From: a virus
IMG/VR virus record: IMGVR_UViG_3300046796_000589
Span: 1 to 47,998 of that record
Strand: one strand, 5' to 3'
DNA length: 47,998 nt
This document shows positions 1 through 47,998 of this stretch, one piece after another. Numbering within the stretch: position 1 is the stretch's first letter; every line of letters starts with the position of its first letter. Both the position numbers and the translations under genes were made by a program. The notes under the pieces are model-generated. The model had not been told where the DNA came from and ran no database searches. It saw only the letters and a list, made by a program, of their open reading frames with translations.

Positions 1-37
1 GCCCAGCCTGCTATTGCTCATGGAGCGCGAGCAGAAC

Positions 38-559
38 ATGGCGACCAAGCGGACCTTCCGTGTGGCCCACGTTCTCAAGGACCGCTTCGGTATCCTCGAC
101 GGCAAAGCACTCTGCAACGACGACACCGGTGGCCCGACGTTCGAGATGTTTCTCCCCCACATCGAGCGCCTGAACCTCGGGGGCACGCACCTCGGGGTGG
201 ACACCAGCCGCACCAGCGCGGACATGTTTGCCGACAACGGGTCGACCCGTTGGCAGTACGAGAAGCAACAGAAGACCATCGCGCTCGACGAGGTCCGGGA
301 AGAGATCCTCAAGATGCACCCGGGCCAGGCTGCGGCCGACAAGAAGGCCAAGGCCGACGTGCTCGAGATGGCCTTCGGGACCCGGAGCTGGGAGAAGGTC
401 GAAAGCCTGCACCTCGACCAGGTGAAGGTCGGCCGAGACCGCATCTGGCAGGCCTCCCGGGGGCACGCTTATGGGTTCGAGCCAGGACCGGATAACCCGC
501 TACCCGCGTCCTACCTCGACGGGGAGTCCCCCATCGAACTCGAGCTCGCCGGGGAATGA
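38..559 (+). CDS. Hypothetical protein near the left edge
   Basis: A soluble protein of about 173 residues that I do not recognise. It begins MATKRTFRVAHVLKDRFGILDG, has a charged lysine-rich helix near residues 85-115, and ends in an acidic tail. The frame stays open to the window edge. TTG 14 and ATG 20 are alternative starts, and the gene may also begin upstream of the window. ATG 38 is preferred because MATKRTF looks like a natural start and a weak GAG lies upstream. Its stop overlaps the start of the next gene by 4 bp, so it heads a tightly coupled early operon. The position before recombination-type and primase genes suggests an early function, but nothing in the protein proves it. Confidence 0.7.
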   Translation: MATKRTFRVAHVLKDRFGILDGKALCNDDTGGPTFEMFLPHIERLNLGGTHLGVDTSRTSADMFADNGSTRWQYEKQQKTIALDEVREEILKMHPGQAAADKKAKADVLEMAFGTRSWEKVESLHLDQVKVGRDRIWQASRGHAYGFEPGPDNPLPASYLDGESPIELELAGE

Positions 560-885
560 CCTCCCCCATCCGCTCCCCCTCCCATCTGGCCTTCGTCCGT
601 CGGCAGCGCTGCTGGTTCTGTCAGACCGATCGGGACGTCGTGGCCCACCACCACAGTAAGAAATACGGCGGCGGTGGGACAGGGATGCGAGGCTGCGACC
701 TACTCACCGTCCCTCTTTGCTCAGCGCACCATGACGAATGGCACTCGCGCGCTCAGATAGGTGACCTGACGACCACCGAAACGCAGCGAGAGATGTGGAA
801 AGGCATGGCGCTCACCCTCCGTGCATGGGTCACATGGAAGCGCGTGGAAGAGGCAGCTGAGGAGGAAAGCGGGCTGGAACCATGA
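556..885 (+). CDS. HNH/Ref-like zinc nuclease family protein
   Basis: About 109 residues. The pattern is CWFC (residues 20-23), a HHHSKK segment, a glycine run GGGGTG, then PLCSAHHDEWH, which gives C-x2-C...HHH...C-x2-HH-x3-H. That arrangement matches the HNH-like fold of the Ref/DUF968 group of phage proteins, which are zinc-binding DNA nucleases or recombination accessories. The C-terminal 30 residues form a charged helix. It overlaps its upstream neighbour by 4 bp (ATGA) and the HNH gene downstream by 4 bp. The family assignment comes from the metal-ligand pattern. Whether it cuts DNA, and whether it needs RecA as P1 Ref does, is not visible here. Confidence 0.65.
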   Translation: MTSPIRSPSHLAFVRRQRCWFCQTDRDVVAHHHSKKYGGGGTGMRGCDLLTVPLCSAHHDEWHSRAQIGDLTTTETQREMWKGMALTLRAWVTWKRVEEAAEEESGLEP

Positions 886-1400
886 CGATTGTGCGAGATC
901 TGCGCCTGAGGTTCGAGTCCAGGGTGCGCGCGGACGTTCCGGGCGAGTGTCATATTTGGCTCGGACACCGCAACAAAGACGGCTATGGCAAGCTGAAGGT
1001 CGGCGGCAAAACCGTGACCGCGCACCGCGTGGCGTTCTATCTGGCGCACGGGCGCTGGCCCACGCCGTGCTGCCTGCACCGCTGCGACAACCCGCCCTGT
1101 TGCAACCCGGACCACTTGTTCGAGGGCACCCAAGCCGACAACGCCGCGGACAGGGACGCCAAGGGTCACCGCCGCGGCGGCAGCGGGGAGAGCACGCGGT
1201 CCGCCAAGCTAGACTCATGCGACGTGCTGGAGATCTTCTTCAACCACGAAGGCCTGAGCCAGGCGGAGCGCGCTCGGCGCTATGGTGTGAGTGATGCGAC
1301 CGTGTCACTCATCCTGAGCGGCAAGTCGTGGCGTGCCGTGACAAATCCGACGCAGGCCAGAGCCGAGAGGGCCGAGGCAGAGAGCGAGCTGGAGCCGTGA
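882..1400 (+). CDS. HNH homing endonuclease
   Basis: A 172-residue free-standing HNH endonuclease. AHRVAFYLAHGRWP is followed by LHRCDNPPCCNPDHLF and GTQADNAADRDAKGH, the usual HNH_3 order found in phage homing endonucleases: the first His/Arg pair, Cys-pair zinc ligands, then N...H and a basic helix. Residues from about 100 on (AKLDSCDVLEIFFN...SQAERARRYGVSDATVSLILSGKSW) form a helix-turn-helix probably used for target recognition. A paralogue with the same two-part layout lies at 14227-14718. It sits between two unrelated early genes in the same operon, as mobile endonuclease genes often do, and does not visibly interrupt either one. Confidence 0.85.
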   Translation: MTIVRDLRLRFESRVRADVPGECHIWLGHRNKDGYGKLKVGGKTVTAHRVAFYLAHGRWPTPCCLHRCDNPPCCNPDHLFEGTQADNAADRDAKGHRRGGSGESTRSAKLDSCDVLEIFFNHEGLSQAERARRYGVSDATVSLILSGKSWRAVTNPTQARAERAEAESELEP

Positions 1401-1747
1401 GCGACGCCATGAAGCCAGAGGATCGAGCGCTGCTCGAGCATGCCGCGGGCGTCCGGAGCTGCCGGATTGATGGACGTGTGGTGGCAAGATGGCTTGCTTC
1501 CTACGACGCCGCGCTATCCAGAATCGACCTGCTCGAGCAATACGCCAAGGCCCAAGCCGAGGCCAACCAGACTCTCGCCGACGCGTCCAAGGAAGCGCTG
1601 GCCCGACGTGACCTGAAGACCCTGGTGTCTCGCGCTCTGGTCATCTGGCTAGAGGTCGACGCTCGGGGCTCGGTGACGGCAGAGGACTGGACCCGGATTG
1701 GCGAGGCGCTCTCCGAGGCGGGACTACCAGCGGAGTGGAAACCATGA
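1397..1747 (+). CDS. Hypothetical helical protein
   Basis: About 116 residues from GTG 1397, which overlaps the preceding stop as GTGA. ATG 1409 is an alternative start. An open frame extends further upstream, but that part runs through the HNH gene and is ignored. The protein is mostly helical, with an alanine/leucine-rich coiled-coil stretch near residues 40-75 and a final SAEDWTRIGEAL-type helix. No family is recognised. It is coupled by 4 bp overlaps on both sides to the early operon. Confidence 0.65.
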   Translation: MSDAMKPEDRALLEHAAGVRSCRIDGRVVARWLASYDAALSRIDLLEQYAKAQAEANQTLADASKEALARRDLKTLVSRALVIWLEVDARGSVTAEDWTRIGEALSEAGLPAEWKP

Positions 1748-1914
1748 CGGAGCTCGAAGAGGCGCAGCGCGAGACGATCGAGGCGCTCCGCGCGCAAGTC
1801 GCCGACCTGAAGGAATGGCTGGCGGAGTGCAGGGCAGAGAAGGCCAAGATGTATACCGAGGGCGAAGTCCGTTCCGCGGTGACCAAGGCCCTCACGGAGG
1901 CGCTCAGGGGATGA
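1744..1914 (+). CDS. Short coiled-coil protein
   Basis: A 56-residue protein, almost entirely one charged amphipathic helix (MTELEEAQRETIEALRAQV...). It overlaps the upstream stop by 4 bp (ATGA), and its own stop overlaps the prim-pol start in the same way. Short leucine/alanine coils of this type are common in phage early operons and usually have no known role. Codon use fits the neighbours (high GC at third positions), which supports real translation. Confidence 0.6.
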   Translation: MTELEEAQRETIEALRAQVADLKEWLAECRAEKAKMYTEGEVRSAVTKALTEALRG

Positions 1915-2534
1915 CCAACCCCACCCGCCAGGCCGCTGCCGGCTACCTCGCCCGAGGCTTCCGTCCGATCCCGATGTGGGGGGTCACCCCGGACGGGCGC
2001 TGCCGCTGCGGGGGCACCGAGTGCAACGCCGGCAAGCACTGCACCGACGAGACCGAGAAGCGCTGGAAGGACGGCGCCCCCTTCCGGGAGACCGAGTTCG
2101 GCGCCGACCAAAACATCGCGCTCGCGCTCGGCCCCTGGCGTGCCGGAAAATGGCTGGTCTGCCTCGACATCGACGGGGCCAAGCATCCCAACGAAGTCCC
2201 GGAGATCGCGCGCCATGTGACCCCCACCCTGACCCAAGCCTCCCCGAGGGGTCTGCACTTGTTCTACTGGGTCCCGGAGTTCACGCCGCTCGGCAACTGG
2301 GTGGACGCGTTCCAGTCGAAATACCGCCTCGGCTACGCCGTCGATGTCCGCTACGCCCGGGGCAAGGTGAACGTCTCCCCGTCCCGGACGGCCTTCGGCA
2401 CCTACACCTGGCAGGACCCCGCGGCAGAGGTCTCCCAGCTGCCCTGGCCCATCATCGATCGCATCCTCGACGAGCGGCGCCGGCGAAAGCTCCCGGTCCT
2501 CTCGCGCTGGCAGCGGGACGGCAAGCGGGCATGA
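1911..2534 (+). CDS. Bifunctional primase/polymerase (prim-pol) domain protein
   Basis: About 207 residues. It resembles the archaeo-eukaryotic-type prim-pol domain (PF09250-like), which makes primers and can extend DNA. Visible landmarks are AAAGYLARGFRPIPM at the N-terminus, a cysteine cluster near residues 30-43 (CRCG...C...KHC), the acidic pair LVCLDIDG (D86 and D88), SPRGLHLFYW with H116, and YAVDVRYARG with D145, followed by VNVSPS. That order gives the expected D-x-D / H / D catalytic set. The protein ends soon after the domain. No helicase domain is fused to it, which is shorter than many phage prim-pol/helicase proteins. It may work with the host helicase or with the DnaC-like loader at 45959-46660. 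Confidence 0.8.
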   Translation: MTNPTRQAAAGYLARGFRPIPMWGVTPDGRCRCGGTECNAGKHCTDETEKRWKDGAPFRETEFGADQNIALALGPWRAGKWLVCLDIDGAKHPNEVPEIARHVTPTLTQASPRGLHLFYWVPEFTPLGNWVDAFQSKYRLGYAVDVRYARGKVNVSPSRTAFGTYTWQDPAAEVSQLPWPIIDRILDERRRRKLPVLSRWQRDGKRA

Positions 2535-2548
2535 CACCCACTGGATCG

Positions 2549-2610
2549 CACCTCGTCACTTTGGCAACACACCTCGTCAGTTTGACAATCTGGCTCTCAG
2601 GGCTCACACT
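2549..2610 (+). promoter_or_regulatory. Promoter with tandem operator-like repeats
   Basis: Two 19-bp direct repeats, CACCTCGTCACTTTGGCAA (2549-2567) and CACCTCGTCAGTTTGACAA (2570-2588), differ at 2 positions and are offset by 21 bp, two helical turns. The second repeat contains TTGACA (2582-2587). Exactly 17 bp further on is CACACT (2605-2610), a weak -10. The ATG at 2621 follows 10 bp later. GTCA (2576-2579) and TGAC (2583-2586) form a dyad over the -35. This reads as a repressible promoter for the gene at 2621. Confidence 0.55.
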
Positions 2611-2620
2611 GCCTCTCGTC

Positions 2621-2848
2621 ATGGCGAGCACCCCCACCGAGCCCCGTCCGTGCGGCTGTAGCCCCGAGGGCAAGCTCTGCCCGAAGTGCTACGCGGTGGT
2701 GTCTCGGGAGGACCACGATCGACACCTACGGGACTGGCTCCGGAGCTTCGGGACCCAGCCCGATCCGAGAGCGCCGAGGCGCGTGCTGAGGCTCCTCCCG
2801 CCGCCGAGGCCCCGTCTCGGCAGAGGGCTGCCGCGCGATGCCGGGTGA
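2621..2848 (+). CDS. Small zinc-ribbon protein
   Basis: About 75 residues from ATG 2621. An in-frame ATG at 2531 exists, but the 90 bp after it holds the promoter and repeats and has poor third-position GC, so 2621 is preferred. The N-terminus carries CGCSPEGKLCPKC, a C-x-C...C-x2-C zinc-binding pattern, followed by a charged helix (SREDHDRHLRDWLRSF) and a proline/arginine-rich tail. The function is unknown. A short zinc protein under its own operator-bearing promoter could be a regulator, but no DNA-binding fold is recognised. It overlaps the next gene by 11 bp. Confidence 0.5.
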   Translation: MASTPTEPRPCGCSPEGKLCPKCYAVVSREDHDRHLRDWLRSFGTQPDPRAPRRVLRLLPPPRPRLGRGLPRDAG

Positions 2849-3044
2849 CCCGAGAACGCGGGCGGTAGCCATGCTCGACGAGGCGGCACGCCATCGGATC
2901 GACCCGGAGGAGTTCGTCCTGAACCTGGAGAACGCGATGACCCGAGACCTGCTCCGCGGGGTGGCCGAGTTCGCAGGCAAGCTCGCGTCTGGGTTCACGG
3001 TCGACGCCGACCGCGATCGCCTCATCGACGACGCGCGGGACTAG
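2838..3044 (+). CDS. Small hypothetical protein
   Basis: A 68-residue protein starting MPGDPRTRAVAMLDEAARHRIDPEEFVLNL, predominantly helical and acidic at the C-terminus. It starts inside the last codons of the preceding gene and ends just before a 190-bp regulatory gap. There is no recognisable family. Codon bias agrees with the neighbouring genes. Confidence 0.55.
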   Translation: MPGDPRTRAVAMLDEAARHRIDPEEFVLNLENAMTRDLLRGVAEFAGKLASGFTVDADRDRLIDDARD

Positions 3045-3160
3045 CCCCGAGGTCTCTGCCTGCGCGGCGCGAGCCTACGTCGGCAAGACGGGTGGAGGCG
3101 GCTTCAAATCCACGGGCTCACGCGCAGGGCAAAGGCTCCGCAGCACACCCGCGCCTACCC

Positions 3161-3230
3161 CTACGTCAAACTTGACGGCGTCAAACAAGACGTGTCCTGA
3201 TTTGACGTAGGCCGGCCGTAACGGCACACT
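3161..3230 (+). promoter_or_regulatory. Operator cluster and promoter for a leaderless transcript
   Basis: Within the 192-bp gap 3045-3236, CTACGTCAAA (3161-3170) and TTTGACGTAG (3201-3210) form a perfect 10-bp inverted repeat. Between them, CGTCAA-AC-TTGACG (3164-3177) is a perfect 6-bp dyad, and TTGAC-GGC-GTCAA (3172-3184) is another. TTGACG (3202-3207), 17 bp, then CACACT (3225-3230) gives a -35/-10 pair with the same spacing and -10 as the promoter at 2582-2610. The GTG start of the next gene is 7 bp past the -10, so the transcript may have no leader. I see nothing else in the rest of this gap. Confidence 0.6.
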
Positions 3231-3236
3231 GGGTCC

Positions 3237-3653
3237 GTGGAGACCCGCGCCGCACAAACCGAGCCCTCGCGCGCGCGCGCAGGAGACGGCGTTTGCACGG
3301 CCCTCGCCAAGACCCGGGGACGGCGCTGCCAGGCCCCGGCGGTGCTCGGCAATGTCTGCTGGTGCCACGGTGGGGCCGCGCTCTCCCCGCCCTGGACGCT
3401 CACGACCACCGGAGCGGAGCTCGCTGCCTACCCAGCGCAGGCCCAGACGGCGCACCGCCGGCGCGCGCGCCCCATCCAAGGCAAGGCCGCCGTCGAGCTC
3501 ACTCGGCGCGGGGTCATCACGAAAGCGCTCTTCTTCGCTGGCACCGGGCGCTACCGGCGCATCCTCCGGCGCATCGAACGGGCGGGGGTGAAGGTCATCT
3601 CGGAGGGCGGCGGGCTGGTGGCGCGGTATCGGTTCGAGGCCCCGGAACGCTGA
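3237..3653 (+). CDS. HGG-motif phage protein
   Basis: A 138-residue basic protein from GTG 3237. Residues near 20-47 read CTALAKTRGRRCQAPAVLGN, then CWCHGG. That is the C-x-A...G-x-x-C-x-x-PA...C-x-x-HGG pattern of small phage proteins often annotated as HGG or HGGxxTG domain proteins. The Cys/His residues probably bind zinc. The C-terminal half is arginine-rich (GRYRRILRRIERAGVKV), which suggests nucleic-acid contact. No ribosome-binding site is visible, which fits the leaderless promoter immediately upstream. It is joined to the large virion gene by TGATG. Its biochemical role is unknown. Confidence 0.6.
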   Translation: METRAAQTEPSRARAGDGVCTALAKTRGRRCQAPAVLGNVCWCHGGAALSPPWTLTTTGAELAAYPAQAQTAHRRRARPIQGKAAVELTRRGVITKALFFAGTGRYRRILRRIERAGVKVISEGGGLVARYRFEAPER

Positions 3654-6600
3654 TGCCGATCCAGCTCTTCCCCTTCAACGGCGGCATCCAGGGCGGGATG
3701 GATACGCGGCTGTTGCCCGACGGGGCGCTCTCCGATGCCATCAACTGCCAGCTCGACCGGGACGGCCGCCTCGTGGGACGCGCGGGCTTCACCGCCTTGG
3801 CAACCACGGTCTACGGCTCGGGGGCGTTCGTGGGCTATGATCTGTTCAGCGTCGGGGAGCGCCTGTTCGCCTTCGGGGATCGCAACGGCAAGGGCTATGC
3901 GACGGACATCTTCGAGTACGTGACCGGGTCGGCCGCGGTGTGGGTGCCGTCCAATCTCACGAGCGCCGTGCATCGATTGCCGAGAGCGACGGCCTTGCGC
4001 GAGGTGGGCCGGGCTCCCGATCCTTCGGGCGGGGTGAGCAATTTCAGCGTGGCAGCGACCGCTGGGTTCGCGCTGCTCGCGCTCAACAACGACGACCCCG
4101 ACGGCTCCGACAACGGCTACCTGCATCTCTTCAAGCCGGATGGGGATCAGACGCTCTTGTTCGACGAGGTGCCGGGCGGGGTGGTGTTTTCGCTCGTCGT
4201 CGTGGCGCTGAGTGACCGGTTCCATATCCTGAGCCTGAACGCCGCTACGACCACGCTTCTCATCCGGAGACTCATTCCGACGAGCGACGAGACCAGCCAG
4301 AGCATCAACACCACCGCCTACACCGGGCTCGGTGCCATCAGCGTCTACGACGCTTGCAAGGTCGCGGGCTCCGACCAGACGGTGATTGCCGCCAACTGCG
4401 GCGGCACGGTGATCGTCCGGCGATTCAATGCCGCCGGGGTGCTGCAAGTGCCCTCCGGGGGGGCCTACGCCAACATCACCGCAGCGGCGACGCGCATCTC
4501 CGTCGAGGCTTCGAGCACGGACAATCAAGTCACCCTGGCCCTGGTCGTCGCGGGCGCGGTGACGCTCTACAGCTACAACCTCACCACCGGGGCGACCTTG
4601 CAGACGGCCATCGCGGCGCTCGCGGGCGAGACCGTGACCGAGATCAGCATGGTCCGGGTCGCAGGGGACGCGATCTTTCTGCTCGCCAGCAGCGACGATG
4701 CCAACCCCGAGCCGTCCAGCATCCGAGGCGTGCAATTTGCTGCGAGCACCGGGACGGTCTCCGACCGTTGGCGTCTGCCCGACGCGAAGCTCACGAGCAA
4801 GGGGGTGTTTCACGGGTCGGAGCTGGTGTTTGCTTTTCGCTATGGGGCGACGGACCCCGCGCTCGCCACGAACCTGCTGGTGAGCGTTCCGACCGCCGGC
4901 TCCGGGAGCAAGCTCGCTCAGCTCCTGGCGGTGAAGGACCTCGAGACGGCGTGCCCTCCCGGGGTGCACTTGCCCGAGATCGTCCTCGATAGCTCCACCA
5001 GCAAATACTACTGGGCCAATGCGACCCAAAACCCGGACCTCGACGGAGTCCCGACGGTCACCGAGATGTCCCTCGGCTCGACCGCGCGCCGGCAGACCGC
5101 GACGCTCGGGGGGCGGGTGTACATCGCGGGCGGGGTCTCGCTCGTCTTTGACACCCGGATGCTGACCGAGAGCGGATTTACCGAACGGCCGCGCATCGTC
5201 AGCCTCACGGGCAGCAATAGCACGGGGGAGCTGCTGTCCGCGGGCACCTACGATTACCGCGTGCATCAAGAGCAGGTCGATGCGTTCGGGGATCTGCACT
5301 TGTCCCCGCCGTCGGCCATTCTGAGCGTCACTCTCGGGGCCTCGGACGACACCGTGACGGCGCTGGTCTCGACGAGCCACGGGCTACGGCGAAACTCGGT
5401 GGCGGGCGGGCTCGGGGTGGCGGTCCGCAACGTGCTGAGCCGCACGCTGGCCACGGTCTCGCGCACGTCGGCGATCGTGGCGGGCCTAACGAGCATCGAC
5501 CCGCCGAGTGGAGCGCTCAGCGGGCTTACGCTCATCCTCACCGCGGGGGGCTCGTCATTTACGGTGACGTTCTCCGGCGCGGCGACGACCAAGACCGTGA
5601 TCCTCTCGGAGATCAACACCGTCGTGAGTTCGGAGGTGACCGCCACCGCCCCCGACGGCAGCCTAATCCTGACCAGTGTGGACACGGGCGATGGGGCGAC
5701 GGTGCAAGTCGGCGCCGGCACGGCCAACACGATCTTGGGGCTCGCCACCGGGGATAACGATTTTGGCACGACCACCCGCACGACGGGAGAAAACTTCCAG
5801 CGCGCGGCCTCGGCGTTCAACGCGACCGACGATATTCCCGGGGAGCTGGTGAGCATCGTCGACCTCAGAAAGGACCAGTCCGACCCCATCGTCGATAGCG
5901 ACCTCATCCGCCAGCAGGTGCTCTACTCGAGCGGGGTAGCCTCGGGCGCGCATCATGCGCCGCCGCCCCATGAGTACGTGGCCGCGGGTCGGGAACGGAT
6001 CCACTACAGCGGCCAACCCAAACGCAACCGTTCCACCGCCAGCAAGATCATCGTGCCGGGCGAGCCCGCAGAATGCGCCGCGGAGGGCTTTCTCGCGTTC
6101 CAGAGCCAGGTCTCGGGGGACATCGAGGCCTCGGCCGTCCTCGGTGATTCGGTCATTCACTGGACGCGGAACGAGATCTGGGAGGTCTCCGGCTCGGGTC
6201 CGGGTCGCAATGGTCAGGGCGAGTTCTTTGCCGCCCGGCGCATCAGCAAGGCCGGCGGTATCGTCGCCGATGGTTGGCGCTCGCTCTGTGAGACCGACGA
6301 GGGGATTTTCTTCCAGCGCACGAGCGACCACCTGTGTTTTCTCGGGAAGAGCGGCACGGTGGAATGGAAGGGCAAGCCCGTCCAGGAATACCTGGTGCTC
6401 TACCCGGTCATCACCGCCGCGACGTACCTGTCGATCCGGCATACGGTGGCGTTCAGCTGCACCAACACCGCCGGAACTACGGGCGGGATCCTGCGCTACG
6501 ACATCGACAACGACGCTTGGTTTTTCGACAACGTCGGGGCCTGTGCGGCGCTCGACCAATTCCAAGGGCGGCTCGTCTACATCCAATCGGGGGTGGTGTA

Positions 6601-7000
6601 CCTCGAGGACGCTTCTCCGGGGCTCGGGACCTTCGTCCCGTACCTCGTCCGGTCGGGCATGTTCCAAGGCTTTCAAGGCCTGGGGTACGGGCAGGTAAAC
6701 CAGATCGGGTTCCTCGGCACGTTCCGCGACGATTGCACGGTCACGATCAAGCGCAGCGCCAACGGCACCACGTACCCCGAGACCCTGGCGGTGTTCACGC
6801 TCACGACCGCGCAGTACGCCGTCGGCCAGCGCGTTACCCTGCTCAAGGATCCGAACCCCTCAATGCAGGATTCCTTCGCTCTCGAGTACTCGGTGACGAG
6901 CGCGAGCGCGGACAGCGAAGGGGTGTGGTTGCACGCCGCGGCCCTCGACACGACCCACGCGCCTCGGTTCAGCCGGCAAGGTCCGGCGCACAAGCTCTAG
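3653..7000 (+). CDS. Large virion protein, possible tail/DNA-stabilisation protein
   Basis: About 1,115 residues from ATG 3653, which overlaps the preceding stop (TGATG). The open frame upstream of 3653 is ignored. It begins MPIQLFPFNGGIQGGMDTRLLPDGALSDAINC..GRLVGRAGF, an opening typical of podovirus tail-associated or DNA-stabilisation proteins. It is then rich in beta strands, Gly, Ser and Thr. The last 300 residues (TRNEIWEVSGSGPG, AGGIVADGWRSLCETDEGIFF, GGILRYDIDNDAWFFDN) resemble the propeller-like repeats of such structural proteins. No transmembrane segment or enzyme motif is seen. It heads the virion module and precedes the ejection-type proteins. The family assignment is inferred from sequence style and position; a tail-needle or hub role cannot be separated by eye. 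Confidence 0.6.
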   Translation: MPIQLFPFNGGIQGGMDTRLLPDGALSDAINCQLDRDGRLVGRAGFTALATTVYGSGAFVGYDLFSVGERLFAFGDRNGKGYATDIFEYVTGSAAVWVPSNLTSAVHRLPRATALREVGRAPDPSGGVSNFSVAATAGFALLALNNDDPDGSDNGYLHLFKPDGDQTLLFDEVPGGVVFSLVVVALSDRFHILSLNAATTTLLIRRLIPTSDETSQSINTTAYTGLGAISVYDACKVAGSDQTVIAANCGGTVIVRRFNAAGVLQVPSGGAYANITAAATRISVEASSTDNQVTLALVVAGAVTLYSYNLTTGATLQTAIAALAGETVTEISMVRVAGDAIFLLASSDDANPEPSSIRGVQFAASTGTVSDRWRLPDAKLTSKGVFHGSELVFAFRYGATDPALATNLLVSVPTAGSGSKLAQLLAVKDLETACPPGVHLPEIVLDSSTSKYYWANATQNPDLDGVPTVTEMSLGSTARRQTATLGGRVYIAGGVSLVFDTRMLTESGFTERPRIVSLTGSNSTGELLSAGTYDYRVHQEQVDAFGDLHLSPPSAILSVTLGASDDTVTALVSTSHGLRRNSVAGGLGVAVRNVLSRTLATVSRTSAIVAGLTSIDPPSGALSGLTLILTAGGSSFTVTFSGAATTKTVILSEINTVVSSEVTATAPDGSLILTSVDTGDGATVQVGAGTANTILGLATGDNDFGTTTRTTGENFQRAASAFNATDDIPGELVSIVDLRKDQSDPIVDSDLIRQQVLYSSGVASGAHHAPPPHEYVAAGRERIHYSGQPKRNRSTASKIIVPGEPAECAAEGFLAFQSQVSGDIEASAVLGDSVIHWTRNEIWEVSGSGPGRNGQGEFFAARRISKAGGIVADGWRSLCETDEGIFFQRTSDHLCFLGKSGTVEWKGKPVQEYLVLYPVITAATYLSIRHTVAFSCTNTAGTTGGILRYDIDNDAWFFDNVGACAALDQFQGRLVYIQSGVVYLEDASPGLGTFVPYLVRSGMFQGFQGLGYGQVNQIGFLGTFRDDCTVTIKRSANGTTYPETLAVFTLTTAQYAVGQRVTLLKDPNPSMQDSFALEYSVTSASADSEGVWLHAAALDTTHAPRFSRQGPAHKL

Positions 7001-7008
7001 GAGACCCC

Positions 7009-7350
7009 ATGCCCATCGCTGCCCCTCGAATCGATCTCACCAAACCCTGCGACATCTGGCTGCATATCGCCGACATCACGAGCGCAGACGTCGATCTGCG
7101 GACCGTGACCAAGGCCGGCAAATTCGCGGCCCAACTGGTGCGCCTGAACAACGCCACCACCGGAGCGCTCACCGCGATCCTCATCCCCGAGCAGGTGGGC
7201 GACGGGACGGCGTCTCAGGCCATCGTGATCAACGCTGGGCAGCAATACGAGATGCCCATCCCGATCAAAAAGATCGTCGCCTCGGGCTCGGGGGCGCTCT
7301 CGGCGGACGTCTTCTGGTGGTTCGGCAACAGTATCGAGATCAACAAATAA
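7009..7350 (+). CDS. Small virion-type beta protein
   Basis: 113 residues from ATG 7009, behind a good AGGAG at 7000. It reads MPIAAPRIDLTKPCDIWLHIADITSADVDL and later GQQYEMPIPIKKIVASGSGALSADVFWWFG, alternating strands with no helix-rich part. It looks like a small structural or decoration-type domain. It is 8 bp from the gene before and 3 bp from the gene after, inside the virion operon. No homologue is recognised. Confidence 0.6.
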   Translation: MPIAAPRIDLTKPCDIWLHIADITSADVDLRTVTKAGKFAAQLVRLNNATTGALTAILIPEQVGDGTASQAIVINAGQQYEMPIPIKKIVASGSGALSADVFWWFGNSIEINK

Positions 7351-7353
7351 CCC

Positions 7354-8919
7354 ATGGCCGCCACCTACAACCGGGAACTCGGCGTTTGGCAGCTCGACGG
7401 TAGAGGCGCCTACGACTCCAAGGAAGCAGCGGAGCTCGCCCAAGGCTCCGGCGCGAGCACGGCCACCAGGGGCCCCGATGTGCTCGAGTTCGACATGGGG
7501 GGGATCCAGGCGCCCGCCCCCGATGCGCCCGGCACGAGCCCCACGGACCCCGGCAATTTGCCCAACCCGAGCAATCCTGGCGGCATCAGCGACAACGAAC
7601 TCCAACGCCGCACGGCCGCCCTCTCGCGCAGTGGCACCCGCAACGCCAACATCAATCGGCAGGTAGACCCCAACGCCAGCCAAGCGGGCGGCACGACCCA
7701 GCCGGGCAACATCGGCGGGGCCACCGGCGCGTACAATTCGACCAGCGACGCAGGGCGAGCGACCTACGATTACATGCATGAGCTCGGGTCCCCGAGCGCG
7801 ATCCGGTCCCCCCGTGGTCTCGTCAACGACATTGGGGAGCGCGCCGGGGTCAGTCACGCGGGGGACGTCGCCAATCCGCTCCAGAGCTTCCAGCCGTTCG
7901 TCTCCCCCGAGTCGATGTTCCAGTCCCAGTACGACCGCACCGTCGACCCGAATACTGGGCTCGGACAGACCATCGCAGGCAACGACGGCAACGCTGGGCG
8001 CCCGGTGGCGCGCCAAGCCGTCCAGGCGGGCGCCAACCATGCAACTGCCCTCACCGGCGGCACCGAGAGCGCAGCGCCGGGCCCCTCGGGCAATCGGGAG
8101 GGACCCGCTGCCGCGCGAGCTTCAGACGCGGAAGGGGAATTTCGGGATGAGAACGCGGAAAATCAGGCCGAAAACGCTCAGGCCTGGGGCAAGGCCTGGA
8201 ACGCGATCGAGGGCGTCAAGGGCGGGGACTATGCCCTCTCCGATGAGGCGCGCGGCTACCAACGCGAGGGGCTCCGCCAGCAGCGCCAGCTCCTCGAGCA
8301 CTTGATGGGGTTCGACCCCAACCAGTACGCGACGCAATTTGCCGATCAAGCCCTGGCCCGCCAGGTCGCGCTTGGCCGCAGCCAGGGCACCTCCGCTGCA
8401 GCACAACAAGCAGGGACCTTTGCCGCCATGGAGCAAGCCCCGTCCCTCTACGCCGAAGGGGCGCGGCAAGCCTCTACCTTGGAAAACCAGCGCCTCGGCG
8501 CGGCCGAGACTGCCGCCAAGAGCTTCGGGGAACTCGGCACCATGACGCGCGGGCAAGATGAGGCGCGCGCTCAATTCGAGAGCAATCTCGGTCTGAGCAT
8601 CGCCAACTCGGTCGGAGACCTCACCAAGGGCCAGGTGCAGCTGAACCAACAAGAGAGCCAGATGTTCGCCGAGATGTGGACGGACTTTGCCCAGCTCCAG
8701 AGCGTGTACGCCGGTATGGACTCGGACGAGCAGATCGCCTGGTGGCAGAACGAGGCCACCCGCCGCGGTCAGGACAAGCAACTCGAGGCGATTCTAGCGA
8801 ACCTCAAAGCCGGCGGATCCATCAGCAGCAAGGATCTGGTCGCCGGCCTTTTCCAACTGGGTGGCGGTGTCATCGGCGCGGGCGGGTCGATCCTGGCTGC
8901 CAAAGCGGGGAAAAACTAA
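7354..8919 (+). CDS. Internal/ejection-type virion protein (521 aa)
   Basis: 521 residues, with an N-terminal half rich in Gly, Pro, Asn and Ala (disordered), a helical and glutamine-rich middle (residues 260-460, for example REGLRQQRQLLEHLMGF and ARQVALGRSQGTSAAAQQAG), and a C-terminal glycine-rich hydrophobic segment (LVAGLFQLGGGVIGAGGSILAAKAG). Small, helical, membrane-active virion proteins of this build are injected with DNA by short-tailed phages such as P22. With the two next large genes it makes a trio, as gp7/gp20/gp16 do in P22. That parallel is inference. Its stop TAA directly abuts the next ATG. Confidence 0.5.
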   Translation: MAATYNRELGVWQLDGRGAYDSKEAAELAQGSGASTATRGPDVLEFDMGGIQAPAPDAPGTSPTDPGNLPNPSNPGGISDNELQRRTAALSRSGTRNANINRQVDPNASQAGGTTQPGNIGGATGAYNSTSDAGRATYDYMHELGSPSAIRSPRGLVNDIGERAGVSHAGDVANPLQSFQPFVSPESMFQSQYDRTVDPNTGLGQTIAGNDGNAGRPVARQAVQAGANHATALTGGTESAAPGPSGNREGPAAARASDAEGEFRDENAENQAENAQAWGKAWNAIEGVKGGDYALSDEARGYQREGLRQQRQLLEHLMGFDPNQYATQFADQALARQVALGRSQGTSAAAQQAGTFAAMEQAPSLYAEGARQASTLENQRLGAAETAAKSFGELGTMTRGQDEARAQFESNLGLSIANSVGDLTKGQVQLNQQESQMFAEMWTDFAQLQSVYAGMDSDEQIAWWQNEATRRGQDKQLEAILANLKAGGSISSKDLVAGLFQLGGGVIGAGGSILAAKAGKN

Positions 8920-10839
8920 ATGCCGAACCTGCGCGGCGTGACACCGCAGTCCAACCCCGAGTGGGTGACGCTCGACTTCGACGACGGTACGTCGTCGCAT
9001 CCGATCCACGATCCCACGGGGGAATACCGCCAACAGGTCGCGAGCATCGTGCCGAAGGTCATGAGCCAGGCGCCGCCGTCTCCGATGTCGGGAGCCCTGG
9101 CGCAAAACGACATCGTGACCGGCGCGAGCCCTCCCATAGCGACGGACGCGCCGGCGCCTCCGATGGCCCCCGCTCCGCCCGTGGCTCCCCCCATCGATAC
9201 GAGCCACATCCCCGACGCTGCCATGGCCGGGCTCGGCGACGTCGCCCCTCTGGTGAAGCAAGCGCAGACCGAGCAGGCCCAGGCAGAGCTCGCGCGAAAG
9301 CCCGCGGGGCTGCCTACGCCGCCCGAAGACCTCACCCTTGCCCAAGCGCAGAGCCAGGCCGCCCAGCGCCTCGCCGCGCCGGCTCCGGTGGCCCAAACGG
9401 TCAGCAACGAGTCCGCACCGCAGCCCCAGGCCCCGGACCCCTACGCGCCTCGCTACATGCAGGCGGGCGCCACGGGGCCCTCGACGCAGGTCACCACCCA
9501 GAACACGACCCAGGGGCTCACGGCGGCCGATCGAAAGAAGGTCGACCTCGCCAACGAAGCGGCCGTAAAAGCAGGCGAGAAAGCCAACCAGGAGGACTAC
9601 ACCGCCAAGAGCTACCAGTTGATGAGCGACTGGCAGCGCCTCGGAGAGGACGCAAAAAAGCAGATCGTCGAAAAGCAAGTCCTCGACGAGCAGCAGAAGT
9701 TCTACGACGAGCGCCTCGAGAAGCAATACGCCAAGCTCGACGCGGACGCGGCCCGCAAGATCGATCCGTCCGAAGCCTTTGCGGGGGACGCGGGGGCGTA
9801 TGCTTTCATGGCGGGATTCGGGGACGCCATCAGCAATTTCGGCGCGGCGCTCGCGGGACGAGGCCCCGTAGCGGACCCATCGGCGAGGATCGAGGGCATC
9901 ATCAATCGCTCGGTGAGACTGCAGACCGAGCAGAAGCAAGCCGATCTCGAAGCGGGCAAGATCAGCGCCAATCGCCTGGAAGCCGACCGGGAGCACGTGC
10001 GGTTCAAGCTCGCCACCGTGGGCAAGCAAATGGCGGAGAACGAACTCGACCGGGCTCACACGAAGGACGAATACGCAGCCTTGGGAGCCATGAAACAACG
10101 CATGGAGGCGATCCAACAGGACGCCCGCGCCAAGAACGCCGCGGCCACGGCCAAACAGGAGACGGTGTCCCGCACGACGCAGACCCAGCCGGGCTCGCCC
10201 GGGGGCGCGGTGGATTACTTCCTCGGGGAGGACCAGACGAAGAACGGCGGCTGGAAGGCGGTCGAGGCGCACGGCGCGAGACAAGCCGGCGGAGATCAAA
10301 TCGAAAACGCCGTCCAGCGCTTCTCGAAGGCCACGGGCTACGTCTGGGATCCGCAAGCACTCAACGGCGCGGGCGCCTTCAAAGACGCCAACGGCAAGGT
10401 GGTCTCGGCAGACAAGGCCGACGTCCCCGGAGTGACGTCCATCGGGCGCAATTTCGCGTTTGCCTCCGGCGAGATGGGCCGGGAAGTACAAGGCGCGCTC
10501 GGGGACTTGGCCGGAGGTAGAGCGAAGATCGCCGATCCCGTGGGCGCGGTCTCCGACAAGAGCGTGCTCGTGCAGGAGAAGCAGATGGCCGCCGGCACCG
10601 ACGAGGGCGCCTTCCGGGCCATGGAACAAGCCGCGCGCCAGCTCCGGACGATGCGCGCCAAGGTCGATAGCGAGAGCTCCCCCGGGGTGGTAAACGCGTC
10701 CCGTCTCCGGCGCCAAGAGGAGCGCGGCTTTCAGGCATCGAGGCCGGGGCTGCCCACCACGCGCGCGGCCACCCCGGAAGACCTCCGCGGTAAACCCAAG
10801 GCCGAGCCTGATGGCCTCCCGAAGGGGGAAACGCGCTGA
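8920..10839 (+). CDS. Internal/ejection-type virion protein (639 aa)
   Basis: 639 residues. The first 180 are Pro/Ala/Gln-rich and probably disordered. From about residue 200 to 400 there are long charged coiled coils (AADRKKVDLANEAAVKAGEKANQ, EKQVLDEQQKFYDERLEKQYAKL), interrupted by a Gly/Ala hydrophobic stretch (FAGDAGAYAFMAGFGDAISNFGAALAGRG) that could insert in a membrane. It is the second member of the likely ejection set and is contiguous with the upstream gene. No enzymatic motif is seen. A transglycosylase-type domain was looked for and not found. Confidence 0.5.
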   Translation: MPNLRGVTPQSNPEWVTLDFDDGTSSHPIHDPTGEYRQQVASIVPKVMSQAPPSPMSGALAQNDIVTGASPPIATDAPAPPMAPAPPVAPPIDTSHIPDAAMAGLGDVAPLVKQAQTEQAQAELARKPAGLPTPPEDLTLAQAQSQAAQRLAAPAPVAQTVSNESAPQPQAPDPYAPRYMQAGATGPSTQVTTQNTTQGLTAADRKKVDLANEAAVKAGEKANQEDYTAKSYQLMSDWQRLGEDAKKQIVEKQVLDEQQKFYDERLEKQYAKLDADAARKIDPSEAFAGDAGAYAFMAGFGDAISNFGAALAGRGPVADPSARIEGIINRSVRLQTEQKQADLEAGKISANRLEADREHVRFKLATVGKQMAENELDRAHTKDEYAALGAMKQRMEAIQQDARAKNAAATAKQETVSRTTQTQPGSPGGAVDYFLGEDQTKNGGWKAVEAHGARQAGGDQIENAVQRFSKATGYVWDPQALNGAGAFKDANGKVVSADKADVPGVTSIGRNFAFASGEMGREVQGALGDLAGGRAKIADPVGAVSDKSVLVQEKQMAAGTDEGAFRAMEQAARQLRTMRAKVDSESSPGVVNASRLRRQEERGFQASRPGLPTTRAATPEDLRGKPKAEPDGLPKGETR

Positions 10840-11111
10840 TGAACCAGCTCGATGAACGCGAACGTATGCGTGCGGCCGGCATCCCCGGCGAGATCGCGTT
10901 CGAGTGGCTATGCACGCCTAGCGAAACCGAACTCGTGGTGAGCTGGTGTGACCGCATCGCTCGCACGCTCGGCGCTAGCCCTGAGTTCGGCGGGGACATC
11001 ACGCATGAGGGTAGCTGGGATGATTTCGAGCCGCGCTACTGCGGGCCGTTCGACACTGCCTCGCACGTCTATCCGGGCGACATCGTGACACCGAGAGCGG
11101 GGCACCGCTGA
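10839..11111 (+). CDS. Small hypothetical protein within the virion operon
   Basis: 90 residues from ATG 10839, overlapping the upstream stop and preceded by a strong GGGGG ribosome-binding site. The sequence is acidic, with tryptophans and cysteines (ERMRAAGIPGEIAFEWLC, ELVVSWCDRIARTLG, WDDFEPRYCGPF). It does not look like a structural protein and may be a small inserted gene. The TGATG junction couples it to the next gene. Function unknown. Confidence 0.55.
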   Translation: MNQLDERERMRAAGIPGEIAFEWLCTPSETELVVSWCDRIARTLGASPEFGGDITHEGSWDDFEPRYCGPFDTASHVYPGDIVTPRAGHR

Positions 11112-14100
11112 TGGCTGACGTAGCGGTCCGAAACCCCGCTACCGGGGAGCTCCGGATGGTCCCGGAGGAAGGCGCTCAGGCCTTCACAGACCAAACGGGG
11201 TGGAACGTCGCGACCCCCGAGCAGAGAGAGCACGGCGCCAAGCTGCTCGAATCGGGTGGAGCCGGGCAAACGGCATTGGCCGCCGGCGAGACCGCGGTCC
11301 GGACGGGCACCTTCGGCCTGGCCAAGGGCCTGCCCGGGTGGGAGCAGCGCTCGGAAGTCCTCCGAGAGGAGCACCCCTACGTGGCCATGGGCGCTCAGGC
11401 TGCCGGGTCCCTGGCCCCCGCGCTCGTCACGGGCGGCATTGGTGGCGCCCTGGCAGAGGGCGTCGGCCTGGGTAGGACGGGCCTGGCTGCCGTCGGAGCC
11501 GTCACCGAGGGGCTCTCGGGCGGCACGGCGGAGGAGATCGAAAATGCCCGGGTAGAAACCCGGGACGTGTCCGCGGGCAATATCCTGCTCTACGGCTTGG
11601 GGGGCGAGCTGGTGGGGCGCGCTCTGCCGAAGGTCCTCTCCATGGGGGCGGGCCGAGTCCGTCGGGCCTTGTCGGCGGTGGACGAGGTCGCCGGCGAGGG
11701 GCTGCCGTCGGCCCTGGCAGGGGCCGAGGCGCGTAGCGTAGAGACCGAGGCGCGGCTAGCCCGGAACCTCCCGTCGGGGCCTGAGAGGGCCGCAGCGCTC
11801 GAACGCACGGCCCCTCAGCAATACGAGGCCCTGGCGATCGACGGGGCCGAGACGGTCGAAAAGTTCCGGGGCGCCGCCGAGGAACTGGCGATCCCCGAGA
11901 AGCGCGTTCTGCAACGGGTCAAAGAGCTGATGCCCGACGAGAGCCCGGCCCAACAGAACTGGCTCACCGAGCAGAAGCGGGCGCTCTCCGACGAGTACCT
12001 CTCACCCCAGGGACCCCGGCGCGTCCCGGAGGCGCCGAGTGCGCCCGGTGCTCCGCCCGCTGCAGCCGTCCCGCTCGATCTCGGCGTCTACGGCAAGGAT
12101 GTCCGCAACACCATCCGCAAGGGTCTGCGCGACATGGACAAGGCGGGCGGCATCGCTGACCAATACGTCGCCGCGAGGGACATGGCCGCCCAGCTCGAGT
12201 CGATCGGCAGTCGCGTCGCCAAGGACAAAAGCCTCACCGAGGCCACGCGCGACGGCATCCTGGAGTCGGTCCAGGCGCGCGCCAAGGCCCTTCGGACGGG
12301 CCTGTCCGACGAGAGCCTGTTCGGCGGGGCAGCGCGGCTCGAGAGCGATCTCGCCCGCGGAGCCGAGAAGATGCGGTCGGGGCTCGAGGAGATCGGTGCC
12401 TTATCCGACCCGGGCAAGATGCGGCGGTTTCTGAAGAGCGATCGGGTGGACCGGATGGCCATGTCCAAACGCCTCGACGATGCCCTGGACGGGGCAGAGG
12501 AAATGCTCCGGGTGCACGAGGTCCACGGGACCCTGGACCCGAAGAAGATCGCCGAGCAACGGGGACGGATCCAGCGCCTCCGGGAGACCCGGGGCCTGGC
12601 GGATGAAATCCAAGTCTCCCAGGCGCAGGCCGTTCCGAGCGCGGGCCCGACGGGCAGGGCCCCGCGATCGGGCCTCGGTGAGGCGGCGGACTTCATCGGG
12701 GAGAACGTCGCCGAGCTCTTCCCGTACGGGGGCAAGATCTACCGGCTCGGCAAGCGCGTCCTGGCGATGGACCGGGCGGCCCGACAAGCGACCCGGCAGA
12801 CCGCTCGCAAACTCGCCGGGGTGACGGGAGAGGCTCTGGGCGAGGCGGCAGCAGCGGCCCCCAAGAGCGGAGTGCGGCGGGTCGTCGACTCGGTGACGGG
12901 GGCCGTGAAGGAAGAAGCCAAGGCGCAGTCCCCGGCGCTGCGACGCGCGATGGACATCCTGGAGAACCGCAAGGCGCGCGCGGGCGAATCGGGCGCCGTC
13001 GTCGTCGAGGGCGGCGCCTCCCCGAAGATCGACCGGCTCTCGACCAAGATGAAAGAGCGCCTCGACAAGCTCGAGGAGCTCGAGGCCAACGTCCCGAAGG
13101 GCGAGGAAGACGAGATCGGGCAGAACCTCATCGCCGAGCGTCATGCGGATCGGATCGATCGGGCCCGGGAGAGTCTTCACGGATCGATCCAAAAACTCCG
13201 GGAGGAGTTCGAGTCGCAGATCGATGATTTGACTCACGGTGGGCACACGAGCCCCGACGAACTGCGCCCGAAGGCCCGGGCCAAGTATGATCGATTGAAG
13301 GCGGACCTCGACGAGTTCAGCGGCGCCGTGGAGAAGCACTCGACCAAGCGCACCGACGAGGCGGGGGACTACCTCGACACCGACGCGAAGGCGGCCGCCG
13401 CGGAGTATCTCTCCGGGCGAAAACTCACCGACACCGAAGCCGGCAACGTCGGCGTGGGCGAGGGCATCAAAGGCATTCTGACCAGCCCCATCGGGCTCAC
13501 CACGGGGGTAGGGGCTCTGGGCCTCGCCGCCAAGCCCGCGCTGAGCGCGCTCGAGCGGTTCCAGGGGGACTACTCCGGGCCCGAGGAGAGCTTCGAGGCG
13601 AAGAAGAAGATCCTCGACGCCGAGCAGGTCAGCCCCGAGGCGCTCTACGAGACCTTGGGCGCGTCGCTCGAAGATCTCCCCAAGATGAACCCCGATCTCT
13701 ATCAGAAGATCGCGGCACGCACGGCGGAGAACGTCCGCTACATCCGGGCCAATCTCCCCCCCGGGATCCAGACGACCATGATGTATCCCAACGGAACCCC
13801 GGTGAGCCAATCCGCCTTGAGGGAGTTTGCGACGATTTACAACACGGTCTTTGACCCCAACTCCGTGCTCGAGGACATCGACGCGGGCACCGCAACGGGG
13901 CTACAAATGAAGACCCTGCGAGAGTCCTCCCCGGACCTCTACGAGCAACTCCGGTCGGACGTCGTGGAAGAGGTCGGCAAGAACTTCCGCAACGTGCCGC
14001 TCTCGACCAAGCTGCAGCTGGATATTCTCTTTGAGGCCGACGGCATGGCAGGGCCGTTCTTCAGCAGCAAGGCGGCCGACATGATCGGTCAGTCCCTGAA

Positions 14101-14227
14101 GGACGACGCGGCGCGAGGCCCGTCCGGCAAGGAGCCCGACGTGGACATCGACCAGCTCAGTACGAGCGCGGGCCCGAGTGGTCTCAGCGCGATCCAGTCA
14201 TCGGTCACGAACAAAGGCGGCGCCTGA
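11111..14227 (+). CDS. Large internal/ejection-type virion protein (1,038 aa)
   Basis: 1,038 residues. After a short start (MADVAVRNPATGELRMVPEEGAQ) come Gly/Ala-rich hydrophobic stretches at residues 85-140 (MGAQAAGSLAPALVTGGIGGALAEG), which could span or perturb membranes. Then follows a very long run of charged helices and coiled coils (residues 190-780), a second hydrophobic stretch (GILTSPIGLTTGVGALGLAAKPAL, about 790-815) and a helical C-terminal domain. It is the longest of the three consecutive ejection-type genes, a position matching P22 gp16 or related proteins. No lytic transglycosylase signature is visible. It is followed by the second HNH gene through a TGATGA junction. Confidence 0.55.
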   Translation: MADVAVRNPATGELRMVPEEGAQAFTDQTGWNVATPEQREHGAKLLESGGAGQTALAAGETAVRTGTFGLAKGLPGWEQRSEVLREEHPYVAMGAQAAGSLAPALVTGGIGGALAEGVGLGRTGLAAVGAVTEGLSGGTAEEIENARVETRDVSAGNILLYGLGGELVGRALPKVLSMGAGRVRRALSAVDEVAGEGLPSALAGAEARSVETEARLARNLPSGPERAAALERTAPQQYEALAIDGAETVEKFRGAAEELAIPEKRVLQRVKELMPDESPAQQNWLTEQKRALSDEYLSPQGPRRVPEAPSAPGAPPAAAVPLDLGVYGKDVRNTIRKGLRDMDKAGGIADQYVAARDMAAQLESIGSRVAKDKSLTEATRDGILESVQARAKALRTGLSDESLFGGAARLESDLARGAEKMRSGLEEIGALSDPGKMRRFLKSDRVDRMAMSKRLDDALDGAEEMLRVHEVHGTLDPKKIAEQRGRIQRLRETRGLADEIQVSQAQAVPSAGPTGRAPRSGLGEAADFIGENVAELFPYGGKIYRLGKRVLAMDRAARQATRQTARKLAGVTGEALGEAAAAAPKSGVRRVVDSVTGAVKEEAKAQSPALRRAMDILENRKARAGESGAVVVEGGASPKIDRLSTKMKERLDKLEELEANVPKGEEDEIGQNLIAERHADRIDRARESLHGSIQKLREEFESQIDDLTHGGHTSPDELRPKARAKYDRLKADLDEFSGAVEKHSTKRTDEAGDYLDTDAKAAAAEYLSGRKLTDTEAGNVGVGEGIKGILTSPIGLTTGVGALGLAAKPALSALERFQGDYSGPEESFEAKKKILDAEQVSPEALYETLGASLEDLPKMNPDLYQKIAARTAENVRYIRANLPPGIQTTMMYPNGTPVSQSALREFATIYNTVFDPNSVLEDIDAGTATGLQMKTLRESSPDLYEQLRSDVVEEVGKNFRNVPLSTKLQLDILFEADGMAGPFFSSKAADMIGQSLKDDAARGPSGKEPDVDIDQLSTSAGPSGLSAIQSSVTNKGGA

Positions 14228-14718
14228 TGATTCGCGCCAAGTCATGGGCAGAGGCCCTGGAGATGCGTTCGTGCCCCGAGCCCAACACGGGGTGTCTGTT
14301 GTGGCTGGGCGCGGTGCGTACGAATGGGCGCGAGTACGGGGTCATCGGCAGTAATCGTAGTGGTACGCGGATCATGGCCCACCGGGCCGCATGGGTCGTG
14401 GCAAACGGAACCATCCCGGATGGCATGTGCGTTTGCCACCGTTGCGATACTCCGGCATGCGTGAACCAGGAGCATTTGTTCCTGGGCACTGCGGGGCAAA
14501 ATGCGGAGGATCGCCAGGCCAAAGGACGAACGAGGATCCCCAAGAAGAAAGGCGAAAGCCACCCCATGGCCAAGCTGAACGCGGAGCAGGCGCTCTACGT
14601 CCGAGATTGCGGGCTGCCCGCAGCCGTCCTCTCCGGACGCTTTGGTATTAGCCAGGGCACCGTCCGCGACATCCGTCGAGGCACATCATGGAAGAGTCTT
14701 TCGAAGGGAAGCCGATGA
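14227..14718 (+). CDS. HNH homing endonuclease (second copy)
   Basis: 163 residues of the same type as the gene at 882-1400. AHRAAWVVANGTIP is followed by CHRCDTPACVNQEHLF and GTAGQNAEDRQAKGR, the HNH_3 motif. A C-terminal helix-turn-helix reads AKLNAEQALYVRDCGLPAAVLSGRFGISQGTVRDIRRGTSW. The zinc ligands and the N...H catalytic part are intact, so it is probably active. It sits between the ejection protein and portal genes, both of which look complete. That placement fits intronless homing next to a conserved virion gene. Its last codons overlap the portal start. Confidence 0.85.
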   Translation: MIRAKSWAEALEMRSCPEPNTGCLLWLGAVRTNGREYGVIGSNRSGTRIMAHRAAWVVANGTIPDGMCVCHRCDTPACVNQEHLFLGTAGQNAEDRQAKGRTRIPKKKGESHPMAKLNAEQALYVRDCGLPAAVLSGRFGISQGTVRDIRRGTSWKSLSKGSR

Positions 14719-16700
14719 AAAAGCGATCCATCGAAGACACCGCAAACAACTTGGACGCAGACTGCTGGATGCTCCGCCGGAAGAAGTCGGACGCCGCGCG
14801 CGATCTAGTGGACCTCAGTGAGCGGGCGATGATGGAGAACTGCTACAAGGCGTCTCGCGCCTACCGGTTCGCCTCGCTCTACGAGGGGTTCAATCTCACG
14901 AACATCTCGGCCTGGGGCGCCGACGTCACCAACAGCACCAACATCTTTCCCGGGTTGGAAGCCCCGGTCATCAAGAACCGGTGCCGGGCCTTGTGCCAGA
15001 CGTTTGTCGCCAAGAGCTTCGCCAATGATTCCCCCTTGCCTCAATTCACGACCAAGGGCGGGAGCTTCGACCAGGTGAACGGCGCCGAGGATCTCGACCA
15101 GACGATCTGCGCGGAGTTTGCCGAGCCCCACGGGCAGTTCAACGACGTGGCCGAGATGCACCGGCACGGGGCCCTCATCGCTGCGGCTTCGACCGGGCAA
15201 TACGCGGTCTTCTGCATCGACTACGACAACGCCACCAGACCCGAGTGTGAGCTCGACGACACCCTGACCCTCGGCATCTATCGCGCCTATCGCTATGGGC
15301 CCCTCCGGCATTGCGTCCGCACCGTCTGGATGCTGCCCGAGGAAGCGGTCCGAAAGTTCGGCAACAAGTTCAAGGAACAGATCTACGCGAACGTAGAGCC
15401 GAGAGCAGGCGCCTTCGTCGCGGGCAAGGGCGTGCTTCCCGCCGCCGACGCGATGACCTCCACCGCGCATCTCGTGCTCCAACGGCGAGAGGTCCGGGTC
15501 ATCATGGGCTGGGCCGTGCAGGTCGGGCAAGAACCTGGGCGGCAGATGTTCTGCCTCAAAGACGGGACGATCCTCCGGGATCGCGACTACGAAAAGCACC
15601 TGCCGCCGTTTGTGAAATGGGAGTACGACATCGAGCTCGGCGGGGACAGCGGGACGCCGCTCACCCAGAGCGTCTACATGCTCAGCCGGTACCAGAACCG
15701 GATCCTCCACGACGTCGACTCGGCCGAGCGCAAGACCTCCCAGGTCATCATCGCCGTCCAGTCCGGGACGGCGGGATCGCAGGCCGTCAAGAGCCAGCTC
15801 GCGCAATCGCAAGCGGTCTCGATCATCGAGGTCAACGGCCCCATCGAGGGCGCGTTCAAGGTGATGGACTCGCCCAAATTCAGCCGCGACTCCCTCGCGC
15901 TCGAGGCCGTCTACGACCAAGCGCAATTCGACGACACCCGCATCCCGCGGAGTCACGTCACGAGCGCGAGCCCCAAGAACGTCAATTCCGGCGTGCAGGA
16001 GAGCCTGGCGGCGAGCTACTACACCGAGTCTTTTGCCGATGCCGAGCGGCGGAGCATCCAGGTCCGCGCGGTGGGCACGACGAAGATCATGCTCTGGGTG
16101 CTGCAATCGTTGGCAGAGAAGGGCTTCGAGCGCTGGATCGGGGACAAGGAGTTCCGCCGGCAGGTCACCGCCGCCGATCTCGATCTCGACGACGACAAAT
16201 ACATCCTGGAAATCAAGCCCGTCGGCGAGGGCAAAGACACCCCCAAATCCCGGCTCGAAAAGGCCGAACGTTGGCTCAAGGATCCCTCCGTGCCGTTCAT
16301 CGGCGCCGACATGGTCCGCATGAGTCAGAACTACGACCTCGATCGCATGAAGGACCAGATCTACGCGCTCGACGGCTGGGTCGAAGATCAGATCAAACGC
16401 TACTTGAAGAGCCCGGCGCCCATCATGGCCCAGCGGGATTTCTACCAGCCGCCGGAACGCTGGATGCAGCTCGAAGGCATCCGGAGTGCCTTGCGCATCA
16501 TGGCCAATGCGTTCCTTCGGGCGCGGCAGAGCAAGGCGCCCCAGCCGCGCTTGAATTATTTCGAGAAGTTCTGCAACGATTGCGTGACGCTCATCGAGAG
16601 CGAAGAGAAGCGCATCGCGACGCTCAACCAGCCGCCGGCGCCTCCGGGCGCTGGAGCACCCGCAGCACCCCCAACCGCAGCACCTCCGCTCGCGGCATGA
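14715..16700 (+). CDS. Portal protein (podovirus type)
   Basis: About 661 residues from ATG 14715, behind GAAGGGA and overlapping the HNH stop as ATGA. An in-frame ATG at 14688 is possible. The protein has the build of short-tailed phage portals: a helical N-terminus, a long mixed core (LEAPVIKNRCRALCQTFVAKSF, GQYAVFCIDYDN, HCVRTVWMLPEEAVRKFG), and LTQSVYMLSRYQNRILHDVD followed by a helical stem/crown (VQESLAASYYTESFADAERRSI). The tail is low-complexity Pro/Ala. The dodecameric ring at the capsid vertex would dock the terminase encoded downstream. It is assigned from overall pattern and from its position next to scaffold and terminase genes. Confidence 0.75.
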   Translation: MKKRSIEDTANNLDADCWMLRRKKSDAARDLVDLSERAMMENCYKASRAYRFASLYEGFNLTNISAWGADVTNSTNIFPGLEAPVIKNRCRALCQTFVAKSFANDSPLPQFTTKGGSFDQVNGAEDLDQTICAEFAEPHGQFNDVAEMHRHGALIAAASTGQYAVFCIDYDNATRPECELDDTLTLGIYRAYRYGPLRHCVRTVWMLPEEAVRKFGNKFKEQIYANVEPRAGAFVAGKGVLPAADAMTSTAHLVLQRREVRVIMGWAVQVGQEPGRQMFCLKDGTILRDRDYEKHLPPFVKWEYDIELGGDSGTPLTQSVYMLSRYQNRILHDVDSAERKTSQVIIAVQSGTAGSQAVKSQLAQSQAVSIIEVNGPIEGAFKVMDSPKFSRDSLALEAVYDQAQFDDTRIPRSHVTSASPKNVNSGVQESLAASYYTESFADAERRSIQVRAVGTTKIMLWVLQSLAEKGFERWIGDKEFRRQVTAADLDLDDDKYILEIKPVGEGKDTPKSRLEKAERWLKDPSVPFIGADMVRMSQNYDLDRMKDQIYALDGWVEDQIKRYLKSPAPIMAQRDFYQPPERWMQLEGIRSALRIMANAFLRARQSKAPQPRLNYFEKFCNDCVTLIESEEKRIATLNQPPAPPGAGAPAAPPTAAPPLAA

Positions 16701-16712
16701 AAGGCGAAACCC

Positions 16713-17906
16713 TTGGCAGATCCAGCAACATTCGCAGCGAGAGTCTCCGCTGCATCCTCGATGAGTCCCGCTGCCCCAATAGCGGCCCCCGCGACGTCCG
16801 GCTCGTCCGCAGCATCGAGCCCCGCAGCGGCGGCTGGCTCATCACCGACGTCTACGGGAAGCGACGCTGGCACCTCGAGCGAAGCGCCTCCGGAGACGCC
16901 AGCGGCCGAGAGCGCGCCGGCTGAAGCGACCGACGCCGAGTCCAGCGGCACCTACGGCTCGGACAAGGAACGCATCGACGCGGCCGTGCTCGCGCTCGAG
17001 AAGGACGATCTCGACGGAGCGGTCAAAGCCCTGGGACGAGACGTCAAGCTGAAGGGCGTCACCACCAAGGCCTTCAAGGCGCTATCGGTCCGGGAACGCA
17101 AGCACGCCGAGCGCGTGAGGCGCGATCAAGACATGATCGCCAAGGCCAAAACGGAGCTCCAGGCGGATAGCGCGCGCGCGTCCAATCTGCTCCGGCACAC
17201 GGAACAGAAATTCGGCTGGGTCGCCAAGGCCGAACAGGCCTGGGAGGACGGCCGCTATGTGGACTTTGCCAAAGCCGTCGAGCGCATGGCCAAGGGTTCG
17301 AGCCTGGCCACCATCACCCAGCGGATCGCCTCTGCGGGCATGGGCAAGACCGAGCCGGCGACCCCAGAAGAACGAGCGCTCGCCGAGTCCCGGGCAACAC
17401 TGAAGGCCGAGCGGGACGCCTTCGAGAAGCAAAAGGCCGACGAGAAAGCCGCGGCCGAGAAAGCCAAGGGCCAGCAGTCGATCTCGGAGAAGCGCGCCAC
17501 GGCCTTGGGCAAGTTCGCGGCCACCCACAAGGCGCACCCGTTCCTCAAGAACCCGGACGACCCCGAGGGGCCCGACCCGGATGCGCTCGCTGAAGCGTTC
17601 CAGGCGTACGAGCAGTCCTGGAAAAACGGCCGTTTCGAGAAGACCCCCAAGCAGGTGCTCGACGAGCTGCACGCGCGCGAGGTGCGGAAATTGAAGCGCC
17701 TCGGCATTACCCCCGCCGCGGCGGCGCAAGCGGCTCCGGTCGCCAAGGCGGGGACCTCTACCGGAAAGCCTCCGCCCAAGCCTCGCTTGGCCGAGCCGCC
17801 CAAGACCGCGGGCGGCAAGCGCCCGTCGCTCGACGATACGAGGGAGTCCAGGATCGCTCTGGCCCGACGCATGACCGAGCAGCAGACGCGGGGGATGCGA
17901 CCGTGA
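16713..17906 (+). CDS. Probable scaffolding protein
   Basis: 397 residues from TTG 16713. The start is supported because the 17 bp before it (CATGAAAGGCGAAACCC, 16696-16712) is identical to the 17 bp before the ATG at 20810. The first 80 residues are Ala/Ser/Pro-rich and disordered. Residues 85-300 are highly charged helices (KTELQADSARASNLLRHTEQ, KAERDAFEKQKADEKAAAEK). The end is basic and Pro-rich. A soluble, coiled, charged protein next to the portal gene is typical of capsid scaffolds. However, scaffolds usually directly precede the capsid gene, and here the capsid gene is 7 kb away, so the call is moderate. Confidence 0.5.
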   Translation: MADPATFAARVSAASSMSPAAPIAAPATSGSSAASSPAAAAGSSPTSTGSDAGTSSEAPPETPAAESAPAEATDAESSGTYGSDKERIDAAVLALEKDDLDGAVKALGRDVKLKGVTTKAFKALSVRERKHAERVRRDQDMIAKAKTELQADSARASNLLRHTEQKFGWVAKAEQAWEDGRYVDFAKAVERMAKGSSLATITQRIASAGMGKTEPATPEERALAESRATLKAERDAFEKQKADEKAAAEKAKGQQSISEKRATALGKFAATHKAHPFLKNPDDPEGPDPDALAEAFQAYEQSWKNGRFEKTPKQVLDELHAREVRKLKRLGITPAAAAQAAPVAKAGTSTGKPPPKPRLAEPPKTAGGKRPSLDDTRESRIALARRMTEQQTRGMRP

Positions 17907-18712
17907 TCCGCGCGATGAACAACACGCTCCTCTGCAAGCCCCGCCCGGACATTCACAAGCTCGTCTGCGAATTCGTGTCCAGCGGGGAGGAGATCGACTC
18001 GGCCATCTTCGGCAAGGTGCGGATCGACAACACCATCAGTTACGACGTCACCAGCCGTCCCAATCAGTTTGCCTTCGGGGAAGTCCACAGCATGGGCCGA
18101 GGCGCCGTCTGGATGCCCGAAAGGCTGCTGCCTCATTGCCCCGTGGGGAGCATCATCGGCTTTGATCTCGCTCAGGTGAGCCACGCTTTCCCCCACGAGG
18201 GCGAGACGCTCTACGACTTGCCGATCGACGCGGCGCTCTGCCGATTCGACGTCGGGGCGCGGCTGCCGACCCCCTTGGGCGCCTACATGTTGACCGAGGA
18301 AGACCCCGCGAGCCTGAAGCGCCTCACGATGCGGGACAATAAAACGAAGCTCATCCTCCCCGACACCACCCTCGCTCAGGGCCTGAAGACGAACGACCGC
18401 ACCTGGTCGCGGGTCACCATCGCGGCAGAGAAGGTGCTCGACGTGGGGACCGGCGGCATGGCGGTGGTGGAAAAGCCCATCGACAAGTTCGTCGGCTTCG
18501 GCCTGAACCGCAATCCCATCCGGGAGAAGGAACGCATCGAGGTCCACCCCGATCGGTCTGCCATCGGGTTCGTCGCGCTCTTCATGCCCACGATGAGCGT
18601 CGACCTCTACGCCTACGGCACCCGGCACCGGTTTACGCCCTGGGACCGCCTCCGGTCTCTGGTGCAGTGGGACACCGGTGATACGAGAAAGGAGCGAGAG
18701 GCCGCGGCATGA
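17903..18712 (+). CDS. Possible tandem GroES-like co-chaperonin
   Basis: 269 residues from GTG 17903 (GTGA overlap); ATG 17915 is an alternative. Seen in the sequence: a first half with NTLLCKPRP, GEVHSMGRG, and PVGSIIGFD..., then a second half with TPLGAYMLTEED, TKLILPDTTLAQG (mobile-loop-like), KVLDVGTG, and a final beta-rich part. These fall in the order of GroES landmarks (xPLxDRVLVK, GIVLPDTA, VVAVGxG, VGDxVxF). Known for the family: T4 gp31 and related phage proteins replace GroES to fold capsid subunits, and tandem Cpn10 domains exist in plastid Cpn20. Inferred: this could be a two-domain co-chaperonin for capsid folding. It lies in the head gene cluster. The assignment is by eye only. 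Confidence 0.4.
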   Translation: MIRAMNNTLLCKPRPDIHKLVCEFVSSGEEIDSAIFGKVRIDNTISYDVTSRPNQFAFGEVHSMGRGAVWMPERLLPHCPVGSIIGFDLAQVSHAFPHEGETLYDLPIDAALCRFDVGARLPTPLGAYMLTEEDPASLKRLTMRDNKTKLILPDTTLAQGLKTNDRTWSRVTIAAEKVLDVGTGGMAVVEKPIDKFVGFGLNRNPIREKERIEVHPDRSAIGFVALFMPTMSVDLYAYGTRHRFTPWDRLRSLVQWDTGDTRKEREAAA

Positions 18713-19296
18713 CCCGCAAACGCGCCGTCGGCGAGGACGGCGACGGGCTCACCACGGACCTCGTCGATCGATTGGTCGCGGCTCGGGAGACCCCGATGCC
18801 GAGGCGCTTTGCTGCGCTCCATTGTGGCGTGTCTCCCAAGACCTTCGAGCGCTGGCTCCAGGACGGGGCCTCGGGGACCGGGAGCCGGCTATCGATCGAT
18901 CTGGCCCGGAGGATCTACCAGTACGAGGCCGCCGACGTGGGCCAGGAAATGGCGCACCTCAAGGTCATGGCGTCACACAACCCCATGGCCACCAAGACGT
19001 ATCTCGAGCTCATGCACCCGGCGGATTTTGGGGGGTTCGTCCGGACGGCTCCCGACGAGTTCGAGCGGCCCGACCGGCAGCAGCGCACGAGAGGGCATCT
19101 CCTCGACAACCCTCCCCCCCGGATGCTCGCCGATATGAAGGCGCACGACTGGTTTCGGATGCCGAAGGGGATCACCAAGAAAGACCGCGCGGTCATCACG
19201 AAGATCCTCGCCTTCTACGAGAAGCAAGCCGCGGCGCTCTTGGCCGCCCCGCATGAGGCTTCGGGGGAGACGGGCCCCGATGCCGCGCCGGCCTAG
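18709..19296 (+). CDS. Terminase small subunit
   Basis: 195 residues from ATG 18709, overlapping the upstream stop. Residues 15-55 hold a helix-turn-helix region (TDLVDRLVAARETPMPRRFAALHCGVSPKTFERWLQDG), which would recognise the packaging site. A helical oligomerisation part (EAADVGQEMAHLKVMASHNPMATKTYLELMHP) follows, and a flexible C-terminus (residues 110-195) would contact the large subunit. It directly precedes and overlaps the large terminase by 17 bp, the standard order. The length is usual for the family. Confidence 0.75.
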   Translation: MTRKRAVGEDGDGLTTDLVDRLVAARETPMPRRFAALHCGVSPKTFERWLQDGASGTGSRLSIDLARRIYQYEAADVGQEMAHLKVMASHNPMATKTYLELMHPADFGGFVRTAPDEFERPDRQQRTRGHLLDNPPPRMLADMKAHDWFRMPKGITKKDRAVITKILAFYEKQAAALLAAPHEASGETGPDAAPA

Positions 19297-20755
19297 AACA
19301 CTCGCTCCCGACCTCGAGCCGGGCTGGTGGGAGCACTGGGAGGACTCGTTCACCGAGTACGAACCCCGGATCGATCTCACCGGGCACCTGCATAAAAAGC
19401 AGCTCCGGTTCCGGCTCGATCCCTCTCCCGTGCGCGTGGTCCACGGCACTCGTCGATCGGGTAAGAGCGAGGTCCTCTGCATCGAGGCGATCGAGATCGC
19501 CGACCAGTTCCCCGGCGAGACGATCCCCTACGTCATGCCCAGCATCGCCAAGGGCGCGGACATCGTGTTTCCGAAGTTCGAGGAGCTGAGCAAGCGCTTC
19601 GATCTGCACCTCCGGATCTCCCGAGGGGATTACAAGGTCCGCACCCCGTCGGGGGGCACGATCCAAATCTTCGGTCTGTCGACGGTGCCGGACGTGGAGA
19701 AAGGCCGCGGGCATCGGTTCCCCGAGGTCATCTTCGACGAGTGCGGCGCCCAGAGGCAGGAACTTCTAAAGAAGGCCGTCCGGGAGACCTTCGGGCCTGC
19801 TACGGCGGACTTCAAAGGCCTCGGGGGCAGAGGCATCGTGCTCGCGGGCACCGCTGGGTACGAGCCCGATTGCTACTGGGAGCAGATGGTGGGCGGCAAC
19901 CGGCACGTCTCCAAGATGGGCGCGTCCGTGCACTTCATGACCATCTGGGACAACCCGCTCTTCAAGGGCCGGGAGCAGATGGTCCTCGACTCTCACTTGC
20001 GAGAGAACAACCTCCCCGCCAACGACGCGGGCTACAGACGCGAATGGCTCGGGGAGTTCTGCGCGGACACCGAGGGCCTCTGCTACCAGCGCTGGGGCGG
20101 GCAGCTGTTGCCTCGCCACATGATCCCCGTCGGCGGATACACCGTGATGGGCCTCGACTTGGGCGGCACGGCCTCGCCCTCGGCCTGGGTCGTCGTGCGC
20201 TACATCGTGACCGAGTCCGTCATTGGGGACCGGGTCCGGACGATCCATCACGGGCACGTCATTGCGTCGTTCGAGAAGACCGATTGCAGCACGGAAGAGC
20301 TCGCCTCCATCACGCGCAAGCTCTGCGAGGCCTACCACGTGTCTCACATCGCGGGCGACTCGGCGGGCTTGGGATCGCGCATCGTCGATGACCTCCGCAA
20401 GATCTACAACCTGCCGATCGTCGCGGTGAAGAAGAACCCGATCAAGGCCGGGGCGATCTGGATGACGGATTCCCAGCTCGGCGCGGGCACGTTGCACGTG
20501 CATGAAGGGTGCGATTCGCTCATCCGGCAGCTCCGAACGGTGCCCTGGAACGCTCGCCGGAGTGACCATCACGGCACTTTCGGCGACCACTCGCTCGACG
20601 CGCTTCTGTACGCCGGGACGCTCAGCAGGCAACACGATCTCGAGCAGGAACTCCCGCCGGAGCCGGGCACCCCAGAATGGTACAAGGAACAGGAAAAGAG
20701 GGACGAACAGGCTACGATCGAGTTTGCCCGCTGGCGCCAGAATCGCGCCGCCTAG
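19280..20755 (+). CDS. Terminase large subunit
   Basis: About 491 residues from ATG 19280, behind GGGGGAGA; an in-frame ATG at 19253 is less likely. This ATPase and nuclease translocates and cuts DNA at the portal. Walker A GTRRSGKSEV lies at about residues 56-65, with the catalytic lysine present. Walker B is EVIFDECG (149-156). The C-terminal RNase H-like nuclease shows acidic positions in GLDLGGTAS (about 291), GDSAGLG (about 359), and HGTFGDHSLDALLYAG (about 432-446). Length and motif order are typical. It overlaps the small subunit. A promoter-like element just downstream begins the next operon. Confidence 0.92.
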   Translation: MPRRPRTLAPDLEPGWWEHWEDSFTEYEPRIDLTGHLHKKQLRFRLDPSPVRVVHGTRRSGKSEVLCIEAIEIADQFPGETIPYVMPSIAKGADIVFPKFEELSKRFDLHLRISRGDYKVRTPSGGTIQIFGLSTVPDVEKGRGHRFPEVIFDECGAQRQELLKKAVRETFGPATADFKGLGGRGIVLAGTAGYEPDCYWEQMVGGNRHVSKMGASVHFMTIWDNPLFKGREQMVLDSHLRENNLPANDAGYRREWLGEFCADTEGLCYQRWGGQLLPRHMIPVGGYTVMGLDLGGTASPSAWVVVRYIVTESVIGDRVRTIHHGHVIASFEKTDCSTEELASITRKLCEAYHVSHIAGDSAGLGSRIVDDLRKIYNLPIVAVKKNPIKAGAIWMTDSQLGAGTLHVHEGCDSLIRQLRTVPWNARRSDHHGTFGDHSLDALLYAGTLSRQHDLEQELPPEPGTPEWYKEQEKRDEQATIEFARWRQNRAA

Positions 20756-20763
20756 CAGGCCCC

Positions 20764-20781
20764 GGCCGGACGTGATACCGT
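20764..20781 (+). promoter_or_regulatory. Candidate promoter -10 region
   Basis: GTGATACCGT contains the extended -10 TGATACCGT (20773-20781) and lies 28 bp before ATG 20810. The preceding GGCCGGAC (20764-20771) also occurs beside the capsid-gene promoter at 24656-24663. No good -35 is seen at 16-18 bp. A ribosome-binding site (GAAAGGCG) follows at 20796-20803. Confidence 0.4.
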
Positions 20782-20809
20782 CCCGGCTCTCTCATGAAAG
20801 GCGAAACCC

Positions 20810-21133
20810 ATGAACGATCTGTCAGCTCAGCACCACCCTGAGACCGCGGCCATCAACCGGCTGTTACTGAATGCAGCCAAGACGGCGTTGGCAAAACACC
20901 CCGTGCTCGAAGCCATGGCGACGCAGATCGCGATCATCGACGACGGCGGCACGGCGATCCGCTTCACGTTTGACGGGCCGGCACTGCCAGAGAAGCAATT
21001 CTTCCAGGTCTCGTGCTCGGTACTCCCGAGCGACGACGAACTCATCCGCATGATCGCCGACACTCTCCCGACGTGCGAGAGGGCCATTGCCGCAGCGATG
21101 CGCAAGGCGGGGTACGCGGGCGGAGCGGGCTGA
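20810..21133 (+). CDS. Hypothetical protein
   Basis: 107 residues. The N-terminus is helical (AAINRLLLNAAKTALAKHPVLEAM), followed by a beta strand pair (IAIIDDGGTAIRFTFDG) and a C-terminal helix. It is soluble and unrecognised. It is the first gene after the terminase and has its own leader, GAAAGGCGAAACCC, then ATG. It is joined to the next gene by TGATG. It begins a run of seven coupled small genes with no known function. Confidence 0.6.
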   Translation: MNDLSAQHHPETAAINRLLLNAAKTALAKHPVLEAMATQIAIIDDGGTAIRFTFDGPALPEKQFFQVSCSVLPSDDELIRMIADTLPTCERAIAAAMRKAGYAGGAG

Positions 21134-21333
21134 TGCCAAGTCTCATTGGCAGTGTGATCGTCGGGGTTCTGGTCTTCCTCGCGTTCTGCGGCGTCGAGGA
21201 AGCAGCTTGCTCGAGCAAGGCCGGGAAGATGGGTTTCAAGAGCGACTATGGCCCGGTCCAGGGCTGCATGATCCAGGTGGAGAAGCATTGGATCCCGATC
21301 GAGAGCTACCGGACGATCGGGGGTGTGGATTGA
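21133..21333 (+). CDS. Small single-pass membrane or secreted protein
   Basis: 66 residues. SLIGSVIVGVLVFLAFCGV (residues 3-21) is a hydrophobic helix near the N-terminus that could be a membrane anchor or signal sequence. The short extramembrane part contains cysteines (CSSKAG...GCMIQVEKHWIPIESY). No lipobox is convincing. It is coupled to both neighbours by overlaps (TGATG in, TTGA out). The role is unknown. A small inner-membrane protein in this position could affect the host envelope, but that is a guess. Confidence 0.55.
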   Translation: MPSLIGSVIVGVLVFLAFCGVEEAACSSKAGKMGFKSDYGPVQGCMIQVEKHWIPIESYRTIGGVD

Positions 21334-21671
21334 CCGACCTACGCAACCCGGGCAAGGCAACGCTCAACATGAACGACCTGGTCTCGGTGCGTCTCACCGA
21401 TGCCGGGCTGACCATGCTCGACAAATACGAGACCGATCTCGGGGTCCCTTATCTTCACCGCCGGTCGAGTGTCACCGAGGCCAACCTCTGGCGCGGTCCG
21501 CTCTGGTCCCTCATGCAGGAGTTCGGCCCCAACATCTCCATGGGCATGAACGATGGGCCGTTCGTGGACAACCGGATCGACTGGGAGAACACCTCCGAGC
21601 AATCGGTGTGCGATCATCGCTACGGGTCCCACGGTGACACGTGCGTCAAGTGCGGGAAAGGGGCGTACTGA
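21330..21671 (+). CDS. Hypothetical protein with C-terminal zinc ribbon
   Basis: 113 residues from TTG 21330, which overlaps the upstream stop as TTGA; ATG 21369 is an alternative. SVRLTDAGLTMLDKYETDLGVPYLHRRSSVTEANLWRGPLWSLMQEFGP covers a helical core. The end reads CDHRYGSHGDTCVKCGKGAY, a C-x-H...C-x2-C ribbon. It is one of several small cysteine-motif proteins in this phage. No family is recognised. Confidence 0.55.
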   Translation: MTDLRNPGKATLNMNDLVSVRLTDAGLTMLDKYETDLGVPYLHRRSSVTEANLWRGPLWSLMQEFGPNISMGMNDGPFVDNRIDWENTSEQSVCDHRYGSHGDTCVKCGKGAY

Positions 21672-21952
21672 TGAATATCGACGACCTCACACCCAAAGAC
21701 CTCGCCGACATCGACCGGCTCAACCCGCCCCAGGCCGATCGGATCGCCAAGGCCAGCGAGATGACCAAGCCGCTGGACGCCGCGCGGCTGAAGGAAGAAC
21801 TCACCGCGTGCCGAGAGGCCAACGCGCGCACGTATGCCGAGCTGAAGAACGCGCAACGCGACGTCGAGCGCTTGAAGGCTCTGGAGGACGAAAACCGGAG
21901 ACTCCGGGAGCACCTCGACGACTTGCGCACGCTGATTCGGAGGCTGGATTGA
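21671..21952 (+). CDS. Coiled-coil protein with LADIDRLNPP motif
   Basis: 93 residues from ATG 21671 (TGATG overlap). The N-terminus contains LTPKDLADIDRLNPPQADR, which resembles FTEEELAEIDRMNPPRKG at the C-terminus of the protein encoded at 24154-24639. The remaining two thirds is a leucine-zipper-like coil (AELKNAQRDVERLKALEDEN, RRLREHLDDLRTLIRRL). It probably self-associates. Function unknown. Confidence 0.6.
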   Translation: MNIDDLTPKDLADIDRLNPPQADRIAKASEMTKPLDAARLKEELTACREANARTYAELKNAQRDVERLKALEDENRRLREHLDDLRTLIRRLD

Positions 21953-22347
21953 CCACCCTCCGCATCGACGTCGGGCGCTGCTCCGGGACCACGATCGAGG
22001 ACATCGTGAAGGGCCTCCGACTCGCCGGGTGCATGAAGAGCCTGGAGATGGATCCGAACGGTTGGGAGTTCATCCCGCGGGACGAGTTGAAACGGGCCCT
22101 CGAGAGCGACGGGTTCTGCGTCGAGGTGGTGGCTTGGCCCGACCCTCCGCCGTTGCCGCTCTGGCAACGGGTCAGGGCTTGGCCCTTCCGTATCTACCTC
22201 TGGGCTCGGCGCGTCGTCCTTCGGGAGCGCATCGAGGACCAGTTCATGCGGGACTTGTTTGGGGGCCACGACGGGGACGCGCTGCATGCCGTGTCCACGC
22301 GCGAGAGCCCGTTCCTACGGAAGATCCGGAAGGACTCCGAGCCATGA
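21949..22347 (+). CDS. Hypothetical protein
   Basis: 132 residues from TTG 21949 (TTGA overlap). TTLRIDVGRCSGTTIEDIVKGLRLAGCMKSL and GWEFIPRDELKRALESDGFCVEVVAWP form a mixed alpha/beta N-terminal part. PLWQRVRAWPFRIYLWARRVVLRERI is an amphipathic, tryptophan- and arginine-rich stretch that could lie on a membrane. It is unrecognised. The junction with the next gene is ATGA. Confidence 0.55.
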   Translation: MTTLRIDVGRCSGTTIEDIVKGLRLAGCMKSLEMDPNGWEFIPRDELKRALESDGFCVEVVAWPDPPPLPLWQRVRAWPFRIYLWARRVVLRERIEDQFMRDLFGGHDGDALHAVSTRESPFLRKIRKDSEP

Positions 22348-22922
22348 TGCGCCCCCAGTCCGAAATCGGCTTCCTCATGCTCCAGTGGCTCGGGGTGCTC
22401 GTCCCGGGCGCGTTCCTGGAGGAGGTCAAGACGTGGGGAGGGAGACGCCCTGGAAAGGCAGCAACGGCCGCAGCGGCGCGCGCGTACGTCATTGGCGTGG
22501 ATAAGGATCCGCGCTCGACGAAGGCGAGACGAGACCTCCCGGTCCGGTCTGAAATCTTCGACGTCGATCGGCGGGTCGAGGAAGCGGACACGGCGCGCTT
22601 CACGGCCGGCGATGTCCTCACCTGGCCCAGCGCCGAGGCCATGCTGAGCGGAGAGCCGCCCGAGGGGTATGATCAAGCGCTCTTGCGTGCGGCAACGGAG
22701 GGCGTTGGCGTGGCCATCACGCACGTGGACCCGGAGGCAGGAACGGTCACGGTGACCACGCGCGCGCGGCGCTTGGTCGAAAAGCTCAACCGAGAGGGAC
22801 GCCCGATAGAGGCTCGGTGTCCTCGGTGCTTGGAACGGATCGACGGCGGCATGTGCGCTGGCGTTTGCATGAACTGTGACGTGGACCCGCCGGAGGAAGC
22901 GGTCTGCGGGGACCATGACTGA
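22344..22922 (+). CDS. Hypothetical protein with zinc-ribbon end
   Basis: 192 residues from ATG 22344. The middle has alpha/beta character (ARAYVIGVDKDPRSTKARRDLPVRSEIFDVD, GVAITHVDPEAGTVTVTTRARRLVEKL). The C-terminus holds CPRCLERIDGGMCAGVCMNC, a four-cysteine ribbon. No enzyme motif is evident. The start of the next gene overlaps its last 8 bp. Confidence 0.55.
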   Translation: MMRPQSEIGFLMLQWLGVLVPGAFLEEVKTWGGRRPGKAATAAAARAYVIGVDKDPRSTKARRDLPVRSEIFDVDRRVEEADTARFTAGDVLTWPSAEAMLSGEPPEGYDQALLRAATEGVGVAITHVDPEAGTVTVTTRARRLVEKLNREGRPIEARCPRCLERIDGGMCAGVCMNCDVDPPEEAVCGDHD

Positions 22923-23160
22923 CTGGCAAGCCCTCATCTCGGAGGCCGCCGTCCAGTGCTTTCTCCGGAGCGGGAAGGTGCCAACGTTCCTGCTCGCGCG
23001 CGGCGACATGGTCGACCTCTGCGCTCAGGTGATGCAACGCGACCCGGAAGATCTCCGGCGGGACATCTCTGGCGAAGGGTTCGTTGCCATCCGGTGCGCG
23101 GTGCATTCGGAGCCCCTCTCGCGCGCGGTGATAGTCGACGAGTGGACCCAGGCCGGGTAA
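22915..23160 (+). CDS. Small hypothetical protein
   Basis: 81 residues from ATG 22915. MTDWQALISEAAVQCFLRSGKVPTFLLARGDMVDLCAQVMQRDPED is helical, followed by a short beta-rich tail (GFVAIRCAVHSEPLSRAVIVDEW). No family. Its last 26 bp contain the -35 element of the promoter that serves the next gene. Confidence 0.5.
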   Translation: MTDWQALISEAAVQCFLRSGKVPTFLLARGDMVDLCAQVMQRDPEDLRRDISGEGFVAIRCAVHSEPLSRAVIVDEWTQAG

Positions 23161-23163
23161 GCT
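23135..23163 (+). promoter_or_regulatory. Candidate promoter
   Basis: TCGACG (23135-23140), a 17-bp spacer and TAAGCT (23158-23163) match the spacing of the other phage promoters, with 4 of 6 -35 positions. The transcript would start about 16 bp before ATG 23186. GAAAGGCG (23174-23181) serves as ribosome-binding site. Confidence 0.45.
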
Positions 23164-23185
23164 CCGCCCCAACGAAAGGCGCATC

Positions 23186-24133
23186 ATGAAGACCCTCGAG
23201 CGATTCTGGCAGTGGTACGACGCGGAGAGCCCAGGGGCGGGGAAGGCGTTGAGCCTATCGAGCGAGCATGTGAGCGGAGTCGCTCGTTTCGCGCTCAGCC
23301 TAGCGGCATCCCTCATCGATTGCCGGCAAGACCCGAGCAAGTCCCTCGGGTGCAGCTTCTGCGATCGGGACATGCTGGAGAAGTACCCCCAGGCGCTCCG
23401 GGACCTGTCCCTCGCGCTCTGCCCCGCGCTCGAGGCGATGTATGCGGCCGTGCCGGAGGGGGAGGCGAAGCCGCTGCCGTGGATCCCGCTGGCACACCCC
23501 GATCCCTATGAGTTCCGTATGATCACCGGAGCCGAGATCTTGGCGAATGCTCGGGCGCTCCGAGAGCGGACCGCGATGCAGAACGCCGCAGCGCTGATGC
23601 AGGTGGAGAACAAGATCCTCGCGTCCGTCGACCGGGAGACGGTCCCCTTGCGCCAGCCCAACATGTTCGATCGGGCCATCGAGCTATACGATCCGTTCCT
23701 GTCGCCACCCAAGCACGTCCGGAACCGCTGCGTCCGGTCTTTGGAAGCCCAGGCCGAACACGCGAAGTGTACGCGGCTGCTCGGACCGGCGGAGTGCTTC
23801 GAGTGCCAGAGCTCCCCGTGCCGGTGGAGTGCGGGAGGATGGCCAGAGCCGGGTTTCGCCGAGGACATGCGCATCATCCACATCAATCCCGACCTGGACC
23901 TAAATGGATGCGACGCTCTGCGCGGGTCGTCCGGCGTCCTGGTGCGCCTCGCGGGGAAAGCCGCCGACTACAATCGAGCCGTGCTGCGCTACCTGCTCCT
24001 CGACATCCTCGACCCGGGCCACATCGCCACGACCTACGCCGATCCGGAGTTCGGGCGGCGCTGGGAGATCTGGAAGGCCGAGCGCGTGGATGTGGAGATC
24101 CGCAATTCGGCCGAGGCTGCCCGCCGACCCTAG
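23186..24133 (+). CDS. Hypothetical protein (315 aa)
   Basis: 315 residues with its own leader and a good ribosome-binding site. It is helical at the N-terminus (MKTLERFWQWYDAESPG, SGVARFALSLAASLIDC) and has several cysteine pairs: CSFC (about residues 56-59), CVRSLEAQAEHAKC, CFECQSSPC. The final third is FGRRWEIWKAERVDVEIRNS. There is no transmembrane segment and no catalytic motif I recognise. A DUF-type phage protein is likely. It lies just before the capsid operon but is transcribed separately from the leaderless gene that follows. Confidence 0.6.
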   Translation: MKTLERFWQWYDAESPGAGKALSLSSEHVSGVARFALSLAASLIDCRQDPSKSLGCSFCDRDMLEKYPQALRDLSLALCPALEAMYAAVPEGEAKPLPWIPLAHPDPYEFRMITGAEILANARALRERTAMQNAAALMQVENKILASVDRETVPLRQPNMFDRAIELYDPFLSPPKHVRNRCVRSLEAQAEHAKCTRLLGPAECFECQSSPCRWSAGGWPEPGFAEDMRIIHINPDLDLNGCDALRGSSGVLVRLAGKAADYNRAVLRYLLLDILDPGHIATTYADPEFGRRWEIWKAERVDVEIRNSAEAARRP

Positions 24134-24135
24134 CC

Positions 24136-24146
24136 CGTGCTACCCT
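24136..24146 (+). promoter_or_regulatory. Candidate extended -10 giving a leaderless transcript
   Basis: CGTGCTACCCT contains TGCTACCCT, an extended -10 (TGnTAnnnT) ending at 24146. ATG 24154 is 8 bp further on, where transcription would be expected to start. No ribosome-binding site precedes that ATG. The -35 region is poor. Confidence 0.4.
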
Positions 24147-24153
24147 CCCGGCC

Positions 24154-24639
24154 ATGGCGAGCATCAGCGATCAAATCCGACGCGTCCAGCTGAAGAAATC
24201 CCCCGAGCAGCAAGCCCGCGAGGCCTCCGAGGCGAGGCGCGAGAGGGCCAAGCTCGCCAACAAGCTGAAGGACCAGCGCAAGGGCGGGAGCGTCATGGAC
24301 CCCGCCTTCACGAGGCAGCTGAAGGCCAAGGCCGCGGCGGTGAGCGCCGGGCAACCGAAGGTCAGGGGAGACCTCCCGGATGCGCTCGCCAAGCTCCGCC
24401 TCGAAGGCAAGCTCCCGCCCGAGGGAGGACCGATCCGGGTGGGATATGTCCCGACCCCGGAGGAGGTCTTGGGCGATGAGGCTCTGCCGAAAGCGACGGA
24501 CCCGGGCGAGCCCGAGACCGCGGACATCGATTGCCCGCCCGCCACGACGGTGCTGGGAGGCTTCACCGAGGAGGAGCTAGCGGAGATCGATCGGATGAAC
24601 CCGCCCAGGAAGGGCCAGAAGCGCGCGAGCAAGCGCTAG
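24154..24639 (+). CDS. Charged helical protein upstream of the capsid gene
   Basis: 161 residues from ATG 24154. MASISDQIRRVQLKKSPEQQ and EASEARRERAKLANKLKDQR are basic helices. Next comes a Pro/Gly-rich middle, then a C-terminal FTEEELAEIDRMNPPRKG segment like one in the protein at 21671-21952. Its place right before the major capsid gene and its soluble charged nature allow a scaffold or scaffold-partner role. The likelier scaffold is at 16713-17906. There is no Shine-Dalgarno, so translation probably starts on a leaderless mRNA. Confidence 0.5.
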   Translation: MASISDQIRRVQLKKSPEQQAREASEARRERAKLANKLKDQRKGGSVMDPAFTRQLKAKAAAVSAGQPKVRGDLPDALAKLRLEGKLPPEGGPIRVGYVPTPEEVLGDEALPKATDPGEPETADIDCPPATTVLGGFTEEELAEIDRMNPPRKGQKRASKR

Positions 24640-24645
24640 TCCGAT

Positions 24646-24674
24646 TTGACGCACGGCCGGACTCGCGATAGAGT
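24646..24674 (+). promoter_or_regulatory. Promoter of the major capsid operon
   Basis: TTGACG (24646-24651), exactly 17 bp, then TAGAGT (24669-24674). This is the best -35/-10 pair in the window. TTTGACG followed by GGCCGG also appears at 3201-3216. Transcription would start near 24681 and give a leader of about 150 nt. Confidence 0.6.
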
Positions 24675-24830
24675 TCCGCTCAGCTGACCTCTCACGAGAT
24701 AAGCGGTCGACGGGCGACCCTCCAAAAGACCCGCGCGGACAGCTAGGCCGCCAGGCTCCCGAAGCCTAACCGAGCGCTCTGCAACGAAGCCATTCGTTGT
24801 CCCAGCCAGGTTTCCCTTCGGAGGTCCGCG
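24675..24830 (+). promoter_or_regulatory. Structured 5' leader of the major capsid gene
   Basis: The leader can fold as a closed multibranch structure. CGCGGAC (24734-24740) pairs with GTCCGCG (24824-24830), which ends at the base before the start codon. Inside it are AGGCT-CCCGA-AGCCT (24753-24767) and CAACGAA-GCCA-TTCGTTG (24782-24799). The ribosome-binding site GGAGG (24820-24824) touches the closing stem. This may control capsid translation or stabilise the mRNA. No known riboswitch class is recognised. Confidence 0.4.
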
Positions 24831-26120
24831 ATGTCGGACATTACGTTTGCAACGAATTTCCTCAACATCTCGTATGTCGAGGGCGATCTCGCCCATCAAG
24901 CTAGCGTCCGCGCCAACCCGTCGATCAAGCTCTTCCAGATCAAGGAAGCCGGCGGCGCGTCCGTAGAGTCCCGGTTCATGCTCCGCGGTGCGGCAGGCAT
25001 GAGCGGCAACCTCACCGACGCTCAGGCCATCGCGGCGCAAAACAAGAACGGCCGGCACTACCGCTGGCAAGTCCCGTTCGGCAAGACGCGCGGCTCGTTC
25101 CGCGTCCCCTACGAGGACATCATCCAGTCCAAGCTCTCCGAGGCCGCAGAGGCGCAAGCCCTCGAGCTCGAGATGGAGAAGGGCCTCGCCGAGTGCGGGA
25201 GCAAGCTGGTCCAGCTGCTCTTTGGGCGCTCGGGTCTCGCAGGCGGTCTCGGCACCTACGTCGAGACGGCATCGAGCCCCTACCCGACCTTTGCGATCCG
25301 CTTCACGGATCCGTCCGATGCGCGCAACTTCCAGCCCGGTGACAACGTGGTCATCGCCGCCGGCACGGGCGAGTCGTCGCAGTCCCTCGTGGGGGACGTC
25401 GGCTATGTGCTCGACGCCGACGTGGAAGACGGCTTCATTCGGGTTGCGGCCCTCGCCGATCCGGACACGGCAGCCAACCCTGGCGGCTGGGTGGGCGGCA
25501 CCGCCTACTACGTGTTCAACCTCGGGCTCACGGGCAACGGCGAGCAGGAGGACATCATCGTCCCCCTGGAAGCCTACCTCCCCAGCTCGCGCGCGAACGA
25601 CACCTTCCTCGGGGTGGCCCGGTCGGACTCGGCCACGCTCTCTGGGGCACGCCTCAGCTCTAACGAGGCCGTCGGCAGCATCGTCGCACGGGTGAAGCGC
25701 CTCATCGCCAAGATGCGGTCTCGATACACCGACATGGCCAAGGGCGCGACGAAATGCGTTCTGAACGCCGAGGACTTCGGCACGGCGGACGAGGAGCTCA
25801 CTGCTCAGCTGCAGCGCTCGCCGGCGACCAAGACCGAGGACGGCTTCATGTCGATCACGATCAACACCGCCAACGGGGCCACCGAGTTGATCAGCGAGCC
25901 GTACAAGAACAAGGGCTCGGGGTTCATTCTGTCGCCCGATTCGCTGAAGCTCTACTCGGCCCTGGGCGGCGGCAAGCTGCTCGATCTGGTGAAATTCCCC
26001 GGCGGGCAGGTCACTCGATCCATGGAAGGGTCGAACGATTTCGAGGTGAGGACGTTCTCGTCCCTCGCCAACACCATTGGCTTCCCCGGGTCGCACGCGC
26101 GCGTCAACACCGCCGCCTAA
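24831..26120 (+). CDS. Major capsid protein
   Basis: 429 residues behind GGAGG. The N-terminal DITFATNFLNISYVEGDLAHQASVRANPSIKLFQI is followed by an arm-like segment. A long spine-like helix (YEDIIQSKLSEAAEAQALELEMEKGLAECGSKLVQLLFG) comes next. The centre is beta-rich, and helical/beta A-domain-like parts lie toward the C-terminus (AVGSIVARVKRLIAKMRSRYTDMAKGATKCVLN). This is the layout of an HK97-fold capsid subunit of podoviral size. The strong promoter, dedicated leader and two small virion-type genes downstream support the call. No protease gene is seen nearby, so maturation cleavage is uncertain. Confidence 0.75.
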   Translation: MSDITFATNFLNISYVEGDLAHQASVRANPSIKLFQIKEAGGASVESRFMLRGAAGMSGNLTDAQAIAAQNKNGRHYRWQVPFGKTRGSFRVPYEDIIQSKLSEAAEAQALELEMEKGLAECGSKLVQLLFGRSGLAGGLGTYVETASSPYPTFAIRFTDPSDARNFQPGDNVVIAAGTGESSQSLVGDVGYVLDADVEDGFIRVAALADPDTAANPGGWVGGTAYYVFNLGLTGNGEQEDIIVPLEAYLPSSRANDTFLGVARSDSATLSGARLSSNEAVGSIVARVKRLIAKMRSRYTDMAKGATKCVLNAEDFGTADEELTAQLQRSPATKTEDGFMSITINTANGATELISEPYKNKGSGFILSPDSLKLYSALGGGKLLDLVKFPGGQVTRSMEGSNDFEVRTFSSLANTIGFPGSHARVNTAA

Positions 26121-26151
26121 TCTCAGGCCTCCCTGAACTGAAAGGAAGACC

Positions 26152-26544
26152 ATGAGTGGAACAGCAGGCGTAGGGACTCCGGTCCGTTCGAGCGGCAAGA
26201 GCGCCGACTTCTGGACCCTCGAGTACACGTACTCGGGGGCCACCGGGGAGGTTACGCTCGACACCGCCCAGAGCGACCGGGACCCCGGTATCGCCACTCC
26301 CGTCGTGGACGGGGCATCGACCGGCATCACCAACATCACCTTCCCCAAGTCCCTCCGGGCCTGGGTCATGCACTGCTCGATCGAGGCCCCGACGGCGGGC
26401 ACCGCCGAGCAGATCGCGCGGGTGGGCGACATGAGCGCCACCGCAGGCACGTGCAAAATCGTGGTCCTCTCGGACGCTCTCGCGCTCGAAGAGGGGACCC
26501 AAGACGCCCGAGTGCGGCTCACCCTGAAGCTCGAGCGCCCCTAA
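26152..26544 (+). CDS. Small virion protein, possible capsid decoration
   Basis: 130 residues behind AAAGGAAG. It is rich in Gly, Thr, Ala and Ser, with regular beta strands (FWTLEYTYSGATGEVTLDTA, GITNITFPKSLRAWVMHCSI) and no helices of note. Its position, size and composition directly after the capsid gene suit a decoration or cement protein. This is position-based inference with no recognised family. Confidence 0.5.
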   Translation: MSGTAGVGTPVRSSGKSADFWTLEYTYSGATGEVTLDTAQSDRDPGIATPVVDGASTGITNITFPKSLRAWVMHCSIEAPTAGTAEQIARVGDMSATAGTCKIVVLSDALALEEGTQDARVRLTLKLERP

Positions 26545-26574
26545 CCCCCTCTCTCTTCCTCTGGAGTTTTCCCC

Positions 26575-27456
26575 ATGGCTGCAACACTGACCTGGAAAAC
26601 GGGCGATTTCGACCCGTACACCCGAGACCAAGCTGCGCTCTATCAAAAGCTCGCCTACGCCTTCCTCGGTGTGGGCACGGCCGCGCAGCGCGCGACGGCC
26701 CAAGCCGAAGTCCTGAAGCAACCGGACTTCAAGGCTGAGGTCCAAGCGACGACCGACACGAGCAACCTGCAAGCCGTCGACTTGACGGACGAGGGTGTCA
26801 CATTCCCCTCCCGGACCATCCGGGAGATCCGTCTTCGGTCCTGGTGCTTGACGGACAACGACACGTATTTCTACGAGACCGTAGAGAGCGTGCTCGGCGG
26901 GACCACCCCGGTGCTGCTCGGTCAGAAGATCGTCAACGGCTGGAGCGAGCAGAACGGCACCGCGTTCGATCTCGGACGGGTGCACTTTGCCGCGACCATC
27001 ACGGCGCTCACCACCATCACGACGATCTTCGCCTCCAAGGGCCTGGCCTTGAGCGACATCGCCAGCGGCGTTGCCGATCTCGTGGTGCCACAAAACCGGC
27101 TCATCCTGAACAAGGGCTGCACGCTGGACGCAACGCTGGTGAGCGTGACGGCGGCGGGCGTGAATGTGGCCATCAACTACACCAACCTCGACGGGCTCGG
27201 CGCGGGCACCGGCGCGGTGGTGTTCTGGGAAGGCTTTACGACGACCGACGTGCTCACCGATGACCCGAAGGTCGGCACGCGCTTGGATCTCGCGTTCGAG
27301 ATCTGGCCCCCGCACAACCATCGCCTGGTCATGAACTCGAACAACGTCGAGGTGCAGGTGACGGCCGTCAACGCCAACATCAACGACGACAATTTGAAGC
27401 ACTACGTCGAGGTGTTCGTGGGCAAGGCCGAAAAGCAGGGGTACTCGGCGGTCTAA
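26575..27456 (+). CDS. Virion-type structural protein (293 aa)
   Basis: 293 residues in the capsid operon, ending just before a strong terminator. A helical N-terminus (DQAALYQKLAYAFLGVGTAAQRATAQAEVL) precedes a beta-rich body with many Thr, Val and Asn (LTTITTIFASKGLALSD, VTAAGVNVAINYTNLDGLG, NNVEVQVTAVNANIND). It is probably a head or vertex protein made in high amount, judged from operon position. No catalytic motif and no recognised family. Confidence 0.5.
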   Translation: MAATLTWKTGDFDPYTRDQAALYQKLAYAFLGVGTAAQRATAQAEVLKQPDFKAEVQATTDTSNLQAVDLTDEGVTFPSRTIREIRLRSWCLTDNDTYFYETVESVLGGTTPVLLGQKIVNGWSEQNGTAFDLGRVHFAATITALTTITTIFASKGLALSDIASGVADLVVPQNRLILNKGCTLDATLVSVTAAGVNVAINYTNLDGLGAGTGAVVFWEGFTTTDVLTDDPKVGTRLDLAFEIWPPHNHRLVMNSNNVEVQVTAVNANINDDNLKHYVEVFVGKAEKQGYSAV

Positions 27457-27462
27457 GCTTTC

Positions 27463-27513
27463 CGCGGGCGGCCCCGTTTACTCGCCTTTTCTGGGCCGCC
27501 CGCGTGAATTTTT
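27463..27513 (+). terminator. Intrinsic terminator of the capsid operon
   Basis: CGCGGGCGGCCC (27463-27474) pairs perfectly over 12 bp with GGGCCGCCCGCG (27493-27504) around an 18-nt loop and is followed by TGAATTTTT. It ends the capsid transcript and separates it from the glycosyltransferase genes. Confidence 0.85.
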
Positions 27514-27537
27514 GAAGGCGAGAGCAAAGGCGACACC

Positions 27538-28566
27538 ATGAAAATCTGCTGCACGGTGCTACTCGGACCCGGCTCCGAGTCCATCGTTGGGGACGCGATC
27601 GCGTCGGTCAAAAATCAGGTCGACGAGTTCCTGCTCATCGAGAGCGGCGGCGGAGACGGCGCGTTCCTCGCGGCCACGGCAGCCGTCGGGGACGGGTCCC
27701 TTTGCGCGGTGCCATTCTGCTGGCTCGGAGACTACGGCGCAGCGAGGCAATTTGCGCTCGAGCAAGCCCGGCACATGGGTTTCGACTACGCGCTCACGCT
27801 CGATCCCGACGAGCGCATCGCGCTTGGCCCGGACTTTCGCGCCGTAATTGAGCGCCACCCCGAGGCGGACGTCTGGATCCTGCCCGACCGGGACACGGGA
27901 TATTTCAAGGAACGGATCATCCGCACGGACACCCAAGCCTTTTGGCACGGCAAGGTCTGCGAATTCCTCGATGGCCGAGACGTCGCAGGCTCCCGCCTTC
28001 CCGGGCACTTTTGGGAACTCCCCAAAGACGAGAGCGGGGAGCGCCGGCGCTGGGAGCGCGGGGTCACGGCCTGCACCGAGATGATCGAATCGGGGGACGA
28101 CTGCTACCGCTGGAGACGCCACCGGGGAACGTGCCTCATGGGGCTCGGCAGGCAAGCAGAAGCCCGGGCGGACTATGAGGCGGCCTTGCCCCTGGCGTTG
28201 AACTCCCACGAGACGGCCTGGATGCGGTATCTGCTCTGCGAGCAGTACGTGCTCGAAGGCAGGCCCGGGGACGCGCGCGAGCTCGCGGCGAAGGGCCTCG
28301 CCGACCATGCCGGCTTCATTCCGGAGTTCGGCTGGATCCTGGCCTACACCGATCAGGAAACCAACCCGCAGAACGCGTCGCGCTGGGCGCAGCTGGTGAC
28401 CTCGGCGCCGTCCGATCGGACGCGGGTGGGCTTTCGCGGGCAGAAGTGCCAGCAGGGCGCGCGCCAGCTGTTGCAGGCTCTGCATGGTGCCCAGCCCGAG
28501 GAACTGCCCCGCCCGGGCGTCACCGTGCGCCCGCTGCATACGCCGAGCCTGGGGGCGCTCCAGTGA
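27538..28566 (+). CDS. Family 2 glycosyltransferase with TPR-like C-terminus
   Basis: 342 residues behind AAAGGCGA. MKICCTVLLGPGSESIVGDAIASVKNQVDEFLLIESGGGD is a GT-A nucleotide-sugar fold opening. DPDER (D89 and D91) supplies the metal-binding D-x-D. GYFKERIIRTDTQAFWHGKVCEFL follows as in family 2 enzymes. From about residue 200, repeated helix pairs (RHRGTCLMGLGRQAEARADYEAAL, YLLCEQYVLEGRPGDARELAAKGL) look like TPR units. Such phage enzymes add sugars to virion or host targets. It forms a pair with the methyltransferase behind it (GTGA overlap), within the virion genes and right after a terminator. Confidence 0.8.
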   Translation: MKICCTVLLGPGSESIVGDAIASVKNQVDEFLLIESGGGDGAFLAATAAVGDGSLCAVPFCWLGDYGAARQFALEQARHMGFDYALTLDPDERIALGPDFRAVIERHPEADVWILPDRDTGYFKERIIRTDTQAFWHGKVCEFLDGRDVAGSRLPGHFWELPKDESGERRRWERGVTACTEMIESGDDCYRWRRHRGTCLMGLGRQAEARADYEAALPLALNSHETAWMRYLLCEQYVLEGRPGDARELAAKGLADHAGFIPEFGWILAYTDQETNPQNASRWAQLVTSAPSDRTRVGFRGQKCQQGARQLLQALHGAQPEELPRPGVTVRPLHTPSLGALQ

Positions 28567-29204
28567 CCAACATCCTCTCGCTCGGGGTAACGGTGCCGCT
28601 ACAGGAGAGATTCTCGGAGGTGATCCGGGACAGTCTCACCCGAGGCAAGTATGAGCGGGCCGAGTGCGATGCGCTCGATCGCCTGTTGGTCGACGGAGAC
28701 CGGGTTCTAGAACTCGGCGGTGGCCTCGGGCTCGTCGCGGTTCGGTGCGCCCGGCGTCTCGGTGCACAACGGGTCCTCACGGTCGAGGCCGATCCTCAAA
28801 TGCTCCCGGTCCTCCAGGAGACCTTTCACGCCAACCACATTTATCCCGCCGTGCTCATCGGGGCCGTGAGCGCCGACGGCGGGGACCGCTGGCTCGAGCG
28901 CGCCCCGCATCTCTGGAGCACCAAGACCCATCTGGGCCACGAGGGCACCGAGCGGGTGGGCGGCACCAGGCTCTCGACCCTCATCGAGTGGCACCAGCCG
29001 ACGGTGCTGGTGGTGGACATCGAGGGGGGAGAAAAGCACCTCGCCCCAACGGAACTACCCGGGGTGCGGGCGGTGCTCATCGAGTGCCACTCGCGCGCGG
29101 ACAAGCTCGCGGTCGATGAATGGCTCATCCCGCTCGGATTTGATCGGAACGGCGATACGCCGAACCGGCTGCGACTCTACGAAAGGACCCTCCATGGCTG
29201 CTGA
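28563..29204 (+). CDS. FkbM-family SAM methyltransferase
   Basis: 213 residues from GTG 28563. The SAM-binding motif VLELGGGLGLVAVRCARRLG with the acidic VLTVEADP lies at residues 48-78. RLSTLIEWHQPTVLVVDIEGGE and VRAVLIECHSRA fit the FkbM group, which often O-methylates sugars. It overlaps the glycosyltransferase by 4 bp, so the pair could build and cap a glycan on a virion protein. The acceptor is unknown. Its end overlaps the next gene. Confidence 0.75.
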   Translation: MTNILSLGVTVPLQERFSEVIRDSLTRGKYERAECDALDRLLVDGDRVLELGGGLGLVAVRCARRLGAQRVLTVEADPQMLPVLQETFHANHIYPAVLIGAVSADGGDRWLERAPHLWSTKTHLGHEGTERVGGTRLSTLIEWHQPTVLVVDIEGGEKHLAPTELPGVRAVLIECHSRADKLAVDEWLIPLGFDRNGDTPNRLRLYERTLHGC

Positions 29205-29457
29205 TCCCAAGATGTACGACGATATGGCCCTCGAGGAACAGGGCGAGTCCGCGGACGAAGAGGACGCGGAGAAGGCCGCGGGCGCCGAGGATCTGGACGA
29301 GACGTTCAAAATGCACGCCGAGGCGGCCGGCATGGACACGCCGGAGAAGATGGAGGCCTTCAAAATGGCCATCGAGCGGTGCGTCGATCTGCGGGACGAG
29401 AAGGCCTACGGCCCCGGCGAGGAGCCCACGGCCGACGAGGACACGGACGAGGCCTAA
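29194..29457 (+). CDS. Small acidic protein
   Basis: 87 residues from ATG 29194, behind GAAAGGA. It is very acidic (MALEEQGESADEEDAEKAAG, GEEPTADEDTDEA) with a central helix (KMEAFKMAIERCVDL). It ends in TAATG, shared with the next gene. Acidic partners of this size occur beside head-tail connector genes, but the function cannot be read from the sequence. Confidence 0.55.
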   Translation: MAADPKMYDDMALEEQGESADEEDAEKAAGAEDLDETFKMHAEAAGMDTPEKMEAFKMAIERCVDLRDEKAYGPGEEPTADEDTDEA

Positions 29458-30191
29458 TGCCGCTCACCCGGGCACTGTCTGCGGTCCTGAACCGCTGCGT
29501 CAAGATGGCCGACATCGTGCTCGGCACGGGCACCTCTGCCCGTCATGAGACCGACGACGCGATCTCTTACGTCAACGACAGCTACCGGGCGCTGCAGACG
29601 TTCCTCGTGACGAGGGGCTTTGATTACTACCTGGTGGAGACCTCCCTCGCATCTCTCCCCACGTCCCGCGCGGACACCAACGAGCAGTATTCGCTCATCG
29701 ACTGGCCCTCGGGGGCGGTGAGCATCAAGCGCATCGATGTTTACTCCGACGGGGAGTGGACGGAGCTCGACCGGCGGGACTGGACGACCCTTCGGAGCGA
29801 GTACCGATCGGGGCAGGCCTCGGGGCACCGGAGGCCTCTGGTCTACGCGCCCAAGAGCCACGGCACGGTGACGACGACGACGTTCACCGCGGGCAAGATC
29901 GCGCTCGCGCCCTTCAGCTCGAACGGCACCTACAAGATCTCCTACCTGCCCGAGTGGACGGACATCACGACCACGACGCATCTGTTTCTCTTCCCGGACG
30001 AGCTCTGCTGCCAATGGCTCATCTGGGATTTCGTCGCGAAGATTTCCATCCGGGACCGGGACAAGCAAGGCCAGCACAATGATTCGGTCGTGGAACGGGC
30101 CCGGATCGAGGCCTTGATCGGTCACCACGTGCCCAGCGTCGTAGGTACGGGCCCACTGAGCGTCCAGCGCAGTCCGAGCTACAACCGATGA
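29457..30191 (+). CDS. Putative head-tail connector/adaptor protein
   Basis: 244 residues from ATG 29457. The N-terminus (LSAVLNRCVKMADIVLGTG, TDDAISYVNDSYRALQTFLV) resembles phage adaptor proteins, where an opening helical bundle with a Y-x-N-x-x-YR motif binds the portal. The middle is beta-rich (YSLIDWPSGAVSIKRIDVYS, ISYLPEWTDITTTTHLFLFP), and the C-terminus is a helix. Position between the virion-modification pair and the fibre genes suits a connector. Similarity is at pattern level only. Confidence 0.5.
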   Translation: MPLTRALSAVLNRCVKMADIVLGTGTSARHETDDAISYVNDSYRALQTFLVTRGFDYYLVETSLASLPTSRADTNEQYSLIDWPSGAVSIKRIDVYSDGEWTELDRRDWTTLRSEYRSGQASGHRRPLVYAPKSHGTVTTTTFTAGKIALAPFSSNGTYKISYLPEWTDITTTTHLFLFPDELCCQWLIWDFVAKISIRDRDKQGQHNDSVVERARIEALIGHHVPSVVGTGPLSVQRSPSYNR

Positions 30192-30982
30192 AGACCCGGC
30201 ACCGCAGAACCAACGTCGCCCAGCAATCGGGGTTCGATCCGCGCAGCATCCCGGAGGTGGCGGCGGGCTATTGGTGGACTGCCAGCCAGGCGACGGGGCT
30301 CGGCACGACGGGTTTCGTCGTGCCCGAGGGCAACGGCAAGACGGTGGGCAATCTCGTGCAAGCCACCATCGCGAGCCAGCCCACGCGCCTGAGTGAACTC
30401 GGTGGGGTGCAGTTCCGGATGCGAAATGCTGCCGACTCCAACCCGAGCCTGCTCGGCACGGCGGCTGCGTTTCAAGCGGGGTGGACCGGGGCGACCTACG
30501 TCGCGGGGTGGTTCCGGCTGCCGGCGGGGACGCCTACCGGCAACGGCGCGTTGCTGCAGCACAACACTAGCACCGGCAGCCAAAACCGCATCAACATCGC
30601 CATAGCGGCGGGGCAGGTCAACGGCAACGTCTCCACGGACGGAGCGGCGATCGTCAATAACGGATACGCTACCGCCGTGTTCGCGGATCTGGGTTGGCAC
30701 TGGTGCGAGTCGCTATTTTTTGCGGTGGGCGCAGGCAACACCGACCGCTTGAAGCAGTTCATCGACTTCACGGAGATCGCGCGATCCGCCGGGGTGGGCA
30801 CGATACCGACGAGCATTTTCAACGCCACGGCCAAAATCGGGATCGCGTGCCGGTTCCAGGGCGCCCTCGCCAACGTCGACACCACCGACTGGGCCGCGGC
30901 CTTCTACTGCAACGGCATCCCCTCTCTCGCCAACCGGCAACGGCTCGCCAACGGGACGAGACCCATCGCGGCGTTGCTCTGA
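30188..30982 (+). CDS. Lectin-like virion protein (fibre-associated)
   Basis: 264 residues from ATG 30188 (ATGA overlap). It is rich in Gly, Ala, Thr and Asn with regular strands, such as GATYVAGWFRLPAGTPTGNGALLQH, NRINIAIAAGQVNGNVSTDG, and LGWHWCESLFFAVGAGNTDRL. These look like a ConA/LamG-type jelly-roll that could bind carbohydrate. The basic N-terminus (KTRHRRTNVAQQSG) could be an attachment peptide. It sits directly before the long fibre gene and probably joins the tail tip or capsid fibre. Confidence 0.5.
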   Translation: MKTRHRRTNVAQQSGFDPRSIPEVAAGYWWTASQATGLGTTGFVVPEGNGKTVGNLVQATIASQPTRLSELGGVQFRMRNAADSNPSLLGTAAAFQAGWTGATYVAGWFRLPAGTPTGNGALLQHNTSTGSQNRINIAIAAGQVNGNVSTDGAAIVNNGYATAVFADLGWHWCESLFFAVGAGNTDRLKQFIDFTEIARSAGVGTIPTSIFNATAKIGIACRFQGALANVDTTDWAAAFYCNGIPSLANRQRLANGTRPIAALL

Positions 30983-31003
30983 GCACCCACCACCGATAGG
31001 CCC

Positions 31004-33664
31004 ATGGCTGCCCGGTTCCGACCTCCGCGCGACGTCCCGTTCATCGGGGCGGATGCTCTCTCGCAGGCGCGCTTTAGCGCGTGGCTGCGGGTCGCGCTTT
31101 CGGAGATCGCCGAGGACCTGGCGCAAATCTCCGCCGTCGATCCGCCGGGCACGGTGGCGCAAGAACGGATCGAGCTGCCCGCCGGGGGCCAGCGCCGCGT
31201 CTCGCCCTCGTCCGCGGGTTTGGCGGTGGTGTTGCCGTGCCCTCAACCAGAGAACGCTGGAGCCATCTCGCGGATTTTCATCGAAAACCCCACCGGACAG
31301 GTAACGGTGGTGGCAGCGCCGGGGACGGGACCCGACGGCAAGATCTTCCAGCCGACGATCAACGGATCATCGCGAGCGACGTTCTCTCTGCCCGGGGTGG
31401 TGACGTTCCATTCCAACGGCTCATCGGACTGGACGACACAAGTCGAGGCCCCGAGCGAGACCGCGGCCTCGGCGGCCACGACCGCGCTCGTCGATAGCCT
31501 GGGAGCTCAATACGTCCTCGGGGCGGCTCATCCGAGCCTGCCTGACGGCAGAGTCGCAACGGACTCCACCGAGATCGATGCGGTACTCACCTCCGCCGGG
31601 GTCATTAGCTGGGCGCTGAATGTCGCCAGCGTAGTCCTCGGCAAGCTGCAGAACATCGCCACCCAGCGGCTCATCGGGCGCAACACCGCGGGATCGGGAG
31701 CGCCCGAACAAATCACCGTCCATCAGGCGCTCGACTGGATCGTTTCCGACGAGTGGGGCTTCGACGGTTCAGACGATGCCGTGTCCCTGGGCAACGTCTA
31801 TCAGAAGGAGCGGACCGATAGTTTCAGCGTCTCGGCGTGGGTCAAGACAGGTCTCCCGGCGATCACTGGAACGACGGACTTCATGGTCCTGTCGAATGTA
31901 GATTCGACGGCAAATAACCGCGGCTGGTCGTTCTATATTCACAATGACGGTAAGCCCCATCTCAAACTAACCAACGTCATCAATACGAATGATCTCGACA
32001 TCAGCGGCGATGCCGTCGCCAACGATGGTCAGCTCCACCACATCGTGGCCACCTACGGTGGCGCCAGCACCCCCGCGAGCGTGCAGCTGTACATGGACGG
32101 GGTTTTGCTCGTCAAGACCACCATCCTCACCTCGCTAACGCAGACGATCGTCGCAGCGGGTAACGCCCTCCGGATTGGACGGTTCGGCGCGAGCTCGAGC
32201 TTCTTCTTCCCGGGGGTCATCAGTTACGTCAGCGTCTGGGGCTCGGCGCTATCGGCAGCCAACGTCACCACGCTCTACAATTCCGGAGTGCGGGGCAACG
32301 AGGCCGCCGTCGGGACACCCCAGAGCCTGTGGAAACTCGACGCCACCGATGTGACCGGAGCGAGCGGGATCGTCGATTATGGCTCGGGGAGCTTCGAGGG
32401 CACCACAGAAGGTGGGCTCACGAACGGGGTCCGGCCAGGCTCCGTCGCCGTCCGCGGAGCGACGGACTGGGACGTCCTCCAGCCCGGAGCGAAGGGCGCG
32501 GCGCTACTGTCCACGGGCGGCAACACGGTGCCGTCTTTCGGGGCACTAGACCTCTCTGCCATCGAACCGCAGTCCGCCAACAGCCTCCCAGCGAACGCCA
32601 CCGCAAGCCAATCGGTGATGAGCGCGCTGTCCGTTGGCACCAACACGGTCGTCGGCAGAGTCGCGGGCAACATCGTGGCCGCGGCCCTGGTCAACGCGCA
32701 GGTAGACGCGGCGGCGGCCATCGCGCTCAGCAAGCTGGCGACGCAGAGCGCCAACACGGTCGTCGCCAACGCTACGAGCGGCACGGCGGTCCCGACGGCC
32801 GTTGCCGTTGGGACCAATACGGTACTCGGGCGCGTCGCGGGCAACATCGTGGCCGCTACGCTCGTCAATGCGCAGATCGCGACCAATACGATCACCGCCA
32901 CGACGCAAGCGCAGATGGTGGCCAACACCGTCAAGAGCAACGCCACCGCGGGCACGGCCAACGAATCTGATTTAGCAGTTGGCACCAACACGGTCGTCGG
33001 CAGAGTCGCGGGCAACATCGTGGCCGCGGCCCTGGTCAATGCGCAGGTAGACGCGGCGGCGGCCATCGCGCTCAGCAAGCTGGCGACGCAAGCGGCGGAC
33101 TCGTTCGTTGGGAACTTCACCAATGCCGTGGCCGTGCCCACCGCGCGCGCGGGGACCTCGGTCGCAGGCACGGGTCTCACCTACACGACGGGGGGCACGC
33201 TCAGCGTCTCGGTGCCTCTGAGCGACGGCGACAAGGGAGACATCACCGTTGCGTCTAGCGGAGCGAGCTGGACGCTCGATGCAGGCACGGTGACTCCCGC
33301 CAAACTCGCCGTCCTCGCCAGCAGCATCGGCGCCGTCTTCACCATCTTTGTTACGGCCACAGCAGGCACCCCGGGCAGCGCGGACGACGTCACCATCTAC
33401 TCGAGCAACGCGCCGTTTGCGTTCCGGATCCTGGATGTGACCTGGCTCGACTCGACCGCCATTGCGCTCGCCACGGTGCAGTTGCGCGATACCTCCGGCG
33501 GCGGCGGATCGGCGCTATCGAGCGCGCTCACGGCCGCGGTGACCGGCACCGCGCGCAACAACGACACCCAGACGCGCACCGTGGCCGCCAACGGGAGCGT
33601 ATTTCTGCGGCGTTCCGATCAAGGGGTGGCCGGGGATCTGGTCATCCTCGCCGTCCGGACGTAG
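31004..33664 (+). CDS. Tail fibre with LamG/ConA-like domain and internal repeats
   Basis: 886 residues. The N-terminus (1-60) is helical and may attach to the virion. Residues about 250-430 form a laminin-G/concanavalin-like domain (GFDGSDDAVSLG...DSFSVSAWVKTG..., LHHIVATYGG, VQLYMDGVLLVKT, LRIGRFG). Residues 540-690 carry repeats of VGTNTVVGRVAGNIVAAALV, and the DNA of two of these is 113 bp long with one mismatch. The C-terminus (720-886) is Thr/Ser/Ala-rich and beta-rich. The shape is that of a receptor-binding fibre. The sugar-binding target is not visible. Confidence 0.7.
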   Translation: MAARFRPPRDVPFIGADALSQARFSAWLRVALSEIAEDLAQISAVDPPGTVAQERIELPAGGQRRVSPSSAGLAVVLPCPQPENAGAISRIFIENPTGQVTVVAAPGTGPDGKIFQPTINGSSRATFSLPGVVTFHSNGSSDWTTQVEAPSETAASAATTALVDSLGAQYVLGAAHPSLPDGRVATDSTEIDAVLTSAGVISWALNVASVVLGKLQNIATQRLIGRNTAGSGAPEQITVHQALDWIVSDEWGFDGSDDAVSLGNVYQKERTDSFSVSAWVKTGLPAITGTTDFMVLSNVDSTANNRGWSFYIHNDGKPHLKLTNVINTNDLDISGDAVANDGQLHHIVATYGGASTPASVQLYMDGVLLVKTTILTSLTQTIVAAGNALRIGRFGASSSFFFPGVISYVSVWGSALSAANVTTLYNSGVRGNEAAVGTPQSLWKLDATDVTGASGIVDYGSGSFEGTTEGGLTNGVRPGSVAVRGATDWDVLQPGAKGAALLSTGGNTVPSFGALDLSAIEPQSANSLPANATASQSVMSALSVGTNTVVGRVAGNIVAAALVNAQVDAAAAIALSKLATQSANTVVANATSGTAVPTAVAVGTNTVLGRVAGNIVAATLVNAQIATNTITATTQAQMVANTVKSNATAGTANESDLAVGTNTVVGRVAGNIVAAALVNAQVDAAAAIALSKLATQAADSFVGNFTNAVAVPTARAGTSVAGTGLTYTTGGTLSVSVPLSDGDKGDITVASSGASWTLDAGTVTPAKLAVLASSIGAVFTIFVTATAGTPGSADDVTIYSSNAPFAFRILDVTWLDSTAIALATVQLRDTSGGGGSALSSALTAAVTGTARNNDTQTRTVAANGSVFLRRSDQGVAGDLVILAVRT
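32633..32745 (+). repeat. Direct repeat, copy 1, in the fibre gene
   Basis: A 113-bp segment repeated at 32978-33090 with one difference (32695 versus 33040), offset by 345 bp, a multiple of three. A diverged partial copy is seen near 32810-32880. Confidence 0.9.
32978..33090 (+). repeat. Direct repeat, copy 2, in the fibre gene
   Basis: Near-identical partner of 32633-32745. The near-perfect synonymous positions indicate recent duplication or gene conversion. Recombination between copies would delete 115 codons in frame. Confidence 0.9.
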
Positions 33665-33706
33665 TCTAAATCGGAGCCGCTCGAGTGAACCCCATGGGAG
33701 AGAAAC

Positions 33707-34096
33707 GTGATGCCCACGCATGAACCTGAACGACCTGTACGAGCACCGGGAGGCTATCTGCTCCGCGCTTGGCACTGGCTTACTAGCGGGGAAAACCATC
33801 TGGCGGGTCGTACGCGAGAGGAACTACTCGCGCGAGCTTTCTCGCCGCGAGCAGCACTCGAATATGTTGAGGCAGAACGAGCTTTTGAGGCTCAGCATCG
33901 AGAGGCAAAACGAGCTGTTGAGAGTTGTCTTGACGGCCTTCGCGAGCGGGGAGCCCGTCACGCTCGACGACTTGCTGAGTCACGCCGAGCGAGACTGGAG
34001 TCTGAAATCATCCAAGACGCCGTGAGGGAACACCAGCGCGAGAGCGCCTTCACGATCGCTCTGCACCAGACACGCGCCGTCGTTGGCGGCGAGTAA
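33707..34096 (+). CDS. Overlapping alternative reading frame
   Basis: 129 residues from GTG 33707 (or ATG 33710) in another frame over nearly the same DNA. GGGAGAG (33696-33702) is a good ribosome-binding site for this start. Third-position GC is low over most of the overlap and becomes phage-like only after about 34020. Either it is a second, overlapping gene, or only its last part is coding and is reached by frameshifting from 33720-34025. Kept at low confidence. Confidence 0.25.
   Translation: MMPTHEPERPVRAPGGYLLRAWHWLTSGENHLAGRTREELLARAFSPRAALEYVEAERAFEAQHREAKRAVESCLDGLRERGARHARRLAESRRARLESEIIQDAVREHQRESAFTIALHQTRAVVGGE
33720..34025 (+). CDS. Small protein with possible membrane/coiled-coil character
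   Basis: 101 residues from ATG 33720. It has a weakly hydrophobic stretch (ICSALGTGLLAGKTIWRVV) and then heptad-like charged helices (REQHSNMLRQNELLRLSIERQNELL). This frame has the phage-typical third-position GC along most of its length, unlike the overlapping frame at 33707. No ribosome-binding site lies near its ATG. The stop of its own frame is at 33708-33710, just before. It may be expressed by coupling with the overlapping frame. It ends the rightward block before the minus-strand genes. Confidence 0.45.
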   Translation: MNLNDLYEHREAICSALGTGLLAGKTIWRVVRERNYSRELSRREQHSNMLRQNELLRLSIERQNELLRVVLTAFASGEPVTLDDLLSHAERDWSLKSSKTP

Positions 34097-34102
34097 GCGC
34101 AA

Positions 34103-34153
34103 GACCCGGGCCCGTCAACTGGAGGGGGGAGCCAGTCGCAACGGGCCCGAGTC
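34103..34153. terminator. Large hairpin between convergent genes
   Basis: GACCCGGGCCCGT (34103-34115) and ACGGGCCCGAGTC (34141-34153) pair over 13 bp with one mismatch. Inside the loop, ACTGG (34118-34122) pairs with CCAGT (34132-34136). It lies in the gap between the rightward fibre block and the leftward genes. There is no U tract, so it may be a bidirectional or Rho-assisted stop. Confidence 0.5.
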
Positions 34154-34225
34154 CTACTGAAGCTCAGGGTAGCGGTTTTGATGACCAGAGGCCGGTAAAA
34201 CGCCTCGAACGAAGCCGGGCCGGAG

Positions 34226-34243
34226 ATCACCCTGAGGGGTGAT
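34226..34243. repeat. TCACCC-N4-GGGTGA palindrome, copy a
   Basis: ATCACCC-TGAG-GGGTGAT, 17 bp beyond the stop of the leftward lipoprotein gene. First of five copies of this intergenic palindrome. Confidence 0.6.
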
Positions 34244-34260
34244 GGGGTTACGGGTAGGGA

Positions 34261-34626
34261 TCAGCGGCAGGTGGTCTGCGCGAAGGATCCGAACCCGAGC
34301 GTCGTGCAAGTGACCGACGGGCGAGACAGAGACGCCCCGTAATCGGACATGCTGCGTCCGATTTGCTGCATCGCCACACCCGTAGCGATCTGGCTCGAGC
34401 GGTCCGAGGAACTCGCCCGGTCCGACGAGCGTCGGGCCTCCGCGCGGTCCCGGGCCTCGGCTCTCCGGAGCGCCAGACGCACACACTGTGACAGCGCCTG
34501 GCGGTCGGCGACGTCGTCGCCGCCGTAGTCGGCGCTGCACACGTCACGCGCGGTCTCCACGCGATCGGGGGTGGTGGCGCAGCCGGCAACGGTCACGAGG
34601 GCGACGAGAGCGAGGAGCGTCTTCAT
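34261..34626 (-). CDS. Small lipoprotein
   Basis: 121 residues from the minus-strand ATG at 34626. MKTLLALVALVTVAGC is a type II signal peptide with a lipobox VAGC (cleavage before Cys16), so the mature protein is anchored in a membrane. The remainder is charged and helical (VRLALRRAEARDRAEARRSS) and then a Ser/Gln-rich tail. It is the last gene of the leftward block. Such morons can change the lysogen surface or exclude other phages. An outer-membrane spanin is an alternative, although the lysis genes are elsewhere and on the other strand. Confidence 0.65.
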   Translation of the reverse strand: MKTLLALVALVTVAGCATTPDRVETARDVCSADYGGDDVADRQALSQCVRLALRRAEARDRAEARRSSDRASSSDRSSQIATGVAMQQIGRSMSDYGASLSRPSVTCTTLGFGSFAQTTCR

Positions 34627-34670
34627 GCCCCGGGAGAACGTCCTTCCGGGCGCCGCCTGAAGGGGAAAAT

Positions 34671-34973
34671 TCACCGGTTCGATTTGGTCGGGCGCCAGCT
34701 CATCTCCCCGGTCTCCGGCTTGGTGTAGGGCTCCCATTTCGCCCACTGCGCGGAGCGCACCTTGAACCACAAGGCGAGGCCGAGGATGCTGAAGAGCGCG
34801 GGCCAGCCGAGGGTGTGAGGCATCAGCACGGCAGCGAACACGACGACCAGCATCGCGCCCAAGATGATTCGCTGCTGGACGTCGGCCTTCCGGGCTTTCT
34901 GGGTGGCGTAGGCGCGGCGATTGACCTTGCCGGTGGGGTTGGGTCGGGCGTGGTAGGTGTCGGAGAAGTGCAT
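34671..34973 (-). CDS. Two-helix membrane protein
   Basis: 100 residues. Two hydrophobic helices, IILGAMLVVVFAAVLMPHTL and WPALFSILGLALWFKV, are separated by a short loop. The N-terminus is basic (NRRAYATQKARKADVQQR) and the C-terminus is charged. Both ends probably face the cytoplasm. It could be a superinfection-exclusion or holin-like protein, but it belongs to the leftward accessory block and not to the lysis cassette. Function unknown. Confidence 0.6.
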   Translation of the reverse strand: MHFSDTYHARPNPTGKVNRRAYATQKARKADVQQRIILGAMLVVVFAAVLMPHTLGWPALFSILGLALWFKVRSAQWAKWEPYTKPETGEMSWRPTKSNR

Positions 34974-34978
34974 GGGGA

Positions 34979-35149
34979 TTAGAGCTCGTCCGTGAGGGTG
35001 TTGCCGTCGAGAGACACGCCGTCGGCCAGAGCCGCCGAGAGGGCGACCCGGCGGAACTGGGTGCGATTCTGGGGCGCCTGGTAGGAGAGGAGCGCGGCGA
35101 GGTCATGGGGGACCTTGGGGGCCCCGGGGATGGTCATCGTCGCGTCCAT
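34979..35149 (-). CDS. Small hypothetical protein
   Basis: 56 residues, MDATMTIPGAPKVPHDLAALLSYQ..., with a helical middle (FRRVALSAALADGVSL). It is too short to classify. Codon use is phage-like. It starts 19 bp after palindrome copy b (reading leftward) and is followed closely by the membrane protein gene. Confidence 0.5.
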   Translation of the reverse strand: MDATMTIPGAPKVPHDLAALLSYQAPQNRTQFRRVALSAALADGVSLDGNTLTDEL

Positions 35150-35183
35150 GCCCCACAGAACGGCACTCCGCCTCCCGTCTCGA

Positions 35184-35199
35184 TCACCCCGAGGGGTGA
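35184..35199. repeat. TCACCC-N4-GGGTGA palindrome, copy b
   Basis: TCACCC-CGAG-GGGTGA, enclosed by an outer inverted repeat CCGCCTC (35168-35174) / GAGGCGG (35198-35204). It lies just beyond the stop of the 329-residue lipoprotein gene. Confidence 0.6.
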
Positions 35200-35228
35200 G
35201 GCGGAAAGCGGAGCTCGTGTGTGTCGTT

Positions 35229-36218
35229 CTAGTTCGGGACGGATATGCCCGTCATGATCCGCACGGCGCTCACCTGGCTCGCTGCTCGAGAGACGGCGAT
35301 CGTCATGGCCTTGCTGGCGGTGGTGTTCCAGTCCCAGGTCACGTACTGACCCCGGGCGATGGTCTCCGACGGGTAGGAGATCCATTGACCATCGACGGAC
35401 GGGCCGTAAAAGCCCTGCATGGTGGCAGTCTCAGTCTGGCGGCTGTCCATGTCCAGCATGACCCCCGATCGGAGCCACCCCCGGGTGCGGGTCGCGGCGC
35501 AGGAGTTGGCGACGGGCAAATCGTAGTAACCGATCGTCTCGAACGAGGCCCGGTTGGAGCAGCCCCAGTAGGAGCGGATCGTGGGGATGGGGGTGGACGA
35601 GGGGCACTGCCCCATGCAGTTGAAACCATTCGCTCCCACCTGGACGTTGGTCCAGCGACGGCCCGGAACGGCCGTGGTAAAGGCCGGATCGAGGACTTGC
35701 GTCGGCAGAAATAACGCTGCCTTGTCTGTTTCGAGGGGGATATCGGCCTCGGGCGCCGGCGCGCGCACGGGCAACGGCTTGCGAAAGGCGTCCAGAAATT
35801 CCGGGGTCCTCCCCAGATCCGCCGCTTCGCTGAAATGGGACAGTGCCAGAGCCTCTGGCAGGTAGGCTCGGCTGCCCCTCAGGCCCATGTACAGCTCCGC
35901 CGTCGTGAGCGGTAGGTCGGAGGACGCGAAGACCTCGGCGACGGGATCGCGCTCCCCCACGAAGCCTTTCTGCATCACGATGATGCTCGACTCCTGGCGG
36001 TTCTCTTCCGGGGCGGCATCGGAGGTCGTGAAGACCTGGACGAAATCGATCTCGGAATGGTCGATTTCCACGTGGCCCACGCGCACGGGCAGGAGAGCAG
36101 GCGCGAGCTCTGTTCCGTTCTCGAGCGGGTCGACTTGGATCACCCGCGGCGGGTCGTCGCCCGCCTCTGCGCTGCACCCCAGGAGCAGTATCCCCACCAT
36201 CGAGCTGAGTTTTTTCAT
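35229..36218 (-). CDS. Large secreted lipoprotein (putative lysogenic-conversion gene)
   Basis: 329 residues from the minus-strand ATG 36218, behind AAGGGAAA. MKKLSSMVGILLLGC is a lipoprotein signal with Cys15, followed by SAEAGDDPP, an acidic start typical of many Myxococcota lipoproteins. The mature part is beta-rich with cysteine pairs (NCMGQCPSS, WGCSNRASF, SCAATRTRGW), ending VTWDWNTTASKAMTIAVSRAASQ. Nothing suggests a phage structural role. It looks like a host-surface gene carried as a moron. Palindromes or short gaps flank it. No enzyme motif is recognised. Confidence 0.7.
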   Translation of the reverse strand: MKKLSSMVGILLLGCSAEAGDDPPRVIQVDPLENGTELAPALLPVRVGHVEIDHSEIDFVQVFTTSDAAPEENRQESSIIVMQKGFVGERDPVAEVFASSDLPLTTAELYMGLRGSRAYLPEALALSHFSEAADLGRTPEFLDAFRKPLPVRAPAPEADIPLETDKAALFLPTQVLDPAFTTAVPGRRWTNVQVGANGFNCMGQCPSSTPIPTIRSYWGCSNRASFETIGYYDLPVANSCAATRTRGWLRSGVMLDMDSRQTETATMQGFYGPSVDGQWISYPSETIARGQYVTWDWNTTASKAMTIAVSRAASQVSAVRIMTGISVPN

Positions 36219-36230
36219 TGGTTTCCCTTT

Positions 36231-36524
36231 TCATTTCCGCCGGAGCGGCAACACCTTGGCCACGGCCTGAACCCGTACGGTGGTGGCGCACGGGGTGATT
36301 TCCACCACCCCGGAGGTCTCGAGATACTCCGCGCGCGCCTGGTCGAGCGTGTTTCGGGCGAGATTGAACGCGCACCAGGCGTCGAACGGATCCACGTTCA
36401 TCCGGCGCTGGCGGGTGAGGAGGTAGGTGGCCGTCTGGAACTCGCTCCGGGCCGCGTAGTAGCGAGCTCGCAGCGTTCGGCGAAGCTGGAAGTGCCGCAG
36501 GGGATTGGTCATCTCGTCGATCAT
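36231..36524 (-). CDS. Small hypothetical protein
   Basis: 97 residues, MIDEMTNPLRHFQLRRTLRARYYAARSEFQTATYL..., basic and helical, with a short beta tail (GVVEITPCATTVRVQAVAKV). The ATGA overlap at 36521-36524 couples it to the gene upstream of it in the leftward operon. No family is recognised. Confidence 0.55.
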   Translation of the reverse strand: MIDEMTNPLRHFQLRRTLRARYYAARSEFQTATYLLTRQRRMNVDPFDAWCAFNLARNTLDQARAEYLETSGVVEITPCATTVRVQAVAKVLPLRRK

Positions 36525-36712
36525 GACGGCTCCAGAATCTCGGAGTAGATGCCGGCGAGCACATCGCTGCGAATGGCGAGAAGCGCCGCATAGCTCTTCT
36601 CATCGACCGGGAGGGTGGACTTGAGCGCGGACTTCTTGGTCACCGCGACGAGCCCGGAGTAGTCCGCGGGAGCGGCCAGCGTTTGGCAGAGAGGGTTGCT
36701 GCGTCGTTGCAT
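36521..36712 (-). CDS. Small hypothetical protein
   Basis: 63 residues from minus-strand ATG 36712, behind AGAGG. MQRRSNPLCQTLAAPADYSGLVAVTKKSALKS... VDEKSYAALLAIRSDVLAGIYSEILEPS is mainly helical. The longer open frame upstream is not supported. Its start lies inside the end of the next gene to the right. Confidence 0.5.
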   Translation of the reverse strand: MQRRSNPLCQTLAAPADYSGLVAVTKKSALKSTLPVDEKSYAALLAIRSDVLAGIYSEILEPS

Positions 36713-36867
36713 GCCTCTGAGAACGGCCCCGGCGGGCAAGGCTGGCTCACCCGGTGGGGTGACGACCGAAACGAGACTTCCGACACCGCGCCCGAGGCCA
36801 GGTCTTGAATCATCTCGAGACGGGGAGCGTCGGAGGCGGGCAGGTAGCGGGTCAGGGACCAGGTCAC
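36640..36867 (-). CDS. Small hypothetical protein with palindrome in its 3' half
   Basis: 75 residues from GTG 36867, which overlaps the stop of the upstream gene as GTGA. The first 40 residues (VTWSLTRYLPASDAPRLEMIQDLASGAVSEVSF) have phage-like codons. The rest runs through palindrome copy c and into the next gene, and is probably not native. The palindrome may have landed near the original 3' end and altered the C-terminus. Confidence 0.4.
   Translation of the reverse strand: MTWSLTRYLPASDAPRLEMIQDLASGAVSEVSFRSSPHRVSQPCPPGPFSEACNDAATLSAKRWPLPRTTPGSSR
36747..36762. repeat. TCACCC-N4-GGGTGA palindrome, copy c
   Basis: TCACCC-GGTG-GGGTGA. The surrounding 31 bp (36740-36770) match 37895-37925 at 27 positions. 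Confidence 0.65.
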
Positions 36868-37283
36868 GGTGCCTCACTCGGGGCCCGGGTCATGTCCACC
36901 GCGTCGCTGCGGGCTTGGTCTGCGGTCACCAGTGCCACGGCCAGGGCCGTTGCCGCCTGGGTGGTCCGCTCGGCGAGATACCCCTGCATCGCCTGCCGGA
37001 GCTCCTGCTGGGCGTCCGCGTCCGGGGTGTGCCCCTGGGGGCGCGAGCGCGAGGTCTCCATGCGGAGGCGCACGTCCCACGTTCGGCCGTCGTCGTGGCT
37101 ACCATAGAACCGCAAGGTCCCATCTCGGGCGTCGGGTCCCTGAGCGTCGCACACCCCAGCCAGTACGCCGGTGATGTAGCCGTGGCTCTCCCCGTCCTCG
37201 GTGAGGAGGAGCGCGGGCTTGCCGGTGGAGAGGCTCTGTTGGATCGCGGCCTCGACGGGGGCGCAGTTGGTGTATTCGGTCAT
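36864..37283 (-). CDS. Hypothetical protein (139 aa)
   Basis: 139 residues. The N-terminal half is beta-rich (GKPALLLTEDGESHGYITGVL, TLRFYGSHDDGRTWDVRLRMETS). The C-terminal half is a helix (QQELRQAMQGYLAERTTQAA). It is coupled by 4-bp overlaps to both neighbours. There is no recognised domain and no secretion signal. Confidence 0.6.
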   Translation of the reverse strand: MTEYTNCAPVEAAIQQSLSTGKPALLLTEDGESHGYITGVLAGVCDAQGPDARDGTLRFYGSHDDGRTWDVRLRMETSRSRPQGHTPDADAQQELRQAMQGYLAERTTQAATALAVALVTADQARSDAVDMTRAPSEAP

Positions 37284-37603
37284 CGCTTGTCTCCCAGGAT
37301 CCCGACGACCCCGCGGATTTCATCGAGCACGTTCAGGGTGTGGTTCAGCGCGAGCGTGCAGAGCGCCACGTTGCTCATGTTGGGCAGGGGCTTGCGGGCA
37401 TCGAAGGCCGCTAGCGCCTCCTGCACGCGGGTGAGTTGGTTTTCCGTGGCCTGCCATTTCTGCCAGGCGGCATCCCGCTCGCGTCGCATCTCCACGGCAT
37501 TGGCCGCGTAGGCGGTGCACTGCTCGGCGCAGCGGGTGTTGGCTTCGCGCTGGGCCGCGAGTTCCTCTGTGAGCCGAGCGATCGTCTTGTCGAGGTAGCT
37601 CAT
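37280..37603 (-). CDS. Coiled-coil protein (107 aa)
   Basis: 107 residues. MSYLDKTIARLTEELAAQREANTRC... and RRERDAAWQKWQATENQLTRVQ form a long coiled coil. A short helical C-terminus (VALCTLALNHTLNVLDEIRGVVGILG) follows. It is coupled to the gene downstream of it by ATGA. Function unknown. Confidence 0.6.
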   Translation of the reverse strand: MSYLDKTIARLTEELAAQREANTRCAEQCTAYAANAVEMRRERDAAWQKWQATENQLTRVQEALAAFDARKPLPNMSNVALCTLALNHTLNVLDEIRGVVGILGDKR

Positions 37604-37606
37604 GGG

Positions 37607-37867
37607 TTACCGGTTGAGGATGCTGGTGACCTGGCGAAAGCAGCGGCCCGCCGCGGTGGTCTCCGCGACCGGCAGGGGCGTCTCCCGGAGGTGTTGCGGG
37701 ACGGTGCGTTCCAGAAGCGCGCGGGCTTCCTGGGTGTTGGCCCGGGCGGTCTCGCTGCGGGCCCATTCCCGGAGGCTCTCGAGACGAGCGCGGGTGTGGT
37801 CGAGATGCGCGAGCGCGGCGGTGAGCTCGTCGAGAAGGGCGACCGGGGTGGGGGGCGCTTGGTTCAT
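37607..37867 (-). CDS. Small helical protein
   Basis: 86 residues from minus-strand ATG 37867. MNQAPPTPVALLDELTAALAHLDHTRARLESLREWARSET... continues as a helix to PVAETTAAGRCFRQVTSILNR. Palindrome copy d lies in the 58-bp gap between this gene and the one before it. No family is recognised. Confidence 0.55.
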   Translation of the reverse strand: MNQAPPTPVALLDELTAALAHLDHTRARLESLREWARSETARANTQEARALLERTVPQHLRETPLPVAETTAAGRCFRQVTSILNR

Positions 37868-37900
37868 GACTCTCTGAACGGTAGGGGTGGGATCGGCTGG

Positions 37901-37918
37901 ATCACCCGGTGGGGTGAT
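37901..37918. repeat. TCACCC-N4-GGGTGA palindrome, copy d
   Basis: ATCACCC-GGTG-GGGTGAT, 7 bp beyond a leftward stop codon and 33 bp before the next leftward start. Confidence 0.7.
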
Positions 37919-37925
37919 GGTCGAA

Positions 37926-38165
37926 TCAGGACGCATCGCGCTTCCAGTACGCATCGCGCCTCTCCATGTCGTCGGCCATGGATCGCAGGCCCGCGACGAT
38001 GGCCTCGCGGATGACGCGGTCGCGCTCGGGGTCGCCGCTCGAGCGGTACGCGGGACAGGCGCCGGTGCCGCTCACGCCACCCACGACGACGAGGACCACG
38101 GCCTCAGCATCCAGGGCCAGGACCAGAGCGCGCGCCTCGTCGTCGTATCGACTTGGATCGCTCAC
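37926..38165 (-). CDS. Small hypothetical protein
   Basis: 79 residues from GTG 38165 (GTGA overlap with the gene to its right). SRYDDEARALVLALDAEAVVLVVVGGVSGTG is a strand-rich hydrophobic start, and RSSGDPERDRVIREAIVAGLRSMADDMERRDAYWKRD is helical. The fold could be small alpha/beta. Unrecognised. Confidence 0.55.
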   Translation of the reverse strand: MSDPSRYDDEARALVLALDAEAVVLVVVGGVSGTGACPAYRSSGDPERDRVIREAIVAGLRSMADDMERRDAYWKRDAS

Positions 38166-38425
38166 CTGTCCCCCGTATCGCGGTCGTCCCGCTCCTGGTC
38201 CATCTGGTGATCGGCGCGGCACGCGGCCTCGTCGTCGGGGTCTCGCTCATCGGCCAAGGCCCCGCGGGGGAGATCCAGCAGCTCGTCGCAGGTGTCTCCC
38301 TCGGGCAGCTCGATGCCGTCGGCGAGCAATTCTGCCTTCGGGGAGAGCATGCAGGGGTCCACGTCCTCGTCCACGTAATAATCGGTCCCCTCGTAGCGGA
38401 TGCGGGCGCAGTAACGCTTGGCCAT
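38162..38425 (-). CDS. First gene of the leftward block, small acidic protein
   Basis: 87 residues from ATG 38425, behind GGAGG. MAKRYCARIRYEGTDYYVDEDVDPCMLSPKAELLADGIELPEGDTCDELL is compact and acidic, and the tail is Asp/Arg-rich. It is the first gene transcribed leftward from the divergent region 38426-38635. That position is often held by regulators, but no DNA-binding motif is visible. Confidence 0.55.
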   Translation of the reverse strand: MAKRYCARIRYEGTDYYVDEDVDPCMLSPKAELLADGIELPEGDTCDELLDLPRGALADERDPDDEAACRADHQMDQERDDRDTGDR

Positions 38426-38635
38426 GCCTCCAGTCTCCCCGATCTCGGTTGCCGAAAGGGGGCGGTGTCCCACCCTGAGACTCACCCCGGCGGTGCTGCA
38501 CTTCCTGCCAGGTTTCGGATGTGAAACGTTCCGAATCGGGGCAGCTTTGGGCAAGCATTCAGGGCGGCGCGCAGCGTCACCAAACGGTAACGCTCCAGGG
38601 TGGACCCTCCCACCCGTCCAGTGCTAAACTGGGGC
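38426..38635. promoter_or_regulatory. Divergent control region with operator-like dyads
   Basis: TTCGGA (38514-38519), 10 bp, TCCGAA (38530-38535) is a perfect inverted repeat. GTTTC/GAAAC overlaps it (38512-38516, 38523-38527). TGCTAAACT (38622-38630) is an extended -10 only 5 bp before ATG 38636, so the rightward lysis transcript may be leaderless. GTCACC...GGTAAC near 38575-38591 is a further partial dyad. A leftward promoter must also lie here but is not clear. Confidence 0.5.
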
Positions 38636-38857
38636 ATGCTGCAACCTATCCGGGGGGTGTGCGCGTTAGTGGTCCTCGGGATGTTCGGATGCGGGACGCC
38701 TGCCCTGGTGCAGTGCCGGGCGGAGGCGGTGGCGTTCCTGCCCCAGGACCCCCGGCAATTGACGGCGGGTGACGTCGTAGACCTGGTGAGCCGGCTCCAG
38801 GAGTGCGCGCCGCCGGCGCCCCTGCCGTTCACCGACCCGGGAGACGCGGGCCTGTGA
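38636..38857 (+). CDS. Small lipoprotein-like protein, first lysis gene (possible o-spanin)
   Basis: 73 residues from ATG 38636. MLQPIRGVCALVVLGMFGC has a basic residue, a hydrophobic core and a terminal Gly-Cys. The lipobox is not canonical (Met at -3, Phe at -2), so lipidation is uncertain. The mature part is short with PQDPRQLTAGDVVDLVSRLQECAPPAPLPF, and a proline-rich end like that of outer-membrane spanins. It begins the lysis cassette at a likely leaderless promoter and is linked to the next gene by GTGA. Confidence 0.5.
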   Translation: MLQPIRGVCALVVLGMFGCGTPALVQCRAEAVAFLPQDPRQLTAGDVVDLVSRLQECAPPAPLPFTDPGDAGL

Positions 38858-39165
38858 CGATGCCGCCCCCGTTCCCGCCGGCGCGGGACATCGACACCGA
38901 GCCCGGGATGGGGCTGCTCGCGCTCAAGGCCGAGAATGCCCGGCTGCGGCGGGAACGCGACGAGGCCCGCGAGGAGCTCGCCAGCTCACCGAGCACCCCG
39001 CCTCCCACCCGGAGACAGGCCATCGTCGGGACCACCATGGGCACGGTCAAATGGCTCGGGGTGCTCAGCCTCATCGTGACGGCCGCGGTTCAGATCGCCA
39101 GCGTGTACCGCCCGGGGCTGGTGGGTCCGTTGCAACAGCTCTTGCAGCTGCTCGGGGCGCAGTGA
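38854..39165 (+). CDS. Coiled-coil single-pass membrane protein (holin or spanin component)
   Basis: 103 residues from GTG 38854; ATG 38860 is possible. A Pro-rich start leads to a coiled coil (LLALKAENARLRRERDEAREELA), then TTMGTVKWLGVLSLIVTAAVQIASVY, one transmembrane helix at residues 75-95, and a short helical tail (LQQLLQLLGAQ). One-helix holins (class III) and spanin subunits both show this build. Position just before the TM/coil gene and the amidase supports a lysis role. Confidence 0.55.
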   Translation: MTMPPPFPPARDIDTEPGMGLLALKAENARLRRERDEAREELASSPSTPPPTRRQAIVGTTMGTVKWLGVLSLIVTAAVQIASVYRPGLVGPLQQLLQLLGAQ

Positions 39166-39341
39166 TCGCTGGCTTCTTGTGTATCCTGGTGGTGGGCCTG
39201 TCCGGCTTCTACCACGGCCGCAAGATGTATGACTTGGGCAGGGAACACGGACGGTTGGATGCCAGGCGCGAGCAGCTGGAGCGCATCGTGGAGAACCAGA
39301 GCGCCGCCGCGCGGGCGGCCAAGCGCTGGGGTATGCAGTGA
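39162..39341 (+). CDS. Likely inner-membrane spanin subunit
   Basis: 59 residues from GTG 39162 (GTGA overlap). IAGFLCILVVGLSGFYHG is an N-terminal membrane anchor, followed by a short coiled coil (MYDLGREHGRLDARREQLERIVENQSAAARAAKR). An N-terminal helix with a periplasmic coil is the i-spanin architecture, although it is shorter than usual. It immediately precedes and overlaps the endolysin gene. Confidence 0.5.
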   Translation: MIAGFLCILVVGLSGFYHGRKMYDLGREHGRLDARREQLERIVENQSAAARAAKRWGMQ

Positions 39342-39910
39342 CCCGCTCGCTCGGGGCGCTGCCGTACATCGAGGCCGCCAACTGGACTCGCGCCACCCCG
39401 CCGCCCAAGAAGAAATGGATCGTGCTGCACTGCATGGAGTGGCCCGAAAAGCCGGACTCCGCCGAGTGGTGCGCGCGCTATTTCGCAGGCCGGGAAGGGC
39501 CAGCCCCGCAAGCGAGCGCGCACGCGTGCGTGGACAGTGACTCGATCGTGCAGTGCGTGCCCTGGGACCAGGTGGCCTGGCATGCCCCCGGGGCCAATTC
39601 CCTCGGGGTGGGCATCGAGCACGCGGGCTACGGCCGCCAGGAGCTCGCCGATTGGATGGACACCTACAGCCAGCGAATGCTCGATCTGTCGGCTTGGCTG
39701 GTCGCGGAACTCTGCACGCACTTTCGGATCCCGGTGGACTTCGTGGACGCCAACGAACTCCTGACCGGCGCCCCCGGCATCACGACCCACGCGGAGGTCA
39801 CCAAGGCCTTCAAGAAGAGCACCCACATGGACCCGGGCAAGGGCTTTCCGATCGGGGACTACTTGCGCAAGGTCGAGCGCTACGCGGTGGACGCCGGGGG
39901 CGGCGCGTGA
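39338..39910 (+). CDS. N-acetylmuramoyl-L-alanine amidase endolysin
   Basis: 190 residues from GTG 39338. An Amidase_2/PGRP domain: WIVLHCMEW (H31), WHAPGANSLGVGIEHAG (H82, H95), GITTHAEV, and THMDPGKGFP with H163 and D165, the HxDPG zinc motif. It cleaves the amide bond between MurNAc and L-alanine of peptidoglycan. There is no signal peptide, so a holin should release it. The upstream small membrane genes provide candidates. The domain is the full usual length, and no separate cell-wall-binding domain is seen. Confidence 0.88.
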   Translation: MTRSLGALPYIEAANWTRATPPPKKKWIVLHCMEWPEKPDSAEWCARYFAGREGPAPQASAHACVDSDSIVQCVPWDQVAWHAPGANSLGVGIEHAGYGRQELADWMDTYSQRMLDLSAWLVAELCTHFRIPVDFVDANELLTGAPGITTHAEVTKAFKKSTHMDPGKGFPIGDYLRKVERYAVDAGGGA

Positions 39911-40050
39911 TGGCCTGGCTGCTCCGCTGGTGGCGCTTCGGGCAGTGCATCGGGTGCGGGCGCCTGGCATGCCCCAAGAGCGGCCCCATCGGCGCGCGCC
40001 GGCGGGACCATGCCTATTGCCACGACTGCATGCCGGAGCTCCGGTCGTGA
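39910..40050 (+). CDS. Tiny zinc-ribbon protein
   Basis: 46 residues from ATG 39910 (TGATG overlap). MAWLLRWWRFGQCIGCGRLACPKSG...YCHDCMPELRS shows C-x2-C and C-x2-C pairs, a zinc ribbon. The Trp/Arg-rich start could touch a membrane. It is coupled to the following gene by GTGA. Function unknown. Confidence 0.5.
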   Translation: MAWLLRWWRFGQCIGCGRLACPKSGPIGARRRDHAYCHDCMPELRS

Positions 40051-40289
40051 GCTGGTTCCGGTTCTTCCGCTTCGTCTGGGAGACCAGCATCGATGCGATC
40101 GGACTCGGGGCCTCGGGGTACGACCAAGCCCGCAAGCTCTGGAAGGGGCAGCCCGCGCCGTTACGCGAGCCCGCCCAGCCGCTCAGTCATCGCGACGTCG
40201 AGCATCAACAGGTGCAGATACGTACGGCGACGAGCGGAGGGAAGCTGACGATCTTGCCTCCGCCGCGCAAGCCTCGCATCGAGCAGTAG
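40047..40289 (+). CDS. Hypothetical protein at the end of the lysis operon
   Basis: 80 residues from GTG 40047 (GTGA overlap). The start is aromatic (SWFRFFRFVWETSIDAIGLGASGYDQ) and the tail is Pro/Arg-rich and basic (GGKLTILPPPRKPRIEQ). No domain is known. It ends just before a 12-bp palindrome and the 271-bp gap that follows. Confidence 0.5.
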   Translation: MSWFRFFRFVWETSIDAIGLGASGYDQARKLWKGQPAPLREPAQPLSHRDVEHQQVQIRTATSGGKLTILPPPRKPRIEQ

Positions 40290-40560
40290 CGCGCTCGCGA
40301 GCGTGATCGCGCCGTCTGCAAAATCGATCACCCTCTCACGTTTCACGCTCGGTGTCTCATCACCCGAGAGGGTGACCAGTTGCGCCGTTTCCGCGGGAGC
40401 AACTTGCATAGCCCACACCGTCCACCATACTGCCACTAAACGGCCACGGTGAGACGGAAATGTATTGCTCGGGCCGCCGCCGATCTCTATTCCTGACACC
40501 CTTCCGGCACGCTCTCGACTCGGATCGAAACACGTGACGGACACACGCGGGGAGACCGAC
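40290..40560. promoter_or_regulatory. Gap with palindromes and a possible promoter
   Basis: CGCTCGCGAGCG (40292-40303) is a perfect 12-bp palindrome 3 bp after the stop. TCACCC-GAGA-GGGTGA (40360-40375) is palindrome copy e, with a half-copy TCACCC at 40328-40333. TTGCAT (40404-40409), 16 bp, CATACT (40426-40431) is a possible rightward promoter for the integrase-region genes. The remaining bases show no gene I can support. Confidence 0.4.
40360..40375. repeat. TCACCC-N4-GGGTGA palindrome, copy e
   Basis: TCACCC-GAGA-GGGTGA. This is the only copy outside the leftward block, lying between two rightward operons. Confidence 0.6.
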
Positions 40561-40956
40561 ATGGTGAGCGACGAGGACACGGTCGACGAAATCGTCGACG
40601 CTTTCATGAACAGCGCCAACCCGCGCATCCGGAAGTTCATCCGGAGCATGGTGCGCGCGGAGCTCCGCGGCGTGGACCCGTCCTGGGTCGATCAGCACAT
40701 GAGCGTGCTCGGCAATAAGCGGCACATCGCGGCCGTGCGCCGGAGACTGAACGCCGACCCGCAGGAGCCCGGGGCCAGGTGGGACGGCTACCGGAAGTAT
40801 CTGCTCTCCCAAGAGGCCATCGCCGAAGAGCTCGGCCGTCTCTCTGCGCTCTCTGCCCCTGGGGTGAGGAAGACCCGGGCAGAGAATGACCTGGACGAGG
40901 AAGGGGCTGAAGTATTGGCGCAGCTGGATCGAGACTTGGCGAGGGTGGGACGGTGA
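40561..40956 (+). CDS. Hypothetical protein (131 aa)
   Basis: 131 residues from ATG 40561, behind GGGGAG. Earlier in-frame starts (40465, 40534) lack a ribosome-binding site. The protein is helical and charged. TVDEIVDAFMNSANPRIRKFIRSMVRAELRG and SVLGNKRHIAAVRRRLNADP could include a helix-turn-helix-like pair, but the match is loose. The end (LDEEGAEVLAQLDRDLARV) is a coil. As the first gene after the promoter-bearing gap it might regulate integration, which is only inferred from position. Confidence 0.55.
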   Translation: MVSDEDTVDEIVDAFMNSANPRIRKFIRSMVRAELRGVDPSWVDQHMSVLGNKRHIAAVRRRLNADPQEPGARWDGYRKYLLSQEAIAEELGRLSALSAPGVRKTRAENDLDEEGAEVLAQLDRDLARVGR

Positions 40957-42305
40957 CGGAAGAACTTACGGCAGAGGAGCGGGCCCTTGTTTTTTCGGCC
41001 GCTGGCGAATTGAAGCAGCAGGAGCGCGCTACCAAGCAGGTCAGCGATGCGCTGCTCGACCAGCGCGGACAGGACATCAAGGAGTACAAGGATCGGCTGT
41101 TTGCCGCCGAGTCCCGCCTGGCAGAGGCGACCGCGCTGCTGAAGCTCGCAGCTGACTGGTTTGACTCGCCGCAACACGTCGTGGCTTGGGGCGCTCATCT
41201 GACCTGCAAAAAGATTCGCGACTTCCTCTCCGCCTCCCCCGCTCCAGCAGCGGAGCCAAGCACTCTGGACGGCATGCTGGCCCAGCGATGGGAGCAAGCC
41301 GCCGAGTCCGCAGACGAGCAACTGGACGCTGCCCACGAGCGCATAGGCACGCTGCTTGTGTTGCTGGGCAGAATCGTTAAGTACGCGCGTGAGGACAGAG
41401 CCACGACGCCGGGGTACACGAGGCTGGCGCGAGCCCTGGCAGAAGCCGAGAAGCTCCTCTCCGCCAGTCCCGCGCAGGCACCCATGTGCAGAGTCGACGT
41501 AGGCGGCGGGCCATGCGGAGACCAGGAACCGTGTGCGCTGCACCCCGCGCAGGCAGCGGAGCAGGAGCGAGGCGCGCGCTTTTCAGCGCGGGTTTCCTCA
41601 GTCGAGGAGGAGTACGCCGGAAAAGAGTTCCCGTCCGTGCTGGCGGGCGCCGCGACGGTCACGCCGGAACAGATACGGCACGCGCTTGCGGTCGGCATGC
41701 ACGAGGCGCGCTTGATTTCTGGCGACCCTTCCGAGCACCCTGACACCATCGCGCTCCGGAACTTGGGCGCCGACTATGCGACGCTGCTGGCAGAGAGTAA
41801 CGCGCATGAGATCGCGCTCGGGGAGTGCCAGAAAGACCGAGACGGCTGGAAGCGCGCCGCTGAGAGCCAGAACCGGCAATGGTCCGCCAAGTGTGAGGAG
41901 CTGACCGAGTGCCGGGCGGAGTTGGAGGCCACGACGCACAACTACGACGACCTGTTGCAGCAGCGCAATCGACTGGAGAACGAGGCAGATGCCGCGCGCG
42001 CCGAACGGGACACGCTCAAAACCCAGCTGGCTCGCGAGCAACCGTTCGTTGCGTCACTGGTAGCCGAACGGGACACGGCGCTGGGGCAAGCGGAAGCGTC
42101 GAGCAGCCTGGCTACGCTGAACTTCAAGGCCTACGAGACGGCGCTGGCCCGAATCGCGGAACTGGAGACGGCACGCGAACAGCATGGTGACGCAGTGACG
42201 GAGGCGGCTGGGCTCCGGACCCGCATTGTCCGAGCCGTGGCGGAGCTGGAGAGGATGGCGCCCGGCGACCCGGGGCGTGACCGCGCCCTGGAGGCGTTGC
42301 GATGA
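40953..42305 (+). CDS. Large coiled-coil protein
   Basis: 450 residues from GTG 40953 (GTGA overlap). Almost the whole length is helical coil (ELTAEERALVFSAAGELKQQ, ECQKDRDGWKRAAESQNRQW, RNRLENEADAARAERDTLKT). It is broken by short Pro/Ala linkers (FLSASPAPAAEPS, LLSASPAQAPMCRVDVGGG) with a partial repeat of LSASPA. A central region (ATVTPEQIRHALAVGMHEARLISG) looks like a separate small domain. It seems assembled from fused phage coil modules. Function unknown. Confidence 0.6.
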   Translation: MTEELTAEERALVFSAAGELKQQERATKQVSDALLDQRGQDIKEYKDRLFAAESRLAEATALLKLAADWFDSPQHVVAWGAHLTCKKIRDFLSASPAPAAEPSTLDGMLAQRWEQAAESADEQLDAAHERIGTLLVLLGRIVKYAREDRATTPGYTRLARALAEAEKLLSASPAQAPMCRVDVGGGPCGDQEPCALHPAQAAEQERGARFSARVSSVEEEYAGKEFPSVLAGAATVTPEQIRHALAVGMHEARLISGDPSEHPDTIALRNLGADYATLLAESNAHEIALGECQKDRDGWKRAAESQNRQWSAKCEELTECRAELEATTHNYDDLLQQRNRLENEADAARAERDTLKTQLAREQPFVASLVAERDTALGQAEASSSLATLNFKAYETALARIAELETAREQHGDAVTEAAGLRTRIVRAVAELERMAPGDPGRDRALEALR

Positions 42306-42736
42306 GCCGAGCCATGACCCGCAAACTAGCGAGCAGAGAGACGCTGGAGCGATTGGCGGAGGCGGTGGATGCATACGGCCGGCAGAACCACATGTTCGAG
42401 GCCGAGCATGTTACGCCTGTCAGGGAGGCACTGCGAGCCTACCGCGCCGAGATCACTCCCCCGCTGAGGACGAGGGCTGAGGTGGATACGGAGATAGCCC
42501 TCATCGTGCGCGCCATCGTGGCGGCAACCGGTGAGTCGCCGGGCTGCTGGGGTATCGGCAAGCGCACGCTGGGCCAGGAGTCGCGACTGGTCACGCTCTG
42601 CGCTGAGCCCACCGCGCCAGAGGGGGAGACGCCGGAGCCCGCGCGCGAGTACTGCGGGCCCTGCTACGTCAACGGTGTCCGACAGACCCCGGGTCACCCT
42701 GGGTCTTGCGCGGCCTGGAAAGAGCAGCTGCGGTGA
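42302..42736 (+). CDS. Hypothetical protein before the integrase
   Basis: 144 residues from ATG 42302 (ATGA overlap). The N-terminus is helical (KLASRETLERLAEAVDAYGR). The middle is IALIVRAIVAATGESPGCWGIG. The end carries cysteines (CAEP, YCGPCYVNGVRQTPGHPGSC), a possible metal site. The GTGA overlap couples it to the integrase, so it could be an excision or integration helper. It lacks the small winged-helix look of Xis proteins. Confidence 0.55.
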   Translation: MSRAMTRKLASRETLERLAEAVDAYGRQNHMFEAEHVTPVREALRAYRAEITPPLRTRAEVDTEIALIVRAIVAATGESPGCWGIGKRTLGQESRLVTLCAEPTAPEGETPEPAREYCGPCYVNGVRQTPGHPGSCAAWKEQLR

Positions 42737-44532
42737 CCGACGGTTTCCCCCTCCAGCTCCGCTGCGGCAAGGGCCAGCGCCCGCGGTTCTGCCTTCAGAA
42801 TGAGCGCTTCGCCGACCGGATGCGGTCGATGGCCAAAGATCTGGTCAAGGCAAAGAAGCCGCTCGAGGTGATTCTCTTGGTCCTGAAAGCCGGAGCCGCG
42901 CAGAAAACCGAGGCGCGCTTCTCGGCCGTCGAGGAGCGCTGCCGGCAACTCTGCTCGGAGAGCAACGTCCGGGACCCGGGCCAGCCCAAGACCTTCAAGG
43001 ACGTGGCCGAGCTCTGGATGAACGGCACCCTGTGCCGACGTTACCCCGACGACGTCAAGTGCTTGCAAGGCACGCACCTGTCGCGGGTCCGGTCGATCTG
43101 CGCGGAGATCTTCCCGAAGCTCGGGCACGTGCCCGTCGCCGCGGTGACCAAGGAGCTCGCGCTCGAGGTGAAGGCGGACGTATCCCCGGGACGGGGGCAG
43201 GGCAGCCGGCGGCATTTTGCGCTCGTGATCCGGCGGGTCATGGCGATGGCCGTCGATCCGTTGGGGCTCATCGAGCACTCGCCGATCCCGAAGAAATTCG
43301 TCCCGCCCCAGGGCAAGCCCCCGATGTTTGCTTTCCTCTACCCGGAGGAGGATCAGGCCCTCTTGGCGGACGAGCGCATCCCGTTCGAGTATCGGCTGCT
43401 CTACGGCTTGATCGTTCGGACGGGCTTGCGCTTCATGGAGGCGCTGGCTTTGGAGCCCCGGGACATCGATCTCAAAAAAGGCACGCTCACGGTCCGCAAG
43501 AGCAAGACCGGGGTGCCGCGGCTGTTTCGGTGCTCGCCGGACGTCGTCGCGTCGCTCGCGGCCTGGCTCGAAACCCCGCGCGAGCGGCTCTTTGCCGAGG
43601 TCTCCCCGTCCAACGCGGCGAGGCTCTTTCGCCAGCACCTCAAAGCCGCGCTCGAGCAGGCCGGCCTCTCCCTCCGAGATCTGTTCACCCGCACCAAAGA
43701 GCAACGTCCGATCCGGATCCATGATCTCCGGGCGACCTTCGTCACCCTCTATCTCGGGGCAGGTCAGACCGAGCGCTGGGTGATGGACAGGACCGGGCAT
43801 CAACAGTCGGCGATGCTCGCCAAGTACTCGCGCCAAGCGCGGCATGCGGCGGAGCTGGAGCTCGGCCCGCCCTTGCCCCTCGATGAATGTCTCCGCGCCG
43901 TGCGAGGCGCAGACGGGGTTCCCCTACTTGACCCGTCGCCGAGTCGCACTGCCGAGGCCGATGCAGCAATCGGACAGCCAGGGAACTCTACGCCCGGTAA
44001 CGCCGAGGTGGCCCCGCTCGGTGGCGGATACGGGGCGTCTTCTTCTGGCGGTCGCCGCATGCGCACTGGCACCACGCCCGGTACGAGCCACGGCTCCGTG
44101 GACCGGAGTGCAAAGGTCAGCGCGCAGCCGGGGGCCGCCAGGGTGGCTCAGAGGGTGGCTCGGGCCCCCCGGAAACCCCGTCAAAAGCCCGGATTATCGA
44201 GTACCAGTTGTACTCGACGAGCCTTGCAGGCGTCTGCACCTGCCAAGAAATCCCGAGAAAAACGCACCGCTGACCCCGGGACTGTGCCGGGTGAGCCACC
44301 CCAAATGGGGGGGGTGGCTCAGAATCTCACCAGTGCAACATCATCACCACGTGAGGAGAACGACATGTCGGAGGATGTGGAGACAGTGCTCGCGCGCGCG
44401 CTCGACCGGGCGAGCAAGGCGGGGCAGTGGGAGACCGTGACGGCGCTCGCGGCCGAACTGACCGAGCGGCGACGGGCCAAGGCTGGGGTGGTCAGCCTCG
44501 ATGCGGCGCGCCAGAGGAAGGCGGACCGGTGA
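42733..44532 (+). CDS. int: Tyrosine integrase with long C-terminal extension
   Basis: 599 residues from GTG 42733 (GTGA overlap). The catalytic domain has RTGLRFMEAL (R near 233), VRKSKTG (K near 258), IRIHDLRATF (H330, R333), TGHQQSAML (H356) and KYSR (Y365). A SAM-like arm-binding domain is at about 70-200. The enzyme should end near residue 390, yet the frame runs on for over 200 low-complexity, basic residues through an att-like region and into a separately startable small gene (44365). In myxophage Mx8 the attP lies inside its integrase gene, so integration swaps the 3' end. The same may hold here. The length of the translated product is uncertain. Confidence 0.85.
   Translation: MTDGFPLQLRCGKGQRPRFCLQNERFADRMRSMAKDLVKAKKPLEVILLVLKAGAAQKTEARFSAVEERCRQLCSESNVRDPGQPKTFKDVAELWMNGTLCRRYPDDVKCLQGTHLSRVRSICAEIFPKLGHVPVAAVTKELALEVKADVSPGRGQGSRRHFALVIRRVMAMAVDPLGLIEHSPIPKKFVPPQGKPPMFAFLYPEEDQALLADERIPFEYRLLYGLIVRTGLRFMEALALEPRDIDLKKGTLTVRKSKTGVPRLFRCSPDVVASLAAWLETPRERLFAEVSPSNAARLFRQHLKAALEQAGLSLRDLFTRTKEQRPIRIHDLRATFVTLYLGAGQTERWVMDRTGHQQSAMLAKYSRQARHAAELELGPPLPLDECLRAVRGADGVPLLDPSPSRTAEADAAIGQPGNSTPGNAEVAPLGGGYGASSSGGRRMRTGTTPGTSHGSVDRSAKVSAQPGAARVAQRVARAPRKPRQKPGLSSTSCTRRALQASAPAKKSREKRTADPGTVPGEPPQMGGVAQNLTSATSSPREENDMSEDVETVLARALDRASKAGQWETVTALAAELTERRRAKAGVVSLDAARQRKADR
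44141..44321 (+). other. attP: Putative attP: core dyad with flanking arm-type repeats
   Basis: TCGAGTAC-CAGTT-GTACTCGA (44197-44217) is a perfect 8-bp dyad with a 5-bp centre, suitable as a core for strand exchange. GGGTGGCTC occurs at 44141-44149 and 44153-44161. TGAGCCACCCC (44292-44302) and GGGGTGGCTCA (44311-44321) form a perfect 11-bp inverted pair of the same sequence on the other side. Arms flanking a core dyad is the attP layout of lambda-type integrases. No host attB can be seen. Confidence 0.5.
44365..44532 (+). CDS. Possible separate small protein in the integrase frame
   Basis: 55 residues from ATG 44365, behind GAGGAG. MSEDVETVLARALDRASKAGQWETVTALAAELTERRRAKAGVV is a compact two-helix protein. 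It shares the frame of the integrase extension. The good ribosome-binding site and separate domain suggest it is also made alone. If integration occurs at the att-like region, it would be cut off from the integrase promoter in the lysogen. Confidence 0.45.
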   Translation: MSEDVETVLARALDRASKAGQWETVTALAAELTERRRAKAGVVSLDAARQRKADR

Positions 44533-44744
44533 GGCAGACATCCAAGGCCGTCCTCACCGAGCTCGCGGAACGCGTCTACTCCACGATCTACGACATGACC
44601 CCGACGCAGCGGCGCCGTGCTCTCCGGACGCTGGACGGGCTGACGACCACCAACTGCGGGTGGACGGTGTTCAACATGCGGGAGGTGCTCCGGACGTTCA
44701 TCTTCATGGCCACGCCCCAGCGGCGGAAGCGAGACGTGAAGTGA
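44529..44744 (+). CDS. Small helical protein
   Basis: 71 residues from GTG 44529 (GTGA overlap). RQTSKAVLTELAERVYSTIYDMTPTQRRRALRTLDGLTTTNCGWTVFNMREVLRTFIFM is helical and basic, and may be a small DNA-binding or accessory protein. No precise family. It is coupled to the next gene by GTGA. Confidence 0.55.
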   Translation: MRQTSKAVLTELAERVYSTIYDMTPTQRRRALRTLDGLTTTNCGWTVFNMREVLRTFIFMATPQRRKRDVK

Positions 44745-44971
44745 CCGCCTCCTCCAACGCCCGCTACGGCTGGGCTACCCCTGCCGAGGCCGCTGCTGCG
44801 TCCGTTGCTTGGGACGAGCGCTGGCAGAGAGAGTGCTCCCACCGCTGGGTCAAGCGCGGGCTCGGGTATTTCCTCCGGGAGGAGCCACGACCCCCGGCAC
44901 TGGAGCCCATCCCGAGCTGTAGGGACACCATCCGTGCGCTCGAGGCGCAGATCAACTCCAGAGGATCATGA
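44741..44971 (+). CDS. Small hypothetical protein
   Basis: 76 residues from GTG 44741 (GTGA overlap). TASSNARYGWATPAEAAAASVAWDERWQRECSHRWVKRGLGYFL has one Cys-Ser-His and a helix. The end is PIPSCRDTIRALEAQINSRGS. It is unrecognised. ATGA joins it to the next gene, in the operon that leads to replication. Confidence 0.5.
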   Translation: MTASSNARYGWATPAEAAAASVAWDERWQRECSHRWVKRGLGYFLREEPRPPALEPIPSCRDTIRALEAQINSRGS

Positions 44972-45159
44972 AGAAGAAACGCACCCGCCCCGACAAGCAC
45001 ACCGAGCGCCTCCAATTGACGGACAAGGAGGTCCAGACGGCGGACGAGATCTTGATCCGGCTCAAGGCCCACCCGGACTACTCGTGCGTCCGTCCTCTGA
45101 ATAGGAAGACGGCGATCCGATTTGCCTTGGGGCGGTGTCTCGCGGGGATGGACGAGTAG
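44968..45159 (+). CDS. Small basic protein, possible ribbon-helix-helix type
   Basis: 63 residues from ATG 44968. MKKKRTRPDKHTERLQLTDKEVQTADEILIRLKAHPDYSCVRPLNRKTAIRFALGRCLAGMDE has a basic N-terminus, one strand (RLQLTD), and two helices, as ribbon-helix-helix repressors do. That fold is a possibility from the pattern strand-helix-helix. It directly precedes the replication initiator and could regulate it. Confidence 0.45.
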   Translation: MKKKRTRPDKHTERLQLTDKEVQTADEILIRLKAHPDYSCVRPLNRKTAIRFALGRCLAGMDE

Positions 45160-45164
45160 ACCGG

Positions 45165-45962
45165 ATGAACTACGAGGACGAGCCCTACGTACGGATGTAC
45201 ACGCGCAAGACCCTCACCTCGCGGCTCCTCGGGTGGGAGGGGCGAGCGGTGCAACAGGCGATGCTCAATGGCGAGTTCGACGCGGCGGGCATCTTCGCGA
45301 TCGAGGGCGATGCGGCCGAGTGCATCAGCGTCGTCACCGAACTGCCGCTCGAGATTGTGCGGGTAGGGCTCGATCGCCTGGTGAAGACCAAGACCTGGGT
45401 GGTGACCGGCAAGACCATCACCTGGCCCACCTACGAGGAGGCGCAAAACTGCATGCGTTCCGATAGGTTGCGGCAACGAGCGAGCCGCAAGGCGCGGGCG
45501 GAACGCTCCGTGACCGATGTCACGCCGAGTCGCCAGCCCGTGACCGATGTCACATCCGGTCACGCCGAGTCACGCGCTGTCACTCTCCCTCCCTCTGCTC
45601 CCTCCCATCCTCCCATCCTCCCTCCCTCCCCTGAAGATGAAGAGACATCCTCACCGGTGCGGCGGCTTGGCTGGTTTGTGCCGGCGGACTGGACCCCGAA
45701 GCCTACGCACCAGGTGCGTTGCCAGGAATTGCGCCTCGACATCGACGCGCTCTCCCGGGCCTTCCGGCTCCAGGAATTCAATAGGCAATACTCGGATTGG
45801 GACCGGCGCTTCGGGTCGTGGATCGAAGCCGAGCGGCTGAAGCGCGAGACGGCGGCGGGCAAGTCCGTCCCGGGTCTGCGCGGCGTCGGGCCGCCTCGCC
45901 ACGGCAGCCGACAGGGCAACGCGGGGATGACCGGATTCGAAGGACTGGAGAAAACCACATGA
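45165..45962 (+). CDS. Replisome organiser / replication initiation protein
   Basis: About 265 residues from ATG 45165 (GTG 45135 is possible). YEDEPYVRMYTRKTLTSRLLGWEGRAVQQAMLNGEFDAAGIFAIEG opens a winged-helix DNA-binding domain like those at the N-terminus of phage replisome organisers. SVVTELPLEIVRVGLDRLVKTKTWVV is part of the wing. A Pro/Ser/Thr-rich linker (residues 115-165) separates it from a C-terminal helical domain (ELRLDIDALSRAFRLQEFNRQ). The linker DNA holds phased repeats and a pyrimidine tract that may be the origin, as in lambda O. The following DnaC-like gene would recruit the host helicase. Confidence 0.7.
   Translation: MNYEDEPYVRMYTRKTLTSRLLGWEGRAVQQAMLNGEFDAAGIFAIEGDAAECISVVTELPLEIVRVGLDRLVKTKTWVVTGKTITWPTYEEAQNCMRSDRLRQRASRKARAERSVTDVTPSRQPVTDVTSGHAESRAVTLPPSAPSHPPILPPSPEDEETSSPVRRLGWFVPADWTPKPTHQVRCQELRLDIDALSRAFRLQEFNRQYSDWDRRFGSWIEAERLKRETAAGKSVPGLRGVGPPRHGSRQGNAGMTGFEGLEKTT
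45509..45632 (+). other. ori: Candidate replication origin inside the initiator gene
   Basis: GTGACCGATGTCAC occurs at 45510-45523 and 45540-45553, 30 bp apart. GTCAC begins at 45519, 45549, 45559, 45569 and 45579; the last four are exactly 10 bp apart, and all share one helical face. From 45581 to about 45632 the top strand is almost pure C/T (purines at only three positions). Phased initiator sites next to a strand-biased tract in the linker of the initiator gene recall lambda ori in gene O. Confidence 0.5.
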
Positions 45963-46660
45963 CCGCCGAAGAACTCGACCAGCTGCTCGAGCAGCAACCG
46001 CAGCGCGCGCCGGCGCCCGTCTCCGTGAAGGCCAAACGGTCCGGCATGTCCCCGAGCGGGGAGACCGCGCTCGAACTCCTCCGCGGCCTTGGCCCTCGCC
46101 CCCTCGGGGCGCTCGACCTCGAACTCCAGGCCCGGCAAGCCAAGGCCAAGGCGGAGCGCCGTGCGGCCGTCGTGGCGCAGCGGGAGAAGCTCTGGGGGCG
46201 TATCCGCCACCCGAGGCTCGCGGTGCAGCTGCGGGCACTGGACACCCCGTGCGGGCTGCTCCTGGGGCCGAGCGGCATCGGCAAGACCAGCGCCGCCCGG
46301 TGGATTGGCGCGCGCTACCCGGGCTGCTGGGTGACCGCCAGGGAGCTCGGCGCGGCCGAGCGCCACCACCCGCTCGGGGAAGGCCAGCCGCCGCTGCTCC
46401 GGGCAGCCATCGCGGCGCGGTACCTGTACCTGGACGACATCGGGACGGAGGAGCTCCGGGACTTGGGATCGATCCAGTTCGTGATCGACCAGCGATACTC
46501 GGCCGGGAGGGCGACGTTCGTCACGAGCGGCCTCACCCAAGCGGAGCTGTCCACCTACCTCGGCGCCCCCTACGTCCGGCGGTTGGTGCAGCAGCACGTC
46601 TGGATCGAGCAACGCCAGCTGCCCGTGCTGGTCGTCGATTGCCATCTGGAGACGCCATGA
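45959..46660 (+). CDS. DnaC-like AAA+ ATPase (helicase loader)
   Basis: 233 residues from ATG 45959 (ATGA overlap). Walker A GPSGIGKTS is at about residues 103-111. Walker B RYLYLDDIG is at about 153-161. An arginine-containing sensor (SSG-type TFVTSGLTQAEL) follows, and GAPYVRRLVQQ carries a candidate arginine finger. The N-terminal 90 residues are a charged helical region. It resembles DnaC/IstB-type loaders that place replicative helicase at an origin. With the organiser it forms a pair like lambda O and P. No replicative helicase gene is seen in this window, so the host enzyme is probably used. Confidence 0.8.
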   Translation: MTAEELDQLLEQQPQRAPAPVSVKAKRSGMSPSGETALELLRGLGPRPLGALDLELQARQAKAKAERRAAVVAQREKLWGRIRHPRLAVQLRALDTPCGLLLGPSGIGKTSAARWIGARYPGCWVTARELGAAERHHPLGEGQPPLLRAAIAARYLYLDDIGTEELRDLGSIQFVIDQRYSAGRATFVTSGLTQAELSTYLGAPYVRRLVQQHVWIEQRQLPVLVVDCHLETP

Positions 46661-47124
46661 GCGTCTATTGCGGCGACGGCGAGCCGGTCGCGTATCGCCG
46701 AGAGACGCGCCGCACGGCGCGCAAGCGGCACGAGTGCTGCGCTTGCGAGATCCCGATCTTGCCCGGCCACGGCTACTGGGTGATCGCGTCGTGCTGGGAC
46801 GGCCGAGTCCACAGCTGGAAGCGTTGCCTCCGGTGTCAGATCATCCACGATGCCCTCGTGCCGCTCTGCAGTATCAACGATGAGTGGCCCGACGAGGAGC
46901 TGAACTGCGGGCACACGTTCGAGGAGAACTACGATCGTCCGCCGCCGGAGTGGCTGGCCTCGCTCGCGTTCTGGCAGCCCGGCGATCCGCTTCCGAGCGT
47001 GAATCCCTGCACCGAGATCGGTCGATGGGACTACGTTCGGAGCATCGTCTATCGCCCGCTCCACATGCAGCAAGGTGGCATGCCGCGCGCCGACAACGCA
47101 TCCCACCAGGAGGCCTGCTCGTGA
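46657..47124 (+). CDS. Cysteine-rich hypothetical protein
   Basis: 155 residues from ATG 46657 (ATGA overlap). It has TARKRHECCACEIPILPGHGYW and a CLRC site (SWKRCLRCQIIHDALVPLC), a double C-x2-C zinc arrangement near residues 28-70. A Trp-rich, acidic C-terminal half (EWLASLAFWQPGD, YRPLHMQQGG) follows. This design occurs in phage proteins of unknown role found beside replication genes. The reading frame and codons look sound. Confidence 0.6.
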   Translation: MSVYCGDGEPVAYRRETRRTARKRHECCACEIPILPGHGYWVIASCWDGRVHSWKRCLRCQIIHDALVPLCSINDEWPDEELNCGHTFEENYDRPPPEWLASLAFWQPGDPLPSVNPCTEIGRWDYVRSIVYRPLHMQQGGMPRADNASHQEACS

Positions 47125-47306
47125 ACGACCCCAAACCCGAGCCCGACAAGATCCACGAGGCCGCGATGGAACACGCCCGCCGGTTCAATCTGGTCTGCGA
47201 CAACGGCCAAATCATCTGCCTCCGCCAGGGCTGCGGGATGGAAGCGACGCTCCCGAGTCTGCTCTGTGCAGAGCACCTGGCGATGCACCGGAGGGGGCAG
47301 CGGTGA
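47121..47306 (+). CDS. Small zinc-finger-like protein
   Basis: 61 residues from GTG 47121 (overlapping the previous stop). EAAMEHARRFNLVCDNGQIICLRQGCGMEATLPSLLCAEHLAMHRRGQR places C-x6-C-x4-C and a CxxH, a plausible zinc site. The next gene starts in its last codon. Function unknown. Confidence 0.5.
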   Translation: MNDPKPEPDKIHEAAMEHARRFNLVCDNGQIICLRQGCGMEATLPSLLCAEHLAMHRRGQR

Positions 47307-47986
47307 GCCCGTATTACGACCATGGCGGGATCACGATCTACCACGGCGATTGCCGAGAGATCTTGCCGAGCCTCGGACGGTTCGATCTGCTGCTTACCGA
47401 TCCGCCGTATGGGATCGGGCTCAAGACGGACAACCGCACCCGAGACAAGCGCCCCAGCGTCCGTGATGCACACGTGTGGCGCTGCAAAGAACACGCGCCG
47501 GTTGCCGGGGATGACCAGCCGTTTGAGCCATCCCATCTGCTGGGCGTGGCCGGCTATCATGTGCTCTGGGGGGCCAACAACTACGCAAGCCGTCTCCCTG
47601 ACTCCCCTTGCTGGTTTGCGTGGGATCGAAAGTGCGGGCGCACCGGCGAGACGGTGCAGACAGACATGGAGCTAGCGATTGTGCTGGGTCACCACCGGAC
47701 AACGGTACGGGTCTTTCGTCACCTCTGGAGCGGGTATCAGCGCGACTCAGAAATCAGCGCCGGTTCGCTCCACCCCACCCAGAAGCCCGTCGCCCTGATG
47801 TCCTGGTGTCTCGGCTTCTTCCCCGAAGCCAAGACCGTCGTCGATCCCTACATGGGCTCGGGTCCCGTAGCGAAGGCCTGTAAGGATCGCGGGCTTCGGT
47901 ACGTGGGGATCGAGCTGGTCGAGAAGTATTGTGAGACGGCGGCCAAGAGACTGGCGCAAGAGACACTCTTTGGAGCCGCGCCATGA
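47303..47986 (+). CDS. DNA N6-adenine/N4-cytosine methyltransferase
   Basis: 227 residues from GTG 47303, behind GAGGGGG. TDPPYGIGL holds the catalytic DPPY at residues 33-36, and SAM-binding DPYMGSGPVAKAC is at 181 onward. The order DPPY first, then the FxGxG-type motif, makes it a class beta enzyme. HPTQKPVALMSWCLGFFPEAKTVVDP matches family features. DPPY is used by both N6-adenine and N4-cytosine enzymes. It may protect phage DNA from host restriction. There is no partner restriction gene. Confidence 0.88.
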   Translation: MSPYYDHGGITIYHGDCREILPSLGRFDLLLTDPPYGIGLKTDNRTRDKRPSVRDAHVWRCKEHAPVAGDDQPFEPSHLLGVAGYHVLWGANNYASRLPDSPCWFAWDRKCGRTGETVQTDMELAIVLGHHRTTVRVFRHLWSGYQRDSEISAGSLHPTQKPVALMSWCLGFFPEAKTVVDPYMGSGPVAKACKDRGLRYVGIELVEKYCETAAKRLAQETLFGAAP

Positions 47987-47998
47987 CCCTCCGCCTCA
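47983..47998 (+). CDS. First codons of a further gene (cut by the window edge)
   Basis: ATG 47983 overlaps the methyltransferase stop as ATGA, and MTLRL can be read before the sequence ends. The coupling pattern matches the rest of the operon, so a gene most likely continues rightward. If the window is joined to its own left end, this frame stops after about 60 codons in a non-coding-like sequence, so the ends are not a natural junction. Confidence 0.4.

Follow-up and report, generated by a model that had tools for sequence, protein, structure and literature searches.

Helically phased GTCAC repeats in the linker codons of a phage replisome-organiser gene as a probable embedded replication origin

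A known case of a replication origin that is embedded in a phage initiator gene is that of bacteriophage lambda. The lambda origin lies in gene O, in the codons between the DNA-binding and the helicase-loading parts of the initiator, where an array of four 18-bp iterons, starting 20, 24 and 23 bp apart, is followed by an AT-rich region, and the gene for the helicase loader is next. In the lactococcal phage TP901-1, the rep gene (Phage_rep_org/replisome-organiser family) likewise contains a low-complexity linker between two domains, and the repeats in this linker probably act as an origin. In Bacillus subtilis, the unwinding region of oriC shows a two-part grammar, in which double-strand sites (DnaA boxes) stand next to a short-period element that is read as single strand (DnaA-trios, DnaD recognition element; PMC10201434). 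Here, we analyzed a candidate origin within a replisome-organiser gene in a stretch of viral DNA of 47,998 nt (IMG/VR record IMGVR_UViG_3300046796_000589; hereafter the window), which is a linear, possibly incomplete contig. The locus shares with lambda the position in the linker codons, an array followed by a compositionally biased tract, and the adjacent loader gene. However, the repeat unit is a 5-bp core, GTCAC, at a distance of 10 bp, with mixed orientation upstream, the tract is short-period and GC-rich rather than AT-rich, and lambda O contains no GTCAC. TP901-1 rep contains neither GTCAC nor GTGAC, and the window protein has no Pfam hit to PF09681 (Phage_rep_org_N, TIGR01714) at E <= 1, although other initiators with GTCAC arrays do match this family. 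Compared with the DnaA-trios, which have a 3-nt period and are read by DnaA, the period here is 5 or 6 nt, the reader is unknown, and the element is located inside a phage gene. Thus, "lambda-like", as this locus was called in the first-pass annotation, is right for the layout but not for the parts. Literature searches, which did not cover most subscription papers or the review most likely to be relevant (Weigel and Seitz, 2006), found no description of GTCAC-phased phage origins.

Features of the organiser gene and its surroundings in the window, with the basis of each assignment
Position	Strand	Feature	Basis
42826-44532		Phage integrase (PF00589) with a long C-terminal extension, just upstream of the replication genes	
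45165-45962	+	Replisome-organiser/initiator gene (265 aa; possible upstream GTG start at 45135)	ORF; viral relatives found by the N-terminal domain; structure neighbours in BFVD include phage HTH and replisome-organiser proteins
45213-45431	+	Codons of the predicted winged-helix-like N-terminal domain (aa 17-89)	AlphaFold2, mostly pLDDT 84-97, H-E-H-H-E-E order
45432-45515	+	Codons of the predicted long basic helix (aa 90-117) directly before the array	AlphaFold2; conservation over 62 sequences
45508-45523	+	First 16-bp copy CCGTGACCGATGTCAC with inverted arms, GTGAC at 45510 and GTCAC at 45519	Direct repeat
45529-45533	+	Degenerate iteron GTCGC in the 10-bp register	Sequence; 1-mismatch match
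45538-45553	+	Second 16-bp copy CCGTGACCGATGTCAC, GTGAC at 45540 and GTCAC at 45549	Direct repeat
45559-45563	+	Iteron GTCAC	Sequence
45569-45573	+	Iteron GTCAC	Sequence
45579-45583	+	Last iteron GTCAC (followed by T, as in most relatives)	Sequence
45584-45633	+	Short-period pyrimidine tract (CTCC-type; family form has 5-nt period), candidate unwinding/loading element	TRF, period 4; family lag-5 autocorrelation
45702-45863	+	Codons of the predicted helical C-terminal domain (aa 180-233), the part that varies between relatives	AlphaFold2; alignment
45959-46660	+	DnaC-like helicase loader gene, start overlaps the organiser stop (ATGA)	phrog_50 1.1e-8, phrog_3277 7.6e-8
47303-47986		DNA methyltransferase gene, shortly downstream of the loader	phrog_67 2e-39; N6_N4_Mtase

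The five GTCAC positions given in the first-pass annotation are exact, whereas the two longer copies, described there as 14 bp, are really 16 bp; their 14-bp core GTGACCGATGTCAC is as described. The 30-bp gap between the first two GTCAC copies is not empty, because the degenerate GTCGC and the second inverted GTGAC fill the register, so that 45509-45583 reads as a nearly continuous 10-bp register. The tract that follows has 46 pyrimidines in 50 nt, mostly C. In the whole window, GTCAC is the only pentamer with at least four copies at exact 10-bp steps. Shuffling of synonymous codons within the ORF, which keeps the protein, gave such a chain with P = 0.0016, and shuffling of the codon order gave none in 5000 trials. 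The copies lie in different reading frames, as 10 is not a multiple of 3, so this is a repeat at the level of the DNA and not of the protein. However, the strict 10-bp spacing is not universal. The close relative L002 (56% identity), the first relative found, has spacings of 10, 9, 9 and 10 bp at the same place, together with a pyrimidine tract, and the family also shows steps of 20/21 bp with alternating GTCAC and GTGAC.

The organiser itself has no significant Pfam or PHROG match, and therefore its role in replication rests on relatives, neighbours and layout. A fold search in PDB gave only weak matches, none at E <= 0.001, mostly to CRP/FNR-type winged-helix regulators. In the AlphaFold2 model, a low-confidence, predicted disordered stretch of about aa 118-178 separates the basic helix from the helical C-terminal part. 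The array codes for aa 116-140 (pLDDT 42-47 per block), so it lies essentially in this linker.

A search for relatives based on the loader found none, and a tblastn search in annotated phages found no relative of the organiser. To avoid circularity, we searched viral contigs with only the N-terminal 110 aa, using an alignment of 13 sequences. Some of these had themselves been found through the DNA pattern, so the seed was not wholly blind, but the search used protein patterns outside the linker. It yielded 66 relatives, several of which match PHROG replication initiators, and 62 genes remained after removal of near-duplicates and addition of the window. Among all pentamers, GTCAC ranks first for chains of at least three copies at steps of 9-12 bp (35 genes; next TCACG, 9 genes). 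With steps of 9-11 bp, 34 genes were observed, against a mean of 1.06 and a maximum of 4 in synonymous shuffles of the same genes. The distances between copies peak at 10 (134), 20/21 (118/21), 30 (68), 40/41 (48/21), 50/51 (28/10) and 60-62 bp, and the copies occupy all three reading frames (115, 77 and 104). As related sequences are not fully independent, these counts are descriptive. Upstream, GTCAC and GTGAC alternate about 10-11 bp apart. The reverse orientation GTGAC cannot run through all three frames, because one frame reads TGA, which apparently explains why long direct runs are GTCAC on the coding strand. The core persists across relatives with about 30% protein identity. Members without GTCAC carry other repeated cores in the same linker, namely GTTAC/GTAAC in L410 and GACAC/GTGTC in L415, natural specificity variants, whereas L419 and L444 carry GTGAC in the coding orientation. 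L436 and L454 lack a clear array but keep a period-5-like tract. Of the genes downstream of the organisers, 17 of 58 match the DnaB-like helicase family phrog_19 and 16 of 58 the DnaC-like loader family phrog_50. The first-pass annotation had proposed that homologous organisers without a conserved repeat or phasing would refute an origin; this test was run and the idea survived.

The pyrimidine tract of the window is the local form of a short-period tract found in the family. In 46 genes, the 45 nt after the last GTCAC have a lag-5 self-identity of 0.51 (shuffled 0.286 +- 0.010), with further peaks at 10, 15 and 20. The units are CTAGC, CGTGC and similar, giving 5-residue protein repeats. The tract of the window peaks at lags 4 and 8 instead, so it is a decayed or altered form. 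In other initiator classes, the tract has a period of 6 (GATAAA/GATACA; CAGAxx) or 5 (AGAGA-like) and is purine-rich. The two-part layout of an array followed by a short-period tract is therefore shared, while the sequence of the tract is class-specific.

To explore how widespread this layout is, we also searched by the DNA pattern alone. In 96 of 120 hits, the spacers between the copies differ while the core stays. The 56 non-redundant ORFs that hold arrays match PHROG replication-initiation, replisome-organiser, DnaD-like, O-like and primosomal families (DnaT proteins among the matches), each in part of the set. Initiator homologues with arrays also occur in bacterial genomes, such as Escherichia albertii, an Oxalobacteraceae strain, Lysobacter and Brevundimonas. 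The cultured phages Tritos (E. coli), pAEv1818 (Aeromonas) and phita81A (Pseudomonas) carry two arrays each, and the regions viewed show no origin annotation. In these three phages, as in L393, L394, L395 and L443, a second phased GTCAC array lies inside the codons of the N-terminal domain, roughly 190-260 bp before the linker array, and may allow looping or be a second binding centre. The pattern CTGAC, chosen as a control, gave 84 stretches but turned out not to be neutral, as a set of its ORFs are initiators with GTCAG at 10-bp steps on the coding strand and mostly period-6 tracts; the enrichment of GTCAC over chance in this collection thus has no clean pentamer control. The control with GTCAC at 12-14 bp gave 38 stretches, some of them in another replication protein. 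Another replication protein family (phrog_22470; L142 and L144) has GTCAC copies at 12-13-bp steps. In genome contigs, the strict pattern mostly returned plain tandem repeats, and searches of genomes drawn evenly from a phylum or class were too sparse to give a prevalence.

Taken together, these results strongly support, although in the absence of binding, unwinding or replication data, that the segment 45508-45633 is the replication origin of the phage, embedded in the linker codons of its own initiator gene. In the inferred mechanism, several organiser molecules bind the phased GTCAC sites through the conserved N-terminal domain and its long basic helix, all on one face of the DNA, and form a compact nucleoprotein filament, which opens or captures strands in the adjacent tract. 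There, the C-terminal domain would hand over to the loader encoded by the next gene, which places the replicative helicase. Some observations argue against this view. The array of the window is shorter than in many relatives, its tract lacks the 5-nt period and is not AT-rich, unlike classical unwinding elements, and the GC skew of the window shows no sharp turn at the array. Phage origins are rarely mapped and rarely annotated; if the interpretation is right, a simple rule of about four GTCAC or GTCAG at one helical turn inside an initiator gene finds origins directly from sequence in many phages, including cultured E. coli phages.

Alternatively, the array could be an operator, at which the organiser represses or times transcription of its own replication operon, with the origin located elsewhere. 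Phased short repeats also serve as operators, the array is inside the first part of a replication operon, and the second arrays found in some relatives could loop. Nevertheless, this is unlikely as the sole function: the array lies mid-gene and not at a promoter, it is followed by a conserved short-period tract that an operator does not need, and the organiser/loader layout matches known embedded origins. Both functions could coexist. It is still less likely that the array is a by-product of protein-level selection for a V/T/S-rich linker or of replication slippage. The linker is indeed low-complexity and VT-rich, and slippage makes tandem repeats, but the use of all three frames, the loss of phasing in synonymous shuffles, the divergent spacers and the persistence of the core across distant relatives disfavor this explanation. 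A partition (centromere-like) site is very unlikely, even though phased 10-11-bp repeats appear to be typical of some plasmid centromeres, because the array sits in replication initiator genes in many phages, the neighbours are helicase or loader genes, and no partition gene was seen among the neighbouring ORFs searched.

Over 62 N-terminal domains, the most conserved residues are at the start (E6, Y8, R10, Y12, R14, T16), D39, G42, and in the basic helix (A93, Q94, S99, D100, R103 in 60/61, R108 in 59/60), and not on the surface of the predicted recognition helix. Other initiators with arrays also carry a basic helix right before the array. In the GTCAG class, this helix resembles the basic region of eukaryotic bZIP proteins, e.g., CREB or BZLF1 of EBV, and the bZIP half-site TGAC is contained in both GTCAG and GTCAC. 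The PROSITE bZIP signature (PS00036; the pattern used may differ from the database entry) matched 4 of 12 proteins of this class, against 0 of 3310 other ORFs. A profile of the helix hit bZIP proteins in 19 of 22 PDB matches at E <= 10 (best 0.014), while three column-permuted profiles hit none. Pfam bZIP models appear below threshold on the proteins L208 and L191, and AlphaFold2 predicts one continuous helix at 107-143 in L208. However, no leucine zipper was found, and the resemblance does not extend directly to the family of the window, for which the signature matched 0 of 62 proteins and the helix profile gave no PDB hit. Convergence is more likely than descent. It is possible, but only tentatively so, that many tailed phages share one origin grammar, with helically phased TGAC-core pentamers in the linker codons of the initiator followed by a class-specific 5- or 6-nt-period tract, and that the pentamers are read not by the winged helix but by a long basic helix that works like a bZIP basic region, a reading mode that is, to our knowledge, not known from phage replication initiators. 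One organiser, L430, has an inserted stretch (VVYFLQSEDGGPIKIGRS...) between the N-terminal domain and the repeats that, by eye, resembles a GIY-YIG-type segment.
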